Of a stretch of DNA of 64,000 nucleotides, positions 1 through 64,000 are shown one piece after another. A program made the position numbers and the translations under genes. How positions within the stretch are numbered: the stretch's first letter is position 1; every line of letters starts with the position of its first letter. The stretch is from Thermococcus profundus. Lineage in GTDB: Archaea; Methanobacteriota_B; Thermococci; Thermococcales; Thermococcaceae. The notes beneath the pieces are model-generated. The model saw nothing but the letters and a program-made list of their open reading frames with translations. It searched no databases and had not been told where the DNA came from. The stretch lies in contig NZ_CP014862.1 in the NCBI RefSeq assembly GCF_002214585.1, forward strand, positions 1,736,001 through 1,800,000, in the 5' to 3' direction.

Positions 1-310
1 GCTTGACGCCGATCTCGTCGAGGGGATAGACGTCCACAACAACCGGGCCCTTCAGAAGTTCGTTGAGCAGGGCAACGGCCTCATCACCGACCACTGGGGT
101 GTTCGAGTCAACATCCTGCCCCTCGGCGGCGAGAAGCTTTGTCCTGTCAAAGAGCACCGTGAGGTAGTAGCGGGCGCTTCCTTTCTTACCCAAGAGTTTT
201 ATGAAAACACCGCCGGATTCGGAGGCCGTCTCTTTAATCTCCTGGATGAGCTCCTGGGGGGAGGTGACCACCAAGTTCTCCTTAACCGGCTTAATATCAG
301 GCAGCTTCAT
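1..310 (-). CDS. DUF2226-like protein, N-terminal part (runs off the window)
   Basis: The first 103 residues are visible, beginning MKLPDIKPVKENLVVTSPQE; the remainder lies beyond position 1. The start is the ATG at 310-308, seven bases after a GGTG ribosome binding site, with a TATA-like element at 351-360. The readable part is soluble and mixed alpha/beta, containing GVFIKLLGKKGSARYYLTV and LFDRTKLLAAEGQDV. From memory this resembles the archaeal DUF2226 family, whose function is not known; that assignment is recall, not a search. It is divergent from the TrkA-N/DHH gene. Confidence 0.6.
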   Translation of the reverse strand, partial: MKLPDIKPVKENLVVTSPQELIQEIKETASESGGVFIKLLGKKGSARYYLTVLFDRTKLLAAEGQDVDSNTPVVGDEAVALLNELLKGPVVVDVYPLDEIGVK

Positions 311-350
311 GTTCTCACCGTCTGATTCCTTATTATGATTTGATCGACAC

Positions 351-360
351 CTATATATAT
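351..360 (-). promoter_or_regulatory. TATA box of the DUF2226-like gene
   Basis: The minus strand reads ATATATATAG here, about 40 bases before the ATG at 310. That distance fits an archaeal TATA box plus a short leader carrying the GGTG site. Confidence 0.45.
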
Positions 361-410
361 CCGGAGCCCTCAAAGTGGGTAGAGTATCCTTTAGGATTAT
401 GTGAACGTAT

Positions 411-419
411 CTATTTAAA
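411..419 (+). promoter_or_regulatory. TATA box of the TrkA-N/DHH gene
   Basis: CTATTTAAA lies about 29 bases before the ATG at 444, which leaves only a very short leader holding the GGTGGTGATC binding site. Confidence 0.5.
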
Positions 420-443
420 CGTTGTTGCTCAAAGGTGGTGATC

Positions 444-1910
444 ATGAGAATCCTGATCCTCGGCGGGGGGAGCGTAGGAAGACAGATAGCAGAAGCCCTC
501 AAGGGCGAGTTCGAGATCGTTATAGTCGAAAAGGACGAAATCCGCGCGAGATCCCTGGAGGAAAGCGGATTCAGCGTTGTCCAGGGGGATTTCTCATACA
601 CAGCAACCCTTCTGAAGGCGGGAATTGAAAGGGCGGACGCCGTCGTTGTAACCACCCACAACCTTGAGACCGTTAAGAAGACCGCGTACATAATCAGAAC
701 AAACAACAAGGACGTCCCGATAATAGCACTCCTTCCGGATGACATGCCCAAGGAAACCCTCGAGGACATAATCCTGGAGGAGTTCGAAAAGGAGGTGAGG
801 ATAGACTACGGCATCTACCCGCAGAGAGCTGTAACGGACGCATTCTTAAGGACGCTGCTTCAGCTTGGTGAAAAAAAGAACGCCACCCTTCTTATTAAAA
901 AGCTCCAGGCGATTAAGGAGAAAACAGAAAACCTGCTCATCCTCACCCACGACAACCCCGATCCCGACGCAATCTCCGCCGCGGTTGCCCTCTCTGCGAT
1001 AGCCCAGAGCGTTGGTTTAAAGCCCACAATAGCCTACGGCGGCGAGATAACCCACCATGAGAACCAGGCCTTTGTCAACCTCCTCGGGGTGACCCTCCGA
1101 AAGGTTTCAAGGGGCTCTTACGAGATAAGGAAGCACAGCACCATAGCCCTGGTCGACACCCAGCCCAACGGAAACCTCACGGTTTTGGAGCCGGAGGACT
1201 ACTCGAAAGTGCAGGTTCTCATAGACCATCACCAGATATTCCAGCACCTCCACGACCTCCTTCCAGATGACGCCTTCGTGGACATAAGGGAGGACGTTAA
1301 GGCCTCTGCTTCCATACTGACCGAGTACCTGAAGGCCACGAACATCGCCCCCTCAGAACGGCTCGCCACCGCGCTGTTCTACGGGATATACACCGACACA
1401 AAGAAGTTCTCCAAGCTCAGCCCCACGGATCTCAAGGCCATTGAGTTCCTGGCAGGGAAGGTCAATCACGAGCTCTTGGATAGAATAGAACACCCTGACA
1501 TCTCAACCGAAACCGCGGAGATACTGGCGAGGGCCATACTCAACAGGAAGGCGTACAAAAACGTCGTCGTCTCCAACGTGGGGTTCATAAGGAACAGGGA
1601 CGCCCTGGCCGAATCCGCCGACTTCCTCCTGAGGCTTGAGGGGATAAGCACGGTACTCGTATTCGGGATCGTCGAAGACTACATCGAGATGTCGGCAAGG
1701 ACGAGGGACGTGCGCGTGAACATAGGGGCGGTTATGAAGGACGCCTTCGGGGACATAGGGAGCGGCGGAGGCCACGCAACTATGGGTGGGGCCAGGATCC
1801 CGCTAGGCCTGTTCAAGCTCGCCAGGGACAAGAACTCCCTCCTAAAGCTGGCCGAGGAAGCGATAACCGAGAAGTTCCTTGAGGCCCTCAAGATAAAGGA
1901 ACAGGGATGA
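444..1910 (+). CDS. TrkA-N / DHH-family phosphoesterase
   Basis: The product has 488 aa. An N-terminal Rossmann TrkA-N domain (about 1-120) shows GGGSVG at 8-12 and the acidic end of strand 2 (VEKD), so it probably binds NAD(H) or another nucleotide. It is followed by a DHH-DHHA1 phosphodiesterase with all signature motifs: THDNPDPD (168-175), VDTQ, IDHHQ (260-264), YTDT and the substrate-binding GGGH loop (441-444). DHH-DHHA1 enzymes cleave short oligonucleotides or cyclic dinucleotides; fusion to TrkA-N suggests a nucleotide-regulated cytoplasmic phosphodiesterase, but the substrate cannot be read from sequence. I chose the ATG at 444 over upstream GTG codons because those form the GGTGGTGATC ribosome binding site. 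It is convergent with the small RNA at 1933-2076. Confidence 0.85.
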   Translation: MRILILGGGSVGRQIAEALKGEFEIVIVEKDEIRARSLEESGFSVVQGDFSYTATLLKAGIERADAVVVTTHNLETVKKTAYIIRTNNKDVPIIALLPDDMPKETLEDIILEEFEKEVRIDYGIYPQRAVTDAFLRTLLQLGEKKNATLLIKKLQAIKEKTENLLILTHDNPDPDAISAAVALSAIAQSVGLKPTIAYGGEITHHENQAFVNLLGVTLRKVSRGSYEIRKHSTIALVDTQPNGNLTVLEPEDYSKVQVLIDHHQIFQHLHDLLPDDAFVDIREDVKASASILTEYLKATNIAPSERLATALFYGIYTDTKKFSKLSPTDLKAIEFLAGKVNHELLDRIEHPDISTETAEILARAILNRKAYKNVVVSNVGFIRNRDALAESADFLLRLEGISTVLVFGIVEDYIEMSARTRDVRVNIGAVMKDAFGDIGSGGGHATMGGARIPLGLFKLARDKNSLLKLAEEAITEKFLEALKIKEQG

Positions 1911-1932
1911 GTCTTTGTCCTTCTGGGAAAAG

Positions 1933-2076
1933 CCTTGTGGGCCCGGCCCATCCCCCGCTTTCATAGAACGCTGGAACACGTACTCCAGCGGGCCGGAGGG
2001 GGCGGGCCCTGTGCGCCCGGCATCGTCTAACCCGTTCATTGCTCCCGGGCACGGGCCACCGGGCGCGACCGTCTCC
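1933..2076 (-). ncRNA. Double-hairpin H/ACA-like small RNA
   Basis: On the minus strand two GC-rich hairpins are each followed directly by ACA. Hairpin 1 pairs 2059-2066 with 2013-2020 (8 bp, GCGCCCGG/CCGGGCGC) and is followed by ACA at 2012-2010. Hairpin 2 pairs 2003-2009 with 1939-1945 (7 bp GGGCCCG arms), has an inner perfect 7-bp stem (CGCTGGA/TCCAGCG) and is followed by ACA at 1938-1936. ATGA in the apical part of each arm could belong to K-turns or K-loops, the L7Ae sites of archaeal H/ACA RNAs. A good promoter lies about 25 bases before the predicted 5' end and a T-run follows the second ACA. Such RNAs guide pseudouridylation; the rRNA target was not determined. Confidence 0.6.
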
Positions 2077-2094
2077 GAAAAATTATCGAGATAG

Positions 2095-2110
2095 AATTTA
2101 AGGTTTTCGA
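2095..2110 (-). promoter_or_regulatory. Promoter of the H/ACA-like RNA
   Basis: The minus strand reads TCGAAAACCTTAAATT, the same BRE-TATA arrangement as upstream of the NifX-family gene at 22798. It puts a transcription start near 2075, just before hairpin 1. This sets the strand of the RNA. Confidence 0.55.
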
Positions 2111-2151
2111 GTTTAATAACCATCAGGAATATTCTTGGGAGTACTTCATGC

Positions 2152-2166
2152 CGAAAAGTATATAAG
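2152..2166 (+). promoter_or_regulatory. Promoter of the SAM synthetase gene
   Basis: CGAAAAG (BRE-like) runs straight into TATATAAGG-type TATA. A start near 2190 leaves a leader of about 30 bases carrying GGTGATG before the ATG at 2222. The H/ACA-like RNA lies upstream of this promoter and so is not part of the mRNA leader. Confidence 0.65.
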
Positions 2167-2221
2167 GTGATGAACAGACCCGGGCAGTGCACGGGTTAAT
2201 CTAACGGAGAAGGTGATGATC

Positions 2222-3439
2222 ATGGTAGAAAAAGTTAGGAACATAGTGGTTGAGGAGATCGTGAGGACCCCCGTGGAGATGCAGCAGGTTGAGCTCGTTG
2301 AGAGGAAGGGTATAGGCCATCCTGACAGCATAGCAGATGGAATCGCCGAAGCCGTGAGCAGGGCCCTCTCAAGGGAGTACATCAGGAGGTACGGGATAAT
2401 CCTCCACCACAACACCGACCAAGTTGAGGTCGTCGGTGGAAGGGCCTACCCCCGCTTCGGCGGCGGTGAGGTCATCAAGCCGATCTACATCCTCCTCTCC
2501 GGAAGGGCCGTAGAGATGGTGGACAAGGAGTTCTTCCCTGTTCACGAGATCGCCATAAAGGCCGCAAAAGAATACCTCAGGAAGGCCGTCAGGCACCTCG
2601 ATCTTGACTATCACGTTGTCATCGACTCCCGCATCGGCCAGGGAAGCGTTGACCTTGTCGGAGTCTTCAACAAGGCCAAGGAGAACCCGATTCCGCTCGC
2701 CAACGACACCAGCTTTGGCGTCGGCTACGCCCCGCTCAGCGAGACCGAGAGGATAGTTCTGGAGACCGAGAGGCTCCTCAACAGCGACGAATTCAAGAAG
2801 AAGTGGCCAGCGGTTGGAGAGGACATCAAGGTCATGGGCCTCAGGAAGGGCGACGAGATAGACCTCACCATCGCTGCCGCCATCGTTGACAGCGAGGTTG
2901 ACAACCCCGACGACTACATGGCCGTTAAGGAGGCCATCTACGAGGCCGCCAAGGGGGTTGTGGAGGAGCACACCCAGAGACCGACGAAGATATACGTCAA
3001 CACCGCCGACGACCCGAAGAAGGGCATCTACTACATCACCGTCACCGGAACTAGCGCTGAAGCTGGAGACGACGGTAGCGTTGGAAGGGGCAACCGCGTT
3101 AACGGTCTCATCCCGCCCAACAGGCACATGAGCATGGAGGCTGCAGCTGGAAAGAACCCAGTCAGCCACGTCGGAAAGATCTACAACATCCTTGCTATGC
3201 TAATAGCCAACGACATAGCGGAGCAGGTCGAGGGCGTGGAGGAGGTCTACGTCAGGATACTCAGCCAGATAGGCAAGCCCATCGATGAACCACTCGTTGC
3301 AAGCGTCCAGATCATTCCAAAGAGGGGCTACTCCCTCGACGTCATAGAGAAGCCAGCCTACGAGATAGCAGACGCCTGGCTCACAGACATAAACAAGATT
3401 CAGAAGATGATCCTGGAGGACAAGATAACAGTCTTCTGA
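2222..3439 (+). CDS. Archaeal-type S-adenosylmethionine synthetase (methionine adenosyltransferase)
   Basis: The 405-aa protein has the usual length of the archaeal AdoMet synthetase family, which is only distantly related to bacterial MetK. It makes S-adenosylmethionine from methionine and ATP, the cofactor needed by the many methyltransferases and radical SAM proteins of this window. Visible signatures are [18 protein letters not shown] near residues 25-42, the [12 protein letters not shown] stretch, and the glycine-rich [20 protein letters not shown] region followed by [19 protein letters not shown]. The ATG at 2222 is chosen because the GTG and ATG just upstream are part of the GGTGATGATC ribosome binding site. 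It is monocistronic; the downstream Lhr gene converges on it. Confidence 0.95.
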
Positions 3440-3462
3440 AGTCTTTTCTCCTTTCCATTCAT

Positions 3463-6400
3463 TCAGCTGGATTCTCCTATCATTGCCATTATCTTCCGGT
3501 GGAGGGCCTTTATCATCTCACGCCTGTCTTCCATTAGGACGACATCACTCGAGCCTATCGCCTCGAGGTTGAAGGCGAAGGGACTCGGAAGCTCGTTCCT
3601 CTCGAAGACCACCTTGATCTTCCCCTTCCTCACCCAGCTGAGGAACAGCTCCGCATTTTCAACGTCCATCTTGTCCTCCATGATCTCCCTGTAAACTTCC
3701 TTCAGGAGCGGGAAGTCCGGATAGTGCTCCTCGAGAACCTTGAGAAGCGAAACCGCTATGACCTGCTGTCTGCCGAGCCTCTTCTTCCTCCCCACGTACC
3801 TCCGAAGGATGAGGAAACCCCTGTTTGCCACGTGCCTGAAGCGCCTCTTCAAAAGCTCCGTGTTGTCAAGGGCCCTCTTTAGTACCTCCCTAAGGTCTTC
3901 AAGCTGGAAGAGGTCTCTGATCTCAGTTTCGCTCAGCCTCGCCTCCTTCGGAACCCTCAGGAGGAAGCCGTTGTCGTTGAGGGCTATGCCGACGTTTACC
4001 CCTTTCCACCGGCTTACAGCGTAGGCAAAGGCCCTGCTGAGGGCGTCGTTGGCCCTTCTCCCTATTAACGTGTGGAAGAAGTACTCGTAGGTATTCTCCT
4101 TCTCGACCTCCTCAACGAGAACCGTCTCGTCATCTGGGATCGTCGAATACCTTTCCTGCTCGCGGAAGTAGGCTATTATAGCTTTAGCGGCCCTCCTGTC
4201 TATGCCATACTTTCTTATCAGTCTCCTGACGGCGTCCTTTCTGTTGAGGAGGCTCTTCACCTCCCTCCTGAAGCGCTGGACATCTAAGGCAAGATCGAAG
4301 CTCAAAGGCAACATCTCCGAGAACCAGGCGGGGATCGTAGGCTTCGCCCCCTCACGGGGAACCACGTATATCTTGTTTCCCCTGCTCTTCACGAACTCGT
4401 AAGTCCTTCCAGCTAAGACGAAGATGTCCCCTGGCATCAGCCTCTCGGCGAACTCCTCCTCAACCGTTCCGATCATCTGCTTGTCCATTGTGTAGACCTT
4501 AATCTTCGCCTCGTCTGGAATTGTTCCGACGTTCATGTAGTAGATCGCCCTCGTCATCTTGCCCCTTCTTCCGAACTTCCCATCTTCCATCCAGATTTTG
4601 GCGTAAACTTTCCTGTCCTCTAGTCCCTCGTAGCCGCCGGAGAGATACTTAAGGACGCTCATGAAGTCCTCAAAGGGAAGCTCGTGGAAGGGATAAGCCC
4701 TCCTAACAAGACGGTAGGCCTCCTCGACCTCCCAGACCTTGTAGAGGGCCATTCCAACGATGTGCTGGACGAGAACATCTAGCGGGTTCTTCGGAATCCT
4801 AACTCTATCAAGCCTTCTGTTCCTCGCGTTGTGCGCTAAAACAGTCACCTCAACGAGGTCGTCTCTGTCGAGGGCGAGGATAACACCCTCGCTGATGTCA
4901 TGTAACCTGTGGCCTGCCCTGCCTATCCTCTGGAGTGCCCTGTTGACGCTCTTCGGCGATCCGATAAGGACGACGAGGTCAATTGTACCAATGTCAATCC
5001 CAAGCTCAAGGCTTGTTGAGCTGTTTTTCGAGAGAAAGCCTTCAACGATGTAGTTTCCGGTTTCAGAGTTTATGATGCCGTAAGCAACATCAATATAGGT
5101 GGGTTCAATCGAAGTTATCCTATCGAAGAATATGCCCCCTTCAGCCAGTTCTCTCAAATAAGATAATTCCTCGAGAACATCCTCAACTCTCTTCTCTTTC
5201 GCCACTTTTTCGTAGAATTCTACAAGGACCCTTAAGTTTCTCCTGCTTATCTCCCTCTCTCCCAACTCAACCTTGACCGGATTATAGAAGCCCATTTTGG
5301 TCATGCGGTATGCGCTTATTCCAAGCCTCTCGCGTATGCTCCTCAAGCGCTTCCCGAGGTTGGGTATGACATCGGAGTTTGAGTACCCCTTATTGTACAT
5401 ACCTTCCCATCCATCATAATTTGACCTCCACGGACGAACAGCATCGAAGAATCTCTTCAGGTATTCTCCACCCAGAACGGAGACAGTGTAAGAGGCTCCC
5501 TTCTTGGGGATTAACCTTCCCCTAAAAGTTTGAAATTCATCGTATTCCATAGTTCTTATTGATGACACTATTCCCAACTGAAGCAGAATGTCTCGTATGC
5601 CCTCGGCGAATCTCTTATTGAACGTCGAAAATCCAGCAGAATAAACCCTCCCCCCCTTTACCTCAAGAAAGCCATCTCCATCAAAGTAGCCGGCCAGGAA
5701 CTCCCTCTTATGCTCTTCAGGTAGCGAATAGATAATACTAGGAAAAGTTCCAAGTTTCGACTTCCGCCCTGTGTCCCCTGTGAGGTTTTTAAAGATGGCC
5801 GGAAGGAGGTTGAAAGAAATTTCCAGGGAATAGGTGCTCTCATTCTGCATCCTTATTGCTCCTTCCACTCCGAATTCTTTTTTGCACAGTTCTTTATACT
5901 TCCCAAGCATTTTCCTGTCAGACGAGAAGAGAGTTAGCGTGCCCCATTTCCACGAGCCGTCCGCCATCCAGAAACCGAGTAGCCTTGCCATGCCTGGTGT
6001 AAACTCAAGGGGAAGCGAGTACTTGCCTTTATCGGAAGTTATCCGCTCGACATCATTTTCTGTTATTGTAAGGCCGAGGTCTTTTAAAACAACACTTAGC
6101 CGCTCCCATCGGAATGGATAGACACCGTTAAGCTGTTTTGTGACGTAAGATGCATTCCATCCCTTCTTTTCAGAGTATGCTTTTATTGAGCCAAATTTTG
6201 CTTGTATTGAAAGCTTTAACTCTCTCAAAAATCCCGGCTTGAGTTTTAGATACGCGTTCTGGGGCAGTAAGTCCAAGGTAGAGACCCTTAAGTTTGGACT
6301 TGGAAGTCTTCTAGCAACTCCAACCCAGCTTCCCTCCTTGAGTTTCCAAGCCTCAACCCATCTCAGCTCTCCATTTTCATCAACGGTTAGGAACTTGTGC

Positions 6401-7626
6401 TCCTTTGTTGCTTTTATCTCGAATCCCAACCGCGTTCTTATCTTGAGGCCTTTCTTCCTGTATTCTACCCTTTGAGGCTCTTTGAACCTGACAAGCTCAG
6501 TGCGGAATCCCCGAACACCTGCAATCATGTTTGAGTTCAAACGCCCTATTTCGACGGGCCCCTTCTCAGTCAGGATTTTTGAATCCCCGGAGACGCATAC
6601 AACTGCCCTCAGCTCTCCCCTCTTCAGCTTCTCCTCGACGTCCAAGCGGACTTCCCTCGAAAGGCTCGAGTGATGGGCCTCTATTAGGCCTTCAAACTCT
6701 GGAAAACGCTTCTTCAGGTTAAAGGCAACCCTTTCCGCACCGCTCCTCGTGTTGGTGAAAATTAATGTCGTCCTGTGCTCCCTTATCAACTCCGCCAGGC
6801 GGTTGTAGAGGGCGTCGCTGAGAGCATTGGCGGGGGTGTAGATTAAATCCTCCACAACGCTCTCAACCCGTATCTCCGTCTGCTTGGCGAAGGAGACGTC
6901 AACTATTAAGCCAGATCTCGGGGTTCCGTCGTCGTTGAAGCCGAAGACGAACTTGGCAACCTCCTCAAGGGGGTGAATCGTCGCACTCAGGCCGATCCTC
7001 ACGAACTCGTTCTCGGCCATCTCTTGAAGTCTCTCAATGCTCAGCGCGAGGTGAGAGCCGCGCTTGTTTTCAGCGAGCGCGTGAACCTCATCTATGATGA
7101 CGTACCTAACCGTCTTCAGCCTCTCACCGAACTTGGGGGCGTTTAAAGCTATGGCAAGGCTTTCTGGTGTGGTTATCAAGATATGGGGCGGCTTCTTCAC
7201 CATCTTGCTCTTCTCGTAGCTCGACGTGTCGCTCGTCCTTATACCAACGCGTATCTCAGGCAGTTCGTAGCCGAGCTCTTTAGCAACTTCATTTATCTCC
7301 GCCAAAGGGCCTTCAAGGTTCCTCTTGATGTCGTTGTTTAGGGCGCGGAGGGGTGAGACGTAGAGGACGTAGATTTTATCCTCAAGCTTGCCTTCCTTTC
7401 CGAGAAGGATAAGTTCGTTTATAGCGGAGAGGAAAGCGGAGAGAGTTTTTCCAGAACCCGTGGGGGAAGAGATGAGGACGTTCTCCCCCCTGTGGATTTC
7501 AAGGACCGCGTAGCGCTGGGGCGGGGTGAAAGTTCCAAACTTCCACTTAAACCACTCCCTAACCGGCTCACTCAGAACGGAGTATATCTCCTCGTCACTG
7601 TACTCCCTCTCGGCCCAGCGTATCAT
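3463..7626 (-). CDS. lhr: Lhr-type superfamily 2 helicase, interrupted by an intein
   Basis: The precursor has 1387 aa; removing the intein leaves an 862-aa helicase, normal for archaeal Lhr-Core. Motifs in order are FTPPQRYAV (Q motif), SSPTGSGKT (53-61, Walker A), IIDEVHAL (Walker B), SATI (motif III), LIFTNTRSGAERV (motif IV), SSTSLELGIDIG (motif V, right after the intein) and QRIGRAGHR (motif VI), then winged-helix and Lhr C-terminal regions. Lhr proteins are 3'-5' DNA translocases and helicases linked to DNA repair. A TATA-like box at 7648-7658 places transcription start within a few bases of the ATG at 7626, so the mRNA may be leaderless. The metallophosphoesterase gene ends 46 bases upstream, a pairing that suggests a joint repair role. 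Confidence 0.95.
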   Translation of the reverse strand: MIRWAEREYSDEEIYSVLSEPVREWFKWKFGTFTPPQRYAVLEIHRGENVLISSPTGSGKTLSAFLSAINELILLGKEGKLEDKIYVLYVSPLRALNNDIKRNLEGPLAEINEVAKELGYELPEIRVGIRTSDTSSYEKSKMVKKPPHILITTPESLAIALNAPKFGERLKTVRYVIIDEVHALAENKRGSHLALSIERLQEMAENEFVRIGLSATIHPLEEVAKFVFGFNDDGTPRSGLIVDVSFAKQTEIRVESVVEDLIYTPANALSDALYNRLAELIREHRTTLIFTNTRSGAERVAFNLKKRFPEFEGLIEAHHSSLSREVRLDVEEKLKRGELRAVVCVSGDSKILTEKGPVEIGRLNSNMIAGVRGFRTELVRFKEPQRVEYRKKGLKIRTRLGFEIKATKEHKFLTVDENGELRWVEAWKLKEGSWVGVARRLPSPNLRVSTLDLLPQNAYLKLKPGFLRELKLSIQAKFGSIKAYSEKKGWNASYVTKQLNGVYPFRWERLSVVLKDLGLTITENDVERITSDKGKYSLPLEFTPGMARLLGFWMADGSWKWGTLTLFSSDRKMLGKYKELCKKEFGVEGAIRMQNESTYSLEISFNLLPAIFKNLTGDTGRKSKLGTFPSIIYSLPEEHKREFLAGYFDGDGFLEVKGGRVYSAGFSTFNKRFAEGIRDILLQLGIVSSIRTMEYDEFQTFRGRLIPKKGASYTVSVLGGEYLKRFFDAVRPWRSNYDGWEGMYNKGYSNSDVIPNLGKRLRSIRERLGISAYRMTKMGFYNPVKVELGEREISRRNLRVLVEFYEKVAKEKRVEDVLEELSYLRELAEGGIFFDRITSIEPTYIDVAYGIINSETGNYIVEGFLSKNSSTSLELGIDIGTIDLVVLIGSPKSVNRALQRIGRAGHRLHDISEGVILALDRDDLVEVTVLAHNARNRRLDRVRIPKNPLDVLVQHIVGMALYKVWEVEEAYRLVRRAYPFHELPFEDFMSVLKYLSGGYEGLEDRKVYAKIWMEDGKFGRRGKMTRAIYYMNVGTIPDEAKIKVYTMDKQMIGTVEEEFAERLMPGDIFVLAGRTYEFVKSRGNKIYVVPREGAKPTIPAWFSEMLPLSFDLALDVQRFRREVKSLLNRKDAVRRLIRKYGIDRRAAKAIIAYFREQERYSTIPDDETVLVEEVEKENTYEYFFHTLIGRRANDALSRAFAYAVSRWKGVNVGIALNDNGFLLRVPKEARLSETEIRDLFQLEDLREVLKRALDNTELLKRRFRHVANRGFLILRRYVGRKKRLGRQQVIAVSLLKVLEEHYPDFPLLKEVYREIMEDKMDVENAELFLSWVRKGKIKVVFERNELPSPFAFNLEAIGSSDVVLMEDRREMIKALHRKIMAMIGESS
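5023..6597 (-). mobile_element. LAGLIDADG intein inserted in Lhr motif V
   Basis: This encodes 525 residues, Cys344 to Asn868 of the precursor. The N-terminal splicing block is CVSGDSKILTEKGPVEIG; block B contains TKEH with the usual Thr and His; the end is NYIVEGFLSKN followed by Ser as the +1 extein residue. Two LAGLIDADG homing-endonuclease motifs are present, LLGFWMADGS (549-558) and LAGYFDGDGF (644-653). Excision rejoins RAVV to SSTSLELGIDIG, restoring helicase motif V. The penultimate residue is Lys, not the usual His. The DNA looks more AT-rich than the flanking extein, in keeping with horizontal origin. A start at Ser346 is possible but would leave two extra residues in the extein. 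Confidence 0.92.
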
Positions 7627-7672
7627 GGTCGGTACTTCTTAGGTTCGATTAAAAACTTTTTGGTTTCCAAAA

Positions 7673-8362
7673 TCAAACCATACTGAGCCTCCTCAGGGCT
7701 TCCATGAGCTTCCCCAGCTCTCCAAAGTCAAGTACTTCACCCTCTAAGGGGACCATAACCCTGAGCTTTGATGTCTCGAACTTTTGAAGGAACGGAGAAA
7801 CTATCTCCCTCGTCACGTCGTTCCCGTAGGCCCAAGGGCTGAAGGCCGGAAGGACTATCAGCTCCTCCCCAGCCAGAAATGCCGGAACCTTTACCGCGGC
7901 ACCAACCTCGTCCCTCAGCCTTATAGCCGGATGCTCGTGGCCGATTATGAAGCGCTCCCCTTCCTCAAGCCTGTGGCCGTGGACAACTTTCCAGCCCGAG
8001 AGCTCGAGCTCATCAACTATCTCAACCCCAAGCTCCCTCAGCCATAGGATCCCGACGTCGTGATTGCCCCGCACGAGGATTATCTCATCCACAAGTCTGC
8101 TAATTCTCTCGAAGAACGCTCTGAGCTCCCGCATCTCCCTCTTCAGCGGGACGAAGGAGTGTTTGAGGTCGCCGTCTATGATGAGCCTTTTCGGCTTCTC
8201 CCTCTCAAGAAGGCTTTGAAGGGAGGAGATCATCTCGTCCAGGAGTTTGGGAATGTAGTGGCCCTCACTGACCATGGCTTCCTCAAAGCCTATGTGGAGA
8301 TCCGCAACGACGAGGGCGTTCCCGGCTTTTAGGGCCTTCTCGGGGAGGAAAGTGAACTTCAT
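7673..8362 (-). CDS. Lhr-associated calcineurin-like metallophosphoesterase
   Basis: The 229-aa protein shows the full set of metal ligands of the calcineurin-like phosphoesterase fold: VADLHIGF (D-x-H), IDGDLKHSF (G-D), VRGNHDVG (G-N-H-D), VVHGH and IIGHEHP (G-H-x-H). It belongs with the small archaeal SbcD/Mre11-related phosphoesterases and probably hydrolyses phosphodiester bonds in nucleic acid using two metal ions. No membrane segment or signal peptide is present. The stop lies 46 bases before lhr on the same strand. A TATA-like run at 8383-8392 sits about 25 bases before the ATG at 8362, so translation is probably leaderless. Confidence 0.85.
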   Translation of the reverse strand: MKFTFLPEKALKAGNALVVADLHIGFEEAMVSEGHYIPKLLDEMISSLQSLLEREKPKRLIIDGDLKHSFVPLKREMRELRAFFERISRLVDEIILVRGNHDVGILWLRELGVEIVDELELSGWKVVHGHRLEEGERFIIGHEHPAIRLRDEVGAAVKVPAFLAGEELIVLPAFSPWAYGNDVTREIVSPFLQKFETSKLRVMVPLEGEVLDFGELGKLMEALRRLSMV

Positions 8363-8382
8363 GGGGGAAGAATGAAAATGCA

Positions 8383-8392
8383 GTTAAAAAAG
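8383..8392 (-). promoter_or_regulatory. TATA box of the metallophosphoesterase gene
   Basis: The minus strand reads CTTTTTTAAC, centred about 25 bases before the ATG at 8362. That distance predicts a leaderless mRNA. The remaining AT-rich sequence up to 8595 shows no gene. Confidence 0.45.
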
Positions 8393-8595
8393 ATTACCTG
8401 CCCTATTTTGAGTACTCAGATTAACGTGTGGTTCAATTGGTGTTTTCCCGTATCTTTCTTCCAACTCCCAAGACGTTTATGTACTAACTTCAAAAGGCTG
8501 ATAAATAGGAGTTTGAAGGTTTGAATTCTGCAAGTTAAATTATGGAATTATACCAGTTGAATTTATACATGTTTATGTAAAATATTTGTGGGATT

Positions 8596-9843
8596 TTGTA
8601 CTCAGCTCACGCGAGAAATCCCTTTGTAGATCAACACACTAGAATGAGCTTTGAAATATCAATATTTACATTTTTGTATAGTAACTTTTTTAAAGCTACG
8701 GATTTATTGTCCGACGAAGTCTTCCTGAGGTGCACGAGAACGTGGAAGAAAACAATCGCCCTGCTCTTAGGGCTCTTGATCCTAGGTCTGACGGTCAGTA
8801 GCGCGAGCGCAGCAGCGAGCGTTGTCCATCCGATCGGATCCCAGGCCAACGGCAACATTAATGTTCCACCGGGAGTTAATCCAGGGATAAAGCCAGGGGA
8901 CGGGATTCGACCTCAGGTCTGGTGGTTTTTCCTTGGCTTGATAGTTCTCGATTTTGCTGCCCATTGGCTCCTGGAACACTACGTCTCCCCAGACGTTGCT
9001 GCAGTCTACGATGCCGTGAGCACGCTTATTGAGCCAGAGAAAGTTGCAGAAAAACTGGGGGTTAAAGGGGCAAAACTGGGAATCAAAGTGATCAGCCACG
9101 ATAAAGTGTTGATTGGTCTTTTCAAGGACAATAAGGTTGTCAAAAAGTTCACGTACGCGTCGAAGGGTATTGCAGAATGGGTTAAAGAGAAACTTGGAGA
9201 GGAGTACAGATTAAAGATCGTTGAGAAGTACGTTGTTAAAGATGGAGGGCTAAAAGATGGGAAAGACTTTGACGAGATAGCGGGAACCTTGAAGAAACTA
9301 AAAGAAGAGGAAAAGATGATAACTAACATTAATGCCATAAGGCTCATCGTTGATAGAGGATGGGACGTCAAAAAGCTTGAAAGGGTGCTTAGTGATGCAA
9401 AAAGCGTTAATAATGGAGGAAAAGACTTGGTAAGTAGCATCAACCGGGAACTAAAGGAATATGCAACCGGCAAGCGGAAAGACTTAGGAGGTCATTTATA
9501 TGAGGCTGAAATCGTGAGCCATCTTAAACGAAGCGGGTGGGAAGTTGAAGAAGTTGGGAGACAAGTTATGACATCAAGTGGGAAAACGGAAATTGATATC
9601 ATCGCGAACCAGGGGTCAGAAACCGTGTTAATAGAATGTAAAAGAGGCTTTGATGGAATAGATACAAGACAAATAACAAGACAGGCTGAATACGCCAAAA
9701 GTCACGGCATAAAAAAGATAAAGATATACTACGCTAGGGGACCATCATATCCACCGTTTTACACCCTCCAAGAACTCCGGGAGATTGAGTCCAAATATAA
9801 CATCGAGATAAGCTTGGTTTATCGTACTTCAAACTTTAACTGA
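8596..9843 (+). CDS. Exported or membrane protein with C-terminal PD-(D/E)XK nuclease domain
   Basis: The open frame encodes up to 415 aa but the start is unresolved. A TATA-like TTTTTTAAAG at 8686-8694 favours a start at TTG 8707 or later, which would put the signal peptide (RTWKKTIALLLGLLILGLT, then SSASA) at the N-terminus. A second hydrophobic stretch follows (WWFFLGLIVLDFAAHWLL). The last 118 residues look like a restriction-endonuclease fold: helix GGHLYEAEIVSHL, core D334 in KTEIDII, and E347-C-K349 in VLIECKRG, the D...ExK triad. The layout, export signal then a variable nuclease tip, resembles polymorphic toxins. Codon use looks more AT-rich than in neighbours. Alternative: a membrane-bound housekeeping nuclease. 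Confidence 0.7.
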   Translation: MYSAHARNPFVDQHTRMSFEISIFTFLYSNFFKATDLLSDEVFLRCTRTWKKTIALLLGLLILGLTVSSASAAASVVHPIGSQANGNINVPPGVNPGIKPGDGIRPQVWWFFLGLIVLDFAAHWLLEHYVSPDVAAVYDAVSTLIEPEKVAEKLGVKGAKLGIKVISHDKVLIGLFKDNKVVKKFTYASKGIAEWVKEKLGEEYRLKIVEKYVVKDGGLKDGKDFDEIAGTLKKLKEEEKMITNINAIRLIVDRGWDVKKLERVLSDAKSVNNGGKDLVSSINRELKEYATGKRKDLGGHLYEAEIVSHLKRSGWEVEEVGRQVMTSSGKTEIDIIANQGSETVLIECKRGFDGIDTRQITRQAEYAKSHGIKKIKIYYARGPSYPPFYTLQELREIESKYNIEISLVYRTSNFN

Positions 9844-9890
9844 GCACCTTTTTAATATTTTTATAAAACTACTGACAGGGGGATGATCTT

Positions 9891-10739
9891 ATGGGCGTTG
9901 ATCACTACATGTACTTTGTCTTTGATGACGCTCCAGAGGAGGTAATCGAGTTTCTCGAAGAGACTTTTAGAGTAATGATGGATTCTCCTAAGACGGATTA
10001 TTCAAACCGTGTGGTGAATTACCTGAAGAGGAAGGGGGTTCTCAAAAAGAACGTTCAATTAACCCATGAGGGGGTTGTGTTTCTTCAAGAACCGCTGAGG
10101 GTCGGCGATGGCGGAACCATCGAGGATGCGGATTTCAGACTCTATGAGGTATCTGGATATTCCGTTCTCGAACTCCACCCCAACCCGAGAAACTGGTGGC
10201 CAAACGTTAGAGATGTTGATTTGTTTAAATTCCTTGGAAAGTTCCTTAAGGAGGGAGCAGTCCTCGTAAGTGGGTACAGGGACGATATAAACCTGGAAGA
10301 GATCGGTTTTGGTGTCAACAGCAGGTACCTCCTGATTCAATGGCTGGTTGATATCGCACGAGAAGGCATTGTCCGCAAGATTCCTTCGGGGCTGACGATG
10401 GTTCGTAAAGGCTACGTGAAACTTGGTGAAGGCCTGTACGAGGTCTCGATACCCTGGCGTTCAAACAAGAGGGGATTCCTATTCGTAACAGAGTTGATAG
10501 ACTACACCGTCCTATGGTTCCTTGGTAGCGTTGACTTTAACGATCCGGAGAACGTTTACGAGTCCCTCTGCGATCCTTGGCAACTATCCAACGACGTGAC
10601 GATGCCAGTCATGCTGCCCCTGGAAACTGCTAGGAGGATAAGGCGAGAAGAGTTGGAGAAACTCGTAAAACGAATATTCAACGCTCACGTATCTGGGGAC
10701 TACGAGTCCTCCCCGTGCGGAGAAATATGGAGGAATTAA
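9891..10739 (+). CDS. Orphan 282-aa soluble protein downstream of the nuclease gene
   Basis: I do not recognise a family. The protein begins MGVDHYMYFVFDDAPEEVI, is acidic, tryptophan-rich and apparently globular, with no signal peptide or membrane segment. A TATA-like TTTTTAATATTTTTATAAAA at 9849-9868 and a GGGGGATGATC binding site before ATG 9891 indicate its own promoter. Its place directly after the exported nuclease gene makes it the first candidate for an immunity or partner protein; this is inference from position only. Confidence 0.65.
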   Translation: MGVDHYMYFVFDDAPEEVIEFLEETFRVMMDSPKTDYSNRVVNYLKRKGVLKKNVQLTHEGVVFLQEPLRVGDGGTIEDADFRLYEVSGYSVLELHPNPRNWWPNVRDVDLFKFLGKFLKEGAVLVSGYRDDINLEEIGFGVNSRYLLIQWLVDIAREGIVRKIPSGLTMVRKGYVKLGEGLYEVSIPWRSNKRGFLFVTELIDYTVLWFLGSVDFNDPENVYESLCDPWQLSNDVTMPVMLPLETARRIRREELEKLVKRIFNAHVSGDYESSPCGEIWRN

Positions 10740-10802
10740 AAGAAGCTGTCAGAAAGTGAAACATGAATGTTAGATTGGACTTCAATTGACGGGATGATAT
10801 TG

Positions 10803-11354
10803 ATGAGGGGGGAGTATTTTCTGGTTCCGAGCAGGCTCTTGCTTCTTTCCTTTACCCCGTTTAAAGACTACGAGGGGGTTATCCACTCCGGGGAGGGAGT
10901 GTTCCTCGTGGAGCCCCTTGGAGTTAAGGTTAGCGTCTTCGTCCCATATGGAAAGCACGCTGAAGAACTCTCAAAACTCGAAGGCAAGTACGTTGAAGTG
11001 ATCATCGATCCACCGTACTTTGAAGCCTCAGGCCCCGTGAACGCTGAAGCGCCATCAATAACCCCGGAAACCCCCGCCTCACGGTATCTCCTAGTAGGCC
11101 TTTTCAATATCATCGAGCCCGAATGGGGACTCTTCGAGTGCGGGAACCTGAGGTTCCCAATTCGGGGACTGGTGGAAACTCAAAATGGGAAAAATTTCTT
11201 CGTGGGACATGACCTCAGGATAGAAGTTCCAGGGTGGGACGAATGGCCAGGGAGCTCAAAACCGGTGAAAATTGCTTGGATAAAGCTGAGAAAAGTAAGG
11301 CTCTATGGATACCTCCCAAAGAAATCCAAGGGGGTCAGAATATGGAGGTCATAA
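10803..11354 (+). CDS. Orphan beta-rich protein, paralogue of the next gene
   Basis: The product has 183 aa from ATG 10803 (MRGEYFLVPSRLL), chosen over ATG 10767 because GGGATGAT lies just before it and because the paralogue at 11342 starts at the equivalent point. Shared stretches with that paralogue include PFKDYEGV/PFKDFQGG, HSGxxxFLVEPxG, EVIIDPPYFE/DVVIDPPYFE and the FECGNL box. Secondary structure appears mostly beta strand. No family is recognised. The stop overlaps the next start by 13 bases, so the two were translated together. It could be one of a set of variable immunity-like proteins. Confidence 0.6.
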   Translation: MRGEYFLVPSRLLLLSFTPFKDYEGVIHSGEGVFLVEPLGVKVSVFVPYGKHAEELSKLEGKYVEVIIDPPYFEASGPVNAEAPSITPETPASRYLLVGLFNIIEPEWGLFECGNLRFPIRGLVETQNGKNFFVGHDLRIEVPGWDEWPGSSKPVKIAWIKLRKVRLYGYLPKKSKGVRIWRS

Positions 11355-11801
11355 CCAGCAGGCTCAGGTTGGTGTCTCTCTATCCGTTCAAGGACTTCCA
11401 GGGGGGGTTCCGTCCACTCCGGAAAAGCACTGTTCCTTGTAGAGCCGATGGGGAAAGTAATAGAGGTCTTCCTTCCCGAGCTGGAGGACGTTCTCAACCT
11501 CGTGGGGAGGGAGAACGGTTATGTGGATGTTGTGATCGATCCACCCTACTTTGAGGTCGTTGGGCCGGCACGCATTGAGGAACCCCTGATCCAAGAGGAG
11601 CCGAAGGTTAAGGAGTTTGGGCCCTCAACCTACCGCCTGATAGGACGTCTCAGGAGAACCCAGGGGGACTGTGGGGTCTTTGAGTGCGGGAACCTGGGGT
11701 TTGAAGTGTGCTTTCGTGGGGAGGGGGAGTGGGTAGAGCTGAAGAACGTGAGGTTCTACGGGTACATTGCGGAAACTTCCAAAAATGACCGGAGAAGATA
11801 A
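11342..11801 (+). pseudogene. Frameshifted paralogue of the preceding orphan gene
   Basis: The gene starts at ATG 11342 (MEVITSRLRLVSLYPFKDFQ) and continues in another frame from about 11408 (SVHSGKALFLVEPMGKVIEV) to 11801. Joining the frames gives about 152 aa alignable along its length with the upstream gene (PPYFE, FECGNL, VRFYGY). The break lies in a run of seven G at 11401-11407; six G would restore the frame. It is either a recent inactivation, a slippage-controlled phase-variable gene, or a sequencing error in a homopolymer. Confidence 0.65.
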
Positions 11802-11864
11802 AGACCCGTGATCTAACTCAGCCAAGCCCTTCCAAAGTCCAGACAAAACAAATGAGGTGGTCTT

Positions 11865-12482
11865 ATGAAGGAGATAACGCCCGTGCCCGTCCGAGGAATA
11901 GTCCTTTCCATTAGAATCAAGGATCTTCCGGAGTATCATGGCCTGCTCTCGGAGGAGTTCAGTGCCTTCATCCCCGATAAGGGGATCGTTCTCCCCTCGA
12001 TAGAGAACACGGAGGAACCCCTCCACCCAGAGATCCTCGAATCCTACGAAAACCGCAAACCAGTTGAGTTCGTCCTCGAGCTGGTGCCAGAGGCCTTCAA
12101 AATAACCGAAGGCGAGGAGACGATCGAGTACGTTCATTATCATCCGACGAAGAGGTACTACGGCAGAAGGATAAGGGTCAACTGGAACATGATGAGGGGG
12201 TTCATAAGGTCGGAGATAAAACTTAGGGGAAAGATAACCCGGATCGGAAGGGAGTACTCAACTTCATTAAATCAGTATGGTGATTATGTGCTGGAAGTAT
12301 TCCCTTTAGGGGTTCCGGTTTACGTGAAGCTACCTCCAAGAGAGTTCCGCAGGCTAAAACCCGGAGTTGGGGACGTTATAGAGGCCTCCGCCTTCTGGTT
12401 CTACAGCAGAGTGCCGGGTGATGAAAGCGTGAGGATTTGGGCGGTGAATGAGGGGGAGGGGTACTATGAGGGCAGTTGGTAA
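11865..12482 (+). CDS. Orphan 205-aa protein of the accessory island
   Basis: The protein begins MKEITPVPVRGIVLSIRIKD after a GAGGTGGTCTT binding site. It is soluble, rich in predicted beta strands and aromatic residues (YVHYHPTKRYYGRR, SAFWFYSRV), without signal peptide or membrane helices. I do not recognise a family; the strand-rich layout would suit an OB- or SH3-like barrel. Its 3' end overlaps the next gene by 17 bases, so the two form one transcription unit. It belongs to the run of orphan genes behind the exported nuclease. Confidence 0.55.
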   Translation: MKEITPVPVRGIVLSIRIKDLPEYHGLLSEEFSAFIPDKGIVLPSIENTEEPLHPEILESYENRKPVEFVLELVPEAFKITEGEETIEYVHYHPTKRYYGRRIRVNWNMMRGFIRSEIKLRGKITRIGREYSTSLNQYGDYVLEVFPLGVPVYVKLPPREFRRLKPGVGDVIEASAFWFYSRVPGDESVRIWAVNEGEGYYEGSW

Positions 12483-12909
12483 GGTCGCCTTCTTCGATGG
12501 AGAGCGGGCGTTGATACTCGTGAGGAGGTACCGCAGGCGGGGCATAAAGCGGGAAATGGCGGGCCGAAACCCATGGATTCCCATTCCCAGAGTTTATATT
12601 CCGGAGGAACTCAGGGAGAAGGTAGAGCTCCTCCACCGCACTGGAGAAGTCTTTGAGGTCGAGTTTGCTCTTAAAGGAGAGGTGACGGGGGCCGGTATGA
12701 AGGGGTATTACGGGTTGGGAGTGAGGTTTACCCGGGATGGTGTTGAGTACTGGGTGAATGGTTACTCGGTGAAGAATGGAGTGGTTGATGTTCTAGGTAT
12801 ACCATTTAGAGTCGAGGAAGTGCCGGAAATCGAGTGGGTGTACGCGAGGGGAAAGAAACTGGAACTTAGCGACATCCCCCAGGATCTGAAAAATGGAGAG
12901 GACACTTAG
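12466..12909 (+). CDS. Orphan 147-aa basic protein of the accessory island
   Basis: The start is ATG 12466 (MRAVGKVAFFDGERALILV), inside the end of the preceding gene and preceded by GGGGAGGGG; an in-frame ATG at 12448 lacks a comparable site. The N-terminal half is basic (RRYRRRGIKREMAGR), the rest strand-rich (GYYGLGVRF, WVNGYSV). No family is recognised. The overlap implies translational coupling with the upstream orphan gene. Confidence 0.55.
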   Translation: MRAVGKVAFFDGERALILVRRYRRRGIKREMAGRNPWIPIPRVYIPEELREKVELLHRTGEVFEVEFALKGEVTGAGMKGYYGLGVRFTRDGVEYWVNGYSVKNGVVDVLGIPFRVEEVPEIEWVYARGKKLELSDIPQDLKNGEDT

Positions 12910-12919
12910 GGGTGAGCTG

Positions 12920-13015
12920 ATGCTACGGAGTCTCCCCACTGGTTTATTTTCGATGAAAGTCCAAATATTCGAGAGGTTCGTTAGTCCGAAGTTCAAGATC
13001 GTGGAAAAACCATAA
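12920..13015 (+). CDS. Possible 31-residue ORF or gene remnant
   Basis: ATG 12920 follows GGGGTGAGCTG, a good binding site 11 bases after the stop of the preceding gene, and opens a frame of 31 codons (MLRSLPTGLF...). It may be the stump of a sixth island gene. The rest up to 13124 shows nothing recognisable. Confidence 0.2.
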   Translation: MLRSLPTGLFSMKVQIFERFVSPKFKIVEKP

Positions 13016-13124
13016 TTTGAAGGAACCTCTCAGCAGACCAAGGGCCAGAATTTAATGTGCCGTTAATTTTCCATTTATTTTCTATGCGGTTCACAAAGAA
13101 TGGTTAAGAAAAAGAAATGGCCGT

Positions 13125-14204
13125 TTAATCCAGCACCAGCTCAACCCAGTTCTCCCTTCCGAGCTTGTAGACGCGGACGAGGCCGCGCTCTTCGAGCCTC
13201 TTGAACATCCTCCATGCTGTCGTCTTCGGAAGGCCGAGTGCATCCCTGACCTTGGATTGCGGGGCCTTTCCTCCGTTCTCCATGAGGTATATCAGCGCTC
13301 CCCTCTCGTCGTCGTTGAGATCCGGGAGGGAGTCTATTTTCTCCCTGAATCTCTGAAGCGCGTCCGAGTTCGAACCGCTCTCGGCTTTTTCAGGAGCGCT
13401 TCGACGGCGCAGGTATAGGTAGGCAACCCCCACAATTACCAAGATGCCCACCAGGACACCTGCCAGCTTACCGGCCGAGGAACCGCCGGCTCCGCCACCG
13501 GGGGTCGTTGTGGTAGTTCCAGTGGATGAGGCGGGAGTTGTTGTGGACGTCGTGGTGGTGCTTGGGGATGTAGATGAGGACGATGAAGTGGAGGATCCGT
13601 TATCCCCACCTGGTAAGGCTGTTGAGGTAGTAGACGATGTTGATGACGTTGAGGAGCTCGAAGTTCTCGTTGAACCCTGACCTTCCGAGGAGGATGTTGT
13701 CGTGGTCGTCACCTGGATCGGGATTACGTAGGAGACGCTGACGTTCCCGGCGGGCATTAGGATCGTACTTCCGCGTATCTCCAGGGGAATATCGCTGAGG
13801 TCGACGATGACGGCATCGGAGGGGAGGGTTATCTCAACGGGGATTGGGCTGTCGAGTGAAACAGTCCACACGGCACCTTCCTTGGATGTAAGATCAGGGG
13901 TGTAGTAGGAGAGCTGGACTGTGCTAGCGTTTCCAAAATAGACGGTTACGTTGCCGCTGTTCACCTCAATGGGAAGGAGGTTGCCCTCTCCGTCCGTCGC
14001 CACTAGGCCCTCAACGTTCCGGCCCAGGAGGGGGATATCCACCGCAACGCTGTAGTTGGCCGTTGATAGGGTCTCGTTGACCAGGACATAGCCGTCCTCG
14101 TACACGGTGAGTGCAATTGAATCAACCGACCGCGCACTTACAGGGATTCCCGTGAACAGCATGAAGGACACCAGTATTATGGTGAGGGCCATTGCCCTGC
14201 TCAT
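13125..14204 (-). CDS. Membrane-anchored winged-helix regulator with surface domain
   Basis: The product has 359 aa: signal peptide (MSRAMALTIILVSFMLFTGI), a beta-sandwich-like extracellular domain of about 145 residues, a Thr/Ser-rich low-complexity stalk of about 90 residues, one transmembrane helix (LAGVLVGILVIVGVAYLYL) followed by RRR, and a cytoplasmic winged helix (about 285-359; GKAPQSKVRDALGLPKTTAW as recognition region). Topology places the DNA-binding domain inside and the sensor domain outside, so it looks like a one-component transmembrane regulator. ATG 14204 is chosen because AGGAGGTG lies five bases upstream; the GTG at 14210 overlaps that site. The secreted helical protein gene lies upstream on the same strand. 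Confidence 0.8.
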   Translation of the reverse strand: MSRAMALTIILVSFMLFTGIPVSARSVDSIALTVYEDGYVLVNETLSTANYSVAVDIPLLGRNVEGLVATDGEGNLLPIEVNSGNVTVYFGNASTVQLSYYTPDLTSKEGAVWTVSLDSPIPVEITLPSDAVIVDLSDIPLEIRGSTILMPAGNVSVSYVIPIQVTTTTTSSSEGQGSTRTSSSSTSSTSSTTSTALPGGDNGSSTSSSSSTSPSTTTTSTTTPASSTGTTTTTPGGGAGGSSAGKLAGVLVGILVIVGVAYLYLRRRSAPEKAESGSNSDALQRFREKIDSLPDLNDDERGALIYLMENGGKAPQSKVRDALGLPKTTAWRMFKRLEERGLVRVYKLGRENWVELVLD

Positions 14205-14302
14205 TCTCACACCTCCTGTTTACATAACATTCGAGGTCGTTAAAAATCTAACCAGAAAATCCAAGAAAAGTCATGGAAAGAACAAAATCGCGGAAACTGA
14301 GT

Positions 14303-15304
14303 TCAAGGCCTGTGGCCCCTTCCCCTACCGCGGTGAACCGGCCAGTAGATCGTGTCCTTTTTCTTGATCCACCTCAGGTGCACGGCACTTATGATCAGCC
14401 TCGGCGTGGAGGCCCTTATCAGGTGGAGCGCCTCCAGGTATTTGCCCTCGCTGACGAGTCTGTTCACCTCAATCCTGAGCTGGATCAACTGCTGAGTTAC
14501 GTTTTCAACGGCGCTCTCGTTTATCCACGGCAGGTGCTTGAGCTTCTGAAGGGCATTTATCTGAATCTGCAGCCTCCTGTCCAGAACCTTTGCTATCCTG
14601 TCGGCGTTCTTAATGGCGAATTTGAGTTCAAGGTCCCTCAGCTCCTGATCGAGCTCCATCTTCAGCTCCCTAGCCCTCGGGAGATCCTCCTTCAGAGCCG
14701 TTATGTTGTTTGACATTACGTCTATCAAGACCTTCTTGTAGGCCTCCCTAGTTTCGTTGTAGAGCTCGGTGAGGTTCGTGACGTTGATCCCGTGGGCCCG
14801 GGCGGCGGTTATAAGCATTTCAACGTGCCTGAAGTAGCCGTTCATCCTTAGTACCTCGACCTTCGCCGCGACAAGCTCCCTCACGAACTCCGGGGCCTCC
14901 CCGGTCTTTAGAGCTCTTATCACGTCCTTGTAAACCCTCATGGCTATGATCGAGGTCTTGAGGGACTCGCGGTAGCTTCCGTTCTCATAGAGGGCCCTCG
15001 CTTCCGCGGTCAGGTTGAGGGCCTTTTCGTAGAGAGCAAGAACCTCCTCGCTGACGTTCTGGGTGCCGTTTATCAAGCTCGCCGTGTAGTTCTGGAGCCT
15101 CTCAAGGTTCAGAAGCATGACTTCCGCAGCTATCTTGGTAGCGTTTACTCTGACGTTTTCGCTCTCGTTGGTAGTGTTAACCGTGGCGTTCATCTGGCTT
15201 GGGTTGGTGATTGTGGTGCCTCCCCCAGCGGCCGTTACAGTGTAAGCCGGTACGAGTGAGAGCATCAGTAAGGCCATCACAAATATCGCCTTAATCCCCT
15301 TCAT
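14303..15304 (-). CDS. Secreted helical coiled-coil protein
   Basis: The product has 333 aa from ATG 15304, which follows GGGGTGGAGGAT; upstream in-frame codons lack a binding site. A signal peptide (KGIKAIFVMALLMLSLVPAY) precedes an almost wholly helical body with many N-x-S/T sequons (NATVNTTNESEN, NYTASLINGT). No C-terminal anchor is present; the end is basic (WPVHRGRGRGHRP). The family is not recognised; similar secreted helical proteins occur in Thermococcales. It may be the surface partner or ligand of the adjacent membrane-anchored regulator, inferred only from adjacency. Confidence 0.7.
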   Translation of the reverse strand: MKGIKAIFVMALLMLSLVPAYTVTAAGGGTTITNPSQMNATVNTTNESENVRVNATKIAAEVMLLNLERLQNYTASLINGTQNVSEEVLALYEKALNLTAEARALYENGSYRESLKTSIIAMRVYKDVIRALKTGEAPEFVRELVAAKVEVLRMNGYFRHVEMLITAARAHGINVTNLTELYNETREAYKKVLIDVMSNNITALKEDLPRARELKMELDQELRDLELKFAIKNADRIAKVLDRRLQIQINALQKLKHLPWINESAVENVTQQLIQLRIEVNRLVSEGKYLEALHLIRASTPRLIISAVHLRWIKKKDTIYWPVHRGRGRGHRP

Positions 15305-15559
15305 ATCCTCCACCCCACTGAACCTTACGGGCCCCAGATATATGAGGGATGCGGCGGAACCGAGGATAGTAAAACGTTTCAGATCGTTCCACATCGGAAT
15401 TCAAGACATTCAATTTTTTCATTCAAGGACAACACCCACACAAGACCATGAAAGGACCTGCAGAACTAGCAGCGGGGTTTTGATTTTCGACAATGATAGG
15501 CACATCACAAAAAGTTCATAAGGAAGCCCACGAAAGGAACCCAAAGGACGGTGGATGCC

Positions 15560-15901
15560 ATGCCTGGAGGAATGGGCTGGGGAAGAGGCAGAGGCAGGAG
15601 GAGAAAGATGCGGATGATCGGCTTCATCCCCAAGGTCAAACACTTCTATCCGGCCCTCCCACCAATGGTACCGCCAAAACCCCCCATCTTCATGACCTAC
15701 GAGGAGTTCGAAGCCCTGAGGCTGGTTGATTACGAGGGTCTGACGCAGGAAGAAGCTGGAAGGAGAATGGGCGTCTCCCGCGGAACAGTCTGGAGGGCCC
15801 TCAGTTCTGCAAGAAAGAAAGTGGCACAGATGATCGTGGAGGGAAGGGAGCTGGTGATCCTCCCACAGGGAAACGAGACTCCAAAAGATGAGAGGATGTA
15901 G
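15560..15901 (+). CDS. DUF134 (UPF0251) helix-turn-helix regulator
   Basis: The product has 113 aa. A Gly/Arg-rich start (MPGGMGWGRGRGRRRKMR) is followed by the DUF134 core: PPKPPIFMTYEEFEALRLVD, then a sigma-70-region-4-like helix-turn-helix (LTQEEAGRRMGVSRGTVWRAL, about 68-88) and a short tail. DUF134 proteins are presumed DNA-binding and often lie beside NifX-family and MinD-ferredoxin genes, as here. I use ATG 15560, preceded by GGTGGATGCC. It is convergent with the MinD gene, separated by one base. It is a natural candidate for the factor reading the shared operators of this region, though no direct proof is visible. Confidence 0.85.
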   Translation: MPGGMGWGRGRGRRRKMRMIGFIPKVKHFYPALPPMVPPKPPIFMTYEEFEALRLVDYEGLTQEEAGRRMGVSRGTVWRALSSARKKVAQMIVEGRELVILPQGNETPKDERM

Positions 15902-15902
15902 C

Positions 15903-16793
15903 TCAGCCCAATATCTCTTCTGCTATCCTTTCCGCGATCTTCCTTATTGCCTCCGACGCCCGTGAGTTGGGAAAAGCCTCCACAACTGGCCTAAGCATCA
16001 CCATGCTCTCTGGAATTGTCCTGTCGTAGGGAATCTCCCCCAGGATGGGGATCCCTTCCCTCTCGGCCCATTCATGGAGTCCCCTGAAGCCCGGGTTGAT
16101 GTCGGCCTTGTTGATGATAAGGTAGGCCGGCTCCCTGAAGTGCTGGACGACCTTGTAGGCCCTCTGGACGTCGCTGAGCGAAGCTGGGGTAGGCTCGGCT
16201 ATGAGTATTGCAACGTCCGCTCCCCCAAGGCTCGCTATGACCTGGCAGCCTATTCCAGCGGCGGAATCAACTATCATGTGCTCGAGGTTTAGCTCCTTCA
16301 TGAGCTTTGAAGCCCACTCCTTCTCCTCAGTGACGAGCTTTCCGCTCTCAGGCTTTCCAACGTCGAGCTGGGCCGAGATGAGTGGGAAGCCGTACTTGGT
16401 GGTCGTCTTTCTTATGATCCCTGAGCGAACCTCCTCAAGGTTTATGGTTCCGGCAACCGGGCAGACCAGACCGCAGACGTTGCAGCCCTCACATGTGAGC
16501 TCGTTGACCACGTAGTTTCCGTCATCGTCTATGTAGATGCACCCGTAGGGACAGCGCTCGTAGCAGATGCCGCACCTTACACAGCTCTCGGTGTTTATGC
16601 GCGCGACCTTAGCCCCAATGTGCTCCCTCTCCTCCTCCCACTCCGTCACGCCGAGGAGGAGGCCGAGGTTTGGCGCCTCGGCGTCGGCATCAACCGCCAC
16701 GAATGAGTACCTGTCTTTGAGCAGATAAAGGAGCGAAGCCGTTATCGTGCTCTTCCCAACGCCGCCCTTTCCGCTCGCTATCGCTATCTGCAT
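15903..16793 (-). CDS. MinD-superfamily P-loop ATPase with inserted ferredoxin domain (second of pair)
   Basis: The product has 296 aa. The N-terminal deviant Walker A is ASGKGGVGKST; two 4Fe-4S cluster motifs are inserted, CVRCGICYERCP and CEGCNVCGLVCP; the switch region is IVDSAAGIGCQVIASLGGAD. These proteins belong to the Mrp/NBP35-like MinD family and are thought to carry or insert Fe-S clusters or metal cofactors using ATP. The ATG at 16793 overlaps the stop of the upstream paralogue (TGATG), so the two are translationally coupled and probably form a heterodimer. The catalytic role is inferred from family membership. Confidence 0.88.
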   Translation of the reverse strand: MQIAIASGKGGVGKSTITASLLYLLKDRYSFVAVDADAEAPNLGLLLGVTEWEEEREHIGAKVARINTESCVRCGICYERCPYGCIYIDDDGNYVVNELTCEGCNVCGLVCPVAGTINLEEVRSGIIRKTTTKYGFPLISAQLDVGKPESGKLVTEEKEWASKLMKELNLEHMIVDSAAGIGCQVIASLGGADVAILIAEPTPASLSDVQRAYKVVQHFREPAYLIINKADINPGFRGLHEWAEREGIPILGEIPYDRTIPESMVMLRPVVEAFPNSRASEAIRKIAERIAEEILG

Positions 16794-17665
16794 CACTCAC
16801 CACCCCCGAGGGACTCAAGAACCTTCTTCGCAAGGCCGGTGAATATCTCCGCTTCAGGGTAGCCGGTCAGGACTATCGGCTTCCCCTCAACGTAGCTCCT
16901 CACGATGTTCTCGCTGTAGGGTATCTCCGCAACCACATCGGCCCCGTACTTCCGGGCGAGCCCGTGGACCTTCTCCTTCTCTCCGAGGTCGGCCCTGTTT
17001 ATAACGACCCAAGTGGGAATCCCCATGAGCTTCCCAAGTTCAAGGATGAGTTCAGTGTCGTGGATCCCGAGCGGAGTGGGTTCCGTGACCGCTATGAGAA
17101 GGTCTGAGAACTCGATGGCCTTTGAGACTGTGTTCCCCGTTCCCGCCGCGGTATCGATGAAGAGAAGTCCCTCCCGAATGGCCTGGGCCTTCTTCTTTGC
17201 CGCAACTACAAGGGGCATCGAACGCTCCTCCCCTTCCATCAGCTTGCCGGTGACGAGGGTGAAGCCGTAGGGCGTTTTCGTAACGTAGGTGTGCCCGATG
17301 AGCCTCTGGCCCTCCAGTATAGCCCCCGAAACTGGGCAGACTATCTCGCAGGCTCTACATCCAGAACAGAGGTTCGGCATGAGGAAGGGCGTTCCGTCGC
17401 GCATCGTTATGATGGCGTGCTCCTCGCAGACTTCAGCGCACTTCCTGCACTTGATACACTTCGAATAGTCGAAGCGAGGCATGAACTGCATTACAGGCTC
17501 CTCGTTGGCCAGCTCAACCCCAAGGAGAAGGTGATCGTTCGGGGCCTCAACGTCAAGATCAGCGAAAGTAAGCTCCGTTCCAAGCTTTTTGAGTGCAACG
17601 GCAAGGTTTACGGCCACCGTTGACTTTCCGGTACCTCCTTTCCCACCGCTCACGGCTATCTGCAA
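16793..17665 (-). CDS. MinD-superfamily P-loop ATPase with inserted ferredoxin domain (first of pair)
   Basis: The product has 290 aa and is about one-third identical by eye to its neighbour. It shows SGGKGGTGKST (Walker A), CIKCRKCAEVCE and CSGCRACEIVCP (4Fe-4S sites), and FIDTAAGTGNTVSKAIEFSD. The start is TTG at 17665, placed by the strong GGGGGTGAG site upstream and by alignment of MQIA with the paralogue. The promoter carries the shared TTAGG-N4-CCGAA and TGTGCATATGC elements. It is probably the partner subunit of the neighbouring ATPase in Fe-S or metal-cofactor handling alongside NifX-family carriers encoded downstream. Confidence 0.88.
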   Translation of the reverse strand: MQIAVSGGKGGTGKSTVAVNLAVALKKLGTELTFADLDVEAPNDHLLLGVELANEEPVMQFMPRFDYSKCIKCRKCAEVCEEHAIITMRDGTPFLMPNLCSGCRACEIVCPVSGAILEGQRLIGHTYVTKTPYGFTLVTGKLMEGEERSMPLVVAAKKKAQAIREGLLFIDTAAGTGNTVSKAIEFSDLLIAVTEPTPLGIHDTELILELGKLMGIPTWVVINRADLGEKEKVHGLARKYGADVVAEIPYSENIVRSYVEGKPIVLTGYPEAEIFTGLAKKVLESLGGGE

Positions 17666-17681
17666 GCTCTCACCCCCGGAA

Positions 17682-17723
17682 TTAGGGAAGCCGAATTAGT
17701 TATAAGCTTTGTGCATATGCTGA
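17682..17723 (-). promoter_or_regulatory. Promoter and two-part operator of the MinD-ferredoxin pair
   Basis: Reading toward the gene: TGTGCATATGC-type palindrome (17710-17723), TATA box TTATAA around 17699-17707, then TTAGG-N4-CCGAA (17682-17695). The spacing between the proximal edges of the two elements is 27 bases, identical to the radical SAM promoter. The elements flank the TATA box, so protein binding would affect TBP/TFB access. Confidence 0.6.
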
Positions 17724-17743
17724 GAAAAGTAGAAAGGGGAAGA

Positions 17744-18691
17744 TTACTCCCTGCTCTTCAGCTTCCTCATGTAGAACCTCTTCCCGTTGTATTCGAGCTC
17801 TATGAGCTTTCCTTCGTTCAATAGTTTCTCAACAACGCTCCAGTCGGCTTTCGCCTTTTTCAGGAACTCTCTGACGGCGTCCTCGCGCATTGGATGGACG
17901 GAGGTTATGCTCAGCAAATCTTCTTCGACGTTCCCGGTGAAGGCGAAGGCGTTCCCCTCGTAGCCGATCAAATACTCCACGCGCTCTTCTCCAAGAATCT
18001 CGCTGAAGACCTGGTATGCGCGGTTGATTACCCTCTCCTTTGCCGGTTTGACCCACAGTTCTGCCGGAGGCCTCGTTGGAATCGCTATATACGCTTTATC
18101 AGGTTTCAGCTCCTTTAGGAACTCGGCTATCTTCTTAAATTCGTCGCCGTAGTCTACTCCGTCTACCAGCATGGTCTCGGTGACTACCTTTCCCTTAAAC
18201 TTCTTCCTGAACTCCAGCATGCCGTCAAGGATCTCCTCAAGGCTCAGGCTCTTGTGAGGCCGATCAACTTTTCTCCAGAGCGGCTCGCTTACCGCGTCAA
18301 CCTTCAGAGAGACGAAGTCGAGCTTCAGGAGGTCTTCCCTCACATCTTCCCTCCAGATGAGCGAGGCGTTTGTGAGCGCGGCGAGCTTTATCCCGAGTTC
18401 GCGGAGGAGGTCTATTTCCTTTCCAAGGTTGATGTCGAGGGTTGGCTCCCCATCTGGAACGAACGTGATGTAGTCTATCCGCTCGTTCCTCGCGAGCGCT
18501 TCTTCTACCTTCTCCTTGACCTCCCTGAAAATGAGCTCCGGCTCGTAGAAGGGCCTCCTTTCAAGCTCCATCCGCAGGGTCTTTCCAATCTGACAGTAAA
18601 CGCAGGCGAACGAGCACACTTTATCGGGAATGTTGTTAACCCCGAGGCTCCTTCCAAGCCTCCTCGAAGGAACCGGTCCGAAAGCTATCAT
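17744..18691 (-). CDS. Radical SAM protein of the COG0731 type
   Basis: The 315-aa product begins MIAFGPVPSRRLGRSLGVNN, the hallmark opening of this family, with the SAM-cluster motif CSFACVYC and the GEPTLD/SLKVDA stretches of the partial TIM barrel. It reductively cleaves S-adenosylmethionine to start radical chemistry; the substrate is unknown. It lacks the second cluster cysteines expected of wyosine-forming TYW1, so I do not assign that role. A short winged-helix-like C-terminal region follows (about 255-305). The promoter carries the shared operator, linking it to the Fe-S genes nearby. It is divergent from the methyltransferase at 18783. Confidence 0.85.
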   Translation of the reverse strand: MIAFGPVPSRRLGRSLGVNNIPDKVCSFACVYCQIGKTLRMELERRPFYEPELIFREVKEKVEEALARNERIDYITFVPDGEPTLDINLGKEIDLLRELGIKLAALTNASLIWREDVREDLLKLDFVSLKVDAVSEPLWRKVDRPHKSLSLEEILDGMLEFRKKFKGKVVTETMLVDGVDYGDEFKKIAEFLKELKPDKAYIAIPTRPPAELWVKPAKERVINRAYQVFSEILGEERVEYLIGYEGNAFAFTGNVEEDLLSITSVHPMREDAVREFLKKAKADWSVVEKLLNEGKLIELEYNGKRFYMRKLKSRE

Positions 18692-18704
18692 ACCACCACC
18701 GGAG

Positions 18705-18738
18705 TTAGGTTATCCTAAAGGTGTATAAAGCTTGTGCA
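18705..18738 (-). promoter_or_regulatory. Promoter and operator of the radical SAM gene
   Basis: TTAGG-TTAT-CCTAA at 18705-18718 lies just downstream of the TATA box (18722-18731). TGCACAA, minus strand, 18738-18732, lies just upstream. Only half of the GCATATGC palindrome is kept here. The 27-base proximal-edge spacing equals that at 17682-17723. Confidence 0.6.
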
Positions 18739-18782
18739 GTAGGGCAAAAGGCATAAACAGGAAAAACGAACCTTGGAGCGGG

Positions 18783-19418
18783 ATGGCCATGCCCAAGATA
18801 GAGCCCTTTGAGAAGCACCGCGACAGGTACGAAAACTGGTTCGAGAGGAACCGCTACGCATACCTTTCGGAGCTTGAGGCCGTTAAGATGCTCCTGCCGA
18901 AAGAGGGAAAGGGAGCGGAGATAGGCGTCGGAACGGGGAGGTTCGCGGCGCCGCTCGGGATAAAGCTCGGCGTTGAGCCTTCCAAAGCGATGGCCGAGAT
19001 AGCGAGGACGAGGGGAATAAAGGTAATCGAGGGGACGGCCGAAAACCTCCCCTTCGAAGACGAGAGCCTGGACTATCTTCTGATGGTCACAACCATATGC
19101 TTCGTTGACGACCCAGAGAAGGCTTTGAGGGAAGCGCACCGCGTTCTGAGGCCAGGGGGAGCACTGATAATCGGCTTTGTCGATAGGAACAGCCCGATAG
19201 GGAGGTTCTACGAGGAGCACAAGAACGAGAGCACTTTCTATAAGGAGGCAAGATTCTTCTCGACGGAAGAACTTCTAGAGCTTCTCAAAAAGGTCGGCTT
19301 CAGGGGGTTTGAGATAGTTCAGACGCTCTTCCACAGGCTCGATGAGATCAAATCAGTTGAACCCGTGAAGTCCGGCTACGGCGAGGGAAGCTTCGTCGTG
19401 ATAAAAGCGGTGAAGTGA
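18783..19418 (+). CDS. Class I SAM-dependent methyltransferase
   Basis: The product has 211 aa. Motif I is GAEIGVGTGRFAAPLG, followed by the acidic loop, motif II VIEGTAENLPFEDESLDYLL and ALREAHRVLRPGGALIIGF, the pattern of UbiE/Methyltransf_11 small-molecule methyltransferases. The substrate is unknown. GGAG precedes ATG 18783; ATG 18789 is a close alternative. The stop shares TGATG with the next gene, and the three plus-strand genes 18783-20817 overlap end to end, so they form one operon divergent from the radical SAM gene. Confidence 0.85.
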   Translation: MAMPKIEPFEKHRDRYENWFERNRYAYLSELEAVKMLLPKEGKGAEIGVGTGRFAAPLGIKLGVEPSKAMAEIARTRGIKVIEGTAENLPFEDESLDYLLMVTTICFVDDPEKALREAHRVLRPGGALIIGFVDRNSPIGRFYEEHKNESTFYKEARFFSTEELLELLKKVGFRGFEIVQTLFHRLDEIKSVEPVKSGYGEGSFVVIKAVK

Positions 19419-20158
19419 TGCCTATGCTGCTCTCAGAGATCAAGAAAAAGACCCTAAAGCTCGCAGAAGGTCTTGAGATGGTAGATTTCGGCTTTGCCAT
19501 ACCCTACACATGGGTCTTAATTGAGGGGCCGAAAGGAAGAGCCCTGGGCGTTGCAATGACCCTTCCCGAGGAAGTCCAGAGATACACCAACTCAATAAGC
19601 GAGCCCTCCCTCGAAGCTTTCATCAAAAAGGCCGACAGCTTGAACGTTATTGAGCGAACCCTAGGAATAGCGGCGGTAAACGCGGTTTCCCAGTATCATC
19701 TCGACGTTTCGAGCTTCCCCGAGGTAGACGTCGTTGAGCTTGTCGGGGGATTTAGTGAAGTGGCGGTGATAGGCAACATGCCCCCCGTGGTGAAAACCCT
19801 CCGCCAGAGGGGAATCAACACCCTCGTCTTTGAGCGGAATCCAAAGCTCTGGGACAGGGAAACGCTAAGCGACGCTTTGGAATACATCCTCCTTCCGGAG
19901 GCTGAAGCGGTCATCGCCAGCGGCTCCGTTCTGGTGAACGGGACGCTGGAGATGATCCTCAACCGGGCGAAAAGAGCGGAGCTGATAGTTTTAACCGGCC
20001 CCACCGCCCAGATACACCCGGAGCTCGTCAAAGGAACGGGAATAACCCATCTCGCGGCGATGAAAGTTACGAACATCAAAAAAGCAGTCCTCGGCCTCAA
20101 ACTCGGCTCCTTCAAGGGTTTTGAGAGGGGAAACAGGAAGTACGTGGTGGAACTATGA
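19418..20158 (+). CDS. DUF364-family protein, putative heavy-metal chelation domain
   Basis: The product has 246 aa, from ATG 19418 overlapping the preceding stop. It resembles DUF4213/DUF364 proteins: an enolase-N-like first half (VDFGFAIPYTWVLIEG, GIAAVNAVSQYHLD) and a Rossmann-like second half with VAVIGNMPPVV, AEAVIASGSVLVNGT and VLTGPTAQIHPEL. The family has been suggested to bind heavy metals; biochemical function is not established. Its place next to radical SAM, NifX-like and MinD-ferredoxin genes fits a metal-related job. It overlaps the next gene by four bases. Confidence 0.75.
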   Translation: MPMLLSEIKKKTLKLAEGLEMVDFGFAIPYTWVLIEGPKGRALGVAMTLPEEVQRYTNSISEPSLEAFIKKADSLNVIERTLGIAAVNAVSQYHLDVSSFPEVDVVELVGGFSEVAVIGNMPPVVKTLRQRGINTLVFERNPKLWDRETLSDALEYILLPEAEAVIASGSVLVNGTLEMILNRAKRAELIVLTGPTAQIHPELVKGTGITHLAAMKVTNIKKAVLGLKLGSFKGFERGNRKYVVEL

Positions 20159-20817
20159 GGCTCGTCGTTTTGAACGACAACGTTCCCGCTGAGGGTCTGA
20201 TAAACGACTGGGGCTGGAGCGTTCTCGTTGAGGGAAAGGAACGATTCATCTTTGACGCCGACACGAACCCGCTCGTCTTAGCCCACAACTCGAAGGCCCT
20301 CGGTGTTTCCCTCAAAGGCCTCGACTTCACATTCCTGAGCCACTGGCACTACGACCACTACGGCGGACTTCCGTACATAGCCGAGCTGAACCCGGGGATT
20401 AAGCTATACGCCCCACCAGGAAACAGGGCAATGGCCCTCAGGCGGGGCTTCGACTCCATTGGGGTCTTCAAGGCCGGAGAAATCGCCGATGGAGTCTGGA
20501 CTTCCGGACCTTTAGAGGACTTCGAGCAGGCCCTCGGGATGGAGACAGCGTCGGGCCTCATCGTCATCGTCGGCTGTTCGCATCCGGGCGTGGACAGGCT
20601 CACAAGGGCCATCCTGGATGTTTCCGGCTACGACAGGGCCTACCTCGTCATCGGAGGCTTCCACGGACCATCCAAGCGGACACTGGACAGGCTGGCAGAG
20701 ATGGCAGACTTCATAGCACCGGCCCACTGCTCGGGAGATTTCGCCAAAGAATACGTGAGGAGAACTTATCCGGAAAAGTTCGTAGGAGTGAAAACTGGAA
20801 CTATCATCGAGCTTTAG
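20155..20817 (+). CDS. Metallo-beta-lactamase-fold hydrolase (COG1237-like)
   Basis: The product has 220 aa, ATG overlapping the preceding stop (ATGA). It shows the metal-binding FLSHWHYDHYGG (H-x-H-x-D-H), a later GCSHPGVDRL histidine, an IGGFHG motif and a final APAHCSGD. This order is typical of COG1237 proteins annotated as dihydropterin ribofuranosylaminobenzene phosphate synthase-like, but the actual substrate is unknown. A second, longer relative is encoded at 30020-30832, next to another NifX-family gene. Confidence 0.8.
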   Translation: MRLVVLNDNVPAEGLINDWGWSVLVEGKERFIFDADTNPLVLAHNSKALGVSLKGLDFTFLSHWHYDHYGGLPYIAELNPGIKLYAPPGNRAMALRRGFDSIGVFKAGEIADGVWTSGPLEDFEQALGMETASGLIVIVGCSHPGVDRLTRAILDVSGYDRAYLVIGGFHGPSKRTLDRLAEMADFIAPAHCSGDFAKEYVRRTYPEKFVGVKTGTIIEL

Positions 20818-21313
20818 ATCTTAACGCCCTGATCCCCTCTATGATGCACCCCGGAGAGAAGCTGAAAGGCGGTCTGTCCTTCAGGAACCTGCAGTACTCA
20901 TCCCCAAACTCCCTCAGCGTTTCCCTCTCCTCCACCGCCAGGATGAAGTAGAGGGCGGAGAAGGAATACCACCCAGCCAGGAGAAGCGCCGGGACGCTCG
21001 CCGTGAGGAGCGCCAGTCCCCAGCCGAAGAATATCGAGCCGAACTGTGCGGGATGCCTCATGCAGGAGTATACTCCTACCGTCACGAGCCTCTCCGGCTT
21101 CCTGATGCCCCTCCTAATGTCAAAGTGCCCGTACTCCTTCAGCGTCCTTCCAGCTAGGGCGTTTAGAAGAAGACCGTAGGTCATAAGAAGAAGCCCAAGA
21201 GCTCTGAAGGTCAAAACCTCCCATCCCGAGAGTCTTGACGGGAACTCAAGGCCTGTGGCGACAATGACCGCCCACCAAGAGAACCAGAAGGCGAACTTGG
21301 AAGCGAACCCCAT
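20804..21313 (-). CDS. Isoprenylcysteine carboxyl methyltransferase-like membrane protein (first)
   Basis: The 169-aa protein has about four hydrophobic segments and the ICMT/phospholipid N-methyltransferase signature: TVGVYSCMRHPAQFGSIFFGWGL, then EERETLREFGDEYCRF near the C-terminus. Enzymes of this family use S-adenosylmethionine at the membrane surface. The substrate in Thermococcales is not known. The 3' end overlaps the convergent metallo-beta-lactamase gene by 14 bases. Confidence 0.75.
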   Translation of the reverse strand: MGFASKFAFWFSWWAVIVATGLEFPSRLSGWEVLTFRALGLLLMTYGLLLNALAGRTLKEYGHFDIRRGIRKPERLVTVGVYSCMRHPAQFGSIFFGWGLALLTASVPALLLAGWYSFSALYFILAVEERETLREFGDEYCRFLKDRPPFSFSPGCIIEGIRALRSKAR

Positions 21314-21343
21314 GGAAACCCCTCAATCACTATGGTTCAGGTG

Positions 21344-21883
21344 TTAAATCCCTTTCGCATCGAGGAAGGCTATCAGAAGGTTGAAGAACTGAGTAGTTCT
21401 TCCGGAGGGCGTTATGAAGCGATAGACCCGCAATTCCCCATGGATTTCTTCCCTTTTGATATCCTTGGAGAGATTTTCGAACTTCCCGCTCCTTGAGAGC
21501 TCCCTCACGATCCTCCAGCCCTCTGGAAAGAGCGAGTTAAAGTACTCCTTCAGCCACCTCCCGTCGATACGCCTTACAAAAAGCTCGCCCTCTCTGGATA
21601 GACGGTAGTATGTGTGGTGCTTGTGAACCTCGAAGGCCTTCTTAAATCTCGCCTTACTCCTCTTTATCGCGCTTCCAGAATCCCGCTCCACCAGTCCTGC
21701 TTCCGTGAGGTCTCTTATGGCGTCTTCGATGAGGGAAAGCGGTAGCTCGCTCATCTTCGCCATCATCTTAGCGTAGTCCACTCCGGCCTTCTTGAGGTGC
21801 GCTAAGACGTAGAGATGAACTGGGAGGAGCTCAAGGCCCCGGTAGGAACCTGGGCGTTTTCCCCGCGTATTTTCTCCATTCAT
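21344..21883 (-). CDS. DUF2250-like winged-helix protein
   Basis: The 179-aa protein contains an N-terminal winged helix (LLPVHLYVLAHLKKAGVDYA, LPLSLIEDAIRDLTEAGLVE), a basic linker (SAIKRSKARFKKAF) and a second strand-helix region (YYRLSREGELFVRRID). I recall this as the DUF2250 type of archaeal helix-turn-helix protein. The start is uncertain: ATG 21883 lies 53 bases inside the upstream gene with only a weak GAGG site. It may control its neighbours. Confidence 0.6.
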   Translation of the reverse strand: MNGENTRGKRPGSYRGLELLPVHLYVLAHLKKAGVDYAKMMAKMSELPLSLIEDAIRDLTEAGLVERDSGSAIKRSKARFKKAFEVHKHHTYYRLSREGELFVRRIDGRWLKEYFNSLFPEGWRIVRELSRSGKFENLSKDIKREEIHGELRVYRFITPSGRTTQFFNLLIAFLDAKGI

Positions 21884-22262
21884 CGCCGAACCTCTCCTCC
21901 AAAGCCCTCTCCTCCTCGTTTATGAACCCTAACACGCCCGCCCAGTAAACGAAAGGAAGAAGTAGCATGAAACCGCCGAAGAGCAGGGAAAAGCCGGGAA
22001 TGACTAGGAAACCCCAGATGGAGTATATCGGATGCCTCACCTTTGAGTAGCACCCCTTTGTGAGCAGATTTCCCTCCGAGTAAGCCTTTGAGACCTGAAG
22101 GTAGCAGAGGAACCAGAGGGCGAGGCCGAGGAATACCATCGCGAGTCCCAGAGTCGGAAAGACAGAAAAGCTAGCCCCAAGCCCCTCGTCGAGATAAAAC
22201 GCCAGAATCACATAGGTGAAAGAAAGGAGGGCGACCTTCGGAAAGATGCCCCAGAACTTCAT
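21831..22262 (-). CDS. Isoprenylcysteine carboxyl methyltransferase-like membrane protein (second)
   Basis: The 143-aa protein has about four hydrophobic segments and the family box LLTKGCYSKVRHPIYSIWGF, with EERALEERFGDEWRKY at the C-terminus. It is a relative of the protein at 20804-21313, shorter at the N-terminus. ATG 22262 follows GGAGTGAAG and lies just after the start of the NifX-family stop codon region, so the genes are co-transcribed. The acceptor is unknown. Confidence 0.75.
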   Translation of the reverse strand: MKFWGIFPKVALLSFTYVILAFYLDEGLGASFSVFPTLGLAMVFLGLALWFLCYLQVSKAYSEGNLLTKGCYSKVRHPIYSIWGFLVIPGFSLLFGGFMLLLPFVYWAGVLGFINEEERALEERFGDEWRKYAGKTPRFLPGP

Positions 22263-22264
22263 CT

Positions 22265-22684
22265 TCACTCCGCTATGGGCGGTTTTTGGGCCTTCTTCGC
22301 CTGCACCTGCTCCCAGAGATCGTCGAAGTTCTCCACGACCCTCTGAAGGGCCAGCTTTAGATCCCTCGTCCTCGTGAAGAAGGCCACCTTGTTGGTCTTG
22401 TCCCTTATCCTGAGGAAGTTCGGCCCCATCCTGAACGCGGCCAGCACGTCTAGGTCGAGGAGCTGGCTAACGACCGCCTTGAACTTCCTTGGGTCGCCGT
22501 GTCCCTCGTCGTGTTCTTCTTCCATGTCTTTGGCCCTGTTGTGCCTTTTTTCAAGGAGCTTTACGCTCCCGTCCTCGCAGATTTCGTAGACCGCGAAGAA
22601 CTCCGAATCCCCGTAGTGGGCATCGATGAGGTGTTCATCGTCCTCCATTCCAAACGCGACCTTGAGGCATCTCCTCTCAGTCAT
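22265..22684 (-). CDS. NifX/NafY-family cofactor-binding protein (first)
   Basis: The 139-aa protein begins MTERRCLKVAFGMEDDEHLI and has the dinitrogenase Fe-Mo cofactor-binding fold seen in NifX, NafY and NifB C-termini: strand AHYGDSEFFAVYEI, then KFKAVVSQLLDLDVLAAFRMGPNFLRI. A His/Asp/Glu-rich loop (AKDMEEEHDEGHGDPRK) could bind metal. The organism shows no nitrogenase genes here, so a general Fe-S or metal-cluster carrier role is more likely. ATG 22684 follows GGGGTGATGAG. It is divergent from the NifX-family gene at 22798, and both face the shared operator region. Confidence 0.75.
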   Translation of the reverse strand: MTERRCLKVAFGMEDDEHLIDAHYGDSEFFAVYEICEDGSVKLLEKRHNRAKDMEEEHDEGHGDPRKFKAVVSQLLDLDVLAAFRMGPNFLRIRDKTNKVAFFTRTRDLKLALQRVVENFDDLWEQVQAKKAQKPPIAE

Positions 22685-22728
22685 TCTCATCACCCCTAGA
22701 GTTACTCAACGGAACTGGTTTATAAGAG

Positions 22729-22768
22729 TTAGGTCTACCGAAAACTTTAAATGGTGTGCATATGCACA
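22729..22768. promoter_or_regulatory. Divergent promoter region with both operator elements
   Basis: TTAGG-TCTA-CCGAA (22729-22742) overlaps the BRE of the rightward promoter, whose TATA box ACTTTAAAT is at 22744-22752. A perfect 14-bp palindrome TGTGCATATGCACA follows at 22755-22768. Leftward, a TTATAAAC TATA box lies near 22716-22724. Thus both elements sit between the two NifX-family genes. Confidence 0.6.
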
Positions 22769-22797
22769 AAATAATGAAGGAAATGGAGGTGGTTGGT

Positions 22798-23403
22798 ATG
22801 AGGATAGCGGTTCCAACCAATGGAGGAGGGCTCAACGACACTGTAGCTTCCGTCTTCGCCCGTGCTCCTGCCTTTTACATAGCGGACGTTGATGAGAGCG
22901 GAAACATCGTCAGCGAGAAGGTCATCCAGAACAGCGGGGCAATGGCCGGTGGAGGTGCCGGGCCGATGGCAGTGCAGACCCTCATCAACGAGGGCGTTGA
23001 GGCAATCATAGCCCCCCAGGTCGGCCCAAACGCGCTCGGCGCCATCCAGGCCGCGGGAATAAGGCTCTACCAGGTCGCCCCTGGAACCCCCGTTGAGGAG
23101 GCCATAAAGAGCGTCGTGAGCGGCGGAGCAAGCCAGTTCACAACACCAGTTCCACAGATCCCGGCAACGCCGACTGCACCAGCAGCAGTAAACCCCGCAT
23201 ACGGTCCGGCCTACCCGACATACCCGGCCTACGGCTATGGTTTCGGCCCCGGATACGGGTGGGGCAGAGGCCGGGGCCGCGGATGGGGAAGAGGACGCGG
23301 CTTTGGCAGAGGAAGAGGCTGGGGAGCAAGGCTCGGCTACTGCCCATGGACGGGACAGCCAAGCAGGAGGGCCTGGCTTTCAAGATTCTTCGGATGGTGG
23401 TGA
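22798..23403 (+). CDS. NifX/NafY-family protein with Gly/Arg/Trp-rich tail (second)
   Basis: The product has 201 aa from ATG 22798, placed by GGAGGTGGTTGGT and by alignment with the protein at 29393. Residues 1-115 are the NifX/NafY fold: MRIAVPTNGGGLNDTVASVF, FARAPAFYIADVD, INEGVEAIIAPQVGPNALGAI. A proline/alanine/tyrosine linker leads to a tail of GRGRG and GWGRG repeats (about 160-185) and a final aromatic-basic segment. The fold binds Fe-S or Fe-Mo-type clusters in relatives; the tail's role is unknown. The promoter carries both shared operator elements. Confidence 0.85.
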   Translation: MRIAVPTNGGGLNDTVASVFARAPAFYIADVDESGNIVSEKVIQNSGAMAGGGAGPMAVQTLINEGVEAIIAPQVGPNALGAIQAAGIRLYQVAPGTPVEEAIKSVVSGGASQFTTPVPQIPATPTAPAAVNPAYGPAYPTYPAYGYGFGPGYGWGRGRGRGWGRGRGFGRGRGWGARLGYCPWTGQPSRRAWLSRFFGWW

Positions 23404-23437
23404 GGCCTTACCCTTTAGCCTTTTGAGGTGCTGAGAA

Positions 23438-23683
23438 ATGCCGCGAGGTTTCGGAAGGGGCATGGGCCGGGGCGGAAGGTTTGGTGCGTATCCCCCCTAT
23501 TACGGCGGCTTCTTCGGCCGCTCTGGCCTCTACGGGATAATAGACCTCATCTTCCTGCTCCTGATACTCTACCTGCTCTTCAAGCTCTTCCTCGTTGCCT
23601 CGACCTACGTTATCGCCCTCGTCTTGCTCTACATCCTCTGGAGCTTCATAAGTCCCTGGAGAGGACGGCGCTGGTTCTTCTAG
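23438..23683 (+). CDS. Small membrane protein with Gly/Arg-rich N-terminus
   Basis: The 81-aa protein begins MPRGFGRGMGRGGRFG, the same low-complexity type as its neighbours' tails, followed by two long hydrophobic helices (IIDLIFLLLILYLLFKLFLV and STYVIALVLLYILWSFI) and a basic end. GAGGTG precedes ATG 23438, 35 bases after the NifX-family stop. It is probably in the same operon; it could tether the NifX-family protein to the membrane. Confidence 0.7.
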   Translation: MPRGFGRGMGRGGRFGAYPPYYGGFFGRSGLYGIIDLIFLLLILYLLFKLFLVASTYVIALVLLYILWSFISPWRGRRWFF

Positions 23684-23712
23684 TCATTTTTGATTTCTTT
23701 CCCCCACTGCAG

Positions 23713-24423
23713 TTAATACAGCTCTCTAAGCTTTTCCACGGACAGATAGACAAAGAGCAGTGTCAGGAACACAAGGGCAAGGACTGAATACAGCGGATGG
23801 ACAATCTCGACGTATTTCAGCATCGAGAAGCGGAGCCCCTCGACGAGGTACGTCATCGGCGTCAGGTAGCCGACTATCAGGAACCAGCGCGGAAAGAGAA
23901 GGAGTGAAGCTATAGCGCCGCTCGTGAACATCATAGGGAGCCTCAGGAGGTTCAGCCAGGTCATCGCGCTTATCGGATTCTCAACGACGAGGGATACGTA
24001 TAGCGCCAATCCCGAGAAGGCAAGCCCTCCGAGGAAGGCGTAGCCGATCACCAGGGGAACGTTCCAGATTGGATAGACCATGAAGTTGGAGACCAGGGCG
24101 AGGCTTATCAGCGCCACGAAGAGGCCGAAGAGGGAGCCAACCAAAAGCTTGGCGGTTATTATCTCAATGTAACTCACCGGCGCAACCAGGAGGCGCTCAA
24201 AGGTTCTGAGCCTTCTTTCGAAGATTATGGAAGATGCCACAAACGAGGTCGTCCCGAACACTATCGAGATGGAGACTAGACCCGGGGCCAAGTGATCTAT
24301 GTCACCGAAGCGGACGATGAACGCCAGAGTAAAGACTATGGGGAACACGACGCCCCAGCTTATCGAGCCGGGCTTTAGAACGTACTCCTTGAGTTCTTTC
24401 CTGGCTATAGTAAGAACCTTCAA
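23713..24423 (-). CDS. ABC-2-type transporter permease
   Basis: The 236-aa product has about six hydrophobic segments and the ABC-2 layout: LKVLTIARKELKEYVLKPGS at the start, FERRLRTFERLLVAPVSYIE coupling helix region, and AMTWLNLLRLPMMFTSGAIA near the end. I place the start at TTG 24423, which overlaps the stop of the ATPase gene (TTGA); the longer open frame reads through the ATPase end and gives nonsense. With the ATPase it forms an exporter of the drug or polysaccharide export type. Confidence 0.85.
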   Translation of the reverse strand: MKVLTIARKELKEYVLKPGSISWGVVFPIVFTLAFIVRFGDIDHLAPGLVSISIVFGTTSFVASSIIFERRLRTFERLLVAPVSYIEIITAKLLVGSLFGLFVALISLALVSNFMVYPIWNVPLVIGYAFLGGLAFSGLALYVSLVVENPISAMTWLNLLRLPMMFTSGAIASLLLFPRWFLIVGYLTPMTYLVEGLRFSMLKYVEIVHPLYSVLALVFLTLLFVYLSVEKLRELY

Positions 24424-25364
24424 AGGGGACACCCCCCACAGCCGCAGGCCTTCCCCTCGGAGCCCCCCACAGTCAGCTCGATGAAGACGTCCTCGATGCT
24501 CGGCGCCTCCGTCGAAACCTTCAGGATCCTGAAGCCGAGCTGGTTTTTGAGTCTGCACAGCTCAGCCATGAAGGCATCCGCATCCTGAACTGTGAAAACC
24601 AGATCCCCCTCATCGAAAGTGGGACCATAGTTGGAGAGGGCATCTAGGAGCTTGTTGGAGAGAGGTTCTATCTGGAGCCTAACCCTCGCTCCCTTCCCTA
24701 TGAGCTTTGGAAGCTCTGTCCTATTTCCTTCGGCTATTATCCTGCCCCCCTTCATTATGGCTACCCTCTGGGGTATCGTCTCGGCCTCGACCATGTTGTG
24801 GGTGGTCAGGAAAATCGTCATGCCCCTCTTGTTCAGCTCCCTTATGAGCGCCCTCAGGGCTTTGGCCGAGTGAACATCCAGACCGTTTGTCGGCTCGTCC
24901 AGGAAGAGTACATCCGGCTCGTGAACCAGCGCTGCCGCTATCGTTACCCTTCTCTTGAAGCCCGAGCTGAGCTTTCCGAACTTCTTCTTTGCCGGGAGGT
25001 TGAACTCCTTGATCAGTTTGCTCACGTTCTCCCTCGGGGCGTCGTAGAGATCAGCCGTGAACCTCAGGTTCTCCTCAACCGTCAGCTCCTCGTAGAGGTT
25101 TGAAATGTCAGGAACGAGGCCTATCGAGCGCCTCACCATCAGGCCTTCCCTCTTCACATCGTAGCCGTTCACGTAGGCCTCTCCAGAGGTTATGCTTGTG
25201 AGTGTGGTGAGCATTCTCACTGTCGTCGTTTTTCCAGCCCCGTTTGGGCCAAGCAGTGCAAAGGCCTCTCCCCGCTTAACCTTGAAGCTTATCCCCCTCA
25301 CCGCTTCAAAGTCCCCGTACCTCTTCACGAGGTTTTTCGCCATCACCGCTTCCTCTGCGACCAT
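24420..25364 (-). CDS. ABC transporter ATP-binding protein
   Basis: The product has 314 aa. Walker A is GPNGAGKTTT, the signature is LSSGFKRRV (one residue off the classic LSGGQ), Walker B is VLFLDEPTNGLD, and the H-loop is TTHNM. The C-terminal region of about 90 residues and the ending CGCGGCPL, with four Cys, are unusual. ATG 25364 follows GGTGCTGAT; ATG 25343, overlapping the upstream stop, is an alternative. It powers the permease at 23713 and follows the propeller protein in one operon. Confidence 0.9.
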   Translation of the reverse strand: MVAEEAVMAKNLVKRYGDFEAVRGISFKVKRGEAFALLGPNGAGKTTTVRMLTTLTSITSGEAYVNGYDVKREGLMVRRSIGLVPDISNLYEELTVEENLRFTADLYDAPRENVSKLIKEFNLPAKKKFGKLSSGFKRRVTIAAALVHEPDVLFLDEPTNGLDVHSAKALRALIRELNKRGMTIFLTTHNMVEAETIPQRVAIMKGGRIIAEGNRTELPKLIGKGARVRLQIEPLSNKLLDALSNYGPTFDEGDLVFTVQDADAFMAELCRLKNQLGFRILKVSTEAPSIEDVFIELTVGGSEGKACGCGGCPL

Positions 25365-26497
25365 ATCAGCACCCCGAGAAGGGCTATCCCAAAGAGGATT
25401 CCACCGGCGACAAGAGGATTGTAGCCGGGCTCTGTTAAGCTTTCCCCCTTGGAATCCTCGACCCGACCATTGGTGGGAGCAGTTGAGTAGGCAGCTATGA
25501 CACTGTAGCAGTTGTCTATTTCGTGGGAACCGTAATCAACGACGAAGTAGCCAGTCGGGGAAAATCCGACGTGGTAAGCGGTCCCGTTGAAGCTTTCGAA
25601 CCACTCTACAGTGCCGTTTGGAGCTATAAGCTCGGCGTTCTTCCCGTAGGCAACAACAGTGTAGCCGTTAAACGTCGCAACGTCGTTGGCGTAGCTCAGG
25701 AGGGGCGTTGAGTAAACCAGCTTTCCAGCTGAGTCCAAGAGCGTGACGTTTCCAGTAGTTCCGGCGGCCGCTATGTACATTCCATCGGTAGAAATCGAGC
25801 GGATGTAACCGTTGAAGTGCCTCTTCCAGACGAGCGAACCGTTGCCGGACAGAAGAACCAGCTCGCTCCAGGACTCATCCTGCGGGACCACAAGAACTGC
25901 TATACCCTTTTTGAGGAGTGCAACCTTTCTAACGGCTCCGTCAAAGCTTTTCTTCCAAAGGAGGGTGCCGTCGAGCTTGAAGGCGTAGATACCTGTGTCG
26001 CTACCCGCGAGAACCCCCCCATCATAGAGAACGGCGCTCCAGACGTATTTGCCAATGTTCTTTTCCCACCTCAGCTCACCGTTCCGGAAGAGATAGACGT
26101 AGCCAGAGGCGTCTCCAGCCACCGCTGTACCCCCATCAGGGGAGATTGAGACGCTCACTACAGCTTCCCTGAGCTTTTTCTCCCACAGGAGTTTCTTAGG
26201 CTCGGAAAACGCCTGAACCCAGCTTCCCTCCGTGCCTATTAGAAGAACGTTGCTGTCGGAGAGGGCGGAGGAATATGCTATGCCCCTGGTGGGGGCCTTA
26301 AAAATAAGCTTCCCATCCGGGGAAAGGAGCTCGGCATCGTAGCCAAAGGCGATGCCAACGTAGCCATCCGAGTTGAAAGAAACCGAGAACGCCGCACACT
26401 GGTCGGTGTAGCTCCATATTTGAACGGGTTCGGCGAGTGCCAGCGGGAGCATGAGGGTCAGCATTAACACGAGGACTGCAGGAAACATCTTCATCAT
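25343..26497 (-). CDS. Surface beta-propeller protein with C-terminal anchor
   Basis: The product has about 384 aa: signal peptide (FPAVLVLMLTLMLPLALA), a PQQ/WD-like beta-propeller with repeats such as SVSISPDGGTAVAGDASGYV and the W-x-K-K pattern, then a C-terminal hydrophobic helix (LVAGGILFGIALLGVLIW) and SQRKR. It is therefore exposed on the outer face and anchored. The start is ATG 26497 or 26494 after GGTG. It heads the operon with the ABC-2 exporter, so it may handle the exported substrate; that is inference. Confidence 0.75.
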   Translation of the reverse strand: MMKMFPAVLVLMLTLMLPLALAEPVQIWSYTDQCAAFSVSFNSDGYVGIAFGYDAELLSPDGKLIFKAPTRGIAYSSALSDSNVLLIGTEGSWVQAFSEPKKLLWEKKLREAVVSVSISPDGGTAVAGDASGYVYLFRNGELRWEKNIGKYVWSAVLYDGGVLAGSDTGIYAFKLDGTLLWKKSFDGAVRKVALLKKGIAVLVVPQDESWSELVLLSGNGSLVWKRHFNGYIRSISTDGMYIAAAGTTGNVTLLDSAGKLVYSTPLLSYANDVATFNGYTVVAYGKNAELIAPNGTVEWFESFNGTAYHVGFSPTGYFVVDYGSHEIDNCYSVIAAYSTAPTNGRVEDSKGESLTEPGYNPLVAGGILFGIALLGVLIWSQRKR

Positions 26498-26567
26498 CCA
26501 CACCAGCTTCGGATTTCAGAACTCAGAAAATAAACCTTCCGCATGGAATCCGAACTCCGAGATGGGT

Positions 26568-27170
26568 TTAGCTTTTCCTATTCCTGGCCACTATGAGCCT
26601 GACCACACCGCCGTAGTGGCCTTCCTCTTTTTCCACCTCGAAGTACTCTCCCACAAGCCCGTGGGTTTCTCTCAGAGGATCATCGTCGAGCAGAGGCTTA
26701 AGGATGAGCTTCATGGGGAGGAGAAAGAGGTAATCCACCAGCTTACTATCGCTCTTTGTGTGCTCCAGAAAAATTGCCACTCCGCCCGGTTTTAGGAGGC
26801 GCTTTATCTCCGCCATAGCCCTTTCGGGATTGGGAACCGTGCAGAATACGAAAGACGAGACCACCGTGTCAAAGTAGTTGTCTGGAAAAGGCAAACTCTC
26901 TGCCTCCGCAACTCTGAAGTTCACATTAATTCCGAGCTCCTTCGCCCTCTTTTTTGCCATCTCAAGCATCTTTTCCGAGCCGTCAACTGCATAGAGCTCA
27001 ACGCCAGAAGGGTAGTACGGAAGGGTCTTCCCTGTTCCAACACCAATTTCGAGCGTTCTTCCCCTCGCAAAGGAAACCGCCCTCTTCCTGAGGGGGTTGA
27101 AAAACCCGTTCAAAGGCCTCTCCAGAAGATCGTAAAATCCCGCTACCCTGTCGTACTTCCAGCGGTACAT
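26568..27170 (-). CDS. Class I SAM-dependent methyltransferase
   Basis: The 200-aa product shows GRTLEIGVGTGKTLPYYP (motif I), ELYAVDGSEKMLEMA, AEAESLPFPDNYFDTVVSSF and IKRLLKPGGVAIFLEHT. It is of the UbiE/Methyltransf_11 type with unknown substrate. ATG 27170 is preferred because CCGGTG lies six bases upstream; a GTG at 27194 overlaps the sufB stop. It is the last gene of the suf transcript. Confidence 0.8.
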   Translation of the reverse strand: MYRWKYDRVAGFYDLLERPLNGFFNPLRKRAVSFARGRTLEIGVGTGKTLPYYPSGVELYAVDGSEKMLEMAKKRAKELGINVNFRVAEAESLPFPDNYFDTVVSSFVFCTVPNPERAMAEIKRLLKPGGVAIFLEHTKSDSKLVDYLFLLPMKLILKPLLDDDPLRETHGLVGEYFEVEKEEGHYGGVVRLIVARNRKS

Positions 27171-27190
27171 AAAAGACACCGGAAGGGGGC

Positions 27191-28531
27191 TCACATGCCC
27201 CCGCTTACCGCCAACTCGATTATCTTCCTTATCTCCACCAGGAATTCCATTGGGATGTCCTTGAGCATAGGCTCGAGGAAGCCCTTGACTATGAGCTGGG
27301 TCGCCTTCTCCTCGTCCAGTCCGCGGCTCATCAGGTAGAAGAGCTCCTCCTCCCTTATCTTGCCTATGGCCGCTTCGTGGCTCAGCTCTGCGTCGTCAAC
27401 CCTGCTGATAAGCCCCGGATAGGTTTCCATCACCGCCTTGTCGCTCATCAGAAGAGCGTCGCAGCTTATGTGGCCCTTCGTCTTCGGCGCCTGGGCCTCG
27501 ATTATGCCGCGCGTTATCACCCTGCTCTCGTCCATTATGACGCTCTTGCTCGCGTTGATTCCGCTGGCTCCAGGTCCCTGAAGGAACATTCTGCCGCCGA
27601 GGTCAACGTAGAAGTCCTTCTGGCCGAGGATTATGCCGTTCAGCTCAACGTGGCCGCCCTCATCAACCCAGTAGTGGGGATCGCCTATGTTGCTCTTTCC
27701 GGAGCCGAGGGTAACGGTGGTGTTGATGAAGCGGGCGTTCTTCCCTATCTTTGCCCTCGTCATTGGCCTCGTGTGGACGTACTCAGGCCAGTTCTGGAGG
27801 ACCGTGAGCTGTCCTTTGGCCCCCTCGCCGAAGTACGCCTCCGTCATGTCAAGGTGAAGGGAGTGCTTCAGGAGGACAGGTGAGGTGCAGCCCTCGATGA
27901 GGTGGAACTCGGTGTTCTTCTCGGCTATGATGATTATGTGCGGCGCCTGTGCCAGCGCGCTCTCCTGTATTAGGAAGAACAGGTGCAGCGGGAAGGGAAC
28001 TTTAAGGCCTTCCTTGACGTAGAGGAAGATTCCGCCGTTCCATATTGCCGTGTGATAAGCTGCAAGCTTACTCTCATCAGCACGGAAAAGCCTGAGGAAG
28101 TGCTGCTTCACCACATCGGGATACTTCCTAACGGCCTCCTCGGTCGGGAGGACTATGAGGCCCTTCTTCTCCCACTCCTTGAGGAACTGGTTGTAGATAA
28201 CGCCCGTGTCTGTCTGGACAGCCAGACCGGCTATGTACTTCTGCTCCACCTCGCTTATGCCCAGCCTGTCGAGGAGGGCCTTCATCTCCGGCGGAAGGTC
28301 GTCGAGGCTCTCAATCTTGTCCGGAATGCCCTCGACGTGGGGCTTGGCTATGAAGTGGAGCAGCTGCTCCTCGCTTATCACGGGGTCGTTGTGAGGGGCC
28401 CTCTCGAAGGCTTCCAAAGCCTTGTACCTTATCCTCGTCATCCACTCGGGTTCCCTGTTCCTCTTCGCAAGCTCCTCTATCTGGTTCTCAATGATGGCCT
28501 TCGCATCGGCGATTGTTATCGTTTCACTCAT
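27191..28531 (-). CDS. sufB: SufB/SufD-family Fe-S cluster scaffold protein
   Basis: The 446-aa protein has the SufB right-handed beta-helix core, with APHIIIIAEKNTEFHLIEGC, SGKSNIGDPHYWVDEGGHVE and the C-terminal region GHISCDALLMSDKAVMETYP and HEAAIGKIREEELFYLMSRG. SufB forms the SufBC2D or SufB2C2 scaffold on which Fe-S clusters are built. Only one SufB/D gene is present, so a homodimeric B2C2 complex, as proposed for archaea, is likely. Its ATG overlaps the sufC stop (ATGA). Confidence 0.92.
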   Translation of the reverse strand: MSETITIADAKAIIENQIEELAKRNREPEWMTRIRYKALEAFERAPHNDPVISEEQLLHFIAKPHVEGIPDKIESLDDLPPEMKALLDRLGISEVEQKYIAGLAVQTDTGVIYNQFLKEWEKKGLIVLPTEEAVRKYPDVVKQHFLRLFRADESKLAAYHTAIWNGGIFLYVKEGLKVPFPLHLFFLIQESALAQAPHIIIIAEKNTEFHLIEGCTSPVLLKHSLHLDMTEAYFGEGAKGQLTVLQNWPEYVHTRPMTRAKIGKNARFINTTVTLGSGKSNIGDPHYWVDEGGHVELNGIILGQKDFYVDLGGRMFLQGPGASGINASKSVIMDESRVITRGIIEAQAPKTKGHISCDALLMSDKAVMETYPGLISRVDDAELSHEAAIGKIREEELFYLMSRGLDEEKATQLIVKGFLEPMLKDIPMEFLVEIRKIIELAVSGGM

Positions 28532-29268
28532 GCTCCCACCTCCTCGAATATCCTGGTGAAACCTTCGCGGTCTATCTGATCCACCAGCTCTCCGGAGCCT
28601 GTCTTGACGATCCTGCCGTCCTTCATGACGTGCACTGTAAGCTTCTCCCTGTCGAGGTGGCCGAGGATCCTTCCGTAGTGGGTGATCAGGAGTATTGCCG
28701 TTCCGCGCTGGTGGAGCTCCTCTATCTTCCTGCTGATTATGCTCAGCGAATCAACGTCAACGCCGCTGTCCGGCTCGTCGAGGATGAGGAGCTTCGGCTC
28801 TATCAATAGCGCCTGAAGGAGCTCGAGCCTCTTTCTCTCCCCTCCCGAGAAGCCGACGTTCACGTAGCGGTGTAAGTCCTCCTCCTTGAACCAAAGTTCT
28901 TTTGCCTTCTCGACTATGAGGTCGTAAGCTTCCGCTGGATCCATTCCCTTCAGCTCCACGAGAACCTGCTGGAGGAACTCAATTATTTTGACCCCTTCGA
29001 CCTCATGGGGATGCTGAAAGGCCAGCATTATTCCCCTCTTTGCCCGCTCGTCGGGGTCAAGTCCGGTTATGTCCTCACCCTCAAAGGTTATCCTGCCGCC
29101 GGTGACCCGGTACTTGGGATGGCCCGCAATGGTCAGGGCCAGCGTCGATTTTCCGGAGCCGTTCGGACCCATGACGACGTGGAACTCGCCGGGGTTGACG
29201 GTTAGCTCGATGCCCCGGAGTATCTCCCTCCCATCGACCGAAACGTGAAGGTTATCAATTTTGAGCAT
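28528..29268 (-). CDS. sufC: SufC, Fe-S cluster assembly ATPase
   Basis: The 246-aa protein is an ABC-type ATPase of SufC length: Walker A GPNGSGKST, Q-loop LAFQHP, signature FSGGERKRLELLQA, Walker B LLILDEPDSGVD, H-loop ITHYGRIL. It drives conformational change of the SufB scaffold. ATG 29268 follows GGAGGTGGGATA; upstream in-frame ATGs are rejected because they lie before the promoter. It is transcribed with sufB and a methyltransferase, divergent from the NifX-family gene at 29393. Confidence 0.93.
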   Translation of the reverse strand: MLKIDNLHVSVDGREILRGIELTVNPGEFHVVMGPNGSGKSTLALTIAGHPKYRVTGGRITFEGEDITGLDPDERAKRGIMLAFQHPHEVEGVKIIEFLQQVLVELKGMDPAEAYDLIVEKAKELWFKEEDLHRYVNVGFSGGERKRLELLQALLIEPKLLILDEPDSGVDVDSLSIISRKIEELHQRGTAILLITHYGRILGHLDREKLTVHVMKDGRIVKTGSGELVDQIDREGFTRIFEEVGA

Positions 29269-29301
29269 TATCCCACCTCCATGGGTAGCGTTCATGGGAC
29301 G

Positions 29302-29319
29302 TTTTTTAAGCATTTTGGA
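29302..29319 (-). promoter_or_regulatory. Promoter of the suf operon
   Basis: The minus strand reads CCAAAATG (BRE-like) then CTTAAAAAAC (TATA). A start near 29280 leaves a leader of about a dozen bases with GGAGGTGG before sufC. The operator at 29334-29347 lies directly upstream. Confidence 0.6.
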
Positions 29320-29333
29320 ACAGACTTGTGTAG

Positions 29334-29372
29334 TGAGCATATGCACAACCCTTTTAACTTAGGCCGGCCTAA
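29334..29372 (+). promoter_or_regulatory. Promoter and two-part operator of the NifX-family gene, facing sufC
   Basis: Order toward the NifX-family gene: TGAGCATATGCACA (29334-29347), TATA box CTTTTAAC (29351-29358), then the perfect palindrome TTAGG-CCGG-CCTAA (29359-29372). The first element also lies about 15 bases upstream of the suf promoter BRE, so one protein could act on both transcripts. Confidence 0.65.
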
Positions 29373-29392
29373 TTCCCACGGAGGTGATTCGA

Positions 29393-29884
29393 GTGAGGGT
29401 TTTGGTTCCAACCACGAGGGGAGGACTTGACGACTTCATAGCCGGTGCCTTTGCGAGGGCCCCAACCTTCACGATAGTCGAGGTAGGACCGAGCGGGGAG
29501 ATAACCGACGTTAAGGTCGTCCAGAACGCCGCGGCCCAGGCGGCCAGGGGTGCCGGTGTTCAGGCCGTCCAGTTCATCATCGATAGTGGTGTGGACACCG
29601 TTATAGCACCCCAGTTCGGCCCCAACTCACTCGGCGGCCTTCAGGCCGCTGGAATTCGGACCTTCACAGCTCCCGGCCCGATGACCGTCAGAGAAGCCAT
29701 AAACGCCCTCCTGCGCGGTGAGCTTTCTCCTGCCACCGGAGCCGCTGGTGGTATGGGTCCGGGTATGGGCGGCGGATACGGCCGCGGCATGGGCAGAGGA
29801 ATGGGCCGTGGCAGAGGCGCCGGCGGCGGAATGGGCAGAGGACGCGGTATGGGTCGTGGAAGAGGTGGTGGATGGGGCTGGTAA
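29393..29884 (+). CDS. NifX/NafY-family protein with Gly/Arg/Met-rich tail (third)
   Basis: The product has 163 aa from GTG 29393, placed by GGAGGTGATTCGA and alignment with 22798 (MRVLVPTTRGG / MRIAVPTNGGG). The fold region matches its paralogue: FARAPTFTIVEV, IDSGVDTVIAPQFGPNSLGGL. Residues from about 110 are GMGRGMGRGRGAGGGMGRGR-type repeats. It is probably a carrier or storage protein for Fe-S or other metal clusters, divergent from sufCB, and its promoter carries the shared operator. Confidence 0.85.
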   Translation: MRVLVPTTRGGLDDFIAGAFARAPTFTIVEVGPSGEITDVKVVQNAAAQAARGAGVQAVQFIIDSGVDTVIAPQFGPNSLGGLQAAGIRTFTAPGPMTVREAINALLRGELSPATGAAGGMGPGMGGGYGRGMGRGMGRGRGAGGGMGRGRGMGRGRGGGWGW

Positions 29885-29907
29885 AGCTTTTCTATTTTCT
29901 ATCCTTG

Positions 29908-29922
29908 CCAAAACCTTAAATC
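29908..29922 (+). promoter_or_regulatory. Promoter before the metallo-beta-lactamase gene
   Basis: CCAAAA (BRE) followed by CCTTAAATC (TATA) puts transcription start near 29940. That is about 80 bases before ATG 30020, unusually far for this genome. Confidence 0.55.
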
Positions 29923-29941
29923 TCCTCGCAGATTAAACAAA

Positions 29942-30013
29942 ATGGTGGGCAATATGGAAAGGACAGTCTCTTTTCCAACCTCCGGAACGGATGGGAATAA
30001 AACTGTCTGGTGA
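29942..30013 (+). CDS. Possible 23-residue leader ORF
   Basis: An ATG lies where the promoter predicts transcription to start, opening a 23-codon frame (MVGNMERTVSFPTSG...). Its stop TGA overlaps the GGTGATC ribosome binding site of the metallo-beta-lactamase gene at 30020. It may be a leaderless upstream ORF that couples translation, or chance. Confidence 0.2.
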   Translation: MVGNMERTVSFPTSGTDGNKTVW

Positions 30014-30019
30014 TCAGCT

Positions 30020-30832
30020 ATGAAGATCACAATCCTCTTCGAAAACCACGCCGGCTGGAAGAAGGGCCTAATCGGCTACCACGGCTTCTCCGCCCTCGTT
30101 GAGCACAACGGTTACAGAGTTCTCGTGGACACCGGGACGGACGGGAAAGTTCTCATCAACAACATGAGGGAACTTGGGGTTGAACCGGACTCAATAGACG
30201 CGCTGTTTCTCACCCACGGCCACTACGACCACACCGGTGGAATGGCGGAACTCCTCAAAGTCAGGAGAGAGCCGCTCGACGTCTACGCTCACCCCGGAAT
30301 CTTCGCAAGGAGGATAGCACTAAAACCAAAGCGGATGGAGATAGGGATCCCCTTCACAAGGGAGGAGCTTGAAAGCCTCGGAGCGGTCTTCCACCTGAGC
30401 GAAAAGCCCCACGAGTTCCTCCCAGGCTTCATCTCGCCAGGGGAAATAGAGCGGAGAACCTGGGACAGAACTGTGGGATACCTCGTTGAGGACGGGAAAG
30501 AGATAAGAGACCCGATCCGGGACGACGTAGCCCTCATCATAGACCTCGGGGAGAGCATAGCCGTTATAACCGGCTGTGGACACAGCGGGATCCTAAACAT
30601 TGCCAGGTATACAATTGAAACTGCCAGAAAGCCTATAAAGACCCTCATAGGTGGCTTCCACCTGAGGGGAGCGCCGGAGCTTCTTCTGGATGAAGTCGTT
30701 AAAGGCATAAAAGAACTCGGAGTGGAAACCCTCCACGCCGGCCACTGCACTGGGATCGACGAGTACGCCTACTTGAAGGCCCACTTTGGAAGCGCCGAGC
30801 CCCTCCACGTCGGGAAGGTCATCGAGATCTGA
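30020..30832 (+). CDS. Metallo-beta-lactamase-fold hydrolase (COG1237-like), second
   Basis: The product has 270 aa: FLTHGHYDHTGG (H-x-H-x-D-H), GCGHSGILNIARY, IGGFHLRG and LHAGHCTG metal ligands in the order seen in COG1237. Relatives are annotated as dihydropterin-linked phosphate synthases, an assignment with little direct support in archaea. GGTGATC precedes the ATG. It follows the NifX-family gene, as the shorter paralogue at 20155 lies in the same neighbourhood as other NifX-family genes. Confidence 0.82.
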   Translation: MKITILFENHAGWKKGLIGYHGFSALVEHNGYRVLVDTGTDGKVLINNMRELGVEPDSIDALFLTHGHYDHTGGMAELLKVRREPLDVYAHPGIFARRIALKPKRMEIGIPFTREELESLGAVFHLSEKPHEFLPGFISPGEIERRTWDRTVGYLVEDGKEIRDPIRDDVALIIDLGESIAVITGCGHSGILNIARYTIETARKPIKTLIGGFHLRGAPELLLDEVVKGIKELGVETLHAGHCTGIDEYAYLKAHFGSAEPLHVGKVIEI

Positions 30833-30833
30833 G

Positions 30834-31115
30834 CTACAGTACACCTTTCTTTTCGAGTTCCCTGACAAGAAGTGCCACGTTGCAGATCCCCTCCAGAACG
30901 CTTCCGAAGTTAGGGCTCTCACCGAACTGAGCAAAGAGGGAGCCGAAGTCGGGATGCCAGGCATCAACCTGCTCTCTGCCCTTTGCCGTGATTATGTAGA
31001 CAACCCAGCCCTTCTCCTTGAGGATCTCTATAAGCTTCCAGGCGTTTCCCATATCCTCCGGACCCTCGATCCGGACGCCGTATTCCCGTTCAACTCTCTC
31101 GAACAGCCCCTCCAT
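30834..31115 (-). CDS. Small conserved-looking protein, unknown function
   Basis: The 93-aa protein (MEGLFERVEREYGVRIEGPE...) is soluble, mixed helix and strand, with VVYIITAKGREQVDAWHPDF and a C-terminal helix ICNVALLVRELEKKGVL. GGTGAAAA precedes ATG 31115. I do not recognise a family. It converges with the metallo-beta-lactamase gene, one base between stops. Confidence 0.6.
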   Translation of the reverse strand: MEGLFERVEREYGVRIEGPEDMGNAWKLIEILKEKGWVVYIITAKGREQVDAWHPDFGSLFAQFGESPNFGSVLEGICNVALLVRELEKKGVL

Positions 31116-31158
31116 TTTTCACCCATAGGAGATTCAGGAAGATGGTTAAAAAGCTACC

Positions 31159-31893
31159 TCAAAGGAGGAGCTTGAGGGCAACTGCGATCAGGATAACCGC
31201 AAAGCCCAGCCTTATCCTCGCCGGGTTGATTGAGTGGGCAGTCCTAGCACCAACGTGGGCTCCAGCTATGAGGCCAGGGGCAAGGAGGAGGGCGGTGCTC
31301 AGACTGACCTGGCCGAGGCGGTAGTGGCCCACAGTTCCGGCCAGGGCCGTGAAGAAGAGCGAGAGGCTGGAGGTACCCACGGAATAGCGCATGGGGAGAC
31401 CTATGTAGGTGTGGAAGAGAGGGACGTTCAGAACTCCCCCGCTTATGCCGAGCAGACCCGATGTCAGGCCCGCAAGGATACCTACGACGGGAACGCGGCG
31501 GTAGTTAACCTCAAAAGCATCCTCCCCACAGGTTCTTTTCCTCTCCATCACAAGCCGGTAAGACAGGTAGATGAGGAGAAAGGTGAAAATTGCCCTGAGG
31601 ATGTTCTCGGGTAGGAAAGATGAAATGTAGGCCCCAACGACGGCAAACGGAACCGAGAATGCCTCCTTCACGAGAACGACCTTGTAGATAACAGCACCTC
31701 GCCTTATGTGAGTGTAGGCCGAGGAGAGGGAGCTTATGGTTATACAGGCCAGGCTCGTCCCGATTGCCGTGTGAACCGGGAGACCCATCACAATGAGCGT
31801 CGGGACTATCAGGAAACCCCCACCTACCCCGAAGAGGCCCGCGAGGATTCCAATGGCGAACCCCACTGCGAAATCGACGAGGTACTGGAACAT
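31159..31893 (-). CDS. TauE/SafE-family membrane permease (first)
   Basis: The 244-aa protein has about eight hydrophobic segments and the TauE/SafE repeat signature in both halves: GILAGLFGVGGGFLIVPTLI near the N-terminus and GLTSGLLGISGGVLNVPLF in the middle. The family exports sulfite, sulfoacetate or related anions. No strong ribosome binding site precedes ATG 31893, but TTTTTTAATG near 31915 would give a leaderless mRNA. Confidence 0.88.
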   Translation of the reverse strand: MFQYLVDFAVGFAIGILAGLFGVGGGFLIVPTLIVMGLPVHTAIGTSLACITISSLSSAYTHIRRGAVIYKVVLVKEAFSVPFAVVGAYISSFLPENILRAIFTFLLIYLSYRLVMERKRTCGEDAFEVNYRRVPVVGILAGLTSGLLGISGGVLNVPLFHTYIGLPMRYSVGTSSLSLFFTALAGTVGHYRLGQVSLSTALLLAPGLIAGAHVGARTAHSINPARIRLGFAVILIAVALKLLL

Positions 31894-31977
31894 GAAAAAT
31901 CTTCTGAGGGAGGCATTAAAAAAACATGCGGTTCCGCAGGCATAGACTATGCTGGACTTCCCTAAAAAATGGGGGGA

Positions 31978-32748
31978 TCAAGGCACAGCGTAGCCAAGAC
32001 CTTTGAGTACCATCCTCACCGCCAGAAGTGCCATCACGACGGCAAAGGCCTTCGTTAAGTGGGCAGCCTTCGTTTTCTTCGCTATCTTCGCCCCAAGCTG
32101 TGCGCCGATTATCAGGCCAGGAACGAGGAGGAGCAGCCATCCGACCTCAACGTTGCCCATGGTGTAGTGCTTTATCGCACCTGAGGTGGCGGTGAAGACT
32201 ATGGCAAAGCTCGAAGTTGCGACCGCGTAGTGTATGGGGAGGCCCATGTAGGTCAGAAAGGGCACGTTTATCGCCCCACCGCCGATGCCGAGAAGCCCGC
32301 TGGCCACTCCAGCTATGAAACCCCCTATGGGGACGACTCGATAGTCAAGCTCCACCCCACTCAGGTCGACTTCATATGGCTCCCTGCTCCTCTTTCTGTA
32401 AAGCCTTACAGCAACGAGGAAGAGCACGGCACCGAAGATAACCTTGAGCTGTGAGGAGCTTATGTAACTAGTCGCCCATGCGCCGATGTAGGCGCCGATG
32501 ACGGCCGTTGAGGCAAGGAGAAGCCCTGCCTTGTAGTGTATCCTCCCCTGCCTGTGGTAGGCTACCGCCGCGCTCAGGGAGGTGAAAACGATCGCCGCGC
32601 TGGAAGTGCCTACCGCGTGGTGTATTTCAACGCCTAGGAAGTTCAGGGTGGGGACTATCAGGAAGCCTCCTCCGAGGCCGAACATTGCCGCAAGGACGCC
32701 TATAAAGACGCCGACGAGGAAATAAGCACTCCAAACAAGAGCCCTCAT
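31978..32748 (-). CDS. TauE/SafE-family membrane permease (second)
   Basis: The 256-aa protein has about eight hydrophobic segments with GVLAAMFGLGGGFLIVPTLN and GVASGLLGIGGGAINVPFLT, the two half-repeats of the family. It is clearly a tandem duplicate of the adjacent permease. GGTGAAACC precedes ATG 32748, four bases after the end of the upstream gene, so it is in an operon with the 152-aa gene at 32753. Confidence 0.88.
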   Translation of the reverse strand: MRALVWSAYFLVGVFIGVLAAMFGLGGGFLIVPTLNFLGVEIHHAVGTSSAAIVFTSLSAAVAYHRQGRIHYKAGLLLASTAVIGAYIGAWATSYISSSQLKVIFGAVLFLVAVRLYRKRSREPYEVDLSGVELDYRVVPIGGFIAGVASGLLGIGGGAINVPFLTYMGLPIHYAVATSSFAIVFTATSGAIKHYTMGNVEVGWLLLLVPGLIIGAQLGAKIAKKTKAAHLTKAFAVVMALLAVRMVLKGLGYAVP

Positions 32749-32752
32749 GGTT

Positions 32753-33211
32753 TCACCACTCGAAGGTTACCGCCTCCACGAGTTTGACTAGCACCTCAAA
32801 GTCTTCATCGGTGTATTCTTTAGGCAGGCCGATGCCCTCTCCCTCGCCCCATATCAGCGGAAGCTCGTTCTTCTCGGCTATCTCCACGAGCCCCTCAGGA
32901 ACCTCGGCGATGACAGCTCCTTTACCAGGCTCGGCGTCGAAGAAGGACAGCTTGATCACCGTCCCCTCAAAGTCCGGTCTGAATCCGAAGGCGAAGACAT
33001 TCCTTCCGGGAATGTCGTGGTCAGTCAAGTCCTTTATCGCCTCGACGAGCGCTCTCACCAGCGCTCCCTCTTCTTCCGGGTTCTCAACGTAGAAGGCCAG
33101 CCTGTCGTAGACTTCTCCCTCCTCATCGACCAGTTCCGTGTAGATTCCCCCTTCCGCCTCAATCGGGGGGCTGTACGGCTTAAGGAGTTCTCTAAGCTCT
33201 TCCATCCACAT
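32753..33211 (-). CDS. Acidic protein of unknown function
   Basis: The 152-aa, strongly acidic protein (MWMEELRELLKPYSPPIEAE...) has no signal peptide or membrane helix and no motif I recognise. GAGGTGGGAGC precedes ATG 33211. It sits nine bases downstream of the dehydrogenase gene and four bases upstream of a TauE/SafE permease, so it is part of that transcript. Confidence 0.6.
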   Translation of the reverse strand: MWMEELRELLKPYSPPIEAEGGIYTELVDEEGEVYDRLAFYVENPEEEGALVRALVEAIKDLTDHDIPGRNVFAFGFRPDFEGTVIKLSFFDAEPGKGAVIAEVPEGLVEIAEKNELPLIWGEGEGIGLPKEYTDEDFEVLVKLVEAVTFEW

Positions 33212-33220
33212 GCTCCCACC

Positions 33221-34222
33221 TCAAAGCATCCTCACCTTCTCAGGCGGACGGACCTTCACAACCTCCCTGTTCACGAGGGTATCCGGCACTTCGCCCCTCA
33301 GAACCGTGAGGAGGTTCCTAACGGCCTGGAAGCCCATATCCTCCATCGCTTCCCTGCTCAGGCCGGCGTGGTGGGGGGTTAGGACCGTCTCCCACTCGTA
33401 CTCGAAGAGCGGGTGTTCAGTCACCGGCTCCTTCTCGAAGACGTCGGTAGCGTAGCCCTTCAGTTTGCCCTCTTCGATGGCCTTAACGACGGCCTTCTCA
33501 TCCACGAGGGTCCCCCTACCGATGTTGACGAGGTACTTGCCTTCAAGGAGCTTTAATCTCTCCTCGTTGATGATGTGATATGTCTCTGGCGTGGCTGGGA
33601 GGGCCAGGATGACGATGTCGCTCTCCCTCAGAACCTCGTCGAGCGGGAGGTGCTTCGCCCCGACCTCTGCCTCAATATTAGCTTTCCTTGATCGCGACCA
33701 GTAGAATATCTCAGTTCCCATAGCCTTCATTCTCCTCGCTATGGCCTTCCCTATTGCCCCCATGCCGAGGATCCCGACCTTTTTCCCGTAGACTGTCTCG
33801 ATGTCCTTGAAGCTGCTCCAGATTTTGGCGTGGCTCTCCCATTCTCCCTTCCTGATGAGCTTGTCGGTGTAGGGAATCTTTCTGAGAAGGGCTATCGTTA
33901 ATCCGACGGCGAACTCAGCAACGGCCTCGCTGAGCCAGCCGGAAACCTTGGTGACGTAGATTCCCTTCTCGGTCGCGGCTTCCACATCAACGTGATCGTA
34001 GCCAGCAGAGTGACAGCTTATCACTTTCAGCCTCTCGGCTCGCTCTATCACTTCCTTTGGAACCCGGTTTAAGGGGGAAACTATTAACCCATCGTAGTCC
34101 CCGATCTTCTCGGCCAGCTCCTCAACGCTCGGATAGAGCAGAAAATCGACGTCAGCGTATTTCTTCAGCTCCTCAACGGGCTTGCTCTTCATCTTGAAGA
34201 GCACCAAAACCCTTGGTCTCAT
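33221..34222 (-). CDS. D-isomer-specific 2-hydroxyacid dehydrogenase
   Basis: The product has 333 aa from ATG 34222, placed by CGGTGAT five bases upstream. It shows the NAD-binding GILGMGAIGKAIARRM, the catalytic Arg region LPATPETYHIINEERL and NIGRGTLVDEKAVV, the Glu in ATDVFEKEPV and the catalytic His in LTPHHAGLS. It reduces 2-oxoacids to D-2-hydroxyacids, or oxidises a related substrate, using NAD(P)H. The family also includes glyoxylate reductases and phosphite dehydrogenases; the substrate is not decidable here. Confidence 0.85.
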   Translation of the reverse strand: MRPRVLVLFKMKSKPVEELKKYADVDFLLYPSVEELAEKIGDYDGLIVSPLNRVPKEVIERAERLKVISCHSAGYDHVDVEAATEKGIYVTKVSGWLSEAVAEFAVGLTIALLRKIPYTDKLIRKGEWESHAKIWSSFKDIETVYGKKVGILGMGAIGKAIARRMKAMGTEIFYWSRSRKANIEAEVGAKHLPLDEVLRESDIVILALPATPETYHIINEERLKLLEGKYLVNIGRGTLVDEKAVVKAIEEGKLKGYATDVFEKEPVTEHPLFEYEWETVLTPHHAGLSREAMEDMGFQAVRNLLTVLRGEVPDTLVNREVVKVRPPEKVRML

Positions 34223-34271
34223 CATATCACCGTTAAGATATGCGTCGAAAAAGTTAATAAACCTGTCGGGC

Positions 34272-34979
34272 TCAATCGTTGAGCCCACGGACGATATCGA
34301 GGAGCTCGCCCAGCCTGGAAACCACGAAGTCGCAGTTGTTCCAGAGCTCACGCTTCTTTCCTTCAGGATCGAGAAGTACCGAGGTCATTCCAATGTTTTT
34401 AGCCCCAACGCAGTCTTTTGAAGGGTTGTCGCCGACGTAAAGAGCCTCCTCGGGTTTCACACCTGCACGCTCAAGTGCCAGCTGGAAGGGCCTTGGATGT
34501 GGCTTGTAAAAGCCCGCGTCCTCGCTCGTAGTTATCGTGTCGAACAGGTCGAGTATTCCGAGGGCATCTAAGTGGGCCCTTATGTAGTCGTTGTCGGAGT
34601 CAGTTACGATCCCAACGTGGAACCCCATCTTCTTTAAAGCTTCGATGGTCCTTTTTGCATCAGAGAAGAGCTGGCCGTACCTCCTGTGCATCTCGATGCT
34701 GATGTCCCAAAAGTCAGCTGGAACCTCGAAGCCATACCTCTCGGCAACCTTCTTCATGGCATCGGTGTCAACGTCTCTGATTTTAATGTAGGGCTTTCCT
34801 GCGAGCTCTTTGAAGAGGGCAGAGCTCTCGGCCTCGTACTCCTCCCAGAGCTTTATTGGGTCGAGGTCTTCCCTTCCGGCCCTTTTGAGGACTTCTCTCA
34901 CAATGTTCTGGTGGGTGACGTTTTCTCCGGCTTTGGTTATCAGGGTGCCCACAAAGTCAAAGAACACCGCCCTTATCAC
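34272..34979 (-). CDS. HAD-superfamily phosphatase
   Basis: The product has 235 aa from GTG 34979, preceded by GGTGGTGGCC. HAD motifs: FFDFVGTLIT (motif I; the second Asp of the usual DxD is Val, so DFVGT), VGIVTDSDNDY (motif II), KPHPRPF (motif III Lys) and VGDNPSKDCVGAKN (motif IV). It is of the archaeal type related to Pyrococcus phosphatases that act on small sugar phosphates such as glyceraldehyde 3-phosphate; the substrate is assumed. The nominal longer frame upstream lacks a binding site. Confidence 0.8.
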   Translation of the reverse strand: MIRAVFFDFVGTLITKAGENVTHQNIVREVLKRAGREDLDPIKLWEEYEAESSALFKELAGKPYIKIRDVDTDAMKKVAERYGFEVPADFWDISIEMHRRYGQLFSDAKRTIEALKKMGFHVGIVTDSDNDYIRAHLDALGILDLFDTITTSEDAGFYKPHPRPFQLALERAGVKPEEALYVGDNPSKDCVGAKNIGMTSVLLDPEGKKRELWNNCDFVVSRLGELLDIVRGLND

Positions 34980-35125
34980 GGCCACCACCGGGTAAAGTTC
35001 TCCAGGCGCTTTAAACCCCTTTCCGTCAGTTCGCCAAGATCTCCATTGCCTCTTTTTGACAAATTGGCGAAAAGACGACAAATTTTTAGAAAAACTTTTA
35101 TCAGAGAAGCGAGGTCTTAGAATAG

Positions 35126-35398
35126 GTGATAAAAACGGAGGCGATACTCCTCGTCTGGGGTGTCCGGGACGAGATACTAAAACTGCTACCCGTTGAAGGC
35201 CACTGGCTTTACGGGGAGTACGATTTCATAGCGAAGGTTGAGTTTGAAGGCTGGGCTGAGATGGAGGAATTCGAGAAAACAATAAGGGCCCTCATCAACG
35301 GCAACACCTACAAGCTCCTACCGGTAATAAGCTCGGGAACAAAGATAAAAGGAGCGGTGGAGGTGTCCGAGCCAGCTCTCTCGGTGTCAGCAGGATAA
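35126..35398 (+). CDS. Stand-alone Lrp/AsnC effector-binding (RAM-like) domain protein
   Basis: The 90-aa protein has the beta-alpha-beta-beta-alpha-beta pattern of the AsnC/Lrp C-terminal domain: TEAILLVWGVRDEILKLLPV, HWLYGEYDFIAKVEFEG, MEEFEKTIRALINGN, TYKLLPVISSG. No DNA-binding helix-turn-helix is present, so it may be a small ligand sensor that associates with other Lrp proteins. The start is GTG 35126. A TATA-like AAACTTTTAT at about 35092-35101 implies a short leader. Confidence 0.7.
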   Translation: MIKTEAILLVWGVRDEILKLLPVEGHWLYGEYDFIAKVEFEGWAEMEEFEKTIRALINGNTYKLLPVISSGTKIKGAVEVSEPALSVSAG

Positions 35399-35402
35399 GA
35401 AG

Positions 35403-36365
35403 CTAGAGCCCCTCCAAAGCATCCAGCAGGATTTCGTTTTCTTCAGGCTTCCTGACCGAGAAGCGAATGTACTGCGGAAGGCCAAAGCTCGTGCAGTCCC
35501 TTACAAGTATTCCCCTTTCCTTCAGTCCCTCAACGGCCTTTTTGGCATCTCCAACATGCTTTACGAAAAAGTTAGCATCACTTCTAACCCCGAGGGCCTT
35601 TTCAATCCGCCTCTTCTCCCGCCAGATTAAAGGCATCGTCCTCTTCAAATGCCCGAATCTGTCATCCAGCAGGAACTCCAGAAAAGCGACCCCTGTTGAG
35701 CCTATCGCCCATGGCATCCTCACGCTCTTGAAGGCATCATCAAAACCAACAACGTAACCGACCCTTATTCCAGGCAAGCCGTAGCTCTTTGTGAACGTCC
35801 TCAGCTTTACGACATTCTTCCCCTCTGGACTTTCGGGCCTTTCAACAAAGTTCATGAAGGCCTCATCGAGGATGAGCAGGGCGTTCTTGTCCTCTACAGC
35901 ATCAAGGAGGGGCTTTAGCTCTTTTTCTCTGTAGAACCTTCCATCCGGGTTGTTCGGATTGCAGAAAAAGACGATGGAATCCTTTTCAACGAGCCGGGAA
36001 AGTCCCTCTGGGTCGTTTGGCCCCCTGATAACATCCGCCCCGAAGATTCTGGCAACCCTCTCGTACTCTCCGTAGGTGTGAGCTGGGATTAGCACCCTCC
36101 TGCCCCTCAGCGCGAGGATTCCCAAGAGGTAGAGGGCCTCGGTTATACCAGCTGTCACTGTAACAAGCTCGCCCACAAGCTCCGAGAGACCTTCCTCAAG
36201 CTCCTCGTAGTAGGGATAGCGGTCGCTTATTTCCCTTGCCCTTTCGAACATCTCACCCAGCCACTCCGGAGGGTAGGGATTAATGGAAGCAGAGAAGTCT
36301 ATCAGCCCCTCATCTCTTCTCCTTGCCCCGCCGTGATAAGCTGAGAACTTCACAGGCTCAAGCAT
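35403..36365 (-). CDS. PLP-dependent aminotransferase-fold enzyme of cobamide synthesis (threonine-phosphate decarboxylase-like)
   Basis: The 320-aa protein is a HisC/CobD-like fold type I enzyme: [12 protein letters not shown] near the start, [24 protein letters not shown] and the PLP-lysine region [16 protein letters not shown]. CobD (CobC in some nomenclatures) makes aminopropanol phosphate from threonine phosphate for attachment by CbiB, encoded just upstream and overlapping. ATG 36365 follows GAGGGTG and lies inside the 3' end of cbiB. A histidinol-phosphate aminotransferase role is less likely given the neighbours. Confidence 0.85.
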
Positions 36366-37234
36366 GGACACACCCTCGTTGCGAGCAGTATTAGCACAAT
36401 TATAATCAACTCTGCAACAACCAGCCAGTAAACCCTTAAAGCTCGTTTTATGTCCTCATTTTTCGGCTCCCTCCCAGGGAAACTGTAAACACCCGGCTTT
36501 TCGAGCCAGACTCCAAGAACCGCGCTCATCGCGGCCATCGGCTTGTCGGAGTTTATCTTGAACCTTGCCAGCCCGTAGTATTCCAGAACCTTCCTTCCAC
36601 TGAGGGGGAGGTACAGGAGGACCGTCAGACGGGCAGGAATGAAGTTAAGAACGTCGTCGAGCCTCGCCGAAAACTTGCCGAAGAACTCGTAGCGCTCGTT
36701 TCGGTAACCGAGCATCGCATCGAGCGTGTTCCCGGCTCTATAAACTACCGCCCCAGGAAGTCCAAAGAGGAGGAAGTAGAAGAGCGGGGCCACAACGGAA
36801 TCGTTCAGGTTCTCCGCCAGGCTCTCTATAGCGGCAGAATTCAGATGGGCCTCGTCGAGGGCTTCCGTGTTCCTGCTCACTATCATCGAGACTGCCCTTC
36901 TCTTTTCCTCTATATCCCCGGTTACCGTCCTCGAAACGTGTTCGTGGAGGCTTTTTATGGCGAATGAGCTTTTGAGGAGGTAAACCGCGAGAACGTAGTT
37001 GAGTGGGAAAGACGAATAAAGCGGCACAACTGAAAGCACAAGGGCGAAGGTAATAACTATAAACGCCGTTAGGAGGCCGATGACGAAATCAGAGGGAGGA
37101 GAACGTCTCCTATAACTAGAATCGAGAAGGCCCGTTATTCTACCGAACCACACTACCGGGTGGAACATCGCGGGAGGCTCGCCGAGGGTTAAGTCCCATG
37201 CTAAAGCGAGGAGGAAGAGGGCTAAAGCGTCCAT
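36350..37234 (-). CDS. cbiB: CbiB, adenosylcobinamide-phosphate synthase
   Basis: The 294-aa membrane protein begins [21 protein letters not shown] and contains [36 protein letters not shown] (split over the conserved helix) and [34 protein letters not shown], the family hallmarks. It joins adenosylcobyric acid to aminopropanol phosphate. ATG 37234 overlaps the end of the uracil-DNA glycosylase gene by 13 bases. It is translationally coupled to the downstream aminotransferase gene. Confidence 0.93.
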
Positions 37235-37968
37235 TCTCCAAGGGCCCCCCTTATCCTGCCGTACTCTTCTAGGATTTCTCCGGATGGTTCCCTTACTCCC
37301 CTTCTCACGTACCACGCCGGATGGTGGAGGTAAACCGCATCAAAGCCAAGCTCCGTTAAGGCCCTCTCCGCAGTTCTGCCAATTGCAAAGAGGGCCTTTG
37401 GTCTCAAAATCTCCAGCTCTTCAGCAAGAAGCTCCAGTGCACCCTCGGGGATATTTTTAAGCCTGTTCCCTGGTGGATTGCACTTGACGGCGTTGGTTAT
37501 GTAAACGAAGTCCGGGTTTATCCCGAGCGTGAATAAAACCTTCCTGAGAAGCATTCCCGAGGCATCGCGGTAGAAGCATATCCCCGTCTTCCCACAGCCC
37601 CTTCTTCCTGGGGCTTCACCCACGAGCATAACACCCGAACCGGGCCAGCCGTTGGCAAAGGGCAGGCCCTCAAACTCCCCGACCTGGAGCTGATAGCAGT
37701 AGTTATCTTCGCCGCAGAAGTTGATTGGATTTTCCAAAAGCTTCTGGTAGAGTTCCGCGAGGTTATTCCCCATCTTAATGTCCCGCTCTCCAACTACAAG
37801 AAACCTATCCGAAGGGTTGTAAATCGTCTTCGCATAAACACCATAGTCCTTCTCATCGAGCGAGAGGAGGTCCCTCCAGTCCCTGATGAACAGGGGGACT
37901 GTTTGTAAGTTCCGAGGGTTGATATAGACCTCTCCCATCCTGCGAAGTCTTTTGAGTTCCAGGAGCAT
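37222..37968 (-). CDS. Uracil-DNA glycosylase superfamily protein
   Basis: The 248-aa product has the family motif [30 protein letters not shown] and the C-terminal HPAWYVRRG, plus cysteines (C in NFCGEDNYC) that could help hold an Fe-S cluster. It would remove uracil from DNA, a common lesion at high temperature. I place the start at ATG 37968 because a TATA box at 37989-37998 puts transcription start there; the longer frame starting at 37986 would begin before it. It heads an overlapping operon with cbiB. Confidence 0.78.
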
Positions 37969-37988
37969 AATGGATAAAAACTCCATTG

Positions 37989-37998
37989 GGTTTATAGC
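37989..37998 (-). promoter_or_regulatory. TATA box giving a leaderless glycosylase mRNA
   Basis: The minus strand reads GCTATAAACC, about 25 bases before ATG 37968, so the mRNA likely begins at the start codon. The Dph6-like gene starts divergently 13 bases away. Confidence 0.5.
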
Positions 37999-38010
37999 TT
38001 TGGTGGTCGA

Positions 38011-38655
38011 ATGGATAAAGGGGTTGCCTTCTTCTCGGGCGGCAAGGACGGACTTTACGCACTTTATCTCGCTGAGAGAAAAGGAATAGAAGTGCCGTAT
38101 CTCCTAACTCTCAAAACGAGCATAGGCCTCTCACCCCACTGGGAGAACTTCGGAGCGTTAAAAGTGCTGGCGGATGCGATGGGGAAGGAGTTACTGACCT
38201 TTGACATGAAGGAGGGGAGCGATGCACTGGCGAACTTCATAGGCTCGCTCTGCGTGGATTACCTCATAGCCGGGGATGTTTTCCTCGAAGACCACCTGAA
38301 GTGGGTGGAATCCTTAGCTGAGAAAGGTGGAGTAAAACCTCTCGAACCCCTCTGGGGAAGGGACACAAGGGATCTCGCCGAGGAGATGCTGAAAGCCGGC
38401 TTTAAATGGGCTATAATAGCGGTGAACAAAGAAAAGCTCGGAAAGGATTGGCTCGGCTACACCTTCCGCTCCTTGAAAGACCTAAGGAAGTTCCTCAATG
38501 AAAATCCTCACGTGGATCCAATCGGCGAAGCCGGTGAGTTCCATACGGTCGTTTTGGAGTCCCCGCTCTTTGGAGAGAGGTTTAACATCGAGATAAACTC
38601 CGTTGAGGAGAGCGAGAGGTACTGGTGGGTGAGGTTCGGGCTTAGAAAGGCATAA
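38011..38655 (+). CDS. Dph6-type ATP-pyrophosphatase (diphthine-ammonia ligase family)
   Basis: The 214-aa product starts MDKGVAFFSGGKDGLYALYL, the PP-loop of the ATP_bind_4 (MJ0570-related) family, and contains IAGDVFLEDHLKWVESLAEK, PLWGRDTRDLAEEMLKAGFK and the closing GEAGEFHTVVLESPLF. The family includes Dph6, which amidates diphthine on elongation factor 2. Its location among cobamide genes is common in Thermococcales and could mean a second amidation substrate; that is conjecture. Confidence 0.82.
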   Translation: MDKGVAFFSGGKDGLYALYLAERKGIEVPYLLTLKTSIGLSPHWENFGALKVLADAMGKELLTFDMKEGSDALANFIGSLCVDYLIAGDVFLEDHLKWVESLAEKGGVKPLEPLWGRDTRDLAEEMLKAGFKWAIIAVNKEKLGKDWLGYTFRSLKDLRKFLNENPHVDPIGEAGEFHTVVLESPLFGERFNIEINSVEESERYWWVRFGLRKA

Positions 38656-38691
38656 TAACGTTGATGCGTTAGAGCCATCGAGGTGAAGGTT

Positions 38692-38925
38692 ATGGGAACG
38701 TCCGAGATCGTCATACGGCTCAAGGTGCCCCCCGAGTGGGAAGGAATGTCCAAGGCACTAAGAGAAAAGATCATCGTTGAGGTCTCCCAGGAAATACAGC
38801 GGAGAATTGAAGAGGCAAGAAAGTTTGAGGAGATCCTGAAAAAAGCTCGGCCCGATGAGGAAGGTCTCAAAAAGCTTGAAGAGGAGATAAAGGAGTCAAT
38901 AGCCCGGAGATATGGGGCGGTGTGA
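38692..38925 (+). CDS. VapB-type antitoxin
   Basis: The 77-aa protein (MGTSEIVIRLKVPPEWEG...) has a short strand and then long charged helices (LREKIIVEVSQEIQRRIEEA). GAGGTGAAGGTT precedes ATG 38692. It ends directly before the PIN-domain gene with no gap, the usual order antitoxin then toxin. It would bind and block the PIN ribonuclease. Identification rests mainly on context. Confidence 0.75.
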   Translation: MGTSEIVIRLKVPPEWEGMSKALREKIIVEVSQEIQRRIEEARKFEEILKKARPDEEGLKKLEEEIKESIARRYGAV

Positions 38926-39363
38926 ATGGAGCTTGTGCTCGACTTCAACGTCATCTTCTCGGCGCTCTACGGCAGAGGCGTTGCTTACAGAATTTTTATG
39001 GAGAACCACGTCCTTGAGAAGTTTCGATTTTTGGTTCCGGCGTATCTATGGGAAGAACTTGACTCCAAGCGTGAGAGAATATCGAGGCTCACGCATTTGA
39101 ATGAGGAAGAAGTTGAATACGTGCTTTCAATTATAAAGAGTCAGACAGTTGTGATTCCAGAGAATATAATCCTCCAGGCGCTAGAAAAAGCTAAGGAAAT
39201 CTGTCTCGATCCGAAGGACATCCCATACGTGGCCCTCGCTCTCGCGCTCAACGTTCCACTCCTCACCGGCGATAGGAAACTTGCAGAATCCATTAGGGGT
39301 TATATCAAGGTTTACACTCCGAGAGAAGTTTTGGATTTACTTGAGGGTAGGGCTGAGCTATGA
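38926..39363 (+). CDS. VapC-type PIN-domain ribonuclease toxin
   Basis: The 145-aa protein has the PIN acidic residues: D6 in LVLDFNVIFSAL, Glu in AYLWEELDSK, Asp in CLDPKDIPYVALAL and Asp in PLLTGDRKL. The PIN fold cleaves RNA with Mg2+. It starts immediately after the antitoxin stop and its own stop overlaps the CobZ-like start (ATGA), so the pair is embedded in the cobamide operon and co-transcribed. Confidence 0.85.
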   Translation: MELVLDFNVIFSALYGRGVAYRIFMENHVLEKFRFLVPAYLWEELDSKRERISRLTHLNEEEVEYVLSIIKSQTVVIPENIILQALEKAKEICLDPKDIPYVALALALNVPLLTGDRKLAESIRGYIKVYTPREVLDLLEGRAEL

Positions 39364-39788
39364 ACGCTCAAGAACTCCTCCAAAAGCTCGAATCTAGGGG
39401 AATAACACTCGATAGAATGCTCGACACTGCGATGGAGCTCTACATCGGGGAGGATGAGGAAGCAGTAAGAGAAAAACTGCGAAGGCTCATGTTCAGATAT
39501 CTGAACGACATCAACGTCCAGGCCCTTTTGATGGCCGCCCTATTGCTCGAGGATGCTTTTGAAGTCGAGGGCGACCCCGTGAACCTCGTTGCTGACGAAC
39601 TCATCGGAATCAACATAGCAGAGTACATCGGGGGAAAGATGGCTCTCTTCAACTTCTTCTACTACGACACGAGGAAGCCCGGGATTCTGGCTGAACTTCC
39701 GCCCTTTCTGGATGACGCTATCGGAGGGTTTATAGCGGGCTGTATGACAAAGCTGTTTGAGGGTGGCGCCCATGACGGAGAAGGTTGA
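39360..39788 (+). CDS. CobZ-like alpha-ribazole-phosphate phosphatase
   Basis: The 142-aa protein has the PgpA/CobZ fold with VNLVADELIGINIAEYIGG, FNFFYYDTRKPG and PPFLDDAIGGFIAGCMTKLF. CobZ, first recognised in methanogens, dephosphorylates alpha-ribazole-5'-phosphate for cobamide assembly; unlike PgpA it lacks multiple membrane helices. Position directly before cobS supports this. The start overlaps the VapC stop. Confidence 0.82.
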   Translation: MNAQELLQKLESRGITLDRMLDTAMELYIGEDEEAVREKLRRLMFRYLNDINVQALLMAALLLEDAFEVEGDPVNLVADELIGINIAEYIGGKMALFNFFYYDTRKPGILAELPPFLDDAIGGFIAGCMTKLFEGGAHDGEG

Positions 39789-40032
39789 AACTCGAAAATG
39801 CCCGATCTGCGGGGGAACAATGGTAAAGAGCAAGACGAAGAGGGGTGGATACGCCCGCTTTTTCTGGCAGCCGCCCTGGAAGAGCAAAACAACCGGAGTC
39901 TTAAAGCCCTTTATCGAGGCCACTCCCTGGCTGTGCCTCGACTGCGGGGTTGTTTTGGCCTTTGTCGATGAGAGCACACTGGCAACTCTTAGAGAGGAGT
40001 TCGAAGAAAAGAGGTTAGAGGTGGGCCTGTGA
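39772..40032 (+). CDS. Zinc-ribbon protein between cobZ and cobS
   Basis: The 86-aa protein has two CxxC knuckles, CPICGGTM and CLDCGVVL, separated by a basic aromatic loop ([17 protein letters not shown]). It starts at ATG 39772, inside the end of the CobZ-like gene, after GAGGGTGGCGCCC, and its end overlaps cobS. It probably binds one zinc ion. A role in cobamide salvage is suggested by overlap on both sides only. Confidence 0.7.
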
Positions 40033-40721
40033 GGAACGTTCTGCCCTTCCTGACAAGGATACCCATTAAGGGTGACTTTGAAAGGATTCCAAACGAACTG
40101 TGGGCGTTTCCCCTTGTGGCGCTGGTTAGCTCGGCCCTTCCAACAGTCCTTCTATACCTAAAACTCCCCCTGGCAAACGTGCTCGCGGTTCTCGCGCTCT
40201 ACTGGACGATAGGCCTCCTCCATCTGGACGGCCTGGCCGACTGGGCCGATGGAATTATGGTCAAAGGAGACCGGGAAAAGAAGATAAGGGTTATGAAGGA
40301 CGTGAACACGGGGATAGCCGGGCTTTTTGCTGTCGTGATGGTTCTCCTCATTCAGGTTTACTCCCTCCAGCTTCTCCCGTTCTACGCGCTCTTTCTGGCT
40401 GAGTTGAACTCCAAGTACGCCATACTCCTAGCGTTGGCGACAAAAAAGCCCCTTGGAAATGGATTGGGGGCGTATTTCATGGGAGGAATGAACCGGGAAC
40501 AGCTGGCAATTGGGACGCTCCTCTATGCGCTCCTCTACCTTCCCACGGCCCTCTTTGAGCCGGAAGCATTAGTTGGAATCCTCGGGCTCGTCCTCGGAGT
40601 CTACGTCGTCAGGCTTTCTCTGGAGAACTTCGGCGGTTTGAACGGGGACTGCCTCGGGGCTATAGCCGAGATAACCCGTGCTGGGACGCTTCTGACTCTG
40701 GCTTTTCTGTGGGCTCTCTGA
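40029..40721 (+). CDS. cobS: CobS, adenosylcobinamide-GDP ribazoletransferase
   Basis: The 230-aa integral membrane protein contains [23 protein letters not shown], the conserved metal-binding Asp-rich box, and [22 protein letters not shown]. It joins alpha-ribazole with adenosyl-GDP-cobinamide to form the complete cobamide. The start is GTG 40029, overlapping the previous stop (GTGA) after GAGGTGGGCCT. It is the last gene of the plus-strand run. Confidence 0.93.
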
Positions 40722-40722
40722 G

Positions 40723-41745
40723 CTAGGGCTGAATTCCCCGAATAACGACTAACTCGTCGAGCTCTCTGTCCTCCCTCGCCGCGTAGGGGATGTATCTCCT
40801 CTCTCGGGCCTTTGATATGAAGTCCTTAACCAGAGAAAGCTCCTCCGAAGAGTTGTTTCCGGTGTAGACGTAGTCCACAACAAGGACTAACTTTCCGGCT
40901 TTAACGACTCTATCGAGGTGTGGAAGCTTTTCATCCGTCCAGGGACTTGGTTCAAGACCGTCGTAGAAAACGTCCTCGCTCGCCCACCCAGATATAACCT
41001 TCAGAAGCCTCTCATCGTCATATTCGAGAAGCCTCTCTCCGTTCTGGGGGATTATGAGAAAGCCCTTCCCGGCCTTTGAGCGTGTGTAGTTTGCTATCTC
41101 AAGGATGAAGTCTATCATCTGCTCCGCCGTCCAATTCTCGTCGTAGCCGTTCTTCCCCCAGTACTCGAACTCGTCAACCTTGTCCAGATAAACCCCGGAG
41201 AAGCCCTGCGAGATGATTCTGTCGAGGTAGTTAAAGACGATTCTCTTCCACCGCTCATCCCAGTACTTTACCGCGTAGTTCCCCTCCCAGTCGGGGTTCT
41301 CCGGCCCTAGCCAGTCTGGTGGGTTCTCAAACCAGCTTTCATTCCAATAGAAGCGGTAATCCTCGGCCTCACCGATGCTGATGTAGCCTATCGGAACCTT
41401 CCCGGCACGTTTTATGGACTCTATTTCCTCCCTTGAGTAGGCCCCTTCATCGCTCCCATCGCGCGAATAATCAATGACGACGAGCTTGAAGCCGCTCTTC
41501 GCTATCTCCTCAGGACTGGCGTTCTGGAGCCAGTAGGCCCAGCTCGTTATGTTCAATGGGCTGTATAACTTTCCATTGTGGCTGGCGGAGATGTTTATCG
41601 TTGCCTTGGGAGTAGTTGAGGTAACCAAGTGACTGAGGGATAAGCTATCGTTGTTCTTTGGATTCTGGGAAGTGCCCTCCTCTCCGATACATCCTGATGC
41701 GATAACAAGGACTAGGAGGAGAGCAACATACCAGTGCTTGAACAT
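40723..41745 (-). CDS. GH114 / TM1410-like glycosidase lipoprotein
   Basis: The 340-aa protein has a lipoprotein signal (FKHWYVALLLVLVIASGC, lipobox ASGC with Cys19), a Ser/Thr/Asn-rich spacer, and a TIM-barrel catalytic domain with FKLVVIDYSRDG, KVPIGYISIGEAEDYRFYW and GVYLDKVDEFEYWG. Relatives cleave alpha-1,4-galactosaminides or are of unknown specificity. It acts at the cell surface. The gene is divergent from cobY and has no obvious link to cobamide metabolism. Confidence 0.82.
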   Translation of the reverse strand: MFKHWYVALLLVLVIASGCIGEEGTSQNPKNNDSLSLSHLVTSTTPKATINISASHNGKLYSPLNITSWAYWLQNASPEEIAKSGFKLVVIDYSRDGSDEGAYSREEIESIKRAGKVPIGYISIGEAEDYRFYWNESWFENPPDWLGPENPDWEGNYAVKYWDERWKRIVFNYLDRIISQGFSGVYLDKVDEFEYWGKNGYDENWTAEQMIDFILEIANYTRSKAGKGFLIIPQNGERLLEYDDERLLKVISGWASEDVFYDGLEPSPWTDEKLPHLDRVVKAGKLVLVVDYVYTGNNSSEELSLVKDFISKARERRYIPYAAREDRELDELVVIRGIQP

Positions 41746-41765
41746 AGATGTACTCCTTCCAAAGT

Positions 41766-41774
41766 CCTTTTAAC
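41766..41774 (+). promoter_or_regulatory. TATA box giving a leaderless cobY mRNA
   Basis: CCTTTTAAC is centred about 27 bases before ATG 41797. No ribosome binding site precedes that ATG, which supports leaderless translation. Confidence 0.5.
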
Positions 41775-41796
41775 GGTTTTGAGCGAAACCAGAACC

Positions 41797-42384
41797 ATGA
41801 GCTTCCCAATCGTCATCCTTGCCGGCGGAAAGTCCACGCGCATGGGTCGGGAAAAGCCCGTTCTGAAGATAGCTGGCAGAGAAATGCTCCTCTGGGTTTA
41901 CGGAGCAGCTTCACGAATTGGGGAAACTACTGTGGCCCTCTCAAAAAACACCCCGAAGACAAGGGAGCTGTGCATCCGCGAAGGGATCCCCTTCATAGAG
42001 ACGCCCAGGAAAGGCTACGTTGAGGACGTTCAGTGGCTTTTGAAGGAGTTCGGGCCTTTTGTCAGTTCCTCCGCAGATATTCCCTTTGTAACACCGAGCG
42101 ATTTCTACGCTATTGAAAAAGCGTTCGACGGCAAAACGAGCCTGACTGGGGTTTTACCCCTTGAAAAGGTTCCAAAGGACTTCAATCCCCTCGTTTACAA
42201 AGGTTATGCAATAGTGGGTCTCAACGCGGTGGGCTTTGAGGGTGAGAGGTTTTTCGAGCTTGAGAACCCGCTTTTGGCCTTGAACGTGAACACGCCGGAG
42301 GATTTAAAGCTCGCGGGGAGGATAGCTGGGCTGATGAAGCCTAAAAACACTCGGAAATCTAGAAGGAGTTTGGAGAAAAATTAA
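41797..42384 (+). CDS. cobY: CobY, GTP:adenosylcobinamide-phosphate guanylyltransferase
   Basis: The 195-aa product begins MSFPIVILAGGKSTRMGREK, the nucleotidyltransferase signature, with SSADIPFVTPSDFYAI and LNVNTPEDLKLA. CobY is the archaeal substitute for bacterial CobU and activates cobinamide phosphate with GTP. The longer upstream frame is rejected since it would begin before the promoter. The C-terminus is basic (KPKNTRKSRRSLEKN). Confidence 0.9.
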   Translation: MSFPIVILAGGKSTRMGREKPVLKIAGREMLLWVYGAASRIGETTVALSKNTPKTRELCIREGIPFIETPRKGYVEDVQWLLKEFGPFVSSSADIPFVTPSDFYAIEKAFDGKTSLTGVLPLEKVPKDFNPLVYKGYAIVGLNAVGFEGERFFELENPLLALNVNTPEDLKLAGRIAGLMKPKNTRKSRRSLEKN

Positions 42385-42425
42385 ACATCTAAAGAGGCCC
42401 AAAAAAAGAAATTGGTGGGGAAAGT

Positions 42426-45400
42426 TCACTTTCTTCTCCTTAGAATCGCTGGCAACAGCGCTAATACCAGAAGTCCTGCGGGGCCACAGATACCCCCACT
42501 CCCAGTATTTGAGGTACTGGACGACGAAGAAGGAGTAGTGGTGGTTGTGGTTGTCGTTGTAGTAGATGTAGCGGTAGTCGTTGTCGTGGTTGTTGTCGTT
42601 TCCACAGGGCTTAATGTCGGGTTTAGAGATACAGTTTCATCGGCAGATATGATAATTACTGTCCTGTAATCCTTGTACTCATCTTTGACGAGTTTAACCT
42701 CGTAAGTTCCTGGCTGAAGAGTCAAATTCAACGGCGTCAAGCCCTCATAAGTCCCGTTAATGTAAACCTCAGCACCAGCCGGAATGGAGATAATCGTTAG
42801 GGTGGCAGGTTTTGGAGTCAGGGTCGCATTTATAACAGTGCTCTTTCCAGGCTCAATCGTTACGTTCATGAAGTACTCTTCATAATCCTCCTTCACAATC
42901 CTAACCTCATGCCGACCAGTTGAGAGCCGGCATTCAACAACCGGAGTCTTGCCAACCAGTGATCCATCAACGTACACTTCAGCATCAGAGGGAATCGAAT
43001 AAACAGTCAAGTAGCCAAACCTTGGGGTTAACGAGACGTTCAAAGTCCGCTCTTCACCAGGTTCGAGAGTTACTGTAAAAGTGTAGTTCTCGTAATCCTC
43101 CTTGACGAGTCTAACCTCATAAGTTCCCGGCTGAAGGGTTAAATTCAACGGCGTCACGCCCTCATAAGTCCCGTTGATGTAGACTTTTGCTCCACTCGGA
43201 TCAGAGTTTATAGCCAAAACTGCGGGTTTAGGCGTTAACGTAACATTCACCACAGTGGTCTCTCCAGGCTCAATCGTTACGTTCTTGAAGTACTCCTCAT
43301 AATCCTCCTTCACAATCCTAACCTCATGCCGACCAGTTAAGAGCTTGTAGTCCCTAATTGGAGTCCTGTCAACCAACGATCCATCAACGTACACTTCAGC
43401 ACCGGAGGGTGTAGAGTAAACCGTCAAGTAACCAAACCTTGGGGTCAATGAGACGTTCAAAGTCCTCTCTTCACCAGGTTCAAGAGTTACTGTGATACTG
43501 TAATCCTCGTAATCCTCTTTGAGGAGCCTAACCTCGTAAGTTCCTGGCTGAAGGGTTAAATTCAACGGTGTCAAGCCCTCATAAGTCCCGTTGATGTAGG
43601 CTTTCGCTCCGCTTGGATCAGAGTTTATAGTCAAAACTGCAGGCTTAGGCGTTAACGTAACATTCACCACAGTGGTCTCCCCAGGCTCGATCGTTACGTT
43701 CTTGGAGTACTCCTCATAATTCTCCTTCATAATCCTGACCTCATGCCGACCAGTTAAGAGCCGGTATTCAACAACCGGAGTCTTGCCAATCAATGATCCA
43801 TCAACGTACACTTCAGCATCAGAGGGAACTGAATAAACCGTCAAGTAACCAAACCTCGGAGTCAATGAGACATTCAAAGTCTTCTCCTCTCCAGGCTCGA
43901 GAGTCACCACACTAGTGTAATCCTCGTAATCCTTTTTGACGAGTTTAACTTCATAAGTCCCCGGCTGAAGAGTCAAATTCAACGGTGTCACGCCCTCATA
44001 AGTCCCGTTGATGTAAACTTTTGCCCCACTCGGGTCAGAATTTATTACCAGAACCGCGGGTTTAGGCGTTAACGTAACATTCACCACAGTGGTCTCTCCA
44101 GGCTCGATCGTCACATTCACGAAGTACTCCTCATAATCCTCCTTCACAATCCTGACCTCATGCCGACCCGTCGAGAGCTTGTATCCCACAACAGGGGTCC
44201 TGCCAATCAATGATCCGTCAACATACACTTCAGCATCAGAGGGAACTGAATAAACAGTCAAGTAACCAAACCTTGGGGTCAATGAGACGTTCAAAGTCCT
44301 CTCTTCACCAGGTTCAAGAGTCACCACACTAGTGTAGTTCTCGTAATCCTCCTTGACGAGTTTAACTTCATAAGTTCCTGGCTGAAGAGTCAAATTCAAC
44401 GGTGTCACACCCTCATAGCTCCCATTGATGTAGACTTTTGCTCCACTCGGATCAGAGTTTATAGCCAAAACTGCGGGTTTAGGCGTTAACGTAACATTCA
44501 CCACAGTGGTCTCTCCAGGCTCAATCGTTACGTTCTTGAAGTACTCCTCATAATCCTCCTTCACAATCCTAACCTCATGCCGACCCGTTGAAAGTTTGTA
44601 TCCTACAACAGGGCTCCTGCCAACCAACGATCCGTCAACATACACTCCAGCGCCGGCTGGTGTAGAGTAAACCGTCAAGTAACCAAACCTTGGGGTTAAC
44701 GAGACGCTTAAAGTCCGCTCTTCACCAGGTTCGAGAGTTACTGTAAAAGTGTAGTTCTCGTAATCCTTTTTGACGAGTTTAACTTCGTAAGTCCCCGGCT
44801 GAAGAGTCAAATTCAACGGTGTAACACCCTTGTAGGTTCCATTAATGTAGACTTTCGCTCCGCTTGGATCAGAATTTATTGCCAAGAGTGCAGGCTTAGG
44901 AGTTAACGTAACATTCACCACAGTGATTTCTCCAGGCTCAATCGTTACGTTCATGAAGTACTCTTCATAATCCTCCTTCACAATCCTAACCTCATGCCGA
45001 CCAGTTAAGAGCTTGTAGTCCCTAATTGGAGTCTTGCCAATCAATGATCCATCAACGTACACTTCAGCGCCGGAGGGTGTAGAGTAAACCGTCAAGTACC
45101 CAAACCTCGGAGTCAATGAGACGCTTAAAGTTCGCTCTTCACCAGGTTCAAGAGTTACTGTGATACTGTAATCCTCGTAATCCTCTTTGACGAGTTTAAC
45201 TTCATAAGTTCCCGGCCGGAGAGTCAAATTCAACGGTGTTACACCCTCATAAGTCCCGTTGATGTAGGCTTTCGCTCCGCTTGGATCAGAGTTTATAGTC
45301 AAAACTGCAGGCTTAGGAGTTAACGTAACATTCACCACAGTGGTCTCCCCAGGCTCAATCGTCACATTCACGAAGTACTCTTCATAATCCTCCTTCACAA

Positions 45401-48400
45401 TCCTAACCTCATGCCGACCAGTTGAGAGCCGGTATTCAACAACCGGAGTCCTGCCAACCAACGATCCATCAACGTACACTTCAGCGCCGGAGGGTGTAGA
45501 ATAAACCGTCAAGTAGCCAAACCTCGGAGTCAATGAGACGTTCAAAGTCTTCTCCTCCCCAGGCTCGAGAGTCACCACACTAGTGTAGTTCTCGTAATCC
45601 TTTTTGACGAGTTTAACTTCATAAGTCCCCGGCCGGAGAGTCAAGTCCAACGGTGTCAAGCCCTCATAAGTCCCGTTAATGTAGACTTTCGCCCCGCTTG
45701 GATCAGAATTTATTGCCAAGACTGCAGGCTTAGGCGTTAACGTAACATTCACCACAGTGATTTCCCCAGGCTCGATCGTCACGTTCTTGAAGTACTCCTC
45801 ATAATCCTCCTTCACAATCCTGACCCCATGCCGACCCGTCGAGAGCTTGTATCCCACAACAGGGGTCCTGCCAACCAACGATCCATCAACATACACTTCA
45901 GCGCCGGCTGGTGTAGAGTAAACCGTCAAGTAACCAAACCTTGGAGTTAATGAGACGTTCAAAGTCCTCTCTTCACCAGGTTCAAGAGTCACCACACTAG
46001 TGTAATCCTCGTAATCCTCTTTGAGGAGCCTAACCTCGTAAGTTCCTGGCTGAAGAGTCAAGTCCAACGGTGTCACGCCCTCATAGCTCCCATTGATGTA
46101 GACTTTCGCCCCACTCGGGTCAGAGTTTATAGTCAAAACTGCAGGCTCAGGTGTTAGTCTAACCATTACTATAGTCGTCAGGCCTGGCCCTATTTCTATT
46201 GTCGTGACGTACTCTTTGTAACCTTCCTTAACGAGCTTTAACTGGTGCCTGCCGGTGGGAAGTTTGTAGTTCTGCAGTGGTGTCGTGCCGATCAGCGACC
46301 CGTTAATGTAAACTTTAGCCCCCGTGGGATTCGTGTCGACCTTGAGATAACCAACCGCCAAGACTAAGTCAGCGGAGATAACCCTGTCCTCCCCAGGGTT
46401 GAGGGTGACGGTTGTAGTGTAGTTCCGGTAGTCCTCCTTCACCAGCAGGACTTCGTAAGTTCCAGGAGCTAGAACCAGCGTTGTGGGCGTCACTCCTCTG
46501 TATGTCCCGTTAATGTAAATCTCAGCTCTGGTTGGGTCTGACGTGATGGTGAGTCTTGCGGGCTTTTCGTATTCTGATGGACTGGAAACGAGCGGGTATT
46601 TGTCAGTGTTGTTGGCGTTGATACTGTAAGGAGATTCTCCAATTCCGTCCCCATTAGAATCGGATCCAGTGTAATCGCTCCAGTAGTTGCCGAGATAGCT
46701 GATGAAGACTTTCCCATGGTAGGCGTACTCTATCTGCTCCTCGGAGTACCAGCGATTGACGCTTGAACCATCAGAGTAAACGTTCTGAGAACCGTTGAGA
46801 TAGTTGAGGTATATGACGTTGTCGTTTGAAAGGTCTAGATAAATCCCGTACTTGGAGCTTTTGCTTATTATATTGCCAGTTACAGTGTTGTTGCTGGAAT
46901 ACCGAAGGACTATTCCGTATCCGTTGTTGCGTATAGTGTTGTCGGTTATAGTGTTGTTATTTGAGGCGGAGATGTAAACTGCATTATTGTTGCCCTTAAA
47001 AATATCCTGGGAGATGGTGTTATTATCTGAGAAGTCGAGTTCAATTCCCACGTAGTTGTTGGTCAGGTTGCTGTTTGTGATTACCGTGTTGTCGGTATCG
47101 ACAAGCAATATGCCCGGATTGGTCCCGGTGATGGTTACCCCCACAATTTGGATGTCGGTTGAATTTACGATGACCAGCTGACCCAGCTCACCTTCTATGA
47201 CTTCCTCAGAAGCCCCCTCTATATAAACTAAGGGTTTGCCATTAACGATATTGTTCACCACGGTGCTGTGATATGAACTCCATACAGACACACCGCCACC
47301 CGTTAGTATGTTGTCCCGGATGATGGTGTTTAAGGATTGGTTGATCATGATTCCATTGCCACTTTTGTTGGTATTTATAACGCTGTTAATGATGGCATTA
47401 TCGTGTGAGGAGGTTACGTAAACTCCAGATGAGAAATTGCTTATCTTCAAGTCTCTAACGGTAACGTTGCTAACATTGCTCACATAGACACCATACCCGC
47501 TTCCAGTCCCATTCACCCAGCGCCATGAGCCGTAAAAGGTCACGTTATCGGCCTGAATTTCTATCGCGTTTCCGCTAACACCGACAAAATCAGAGCCGAG
47601 AACGTAGCAACCAGACACAGTTATGGTTACCGGGATACTATCGACCACCTGGCACGACAAGATTCTGTAAGAAGCGGGTGAATCCACCAGCGGGTATCCA
47701 TCGACGTTGCTGCTGTCAATGGTATAAGGTGAGTCCCAAACGCCATCGCCGTTGCTATCGGAGCCTGTGTAATCGCTCCAGTAGTTCCCAAGGTAGCTGG
47801 CAAAGACTCTCCCCTTATACTGATAGGGAATCTTCTCCAGAGAATACCACCTGTTGACACCAGAACCGTCAGAGTAAACATTACGAGTGTTGTCTAGGTA
47901 ATTCAAGTAGAGAACATTGCCCTGGGACGAGTATATAACTCTAATTCCATAGTAATTGCCGACCAGCATGTTGTTAAACACTTTGTTGTCATTGCTTGAG
48001 TCATAAAGATCAACTCCATAATTGCCGTTGGTTATTACATTGTTGGCGATAGTATTGTCGTCGCTTGAATCCCACACTGCAACGCCCCACACGTTACCAT
48101 CCATGGTATTACCGGTTATTGTGTTGTTGTTGCTGTCGTCATTGAGCCAAACCCCGGAATCACCGTTGTTGTTCAGTGTATTGTTAATAATAAAGGTATG
48201 ATCGGAGTGTCCCAAGTAGACACCATCCCAGGAATTACCACTCAGATTGTTGCCAGTGATCGTGGTGTTGCTCGAGTAGTACAGATATACTGAGGAACCC
48301 CCATTGTTTAGTATTGTGCTGTTAGTGATCGTGGTGTTAGAAGCATAGGATAGATAAACACCCTTAGAAAACGAGCTTATTTTCAGATTTCTCAGCGTTA

Positions 48401-48683
48401 CGTTCCGAACGTTTTGAACGTAAACACCGTACCCGTTTCCGGTTCCGTTTATCCAATGTCCTCCACCGTCAAGAACCACGTTATCAGCCTGGATTGTCAA
48501 TGCGGTGTCGCTAATGCCCGTAAAATCCGAGCCGAGAACGTAGCAACCAGACACAGTTATGGTGTACGGGAGACTGTCAATCGTGGTGCACCCATCTACA
48601 GGAACCGAGCTGACAAATCCTTTCGGGACTGTACTTCCAAGCAGTACTAACACCAGAATTACCAGCGGGACACCTTTCCTCAA
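42426..48683 (-). CDS. Giant surface protein: two beta-helix modules, 19 PEGA repeats, CGP-CTERM anchor
   Basis: The 2085-aa product starts at TTG 48683 after GGTGGTG: signal peptide (RKGVPLVILVLVLLGSTVP); two tandem right-handed beta-helix modules of the NosD type (about 30-340 and 341-700), each ending LGNYWSDYTGSDSNGDG; then 19 PEGA domains of about 70 residues (motifs SDPSGAKVYINGTYEGVTPL and STPSGAEVYVDGSLVGRTPV); a Thr/Ser-rich linker; and the Thermococcales CGP-CTERM signal (CGPAGLLVLALLP, then RRRK). CGP-CTERM proteins are processed and held at the cell surface. PEGA modules alternate in two types, A and B. Function is probably adhesion or polysaccharide contact, inferred from domains. 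Confidence 0.93.
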   Translation of the reverse strand: MRKGVPLVILVLVLLGSTVPKGFVSSVPVDGCTTIDSLPYTITVSGCYVLGSDFTGISDTALTIQADNVVLDGGGHWINGTGNGYGVYVQNVRNVTLRNLKISSFSKGVYLSYASNTTITNSTILNNGGSSVYLYYSSNTTITGNNLSGNSWDGVYLGHSDHTFIINNTLNNNGDSGVWLNDDSNNNTITGNTMDGNVWGVAVWDSSDDNTIANNVITNGNYGVDLYDSSNDNKVFNNMLVGNYYGIRVIYSSQGNVLYLNYLDNTRNVYSDGSGVNRWYSLEKIPYQYKGRVFASYLGNYWSDYTGSDSNGDGVWDSPYTIDSSNVDGYPLVDSPASYRILSCQVVDSIPVTITVSGCYVLGSDFVGVSGNAIEIQADNVTFYGSWRWVNGTGSGYGVYVSNVSNVTVRDLKISNFSSGVYVTSSHDNAIINSVINTNKSGNGIMINQSLNTIIRDNILTGGGVSVWSSYHSTVVNNIVNGKPLVYIEGASEEVIEGELGQLVIVNSTDIQIVGVTITGTNPGILLVDTDNTVITNSNLTNNYVGIELDFSDNNTISQDIFKGNNNAVYISASNNNTITDNTIRNNGYGIVLRYSSNNTVTGNIISKSSKYGIYLDLSNDNVIYLNYLNGSQNVYSDGSSVNRWYSEEQIEYAYHGKVFISYLGNYWSDYTGSDSNGDGIGESPYSINANNTDKYPLVSSPSEYEKPARLTITSDPTRAEIYINGTYRGVTPTTLVLAPGTYEVLLVKEDYRNYTTTVTLNPGEDRVISADLVLAVGYLKVDTNPTGAKVYINGSLIGTTPLQNYKLPTGRHQLKLVKEGYKEYVTTIEIGPGLTTIVMVRLTPEPAVLTINSDPSGAKVYINGSYEGVTPLDLTLQPGTYEVRLLKEDYEDYTSVVTLEPGEERTLNVSLTPRFGYLTVYSTPAGAEVYVDGSLVGRTPVVGYKLSTGRHGVRIVKEDYEEYFKNVTIEPGEITVVNVTLTPKPAVLAINSDPSGAKVYINGTYEGLTPLDLTLRPGTYEVKLVKKDYENYTSVVTLEPGEEKTLNVSLTPRFGYLTVYSTPSGAEVYVDGSLVGRTPVVEYRLSTGRHEVRIVKEDYEEYFVNVTIEPGETTVVNVTLTPKPAVLTINSDPSGAKAYINGTYEGVTPLNLTLRPGTYEVKLVKEDYEDYSITVTLEPGEERTLSVSLTPRFGYLTVYSTPSGAEVYVDGSLIGKTPIRDYKLLTGRHEVRIVKEDYEEYFMNVTIEPGEITVVNVTLTPKPALLAINSDPSGAKVYINGTYKGVTPLNLTLQPGTYEVKLVKKDYENYTFTVTLEPGEERTLSVSLTPRFGYLTVYSTPAGAGVYVDGSLVGRSPVVGYKLSTGRHEVRIVKEDYEEYFKNVTIEPGETTVVNVTLTPKPAVLAINSDPSGAKVYINGSYEGVTPLNLTLQPGTYEVKLVKEDYENYTSVVTLEPGEERTLNVSLTPRFGYLTVYSVPSDAEVYVDGSLIGRTPVVGYKLSTGRHEVRIVKEDYEEYFVNVTIEPGETTVVNVTLTPKPAVLVINSDPSGAKVYINGTYEGVTPLNLTLQPGTYEVKLVKKDYEDYTSVVTLEPGEEKTLNVSLTPRFGYLTVYSVPSDAEVYVDGSLIGKTPVVEYRLLTGRHEVRIMKENYEEYSKNVTIEPGETTVVNVTLTPKPAVLTINSDPSGAKAYINGTYEGLTPLNLTLQPGTYEVRLLKEDYEDYSITVTLEPGEERTLNVSLTPRFGYLTVYSTPSGAEVYVDGSLVDRTPIRDYKLLTGRHEVRIVKEDYEEYFKNVTIEPGETTVVNVTLTPKPAVLAINSDPSGAKVYINGTYEGVTPLNLTLQPGTYEVRLVKEDYENYTFTVTLEPGEERTLNVSLTPRFGYLTVYSIPSDAEVYVDGSLVGKTPVVECRLSTGRHEVRIVKEDYEEYFMNVTIEPGKSTVINATLTPKPATLTIISIPAGAEVYINGTYEGLTPLNLTLQPGTYEVKLVKDEYKDYRTVIIISADETVSLNPTLSPVETTTTTTTTTATSTTTTTTTTTTPSSSSSTSNTGSGGICGPAGLLVLALLPAILRRRK
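42785..46145 (-). repeat. Eight tandem 420-bp units encoding A/B PEGA pairs
   Basis: A unit of 420 bp (140 codons, one A-type plus one B-type PEGA domain) recurs about eight times; for example the run CCTCATGCCGACC recurs at about 42.9, 43.3, 43.7, 44.2 and 44.6 kb. Third-position identity is very high between units, so they duplicated recently or are homogenised by recombination. The two PEGA domains at the N-terminal side and the last one are more diverged. Confidence 0.85.
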
Positions 48684-48918
48684 ATGAACACCACCATATG
48701 CTAAAGAGGTAGAGATATATTTAAAGATTGTTACCTAGAAATATCTAATTAAAAATGAACAAAATTAGAACATAATTATGACAAAAACCTATGAATGGGT
48801 GATAAGACCAAGAAATTCCAGGATAACGGATATATTCACAAATGGACCAAACTCGTTGCAGATTATCCAAGAAGATTATAATGGAGAGTGAATTTTCCAA
48901 AATCACGTCTGTGGGCAA
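48684..48918. other. AT-rich intergenic region between the PEGA protein gene and cobQ
   Basis: This 235-base stretch holds the promoter of the giant surface protein gene: the minus strand reads CTTTAAATATAT at 48715-48726, about 35 bases before TTG 48683. Nothing else recognisable was found; the sequence from 48740 to 48900 has stops in all frames within short distances. Confidence 0.5.
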
Positions 48919-50370
48919 CTAAAACCCCAGCCTCTCCACTATGTACTCAACATCAACGCTCTCCTCCACAACCCTGGAAAACCCCTCTATCTCCTTCTCA
49001 ATGCTCCACTCTTTGACCCTCATGGGCTCAAGGCCCTTCTCTGTCCTCAGCATGTTGAGAAAGCGCTCAGTGAAGATGAAGTTGTGGAAGATGCCGTGGA
49101 GGTAAGTGCCGAAGGTCCTCTCGCCTATTGCCCCCTCTGGCTCGAAGGCTTTGGCCCCGTTTACCGATGTTATCACTGAGAAAGGTTTATCGCTTGTGGA
49201 GCGGCCCATCCTTATCTCGTAGCCCTCAACCATCATTCCCCTTGCCGGCTCCCACAGCAACTCAGCCTTCAGGTGGTTGGTTCTCTTTTCCCTGGTAAAG
49301 ACGGTTTTAGCTGGGAGAATACCAATGCCCCTGACTCTGCCCCTCCCAGATTCAACCTCGTCAATAATCTCCTTTCCTAGCATCTGGAAGCCGCCGCAGA
49401 TTCCAACAACGAAAGAGCCCTCGCGGTGGGCCTCGATTATCGCATCCTCAATGCCGTTCTCCCTCATCCAGAGCAGGTCCTCAACAGTATTCTTGCTTCC
49501 TGGGACTATTATGAGGTCGCCCTCTATTTCCTCCGCCCTCGTTACGTAGTCCACGCCGTTCGCCCACTGGAGAGGCTCAAAGTCCGTGAAGTTGCTTATG
49601 TGGGGAAGCTTGATTATCTGGATGTGGAGATCACCCTTAACCTTCGGGAACTCGGTGAGGGAATCTTCCTCAGGCAGGCGGTGGTCAACGTAGGAAACTA
49701 CACCCAACACGGGCTTTCCGTAGCGCTTTTCAAGGAACTCAAAGCCGGGCTTCAGCAGGGAAGGATCGCCGCGGAACTTGTTGAAGACGAAGCCCATGAC
49801 AAGGTTCCGCTCCTCCTCGCTCAGAAGTTCCATAGTTCCGACTATTTGAGCAAAGCTCCCGCCCCTGTCTATGTCGGCCACCAGAATTACCGGAGCGTTA
49901 ACAGCTTTTGCCACGCGCATGTTGGCTATGTCGTAGTCCTTGAGGTTTATCTCTACTGGAGAACCTGCCCCTTCGATTATAACAAGGTCGTGCTCCCTTA
50001 TCAGCTCCTTCAAAACTCCAATGGCCTTCTCAAAAAGCTCCTCCTTCTTTGAGAGCATGTAATCTCTAGCCGAGACGCTCCCAATCGGCTTTCCCATGAA
50101 GACGACCTGGCTTCTCATATTGCCCTCTGGCTTGAGGAGGATGGGGTTGAACTTCACGCTCGGCTTTTTCTTACAGGCGAGAGCCTGAAGGTACTGCGCT
50201 CTGCTTATCTCGCCCCCTTCGATGCTTGGAGCCGAGTTGAGGCTCATGTTCTGGCTCTTGAAGGGAACGACGTCATATCCCAAGTTCGTGAATATCCTGC
50301 AGAGGGCCGCAACGAGGAGGGACTTCCCGGCACCGGACATAGTCCCCTGAACCATCAAGGCTTTCCCCAT
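48919..50370 (-). CDS. cobQ: CobQ/CbiP, cobyric acid synthase
   Basis: The 483-aa enzyme has an N-terminal ATPase domain ([60 protein letters not shown]) and a C-terminal class I glutamine amidotransferase domain ([26 protein letters not shown] with the catalytic Cys, YLHGIF with the His). It amidates four side chains of adenosylcobyrinic diamide. ATG 50370 follows GGTGGG; the longer frame is rejected. It is divergent from cobT. Confidence 0.94.
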
Positions 50371-50425
50371 GTTCCCACCGTTCCCAATCCGCCGAAGGAC
50401 ATATAAAGTCTTGGATAAAAAGTCC

Positions 50426-51439
50426 ATGGTGGTTGAAGTGAAGAGCCTCTTCGCTCTAGTGTTAGGAAACACTGAGATAAGTCTGATCCCCGGAATAAGT
50501 GCCGCCGGAGCAACTCCAGAGCTTACGAAGCTTACTCCGCCGGCTGACGCCGAATACCTCTTCTATGAGAAGCCAAGGATAATAGATGCCATTCCAGTAA
50601 CCCCCGAAGGTCATCCAACGCCGGCCATAATTACCAAGGCCGCGAGGGAGCTTGCGAACTTTCCGATACTCGTGGTCAGGGGCGGAACTTATCTCGCTCC
50701 CCTAGTCCCTCACGTCCACATAAGCTCCGCGGTGGGGAGGGACTTCAGGAAAGGGCCTGCCCTTCCGGAGTTCGGGGAGATCATCAGGATGGCAAAGATC
50801 CTCGGTGAGGAGCTGAACAAGACGGAGGTAGAGGAGCTGGTTATAGGAGAATCGACCCCCGGCGGAACAACAACAGCTCAGGCCGTCCTCTGGGCTATAG
50901 GCTATGAAGCGAGAACAAGCTCGGCATCACCCGAAAACCCACAGAGCCTCAAGGAGGAGGCAATTAACGAAGGCTTTAGGAGGGTGGGGATTGAGAAGGG
51001 CCAGCTAAGGGGCAACCCTCTGGAAGCTCTAAGGCAGTTTGGCGATCCGATGATGGCGGCCGTTGTGGGCTTGGCACTCGGTTTCAGGAAAAACATCGTC
51101 TTGGCTGGAGGAACGCAGATGCTCGCTGTATCGGCCCTCCTCAAAGCCCTCGGTGAAGATCTGAGCCGGTTCATGATAGCCACTACAAAGTGGGTGGTCA
51201 AAGATAAGAGCGCCACCTTCCTCGATACTGCTAAGGAAATCGGTATAATCACCTACGCGGCCGACCTCGACTTCTCGAAGAGCGAGTTTAAAGGATTGAG
51301 GGACTACGAGAACGGCTACGTCAAGGAAGGCGTTGGAGCAGGGGGAGCCACCTGGCTCGCCGTTAAGGCCGGCTTCTCGCCCGAGGAGGTCTCGGCGAAG
51401 GTTGAGGAGCTTTACAGGAGGCTCATGGGGATGAAGTGA
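50426..51439 (+). CDS. CobT-like nicotinate-nucleotide phosphoribosyltransferase (UPF0284 type)
   Basis: The 337-aa protein belongs to the archaeal CobT-related family: [56 protein letters not shown] and [18 protein letters not shown]. It activates the lower-ligand base to alpha-ribazole phosphate. A TATA box ACATATAAAG (50399-50408) puts transcription start near ATG 50426, so translation is probably leaderless; GTG 50438 after GGTGGTTGA is an alternative start. Confidence 0.85.
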
Positions 51440-51447
51440 ACGCCTTC

Positions 51448-52035
51448 TTATTCTCTGCTCTTTTCCCACTTCTTAAGGCTCTCCTCAAGGGCTTTCCTAA
51501 CGGCCCTGCCGATGTCTATCCCGAGTTCCGTTGCAGTCCCTGCCCACTCCTTCTCCCCTTCGAAGGCGAAAACTCCGATCCCGTCGCTCGTCGTTCCGGT
51601 CGCGTTGTAGCCGAGCTTTAGGAGAGTGTAGGTCTTAGCCTCAGTTGCCGTCATTATCGCGTTGGCCATTGCCCCTATCGTTAGGCCGTCTTCGATTACA
51701 ACCGCGATGTTTATCGTCCCGGGCTTCCAAGGTGGTGGAACTTCGCCGGCTATCGCAGGGTTTGTTATTCCGGCGGTTATGTAAGCTGTAACGTTTCCGC
51801 TCCTTGAAACTGCGAGGACTTTCTCAACGTCCGCCGCGGTCATGAAGCCGACGAAGTTTTCCAGACCGTTCTCTCGCTCGAACTTCAGGCAATCAGCCCT
51901 GTAGTCACCGGAGTAGTTCTTGGGGACCCTCATGAAGAAGAAACCGTTGGCGGTTGTTAGCCCTCCCCTGTGGGGGGCGTTGCTCAGTGCCTTCATAGGG
52001 CTCTCGAAGGCGAGTATGAAGTGGCTGAACCTCAC
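51448..52035 (-). CDS. cbiZ: CbiZ, adenosylcobinamide amidohydrolase
   Basis: The 195-aa protein shows the CbiZ signatures NAPHRGGLTTANGFFFMRV, VTAYITAGITNPAIAGE, GTINIAVVIEDGLTIGAMAN and TATEAKTYTLLKLGY. CbiZ cleaves the aminopropanol side chain of scavenged cobinamide to give cobyric acid, which CbiB can re-use. The start is GTG 52035, overlapping the stop of the small membrane protein gene (GTGA), after GGGAGGAGGCG. Confidence 0.93.
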   Translation of the reverse strand: MRFSHFILAFESPMKALSNAPHRGGLTTANGFFFMRVPKNYSGDYRADCLKFERENGLENFVGFMTAADVEKVLAVSRSGNVTAYITAGITNPAIAGEVPPPWKPGTINIAVVIEDGLTIGAMANAIMTATEAKTYTLLKLGYNATGTTSDGIGVFAFEGEKEWAGTATELGIDIGRAVRKALEESLKKWEKSRE

Positions 52036-52208
52036 CGCCTCCTCCCCCGGTGATAGTCCATGCGGAGGGCTACGAAGAGGAAAAGGAACAGTATCGTGAT
52101 GTAGTAGCTCACACGGAAAGGAATAGCCCCAACGATGCCGAGGGTGTAGAAGAAGACCAAGATGAGAACAAAAACGAGGAGGGCCCGATAAGCGGTCTTT
52201 CTCTCCAT
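52032..52208 (-). CDS. 58-residue membrane protein overlapping cbiZ
   Basis: Starting at ATG 52208 (GAGGTGGTCCC upstream) the frame encodes MERKTAYRALLVFVLILVFF and continues through a second hydrophobic helix (YYITILFLFLFVALR) to a basic end (DYHRGRRR). It has two predicted membrane helices. Its TGA overlaps the GTG start of cbiZ, so translation is coupled. It may help take up or channel corrinoids at the membrane, inferred from coupling only. Confidence 0.6.
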   Translation of the reverse strand: MERKTAYRALLVFVLILVFFYTLGIVGAIPFRVSYYITILFLFLFVALRMDYHRGRRR

Positions 52209-52241
52209 GGGACCACCTCAGGAAAGAGGCATCATCACCGC

Positions 52242-52874
52242 TCAGGAGCGGCCAAGCTCATCATTGGACTCCCTGCGGTAGCCCCTGTAAACTTCAAGTT
52301 TCCTCCGGGCCCTCGCGCGTGGGATGTGGTGGCCCATCAGGGCTATGATCTCGTCCCCCCTGGCCTTCCCGTGGTGAAGCATCTTCCTCTCGGTCTTTAT
52401 CTTTTCTACCCTGAAGGTGTAGCCCTCAACCTCCAGGACTTCTCCGACAACGAATTCATCATCGCGCGAGACCTTCACCTTGAAGGCCTGGGTAACGCCC
52501 TTAGGAAGGTAGATCGAGACCTTTACAACCTTCGGATAGGTGAGGCTCTCTCCCCAGAGCGTCTTGACCTCCTCAACCCTGGCCCTCTCTACCCTCTTGT
52601 CGCCTTCAAGCTCTATTCCGGTTATCCTGACCTCGTCGTCCTCAGTCTCAACTATGTCGCCTATCCTTATCTCCTCCCCCTCAGGAAGCTCTGCCTCGCT
52701 CTTGAAGCTCCTCTCGTGCTTGCTGACGATGAGCGGGACCTTCCTGAACTTCGGAAGGGTGATGTGCCAGACGTTACCGCAGTCGTTACAGCGAAGGGTC
52801 AGCTCTCTCCCCCTCTCCCTAATGACCTCAACGTTCTCGCTACCGCATTCAGGACATACGAACAGCTCTTCCAT
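52242..52874 (-). CDS. HVO_0476-family zinc-finger protein
   Basis: The 210-aa protein has an N-terminal zinc ribbon (FVCPECGSENVEV and LRCNDCGNVW) followed by a strand-rich domain (PEGEEIRIGDIVETEDDEV) and a basic C-terminal part (HHIPRARARRKLEVYRG). This architecture is widely kept in Euryarchaeota; its function is unknown, possibly in nucleic acid or translation biology. ATG 52874 follows GGTGAGAGAA. The preceding small membrane protein gene starts 34 bases downstream. Confidence 0.75.
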   Translation of the reverse strand: MEELFVCPECGSENVEVIRERGRELTLRCNDCGNVWHITLPKFRKVPLIVSKHERSFKSEAELPEGEEIRIGDIVETEDDEVRITGIELEGDKRVERARVEEVKTLWGESLTYPKVVKVSIYLPKGVTQAFKVKVSRDDEFVVGEVLEVEGYTFRVEKIKTERKMLHHGKARGDEIIALMGHHIPRARARRKLEVYRGYRRESNDELGRS

Positions 52875-52919
52875 TTCTCTCACCGGAAGTGAAGAGGGGA
52901 AAACGGTTTATAAACCTGC

Positions 52920-54815
52920 CTAAAGCTGGCTCCCCTCCTCTGGGTTCTTGATCTTCAAGAGCGGGCAGACCTCCATGCACTCGCGGCAGTGGGTACAAGA
53001 ATCCCAGTCAACGACTATCTTCTTGCTCCTCTCGTCTATGCTTAACGCGTTCTCCGGACATTTGCCGACGCAGACACCACAGCCGACGCACTCGTAGGCC
53101 CTCTTGACCAAGTAGTAGGCGCTCCAGGCTTCCTCCTCGTTCGGGGCTCTGGCAGTTCTCGTGCCAGTAAGAAAGTCAACCTCGCCTGCCCTGATAACGT
53201 CCCCCTCGACCTCAACCTCCCCGAGAATTGGAGCGACCTCAAGGAGCCTCTTCTTGTTTAGGACTGTGTTGAAGGTCAGCTCATAGCCCTTGTCGGTCTT
53301 CTCGATCTGGACTTTCACCGGCTCCCAGGAACGCTCCTCGGGAATACCAACACCCAGCTTCCGCGCTATGGCCTTCTCACCTTTACTCAGCTTCTTCCAG
53401 CGCCAGAAGCCGTAGGTGATCCATTCCTCCGGCAGGTTAAAGCGCCTCCTCCAGTAGTCAAGCGCTTTCCTCCACTTCTCCCATAGCTCGGGCTTCTCCC
53501 TCTTCAGCCTCTCGAACTCAGCTAGGGACGCACTCGGGCAGAGGAAACAGCCGATCCTGTCAAAGCCCCTCGCGTAGAGCGGGTTGTACTTCAGCTTCCT
53601 GCTGAATATGTAGAGCCAGACCTCTATTGCCCTCCAGTGGAAGATCGGCGATGCCCCAATCTCGTTCGGCACCCACTCGTTCCTCCACACCCTCGGCTGC
53701 TTGAAGCGCTTTATGCTCTCGTACTTCCTCTGACCAACGAACATGAGGACGCCCTTCGGGTAGTTCTCTTTTATCGCCATCGTTATCGGCCCGAGCTTCG
53801 TCACCTTACAGCACCAGCGGTAGTCCCTTCCGGGAGGTGAAAACACATAAAGAGCTCTCCAGAAGGCATCGCCTGCATCGGCCACTATGAACCTCACTCC
53901 CTTCGGCTCAAACTCTTTCCTCAGCTCTTCGACGTACTGAACGGTTTCAGGGAACTCTATTCCCGTGTTGTTGAAGAAGACCGTGAAATCGCCCCCGAAC
54001 TCTTCCAGTGCCAAACCGAGAACCGCCAAACTGTCCTTTCCACCTGAAAAAGCGACCGCCTTCGGAAGGTTGGAATATTTGTTGGCAACCCTCCTCATGA
54101 ACTCCCTGCTCTTCACGACCTTCTCCTCCAGCGCTACCCTGTTCGCCCTCAGAACGTCCTCCATGGTGGCTTTCTTTCCCTCGCGGTAGTTGATCGCTTT
54201 CTGCCTCTTCGGCTTTACTCCAGTTCCCCTCTCACCCCTGATCAGGGCGTCGTAGTCCTTCTTGGCTATCCCCGTAGCAAAGACATCTCCGTCTTCGGTG
54301 ACGAGTACAACTTCATCCCCAACCCTTATGCTCGGATCGGCTTCGACCACGCCGACGGCCATCAGGTTTGCTCCCTTCTTTATTGGCTCCACCGCTCCTT
54401 TATCCACTACCACCCACTTCTTCATCCTCTTTCCGAAGCGCTTCCAGAGGGCGATAGCTCCCTCTACCTTCAGCCCGGCGTGCCACTTCAGCTCGAGCGG
54501 GTCGAACTTGACGTAGCCAAAAACGTATCCATCTAGGATTATCTCGTAGGCGTCGTCCTCGCTCGGGAGCTTGTTTAAGAGAACCACTTTCCTGTCTAGG
54601 ATTTCAACTATGTCAACGCCGTAGTGCTCCATAAAGACAGAGCGGATGAACTCGATGTCCTTCTCAAAGGCAAAGCGCAGATCCCCCGGCGGCGTAACGT
54701 TGAGCCTGAAAACGCCTTCCTTTCCGTGAACTGCGCAGGAGTCTCCGATGAGCGGAACGTTGCACTTCTCGCACCAGTTTATGTAAGCCTTTCCAAGGAA
54801 GACAGGTCTCCCCAT
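52920..54815 (-). CDS. PAPS reductase-like protein with zinc, PUA and ferredoxin domains
   Basis: The 631-aa product carries an N-terminal zinc knuckle (CEKCNVPLIGDSC), a PUA domain (GANLMAVGVVEADPSIRVGD, about 145-195), a PP-loop adenylyl-handling domain (AFSGGKDSLAVLGLALE, then YRWCCKVTKLGP and GCFLCPSASLAEF) and two C-terminal 4Fe-4S sites (CVGCGVCVGKCP, CTHCRECMEVCP). The PUA domain suggests an RNA or tRNA substrate, so I favour tRNA sulfur modification or sulfur transfer over sulfate assimilation. ATG 54815 follows AGGTGGGAAA. No partner gene is nearby. Confidence 0.8.
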   Translation of the reverse strand: MGRPVFLGKAYINWCEKCNVPLIGDSCAVHGKEGVFRLNVTPPGDLRFAFEKDIEFIRSVFMEHYGVDIVEILDRKVVLLNKLPSEDDAYEIILDGYVFGYVKFDPLELKWHAGLKVEGAIALWKRFGKRMKKWVVVDKGAVEPIKKGANLMAVGVVEADPSIRVGDEVVLVTEDGDVFATGIAKKDYDALIRGERGTGVKPKRQKAINYREGKKATMEDVLRANRVALEEKVVKSREFMRRVANKYSNLPKAVAFSGGKDSLAVLGLALEEFGGDFTVFFNNTGIEFPETVQYVEELRKEFEPKGVRFIVADAGDAFWRALYVFSPPGRDYRWCCKVTKLGPITMAIKENYPKGVLMFVGQRKYESIKRFKQPRVWRNEWVPNEIGASPIFHWRAIEVWLYIFSRKLKYNPLYARGFDRIGCFLCPSASLAEFERLKREKPELWEKWRKALDYWRRRFNLPEEWITYGFWRWKKLSKGEKAIARKLGVGIPEERSWEPVKVQIEKTDKGYELTFNTVLNKKRLLEVAPILGEVEVEGDVIRAGEVDFLTGTRTARAPNEEEAWSAYYLVKRAYECVGCGVCVGKCPENALSIDERSKKIVVDWDSCTHCRECMEVCPLLKIKNPEEGSQL

Positions 54816-55204
54816 TTTTCCCACCTGGAGATGGAATGGGATGGGGGTTTATAAGGGGGACGGTCTTTTTCCTGAATTTCCAGGAGAGAGGGGTACCAAC
54901 AACGAACATTCTCAAAGAGTAGAAAAGAAAAACCGGGTCCTATTAAAGCCCAAACAGATAGGGTGATGGTATACAAAATAAAGATCAGCCAGATTAAATA
55001 TGAAACCGGACGATATACGAAAACCATTTATTCCTCTTGCGCCATAACATTTTGTAAATGCCTCCCATCATATCACCTACAGCCAGATACATCGTGATAC
55101 ATGGAGGATGTCGTAGCAACGTGAAACTCGGAGATAATCTCTAGTTTCCAAAATGGAGAAAAGTTTAAATAGGATGAAATCACCAATAGGAATGAGTGGT
55201 GCAT
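54816..55204. other. 389-base intergenic region
   Basis: No convincing gene is seen. A 43-codon frame at 54966-55097 (MVYKIKISQIKYETG...) lacks support. Short GC-poor sequence and several TATA-like words occur; the only one with a clear client is AAGTTTAAAT at 55161-55170, before the gene at 55205. Confidence 0.4.
55162..55170 (+). promoter_or_regulatory. Promoter of the ESCRT-like cluster
   Basis: CCAAAATGG upstream and AGTTTAAAT (TATA) put transcription start near 55192, giving a leader of about a dozen bases with GAGTGGTG before ATG 55205. No other strong promoter is seen until 58840, so the first four genes are probably one transcript. Confidence 0.6.
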
Positions 55205-55720
55205 ATGGGATACATAATATTTGTCGGCTATGAGACGGACGCGGAGAGGAAGCGCATCGACTATCTCCTCGACAAGTGGTCCGGAAAAGCCGTAATAAAG
55301 AAGCCGAGGGGCACGGTGATATACATAGAGACAAAGAATCCAACCGAATTCCTCGAGGAGCTCTTCTCCAAGCTTGAGGGCAACGTGGACGAGAAAGTTG
55401 AGGTCTACAAGGCGGAGCCCCTTAGGGAGGGTGTGGAAGCCCGAAAAAAGAGGCTGGACTACACCCTGCCCGAGGAAAAGAGGATCGTCGAGCGCTTTGT
55501 GGGGTACCTTCTCTCAAAGCTGAACGCCAGCCTGACGTCCTCCGACGCTGTAGCGAGGATTTACAACGTCTACACCAGGAAGGGAAGGGCCACGATAAAG
55601 GTCATCATCAGCGGCAACGGAAAGTCCCACGTGACCTTTGAGATCGAGGGTTTTGGTGAGGCCGTTGATTTTCTGGCCGATAGGATTGATGAGGAGCTGA
55701 AAATCTTCGCGGGTGATTGA
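55205..55720 (+). CDS. First gene of the ESCRT-like cluster, unknown 171-aa protein
   Basis: The protein begins MGYIIFVGYETDAERKRIDY and appears to have two alpha/beta halves (VIKKPRGTVIYIETKNPTEF; ATIKVIISGNGKSHVTFEIE). It has no membrane segment. I do not recognise a family. The stop lies one base before the next start, so it is co-translated with the coiled-coil protein. The first ATG after GAGTGGTGCAT is taken as start. Confidence 0.7.
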   Translation: MGYIIFVGYETDAERKRIDYLLDKWSGKAVIKKPRGTVIYIETKNPTEFLEELFSKLEGNVDEKVEVYKAEPLREGVEARKKRLDYTLPEEKRIVERFVGYLLSKLNASLTSSDAVARIYNVYTRKGRATIKVIISGNGKSHVTFEIEGFGEAVDFLADRIDEELKIFAGD

Positions 55721-55721
55721 G

Positions 55722-57569
55722 ATGGGAATATTCGAGGAGGGAAGGACCGACTGCGTTAAGGAGCTGCTGAAGCCGGCCGAGAGGGTCTTGAAGGACGGCC
55801 TCGACATCTCCAGGGAGAAGTTCGAGAAGAGGGCAAAGCTTTGGGAGCAGATAGACGAGAACTACGACCGCTACAAGGACGGCGAGTGCGGGGAGTTCCT
55901 CAAGGATCTAGACGACCACTTCAGGAGCAAATTCGAGGGGGCCAGGGCGATACTGGCCTGGAGTTTCCGGAAGAACGGCGAGGACTACCCACCGGCCAAA
56001 AACGCTTACACCCAGGAGGAACTCGAGGCCCTCGAGAGGGTTCTCCGCTACAACGTCTTCGAGATATACACCAAGGAAGACGTGATGAAGAAGATCATGC
56101 ACAGGGACACCAACGTTATGGCCCTCCTGAGGGACTACTACCACGGCCTCGACAGGTGGATGGACGGCGTTCTTAACGATCCTGAGATAGCGCTGGCCCT
56201 AAGGCACTTCCTTAAGTCGAAGTGGGAGCTATACAAGGGGAAGGTGAACGAGGCCATAGCGGAGGCAACCCTGCGCTTTGACTGGTTCAGGGATGCACTC
56301 ACCCACGTGGAAGAAGAAGAGAGAGCGATCGAGAGAACCTACCAGAGAAAAATCGAGCGCAAGGAAGAGGAGATAGAAGAGCTACGCAGGACCATGGAGG
56401 AGATGCTCCGCCAGTTCGAGCGGGAGCGCGAAGAGATAGTCAAGCGCGTTTCATCGGCCAAGGAAGAGGAGATAGAGAGGCTCAGGCGCGAGAAGGAGGA
56501 GCTCCAGAAGAGGTTCGAGGAAGAGAAGCAGAGGCTCATAGAGGAGATAAGCAGAATGAAGGACGAGGAGGCGCAGAGGAAGCTCCAGGAAGAGCTCAAA
56601 AGAGTAGAGGAGGAAATGAAGGCCCAGATAGACGAGATGGAGGAGTCACTGAGGAGGAAGGAGCTCGAACTCAGGCAGAAGGAGCTTGAACTGAAGAAGA
56701 AGGAGATGGAGCTCAAGCGGAAGGAGGACGAGGTGTCCGAGAGGATAAAGAAGGTCATGGAGCTGGCTGGAAAGGTCGAGAAGGGCTCCCGCTTCGTCAA
56801 ACGCGATGAGGCAAGGATACTCGAGATGAACTTCGTCGGCAGGATGAAGAGCAAGTTCAAGGGCGATGTAAAGCTTCTCGGAAGGACCTTCAAGGTCGAT
56901 GGAATCGAAGAAAAGCCCACCGCAGATAAGAGCGCCTACGCTGGGAAGCTCAGTGAGAGGGATCTCAAAAACGTGCCCGACAACAGGGTCGTTGAGGTTC
57001 ACCTGAAGGAGAAGAAGCTCATCGGGAAGAAGGAGGAGCTCAAGGTCAAGGCCCTCTTCTACGGAAGGCCCGACCGCTACGCTGAGGTTGGCTTTGACAC
57101 CGATCCCCTGGAGCTGGCGGACATAAACGCCCTCCTCGTGGATGCCAGGGAGGAGGCGAAGAACGGCCGCGTCGTTCTCCTCGTCGCCTCACCTACCGGC
57201 TTCGAGAGGAGGATAGCCAACTACGTGAACTCCCAGGACTTCCACAGAAACTTCACGTCCGAGAACGTTTCTTTAGCGCTCCTCGATCTTGAGAGCGGAG
57301 AGCTGATCTACAACCCCCACGACGAGTACGCAAAGGCCTTCGAACCTATGCTCCGCCTCGAACGCGATGAGGAGCTGATGGCAAGGGTGAAGGACTTCCT
57401 TGAGGACAAGATAAAGGTCAGGGGCTACGTCCGCCTTGAGGATGCCCTCGAGAACTTCGCGGAGGACGTTGTAAAGAGGGCCTTCCACGAGCTCGTGAGG
57501 GAGAAGGGCTACATAACCAAGTTCATCGAAGGGGTCGGCTACGTCCTCGTGAAGGAGGGACTACTGTGA
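55722..57569 (+). CDS. Long coiled-coil protein with winged-helix-like C-terminus
   Basis: The 615-aa protein has an N-terminal helical domain (1-195), a long coiled coil of heptad Glu/Lys/Arg/Leu (about 200-355, e.g. RKELELRQKELELKKKEMEL), then a globular alpha/beta domain (about 370-545; VEVHLKEKKLIGKKEELKVK, VVLLVASPTGFERRI) and an end resembling a winged helix (VRGYVRLEDALENFAEDVVK ... GYVLVKEGLL). ATG 55722 follows GGGTGATTGAG. It may act as a scaffold or recruiter for the helical proteins encoded next, by analogy with CdvA or ESCRT-II, inferred only. Confidence 0.75.
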   Translation: MGIFEEGRTDCVKELLKPAERVLKDGLDISREKFEKRAKLWEQIDENYDRYKDGECGEFLKDLDDHFRSKFEGARAILAWSFRKNGEDYPPAKNAYTQEELEALERVLRYNVFEIYTKEDVMKKIMHRDTNVMALLRDYYHGLDRWMDGVLNDPEIALALRHFLKSKWELYKGKVNEAIAEATLRFDWFRDALTHVEEEERAIERTYQRKIERKEEEIEELRRTMEEMLRQFEREREEIVKRVSSAKEEEIERLRREKEELQKRFEEEKQRLIEEISRMKDEEAQRKLQEELKRVEEEMKAQIDEMEESLRRKELELRQKELELKKKEMELKRKEDEVSERIKKVMELAGKVEKGSRFVKRDEARILEMNFVGRMKSKFKGDVKLLGRTFKVDGIEEKPTADKSAYAGKLSERDLKNVPDNRVVEVHLKEKKLIGKKEELKVKALFYGRPDRYAEVGFDTDPLELADINALLVDAREEAKNGRVVLLVASPTGFERRIANYVNSQDFHRNFTSENVSLALLDLESGELIYNPHDEYAKAFEPMLRLERDEELMARVKDFLEDKIKVRGYVRLEDALENFAEDVVKRAFHELVREKGYITKFIEGVGYVLVKEGLL

Positions 57570-57615
57570 GTTTTTCGTTGTTTAACCCTAACTCTAACCT
57601 CTGGAGGTGTCACGA

Positions 57616-58224
57616 ATGGGACTGATGGATAAGGTCGGCGGAATGTTCGGAAGGAAGAACACCCTTGAAAAGCTCTCCATTAGGGAGCTCCAGGCCGAAC
57701 AGATAAGACTGAAGAACAGGCTGGACAGGCTGAAGAAAGAGCTTAACCAGATCGAGAAGAAGAAAAAGCAGCTCTTCCAGGAGGGAATTGGAGCTGACAA
57801 GCTCAAGAAGAAGATGCTCGCGCAGGAGATCAAGAGCCTCGACCTGGAGCAGAAGCTCAAGCTCAAGGACTTCACGACGGCCCAGAGGCAGTACACCCTC
57901 GTCACCAACATGATAATCATCAAGAAGTACGAGAAGGAGCTGAGGAAGACCGGAATCTGGGAGAAGCTCTCCAGCGTCGAGCCTGAACAGCTCGAACAGG
58001 CGCTGATAAAGATAAACCTCGACGGCAAGGAGTTCGACGAGATGGTCGAGGGCCTCAACAAGGTCTTCGAGATGGAGGTTGCCGAGTTCGAGGAGAGCGA
58101 GGACGAGACCGAGAGGGAGCTTATGCAGGCCTGGAGCCAGGTGGAGGCTGGCGAAGCCGACGTCGAGGAGGTTGCCGAAAAGGTCGTCTCTATTGACAAG
58201 AAGCTGGAGGACGAGGAGTTATGA
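57616..58224 (+). CDS. Snf7/ESCRT-III-like helical protein A
   Basis: The 202-aa protein is almost wholly helical with the ESCRT-III/PspA plan: an amphipathic start (MGLMDKVGGMFGRKN), a long basic helical hairpin (20-110; RLKNRLDRLKKELNQIEKKK), a shorter helix pair (118-152; EPEQLEQALIKINLDGKEF) and an acidic tail ending in a helix ETERELMQAWSQVEAGE (165-181). The last motif is shared with paralogue B and could be a MIT-interacting motif. ATG 57616 follows GGAGGTGTCACGA. ESCRT-III is a hypothesis from layout, not from a search. Confidence 0.75.
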   Translation: MGLMDKVGGMFGRKNTLEKLSIRELQAEQIRLKNRLDRLKKELNQIEKKKKQLFQEGIGADKLKKKMLAQEIKSLDLEQKLKLKDFTTAQRQYTLVTNMIIIKKYEKELRKTGIWEKLSSVEPEQLEQALIKINLDGKEFDEMVEGLNKVFEMEVAEFEESEDETERELMQAWSQVEAGEADVEEVAEKVVSIDKKLEDEEL

Positions 58225-58838
58225 GCCTCTTCTCCAAATTTTTCGGAAAGAAGAACCCCCTCGACATCCCCCTCTCCAAACTGAAGGAGAGTCAGATAAA
58301 ACTCGATTATCAGATCCAGAAGATTGAGAACGAGATGGCCAGCATAGACGCCGAGATAGCGGCCCTCTTTGAGAGGGCGAAGAAAGCCAGGAGCAAGAGC
58401 GAAGAGCTAACCATAGCCACCAAGATAAAGACCCTCAACCAGAGGAAGAAGAACCTGCAGAAGACCCACGCCCAGCTCAACAAGCAGCTCATGCTCATAA
58501 GCAACCTCACGATAATCAAGGAGAACGAGGCCATTCTGAAGGGAACGCCCACATGGGAACTTCTCCGGAACATGTCGCCCGAGGAGCTCGAGAAGCACCT
58601 CACCGAGATGCAGCTCGACGCTCAAACCTTCAACGAGAACCTGAACCAGATGCTCGGCATAACCGACCAGACAATAGGGGCTGGAGTCGAGTTTGAGGAG
58701 GATGAGGAGTTAGCCGAAATAATGCAGGCAATTCACGCCGTCAAGGAAGGCGAGCTTGAGCCGGATGAAGCCGCCGGAAAGGTTACCGGCGAGGAGAGAG
58801 AGAAGAAGGAAGAGAAGGAGATTGTGGAGGAGCTTTGA
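58221..58838 (+). CDS. Snf7/ESCRT-III-like helical protein B
   Basis: The 205-aa paralogue of A has an amphipathic start (MSLFSKFFGKKNPLD), a helical hairpin with ENEMASIDAEIAALFERAKK and KIKTLNQRKKNLQKTHAQLN, then SPEELEKHLTEMQLDAQTF, matching A's SVEPEQLEQALIKINLD, and an acidic tail with ELAEIMQAIHAVKEGELEPD. ATG 58221 overlaps the stop of A (ATGA), so they are made together and likely co-polymerise. The tail ends in a lysine/glutamate cluster. Confidence 0.75.
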   Translation: MSLFSKFFGKKNPLDIPLSKLKESQIKLDYQIQKIENEMASIDAEIAALFERAKKARSKSEELTIATKIKTLNQRKKNLQKTHAQLNKQLMLISNLTIIKENEAILKGTPTWELLRNMSPEELEKHLTEMQLDAQTFNENLNQMLGITDQTIGAGVEFEEDEELAEIMQAIHAVKEGELEPDEAAGKVTGEEREKKEEKEIVEEL

Positions 58839-58913
58839 TTTTTCTGATTTTTCTGGTTAAATCAGCATTGTGAGAATCAGTTGGCTGGTATGGCGTGATT
58901 GGGGGTAAGGGGA

Positions 58914-59159
58914 ATGAGGAAAGTTGTAACTCTCATACCGGTAATCCCTAGTCATGAGACAAAAATTGGCGATGATGTAATGGTGCATAAAACTATGATG
59001 CACAAAACTGTAATGCAGAGCTATGGAGTGTTCGTAGCCGATGTGGGAGAGCCCATAATGGTGATGTTCTCAAAGTCCGGCTTCACCGAGAAGGCCAGGG
59101 AGGTAGCGAAGAAGTTGGGAGTCCTCCTGGTTGATGGGGGTGAACCGGGGGTGTTGTGA
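58914..59159 (+). CDS. Small Mrr/REase-like C-terminal fragment protein
   Basis: The 81-aa protein (MRKVVTLIPVIPSHETKIGD...) ends in SKSGFTEKAREVAKKLGVLL and VDGGEP, the pattern of the closing strand-helix of Mrr-type restriction nucleases, but the catalytic D-QxK core is absent. It could be a decayed nuclease or a small binding module. ATG 58914 follows GGGGTAAGGGG, and the stop overlaps the propeller-kinase start (TGATG). Confidence 0.45.
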   Translation: MRKVVTLIPVIPSHETKIGDDVMVHKTMMHKTVMQSYGVFVADVGEPIMVMFSKSGFTEKAREVAKKLGVLLVDGGEPGVL

Positions 59160-61624
59160 TGTCCTATTGGGCTAAGACGTATGGAAAAGGAGCAGCTCAT
59201 GGAGTGGCTGTGGATAGGAACGGGGATGTTATAGTAGTTGGACAAACCAACGAGGAGAACGCGTTCGTTGCTCGCATTGACAAAGAAGGAAATGTAAAGT
59301 GGTTCAGGACTTACGGGGGAAGCAACATAGACTGCTTTAACGACGTGAAAATAGCCCCCAATGGGGATATCATCGTAGCAGGCTGGACTGAAAGTTTCGG
59401 TGCTGGTGGTTACGATGCGTGGGTTCTCAGACTTGATAAGAATGGGAACGTGAAGTGGCAAAAAACCTACGGAGGAGGCAAAGATGATTATGCCTCCGCC
59501 ATTGCCCTAGCTCCTAACGGCGACATTATTGTGGCCGGTTGGACCTACAGTTTTGGTGCTGGTGGTTCTGATGCGTGGGTTCTCAGGCTTGACGAGAACG
59601 GCAACGTGAAATGGCAGAAAACCTATGGCGGCAGTGGTATTGATAAAGCCCGCGCGATTGCTTTGGTATTAAACGATGAAATCATTATCGCCGGACTAAC
59701 TAATAGTTTCGGTGCCAGTAACGGAAATGTATGGGTTTTAAGGCTCGACGAGTATGGAAATGTGAAGTGGCAAAAAACCTACGGAGGAGAATGGGGTGAT
59801 GAGGCTTACGCGGTCGCTCTAACTAACGAGGGAGATATCATCATTGTCGGAGAAACAGGTAGCTACGGTATGGGAGAAGGAGATGTCTGGGTCCTCAGGC
59901 TCGACGAGTATGGAAATGTGAAGTGGCAAAAAACCTACGGAGAGAACAGTCATGAGACGGCTTACGCGGTCGCTTTAGCACCAAATGGTGATATTGTCTT
60001 AGCTGGCCACACATACAGCTTCAGCTCTAACGCTGGGAAATTTCCAGATGCCTGGGTTCTCAGACTTGACGGGAATGGAAAAGTGAAGTGGCAGAAAACA
60101 TGTGGGGGAGATGGGTGGAACAGCTTCAATGACGTTAAGATCTCCCCAAACGGAGATATTATTGTTGCGGGAGAGATTTATGATTTCAGCAGGAGTATAG
60201 GAGTTCTTCGTATTTCACCAAACGGAGAGATACCGGGCTGTGACATCCTCCAGAAGTCCAAGGCTGTAGTGATAGAGACTAACACAAAGGTAACCAATAC
60301 GAAGTGTGACGTAACGATTCCAGCTCCGGAGGACGTGAAGATATTAACATCAAAAGCGACCGTATCAACTCCAACCGTCAAAATTAAGACCCAGTGCGAG
60401 TGGAGCAATCCCAAGACTGAAAAGCTCCAGAGTCAAGACTTATCCTCTGAGGTGAGGATCCAGGAGGAATTCCCCTCAAAGTTTCAAGGCTTCCCCCAAG
60501 CCCTCCTCTCTCGCTATGAACCCCTTGAGTCCCTCGGCAAGGGGGGCTTCGCCAAGGTCTTCAAAGCCAAAAGGAAATCTGACGGTAAAATCGTTGCCCT
60601 TAAAATCCCTCGCATAGACGAGAGAACAAGTAGTCTCTTCATCAAGGAAGTGGCGGCATGGTACAACCTCAACCACGAGAACATCGTGCGGCTTTACAGA
60701 GCGGACATTCTGCCCGTTCCATACCTTGAGATGGAGTTCGTTGAGGGCGTTGAGCTTAATGGAAAGGTCATCAGAGACCTCGAAAAGTATCCGAAGCCCG
60801 TTGATGAGGAGACTGCACTCAAAATCATTACCGGCATCGCCGAGGGTTTAAAGCATGCACACTCGAAGGGCATCTACCACCTTGACCTCAAGCCCCTCAA
60901 CATCCTTCTCAAGAGCGATTTAACCCCAAAAATAACCGACTGGGGATTAGCAAAGATAAGCGCGAGGAGCTCGCTCTCAACTCACAGCGGCTACTCGCCG
61001 CTCTACGCGGCCCCGGAACAGCTCGACGAGGAGACCTTTGGAGTCCCGGATAATAAGACCGACATCTACCAGCTCGGCCTCATCTTCTACGAGCTTCTAA
61101 CCGGAGAGCTTCCCTATTCTGCCACGACACCGGGCGCGCTAATCGGGAAGATACTCCACGCAAAGCCGAAGAGATCATCAGAGGTTGACCCTGCTCTGGC
61201 GAAGTACGATGGCCTCTTTGAGAAGCTTTTGGCAAAGAAGAAGGAAGAGCGCTTCTCCAGCGTCGAGGAATTCCTTGAGGCTTTGAACTCTCTAAGGGAG
61301 CTTGAGAGAGAAAAGGGAGAGCTGAAGAGAACAACGATGGCCATGAGGAAGAGCCGCTCGCGGGAGGAGTTCGAGAAGCTGAAGGTCGAGAGCGTGAGAA
61401 AAACCGTCAAGATAGCCCTCCTGAGCGCGAGGCTCAACGACAAGGCCGAGCTTCTGAGGGCACTCGACGATCTGAGGTTCGAGACGCGGGAGAACTTCGA
61501 CGACCTCGTGAGGGCCATCGAGCAGGTCGAACTCCTCCTAAGGGAGGGAATACCGATTGGCAACGAGACCTTCGAGATGCTCAGGGCGCTCCTCCTGCGG
61601 ATAGAGGGGGAGGTGGTGAGGTGA
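59159..61624 (+). CDS. Seven-bladed beta-propeller fused to a Ser/Thr protein kinase
   Basis: The 821-aa protein has no signal peptide or membrane helix. Residues 1-365 hold seven repeats with WVLRLDENGNVKWQKTYGG-like cores. After a Cys/Thr-rich linker the kinase domain (about 450-705) shows LGKGGFAKVFKAK (G-loop), VALKIPR (Lys), HLDLKPLNILL (catalytic Asp and Asn), TDWGLAK (DFG-equivalent DWG) and YAAPEQL. A C-terminal helical tail follows (710-821). It is likely an active eukaryote-like kinase reading a cytoplasmic ligand through the propeller. ATG 59159 overlaps the previous stop after GGGGGTG. Confidence 0.88.
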   Translation: MSYWAKTYGKGAAHGVAVDRNGDVIVVGQTNEENAFVARIDKEGNVKWFRTYGGSNIDCFNDVKIAPNGDIIVAGWTESFGAGGYDAWVLRLDKNGNVKWQKTYGGGKDDYASAIALAPNGDIIVAGWTYSFGAGGSDAWVLRLDENGNVKWQKTYGGSGIDKARAIALVLNDEIIIAGLTNSFGASNGNVWVLRLDEYGNVKWQKTYGGEWGDEAYAVALTNEGDIIIVGETGSYGMGEGDVWVLRLDEYGNVKWQKTYGENSHETAYAVALAPNGDIVLAGHTYSFSSNAGKFPDAWVLRLDGNGKVKWQKTCGGDGWNSFNDVKISPNGDIIVAGEIYDFSRSIGVLRISPNGEIPGCDILQKSKAVVIETNTKVTNTKCDVTIPAPEDVKILTSKATVSTPTVKIKTQCEWSNPKTEKLQSQDLSSEVRIQEEFPSKFQGFPQALLSRYEPLESLGKGGFAKVFKAKRKSDGKIVALKIPRIDERTSSLFIKEVAAWYNLNHENIVRLYRADILPVPYLEMEFVEGVELNGKVIRDLEKYPKPVDEETALKIITGIAEGLKHAHSKGIYHLDLKPLNILLKSDLTPKITDWGLAKISARSSLSTHSGYSPLYAAPEQLDEETFGVPDNKTDIYQLGLIFYELLTGELPYSATTPGALIGKILHAKPKRSSEVDPALAKYDGLFEKLLAKKKEERFSSVEEFLEALNSLRELEREKGELKRTTMAMRKSRSREEFEKLKVESVRKTVKIALLSARLNDKAELLRALDDLRFETRENFDDLVRAIEQVELLLREGIPIGNETFEMLRALLLRIEGEVVR

Positions 61625-61628
61625 TTTC

Positions 61629-62753
61629 ATGAGGTGCACCTACGAGTACCGCCACTCCATAAAGGAGTGCCCACGGGAAGCCCTCGAAGGCCTACCCTAC
61701 TGCATATTCCACCTGCCGGAGGGCGGAAAGGACCTTAGCGGGGAGAACCTGAGCGGCGAAGACCTTGAGGAGGCCTACTTGAGCGAAGCCAACCTGAGCG
61801 GGGCGAACCTAAGCGAGGCCAACCTCCGCTACGCCGATTTAAGCGACTCCAACCTTGACGGGGCTGATTTGAGCTGGGCAATCCTTACGGGCGCCGACCT
61901 CAGCGGCGCGAGCGCCAAGAGGGCAGACTTCACGAGGGCTAATCTGGAGGAGGCAGACCTGAGCGGGGCCTCGCTGATAGGGACAAACCTCTCCCTCGCC
62001 AGCTTAAGGGGTGCGAACCTCACGAGGGCTGATTTGAGGGGGACAGAACTCTACGGGGCGGAGCTTGAAAGCTCAAACCTGCTCGGTGCAGACCTCAGAG
62101 GAGCGAGGCTCCACGGAGTTTCGTTCAAGGGAGTCAGGAACATCGAGCACGCGCGCCTCGACGCTAAGGTTATCGAAGAGGTTGAAGGGGACCAGCTGAG
62201 AAAGGAAAATCCTCAGAGGGCCATCGAGTCCTACCTCAAGGCCCTCTCGGTCTACCTTGAATTAAAGGAAACCTTCCGCTCACGGGGCCTCTATGACAGG
62301 GCGAGTGCCTATACAGTAGGAGAGTGGAGGGTAAGGGGGAAGGTACAGAGCATCGCCCACAGGGCTGAAAGTCCCGCCGAACTAGAGGAGTTCGTGCCCT
62401 TAACAGCCAGGAGCGGAAAGCGGTGGCTCATTGCATTGGAAGGAAAGACGAGATGGCTTTTGAACGTCATCTACCGCTTAACGTCAAGCTACGGGGAGAG
62501 CGCCTCAAGGGTGCTCATAACAACGATAGCAATTGTGTTCGTCTACGCAGTTATTTACTGGCTCGCCGGCGCCCTAGGGAATTCTTCCTTCGCCGAGAGC
62601 CTCTACTTCAGCCTCGTTACCTTCACGACGGTCGGCTACGGCGACATAGTGCCCAAAGAAAGCTACCGCCTGCTCGCTGCCAGCGAAGCCTTCGTCGGCG
62701 CGTTCCTGATGGCGTTTTTCGTTGTTGTGATAAGCAGAAAGCTTATTAGGTAG
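61629..62753 (+). CDS. Pentapeptide-repeat protein with two-helix potassium channel
   Basis: The 374-aa protein has a Cys-His N-terminus (CTYEYRH...C...YCIFH, possible zinc site), about 25 pentapeptide repeats (NLSGANLSEANLRYADLSDS type, 38-168), a helical linker, and a two-helix pore with the selectivity filter TTVGYGD (about 333-339) between helices VLITTIAIVFVYAVIYWLAG and ASEAFVGAFLMAFFVVVIS. It is a potassium-selective channel with a cytoplasmic beta-solenoid. GAGGTGATTTC precedes ATG 61629, five bases after the kinase stop. Confidence 0.85.
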   Translation: MRCTYEYRHSIKECPREALEGLPYCIFHLPEGGKDLSGENLSGEDLEEAYLSEANLSGANLSEANLRYADLSDSNLDGADLSWAILTGADLSGASAKRADFTRANLEEADLSGASLIGTNLSLASLRGANLTRADLRGTELYGAELESSNLLGADLRGARLHGVSFKGVRNIEHARLDAKVIEEVEGDQLRKENPQRAIESYLKALSVYLELKETFRSRGLYDRASAYTVGEWRVRGKVQSIAHRAESPAELEEFVPLTARSGKRWLIALEGKTRWLLNVIYRLTSSYGESASRVLITTIAIVFVYAVIYWLAGALGNSSFAESLYFSLVTFTTVGYGDIVPKESYRLLAASEAFVGAFLMAFFVVVISRKLIR

Positions 62754-62799
62754 AATGAGAATTTAGTTCATCCTGAAACGGTGTAAGGAGGTATAAAAG

Positions 62800-64000
62800 A
62801 TGCCGGTTGACCTTTCCGGACCCCTGCTGTCCGCATTCAAGAAGGCGAAGAGAGAATACGAAGAAGCCATGAAGAAAGGCGACATGGAGACCGCTAAGAA
62901 GAAGGCCCTTGAGTGCTCCAGGATTCTGAAGCAGCTATCGAAATACGACGAGTTCAACCGCGAGAGCTACCTCAAAAAGGCCAAGAAGTGGGAGAGCCTG
63001 GCCAAAGACATTGAGAGTGGCAAGATAGCCCGCAAAACGCAACCAAAGCCTATGCGCGAGGGATCTTCGAGGCCAGACAGGGGGGAGAGCGAAGTAGAGA
63101 GCGAGGAGGAGAAGTTCAAGGCCTACGTCAGGAACAATCTCATAGCCAAGTCAAAGGTCAAGTGGGATGATATAGGCGGTCTGGATGAAGTCAAGAGGCT
63201 CATGATGGAGACAGTCGTAATAGCGGCCCTCCAGAGGCCGGAGTCGATCCAGCCATGGAAAGGCATCCTCCTCTTCGGGCCACCGGGGACGGGTAAAACT
63301 TTACTTGCTTCAGCCGCCGCCGGGAGCTTAAACGCCACCTTCTTCAGCGTCAAGGCCTCGAACGTTCTCAGCAAGTATTTCGGCGAGTCGGCGAAGATAA
63401 TAACCGCCCTCTATGAAGTAGCGAGGGAGGAGGCGCCGAGCATAGTCTTCCTCGACGAGATTGATTCGCTGACGACGAAGAGGAGCGGGGAGCAGAGCGA
63501 GGCGAGCAGGAGAATGCTGGCGACGCTTCTGACGGAGTTGGATGGCTTCCAGGACAAAAAGAGCGACAAGCTCATTCTAACGCTCGCGGCCACGAATACA
63601 CCCTGGGACTTGGACGAAGCAGTTCTCTCAAGGTTCCCACGCAGGATTTACGTGCCTTTACCAGATGAGAAAGCCACGAAGGAGATTATCAAGATCAACA
63701 CGCGCGGGCTGGACATATCAAGGCTTGATCTCGACGCAATAGCGGAGGAGAGCGTGAGGAGGCTTTATTCAGGTAGAGACCTGAGGAACCTCTGCCAGGA
63801 GGCAATCTGGAACATGATACGGGAGGAAAACAGGGATCTGCACAAGCTTGCTTCCCTGCCCTTCGAGGAACTGAGGAAGCGCTCTTTGAGGACGAGACCG
63901 CTTGAGATGAGGGATTTTGAGGAGGCGTTCAAGAAGATCAAGAGCCCGCTGACGAGGAAGGATATTGAGCGCTATGAGAAGTGGGCCGAGGAGTTCGGGG
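62800..64000 (+). CDS. Vps4-like AAA ATPase with MIT-like N-terminus (runs off the window)
   Basis: The first 400 residues are visible, with no stop by position 64000. Residues 1-72 form three predicted helices (SAFKKAKREYEEAMKKGD; ESYLKKAKKWESLAKDIES) like a MIT domain. After a charged linker comes the AAA core: KWDDIGGLDEVKRLM, GPPGTGKT (160-167), pore loop SKYFGESAK, IVFLDEIDSL and RR arginine-finger region RFPRRIYVPLP. The order and pore loop are nearest to Vps4/katanin among AAA proteins. ATG 62800 follows AAGGAGGTATAAAAG. It would disassemble the helical proteins encoded upstream, inferred. Confidence 0.85.
   Translation, partial: MPVDLSGPLLSAFKKAKREYEEAMKKGDMETAKKKALECSRILKQLSKYDEFNRESYLKKAKKWESLAKDIESGKIARKTQPKPMREGSSRPDRGESEVESEEEKFKAYVRNNLIAKSKVKWDDIGGLDEVKRLMMETVVIAALQRPESIQPWKGILLFGPPGTGKTLLASAAAGSLNATFFSVKASNVLSKYFGESAKIITALYEVAREEAPSIVFLDEIDSLTTKRSGEQSEASRRMLATLLTELDGFQDKKSDKLILTLAATNTPWDLDEAVLSRFPRRIYVPLPDEKATKEIIKINTRGLDISRLDLDAIAEESVRRLYSGRDLRNLCQEAIWNMIREENRDLHKLASLPFEELRKRSLRTRPLEMRDFEEAFKKIKSPLTRKDIERYEKWAEEFG

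Follow-up and report, generated by a model that had tools for sequence, protein, structure and literature searches.

The window, a stretch of 64,000 nucleotides of the Thermococcus profundus genome, contains an island of approximately 8365–13126 with six open reading frames (genes 1–6, all on the forward strand), whose predicted places agreed with our own ORF check. The island is flanked on the left by a metallophosphoesterase gene (7673–8362, reverse strand) and on the right by a gene for a DUF7343/winged-helix membrane protein (13125–14210, reverse strand). In nine relatives (L167–L175), these two genes are direct neighbours; the spacer between them is approximately 35 bp in most relatives read out, including G041, the closest relative by flanking gene (88% identity), and about 4.7 kb in the window. 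Because the flanking genes adjoin in the nine relatives with an empty site, the T. profundus locus is, by this comparison, a 4.7-kb insertion, and it ends near 13126 rather than at 13015, where the original prediction had placed its limit. No target-site duplication was seen at the island ends, only 9-mer inverted matches. Searches of plasmid, phage and viral-contig sequences with gene 1 gave no matches, and no delivery apparatus was identified in or near the island. Elsewhere in the window, the product of an Lhr-type helicase gene (3463–7626, reverse strand) includes a LAGLIDADG-domain intein (residues approximately 386–868), with which a GC dip at 5000–6500 coincides.

Alignment with homologues, such as that of locus L084, placed the putative toxin gene (gene 1) at 8740–9843 (forward strand, 367 codons). 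Starts at 8596, as predicted originally, or at 8644 were rejected, because homologues align from the codon at 8740 and the similarity between homologues upstream of it is broken by stop codons, fitting a promoter instead. The codon at 8740–8742 is ACG, mostly ATG in homologues (for example, L084), and a Shine–Dalgarno sequence, GAGGTG (8727–8732), stands seven bases ahead of it. As ACG occupies the start position, expression of the toxin in the window strain is doubtful, and its translation there may be weak or absent. Other family members have CTG (L098 and L100) or TTG (L099 and L102) at this position, which suggests that weak starts recur across the family.

The predicted gene 1 product is built of consecutive modules. 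It begins with a Sec-type signal peptide (8740–8817, forward strand), recognized from the sequence and its Kyte–Doolittle profile, which consists of KK, the hydrophobic core IALLLGLLILGLTV and SSASA/AA, with ASA/A at its end, and which reaches a best 19-residue Kyte–Doolittle mean of 2.17. The conservation of this Sec-like signal at the N-terminus and its hydrophobicity fit the original prediction of an exported protein. A conserved linker follows (8818–8916, forward strand), in which 22 of 34 residues are identical to the BECR toxin of L084, its best match; the similarity stops there, at the 3′ limit of the part in common with that toxin. The next region (8917–9480, forward strand), comprising a second hydrophobic stretch and a middle (pre-toxin) domain, is common to REase-type toxins and the EndoU-type toxin L102. 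Gene 1 is the most AT-rich gene, in line with the prediction: its GC content is 0.447, and window genes of 150 aa or longer average 0.543 (sd 0.033). The composition of gene 1 shifts along its length, from 0.561 in the signal and linker region to 0.435 in the middle and 0.407 in the nuclease domain.

Upstream of the toxin gene, alignment of the regions ahead of family members and an exact pattern search defined a family promoter signature (8686–8712, forward strand), composed of a TATA-like TTTTTTAAA (8686–8694) and an imperfect palindrome, GGATTTATTGTCC (8700–8712). The TATA-like box and GGATTTRTTRTCC stand ahead of most family members at a near-constant distance. Across 61 genus genomes, the exact pattern search revealed 15 distinct sites, spread over 13 genomes; each lies at a toxin gene of the family or at the L128 remnant. 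A reversed control pattern gave no site in the same genomes. The imperfect palindrome GGATTTRTTRTCC beside a TATA-like box was specific to the toxin family (the window and 14 further distinct sites). It is possible, if somewhat doubtful, that these loci form an undescribed family found solely in Thermococcaceae, whose promoter, palindromic box, signal peptide and linker move together as a single launch module. If so, one regulator reading GGATTTRTTRTCC would switch all toxins of the family, and toxin ends and immunity genes would be exchanged behind a constant module.

The C-terminal part of gene 1 (9490–9843, forward strand) was assigned to the PD-(D/E)XK nucleases by alignment, Pfam and a structure model. 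The residues D286, E299 and K301 are invariant in aligned relatives and present in the window toxin, and the toxin frame is open throughout with all catalytic residues intact. Its matches to Hjc, Mrr_cat and YraN/UPF0102 fall just short of the curated cut-offs. The predicted structure of the gene 1 product is confident from residue approximately 68, and AF1548 (E 4.5e-4) and EcoT38I (1.5e-3) are among its best fold matches in the PDB. The intact motif and the fold match support the original description of the protein as nuclease-tipped, with Pfam matches that are below threshold. The best PADLOC match, to a CARF-PDDEXK CRISPR ancillary nuclease, covers only residues 234–323, mostly the nuclease part, and Pfam gave no match to a CARF sensor domain or to an Ig-type domain in gene 1.

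Searches of 94 Thermococcaceae genomes revealed matches to the toxin family in 30, with long matches in eleven; many other genomes match only the first approximately 60 residues (signal and linker) or only the C-terminus. Across Thermococcaceae, promoter, signal peptide and linker are found repeatedly ahead of differing C-termini, which form two sets, with PD-(D/E)XK (REase) and BECR/EndoU-like RNase folds. Within the BECR set, several members match PBECR3, PBECR2 or EndoU_bacteria, all below threshold, and conserved histidines are present; none of the C-termini scanned, of either set, reaches the Pfam cut-offs. The modular architecture and the exchange of C-termini can be read directly from a pair of relatives, L102 and L095, which share 74% identity over residues 1–211 and have unrelated C-terminal ends of approximately 110 residues. 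Behind the swapped C-terminus of L102, an REase C-terminus and gene 2 are still present downstream, and such orphan C-terminus/immunity cassettes were found in L102, L105, L106 and L111. The L128 toxin has an internal deletion, and gene 2 is retained there. In a further locus, L092 (G016:C18), three toxin starts of the family (two with an REase and one with a BECR C-terminus) and four copies of gene 2 form a tandem array. An N-terminal module thus stands ahead of at least two unrelated nuclease folds, and neither an invariant C-terminus nor an absence of linked orphan genes was observed: C-termini vary, and the genes downstream track the C-terminal type, as the predicted reading of the island as a polymorphic toxin–immunity locus implies.

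The five genes behind the toxin gene were predicted to lack recognizable families, and none of them reaches a Pfam, NCBIfam or PADLOC cut-off. Gene 2 (9891–10739, forward strand) encodes a protein of 282 aa in which no signal peptide was seen. After downstream-gene types had been assigned by profile searches (single-linkage clustering had merged unrelated genes), the gene 2 type came next on the same strand behind every REase C-terminus (20/20) and behind none of the BECR ones (0/41; Fisher p 1.6e-16). Mantel tests gave r 0.68–0.74 (p 1e-4) between C-terminus and gene 2 distances, r 0.38 between N-terminus and gene 2, and 0.14 (p 0.16) between C-terminus and N-terminus. These p values overstate the evidence, because the loci were gathered through searches with the toxin and gene 2 and include related sequences that do not count as independent. 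Immunity linkage extends to the BECR toxins, where the next genes are similar in 12/15 pairs with similar C-termini and in 0/121 other pairs. Its linkage to the nuclease C-terminus, and its co-variation more with the C-terminus than with the N-terminus, make gene 2 the cognate immunity candidate, and it is likely the only gene of the island to neutralize the window toxin. The model of its product (pLDDT 92) has as its best PDB fold match 6d7y_B, from a CdiA-tip/immunity complex, a weak match with E 0.01 and a low TM-score. Among 27 family members there was no consistent Pfam match, sequence searches of the PDB gave no match, and among 115 genomes of the phylum none beyond Thermococcaceae carried gene 2. 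Homologues of gene 2, single or paired, also occur at L124–L127 with no REase C-terminus detected.

Genes 3 to 6 have other associations. Gene 3 (10767–11354) and gene 4 (11342–11801), both on the forward strand, are paralogues with 44% identity, as had been predicted for two of the genes. A run of seven G (11401–11407) puts gene 4 out of frame, and the match of this gene to gene 3 and L085 (9148–9630) runs on across two frames; the shift may reflect slippage, phase variation, sequencing error or decay. In L086, a homologue of gene 3 lies immediately behind a BECR-type toxin (gap 18 bp), and the others lie in toxin-less arrays. Gene 5 (11865–12482, forward strand) has a 69% identical homologue directly behind the complete BECR toxin of L084, followed there by a 70% identical homologue of gene 6 (12466–12909, forward strand), the second gene of a gene 5–6 cassette whose linkage is also found in G016, G023 and G070. 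In L085, genes 5, 6, 3 and a paralogue of gene 3 lie behind a BECR remnant. Members of this gene set are also found beside leuS in G015, G023 and G070, where no toxin was detected. The predicted overlap of several genes held for pairs 3/4 and 5/6 and for no other pair.

Because relatives of gene 3 and of genes 5–6 directly follow BECR toxins elsewhere, these genes are best read as orphan immunity genes, and genes 3–6 are probably not further immunities to the window toxin. One toxin with several immunity proteins had been predicted; for gene 2 this is likely correct, and for genes 3–6 it probably is not.

The window locus itself appears chimeric. Its promoter, signal and linker match those of L084, a BECR locus, best, and this similarity ends at approximately 8916 and resumes at approximately 11830, just after the stop codon of the L084 toxin, from where it spans genes 5 and 6. 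Given this break and resumption, the locus looks like an element of the L084 type whose toxin end was replaced by another together with gene 2 (and genes 3–4), the older immunity genes (5–6) having apparently been kept. An insertion at the chromosomal site of L084 itself was considered and rejected; the flanks differ, which places L084 elsewhere on the chromosome.

On the strength of these comparisons, we conclude that the locus very probably belongs to a Thermococcaceae-wide polymorphic toxin–immunity family that would act as follows. The constant part (promoter, Sec signal, linker and hydrophobic stretch) would bring the toxin to the cell surface or across it, and the middle domain would carry the variable C-terminal nuclease, here PD-(D/E)XK, which would enter a neighbouring cell and cut nucleic acid there, probably DNA. 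The signal-less and presumably cytosolic gene 2 protein would bind and block the nuclease in kin. Genes 3–6 would be immunities of other toxin types that stayed when recombination replaced the original BECR-type C-terminus, and they may guard against rivals armed with those types.

The alternative that survives best overlaps with this explanation and concerns the present state of the island, which may, with a lesser though real probability, be a decayed toxin locus that now serves only for its immunity genes or is drifting. The ACG at the toxin start, the frameshift in gene 4, the toxin-less immunity arrays in relatives and the internal deletion of the L128 toxin with gene 2 kept would all fit such decay; however, the 367-codon toxin frame is open with its catalytic residues all intact, and near-cognate or weak starts (CTG and TTG) also occur in other family members with open frames. 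That genes 2–6 all neutralize the window toxin, as their shared direction behind it could suggest, is improbable: relatives of gene 3 and of genes 5–6 either accompany BECR toxins or stand alone, and none was seen behind any other REase C-terminus. We consider it still less probable that gene 1 encodes an intracellular nuclease of DNA repair, restriction or CRISPR-linked defence followed by unrelated accessory genes. Its domain does resemble Hjc, Mrr and CARF-PDDEXK nucleases, yet family members begin with a conserved signal peptide, BECR folds can take the place of the nuclease domain, the linkage of that domain to gene 2 is strict, and the island yielded no CARF, methyltransferase or helicase partner. 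Least credible is a VARTIG-type recognition module of Thermococcales in place of a toxin system, which would share the archaeal order, the hypervariability and a secreted first gene with small orphan genes behind it (PMC8416519), but no Ig-like domain was found in the island, the downstream genes of VARTIG mostly have membrane segments, and the toxin island carries nuclease domains where the VARTIG authors could identify no toxin domain (PMC8416519).

The reading of the locus as a polymorphic toxin–immunity system bears on antagonism between archaea, which is widely predicted and hardly tested in the literature we found. The family offers defined toxin/immunity pairs, including presumably heat-stable nucleases and their blockers, and some species of the group are genetically tractable. 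Through the exchanges, orphan immunities and shared promoter box of the family, a single regulator and a delivery route become testable ideas. Bacterial polymorphic toxins are well described (Zhang et al. 2012, PMC3482391), and most immunity superfamilies are absent from archaea according to the same work. Archaeal polymorphic toxins had already been predicted (Makarova et al. 2019, mBio 10:e00715-19, as cited in PMC8416519), and such systems are described in PMC8416519 as being without experimental characterization. In the literature we found, the view that they are little known in Thermococcales is a fair one, qualified by those earlier predictions as the citing paper reports them.

Among known systems, the VARTIG islands (PMC8416519) resemble the window locus in being hypervariable, headed by a secreted protein and found in the same order of archaea; unlike it, they are built on Ig domains, with no identified toxin domain. 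The archaeal toxins of Makarova et al. 2019, as far as they are represented in the paper that cites them, are likewise predicted nuclease toxins with immunity genes. The short secreted polymorphic toxins of bacteria (PMC3482391) have in common with the family an export signal, a constant N-terminus, an exchangeable C-terminal nuclease, an adjacent immunity gene and orphan C-terminus/immunity cassettes. They differ in that the N-terminal module and immunity families of the window have no relatives in the libraries searched, and the window toxin is only about 370 aa long, with no repeat, HINT or protease domain found. Compared with CDI systems, gene 1 is short (367 aa), the island gave no CdiB-like or repeat match, and the host is an archaeon. 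In CdiA-CT/CdiI orphan modules, displaced toxin ends and their immunity genes stay downstream after tip exchange, and in the same way the family described here retains displaced ends and immunity genes downstream of its toxins.
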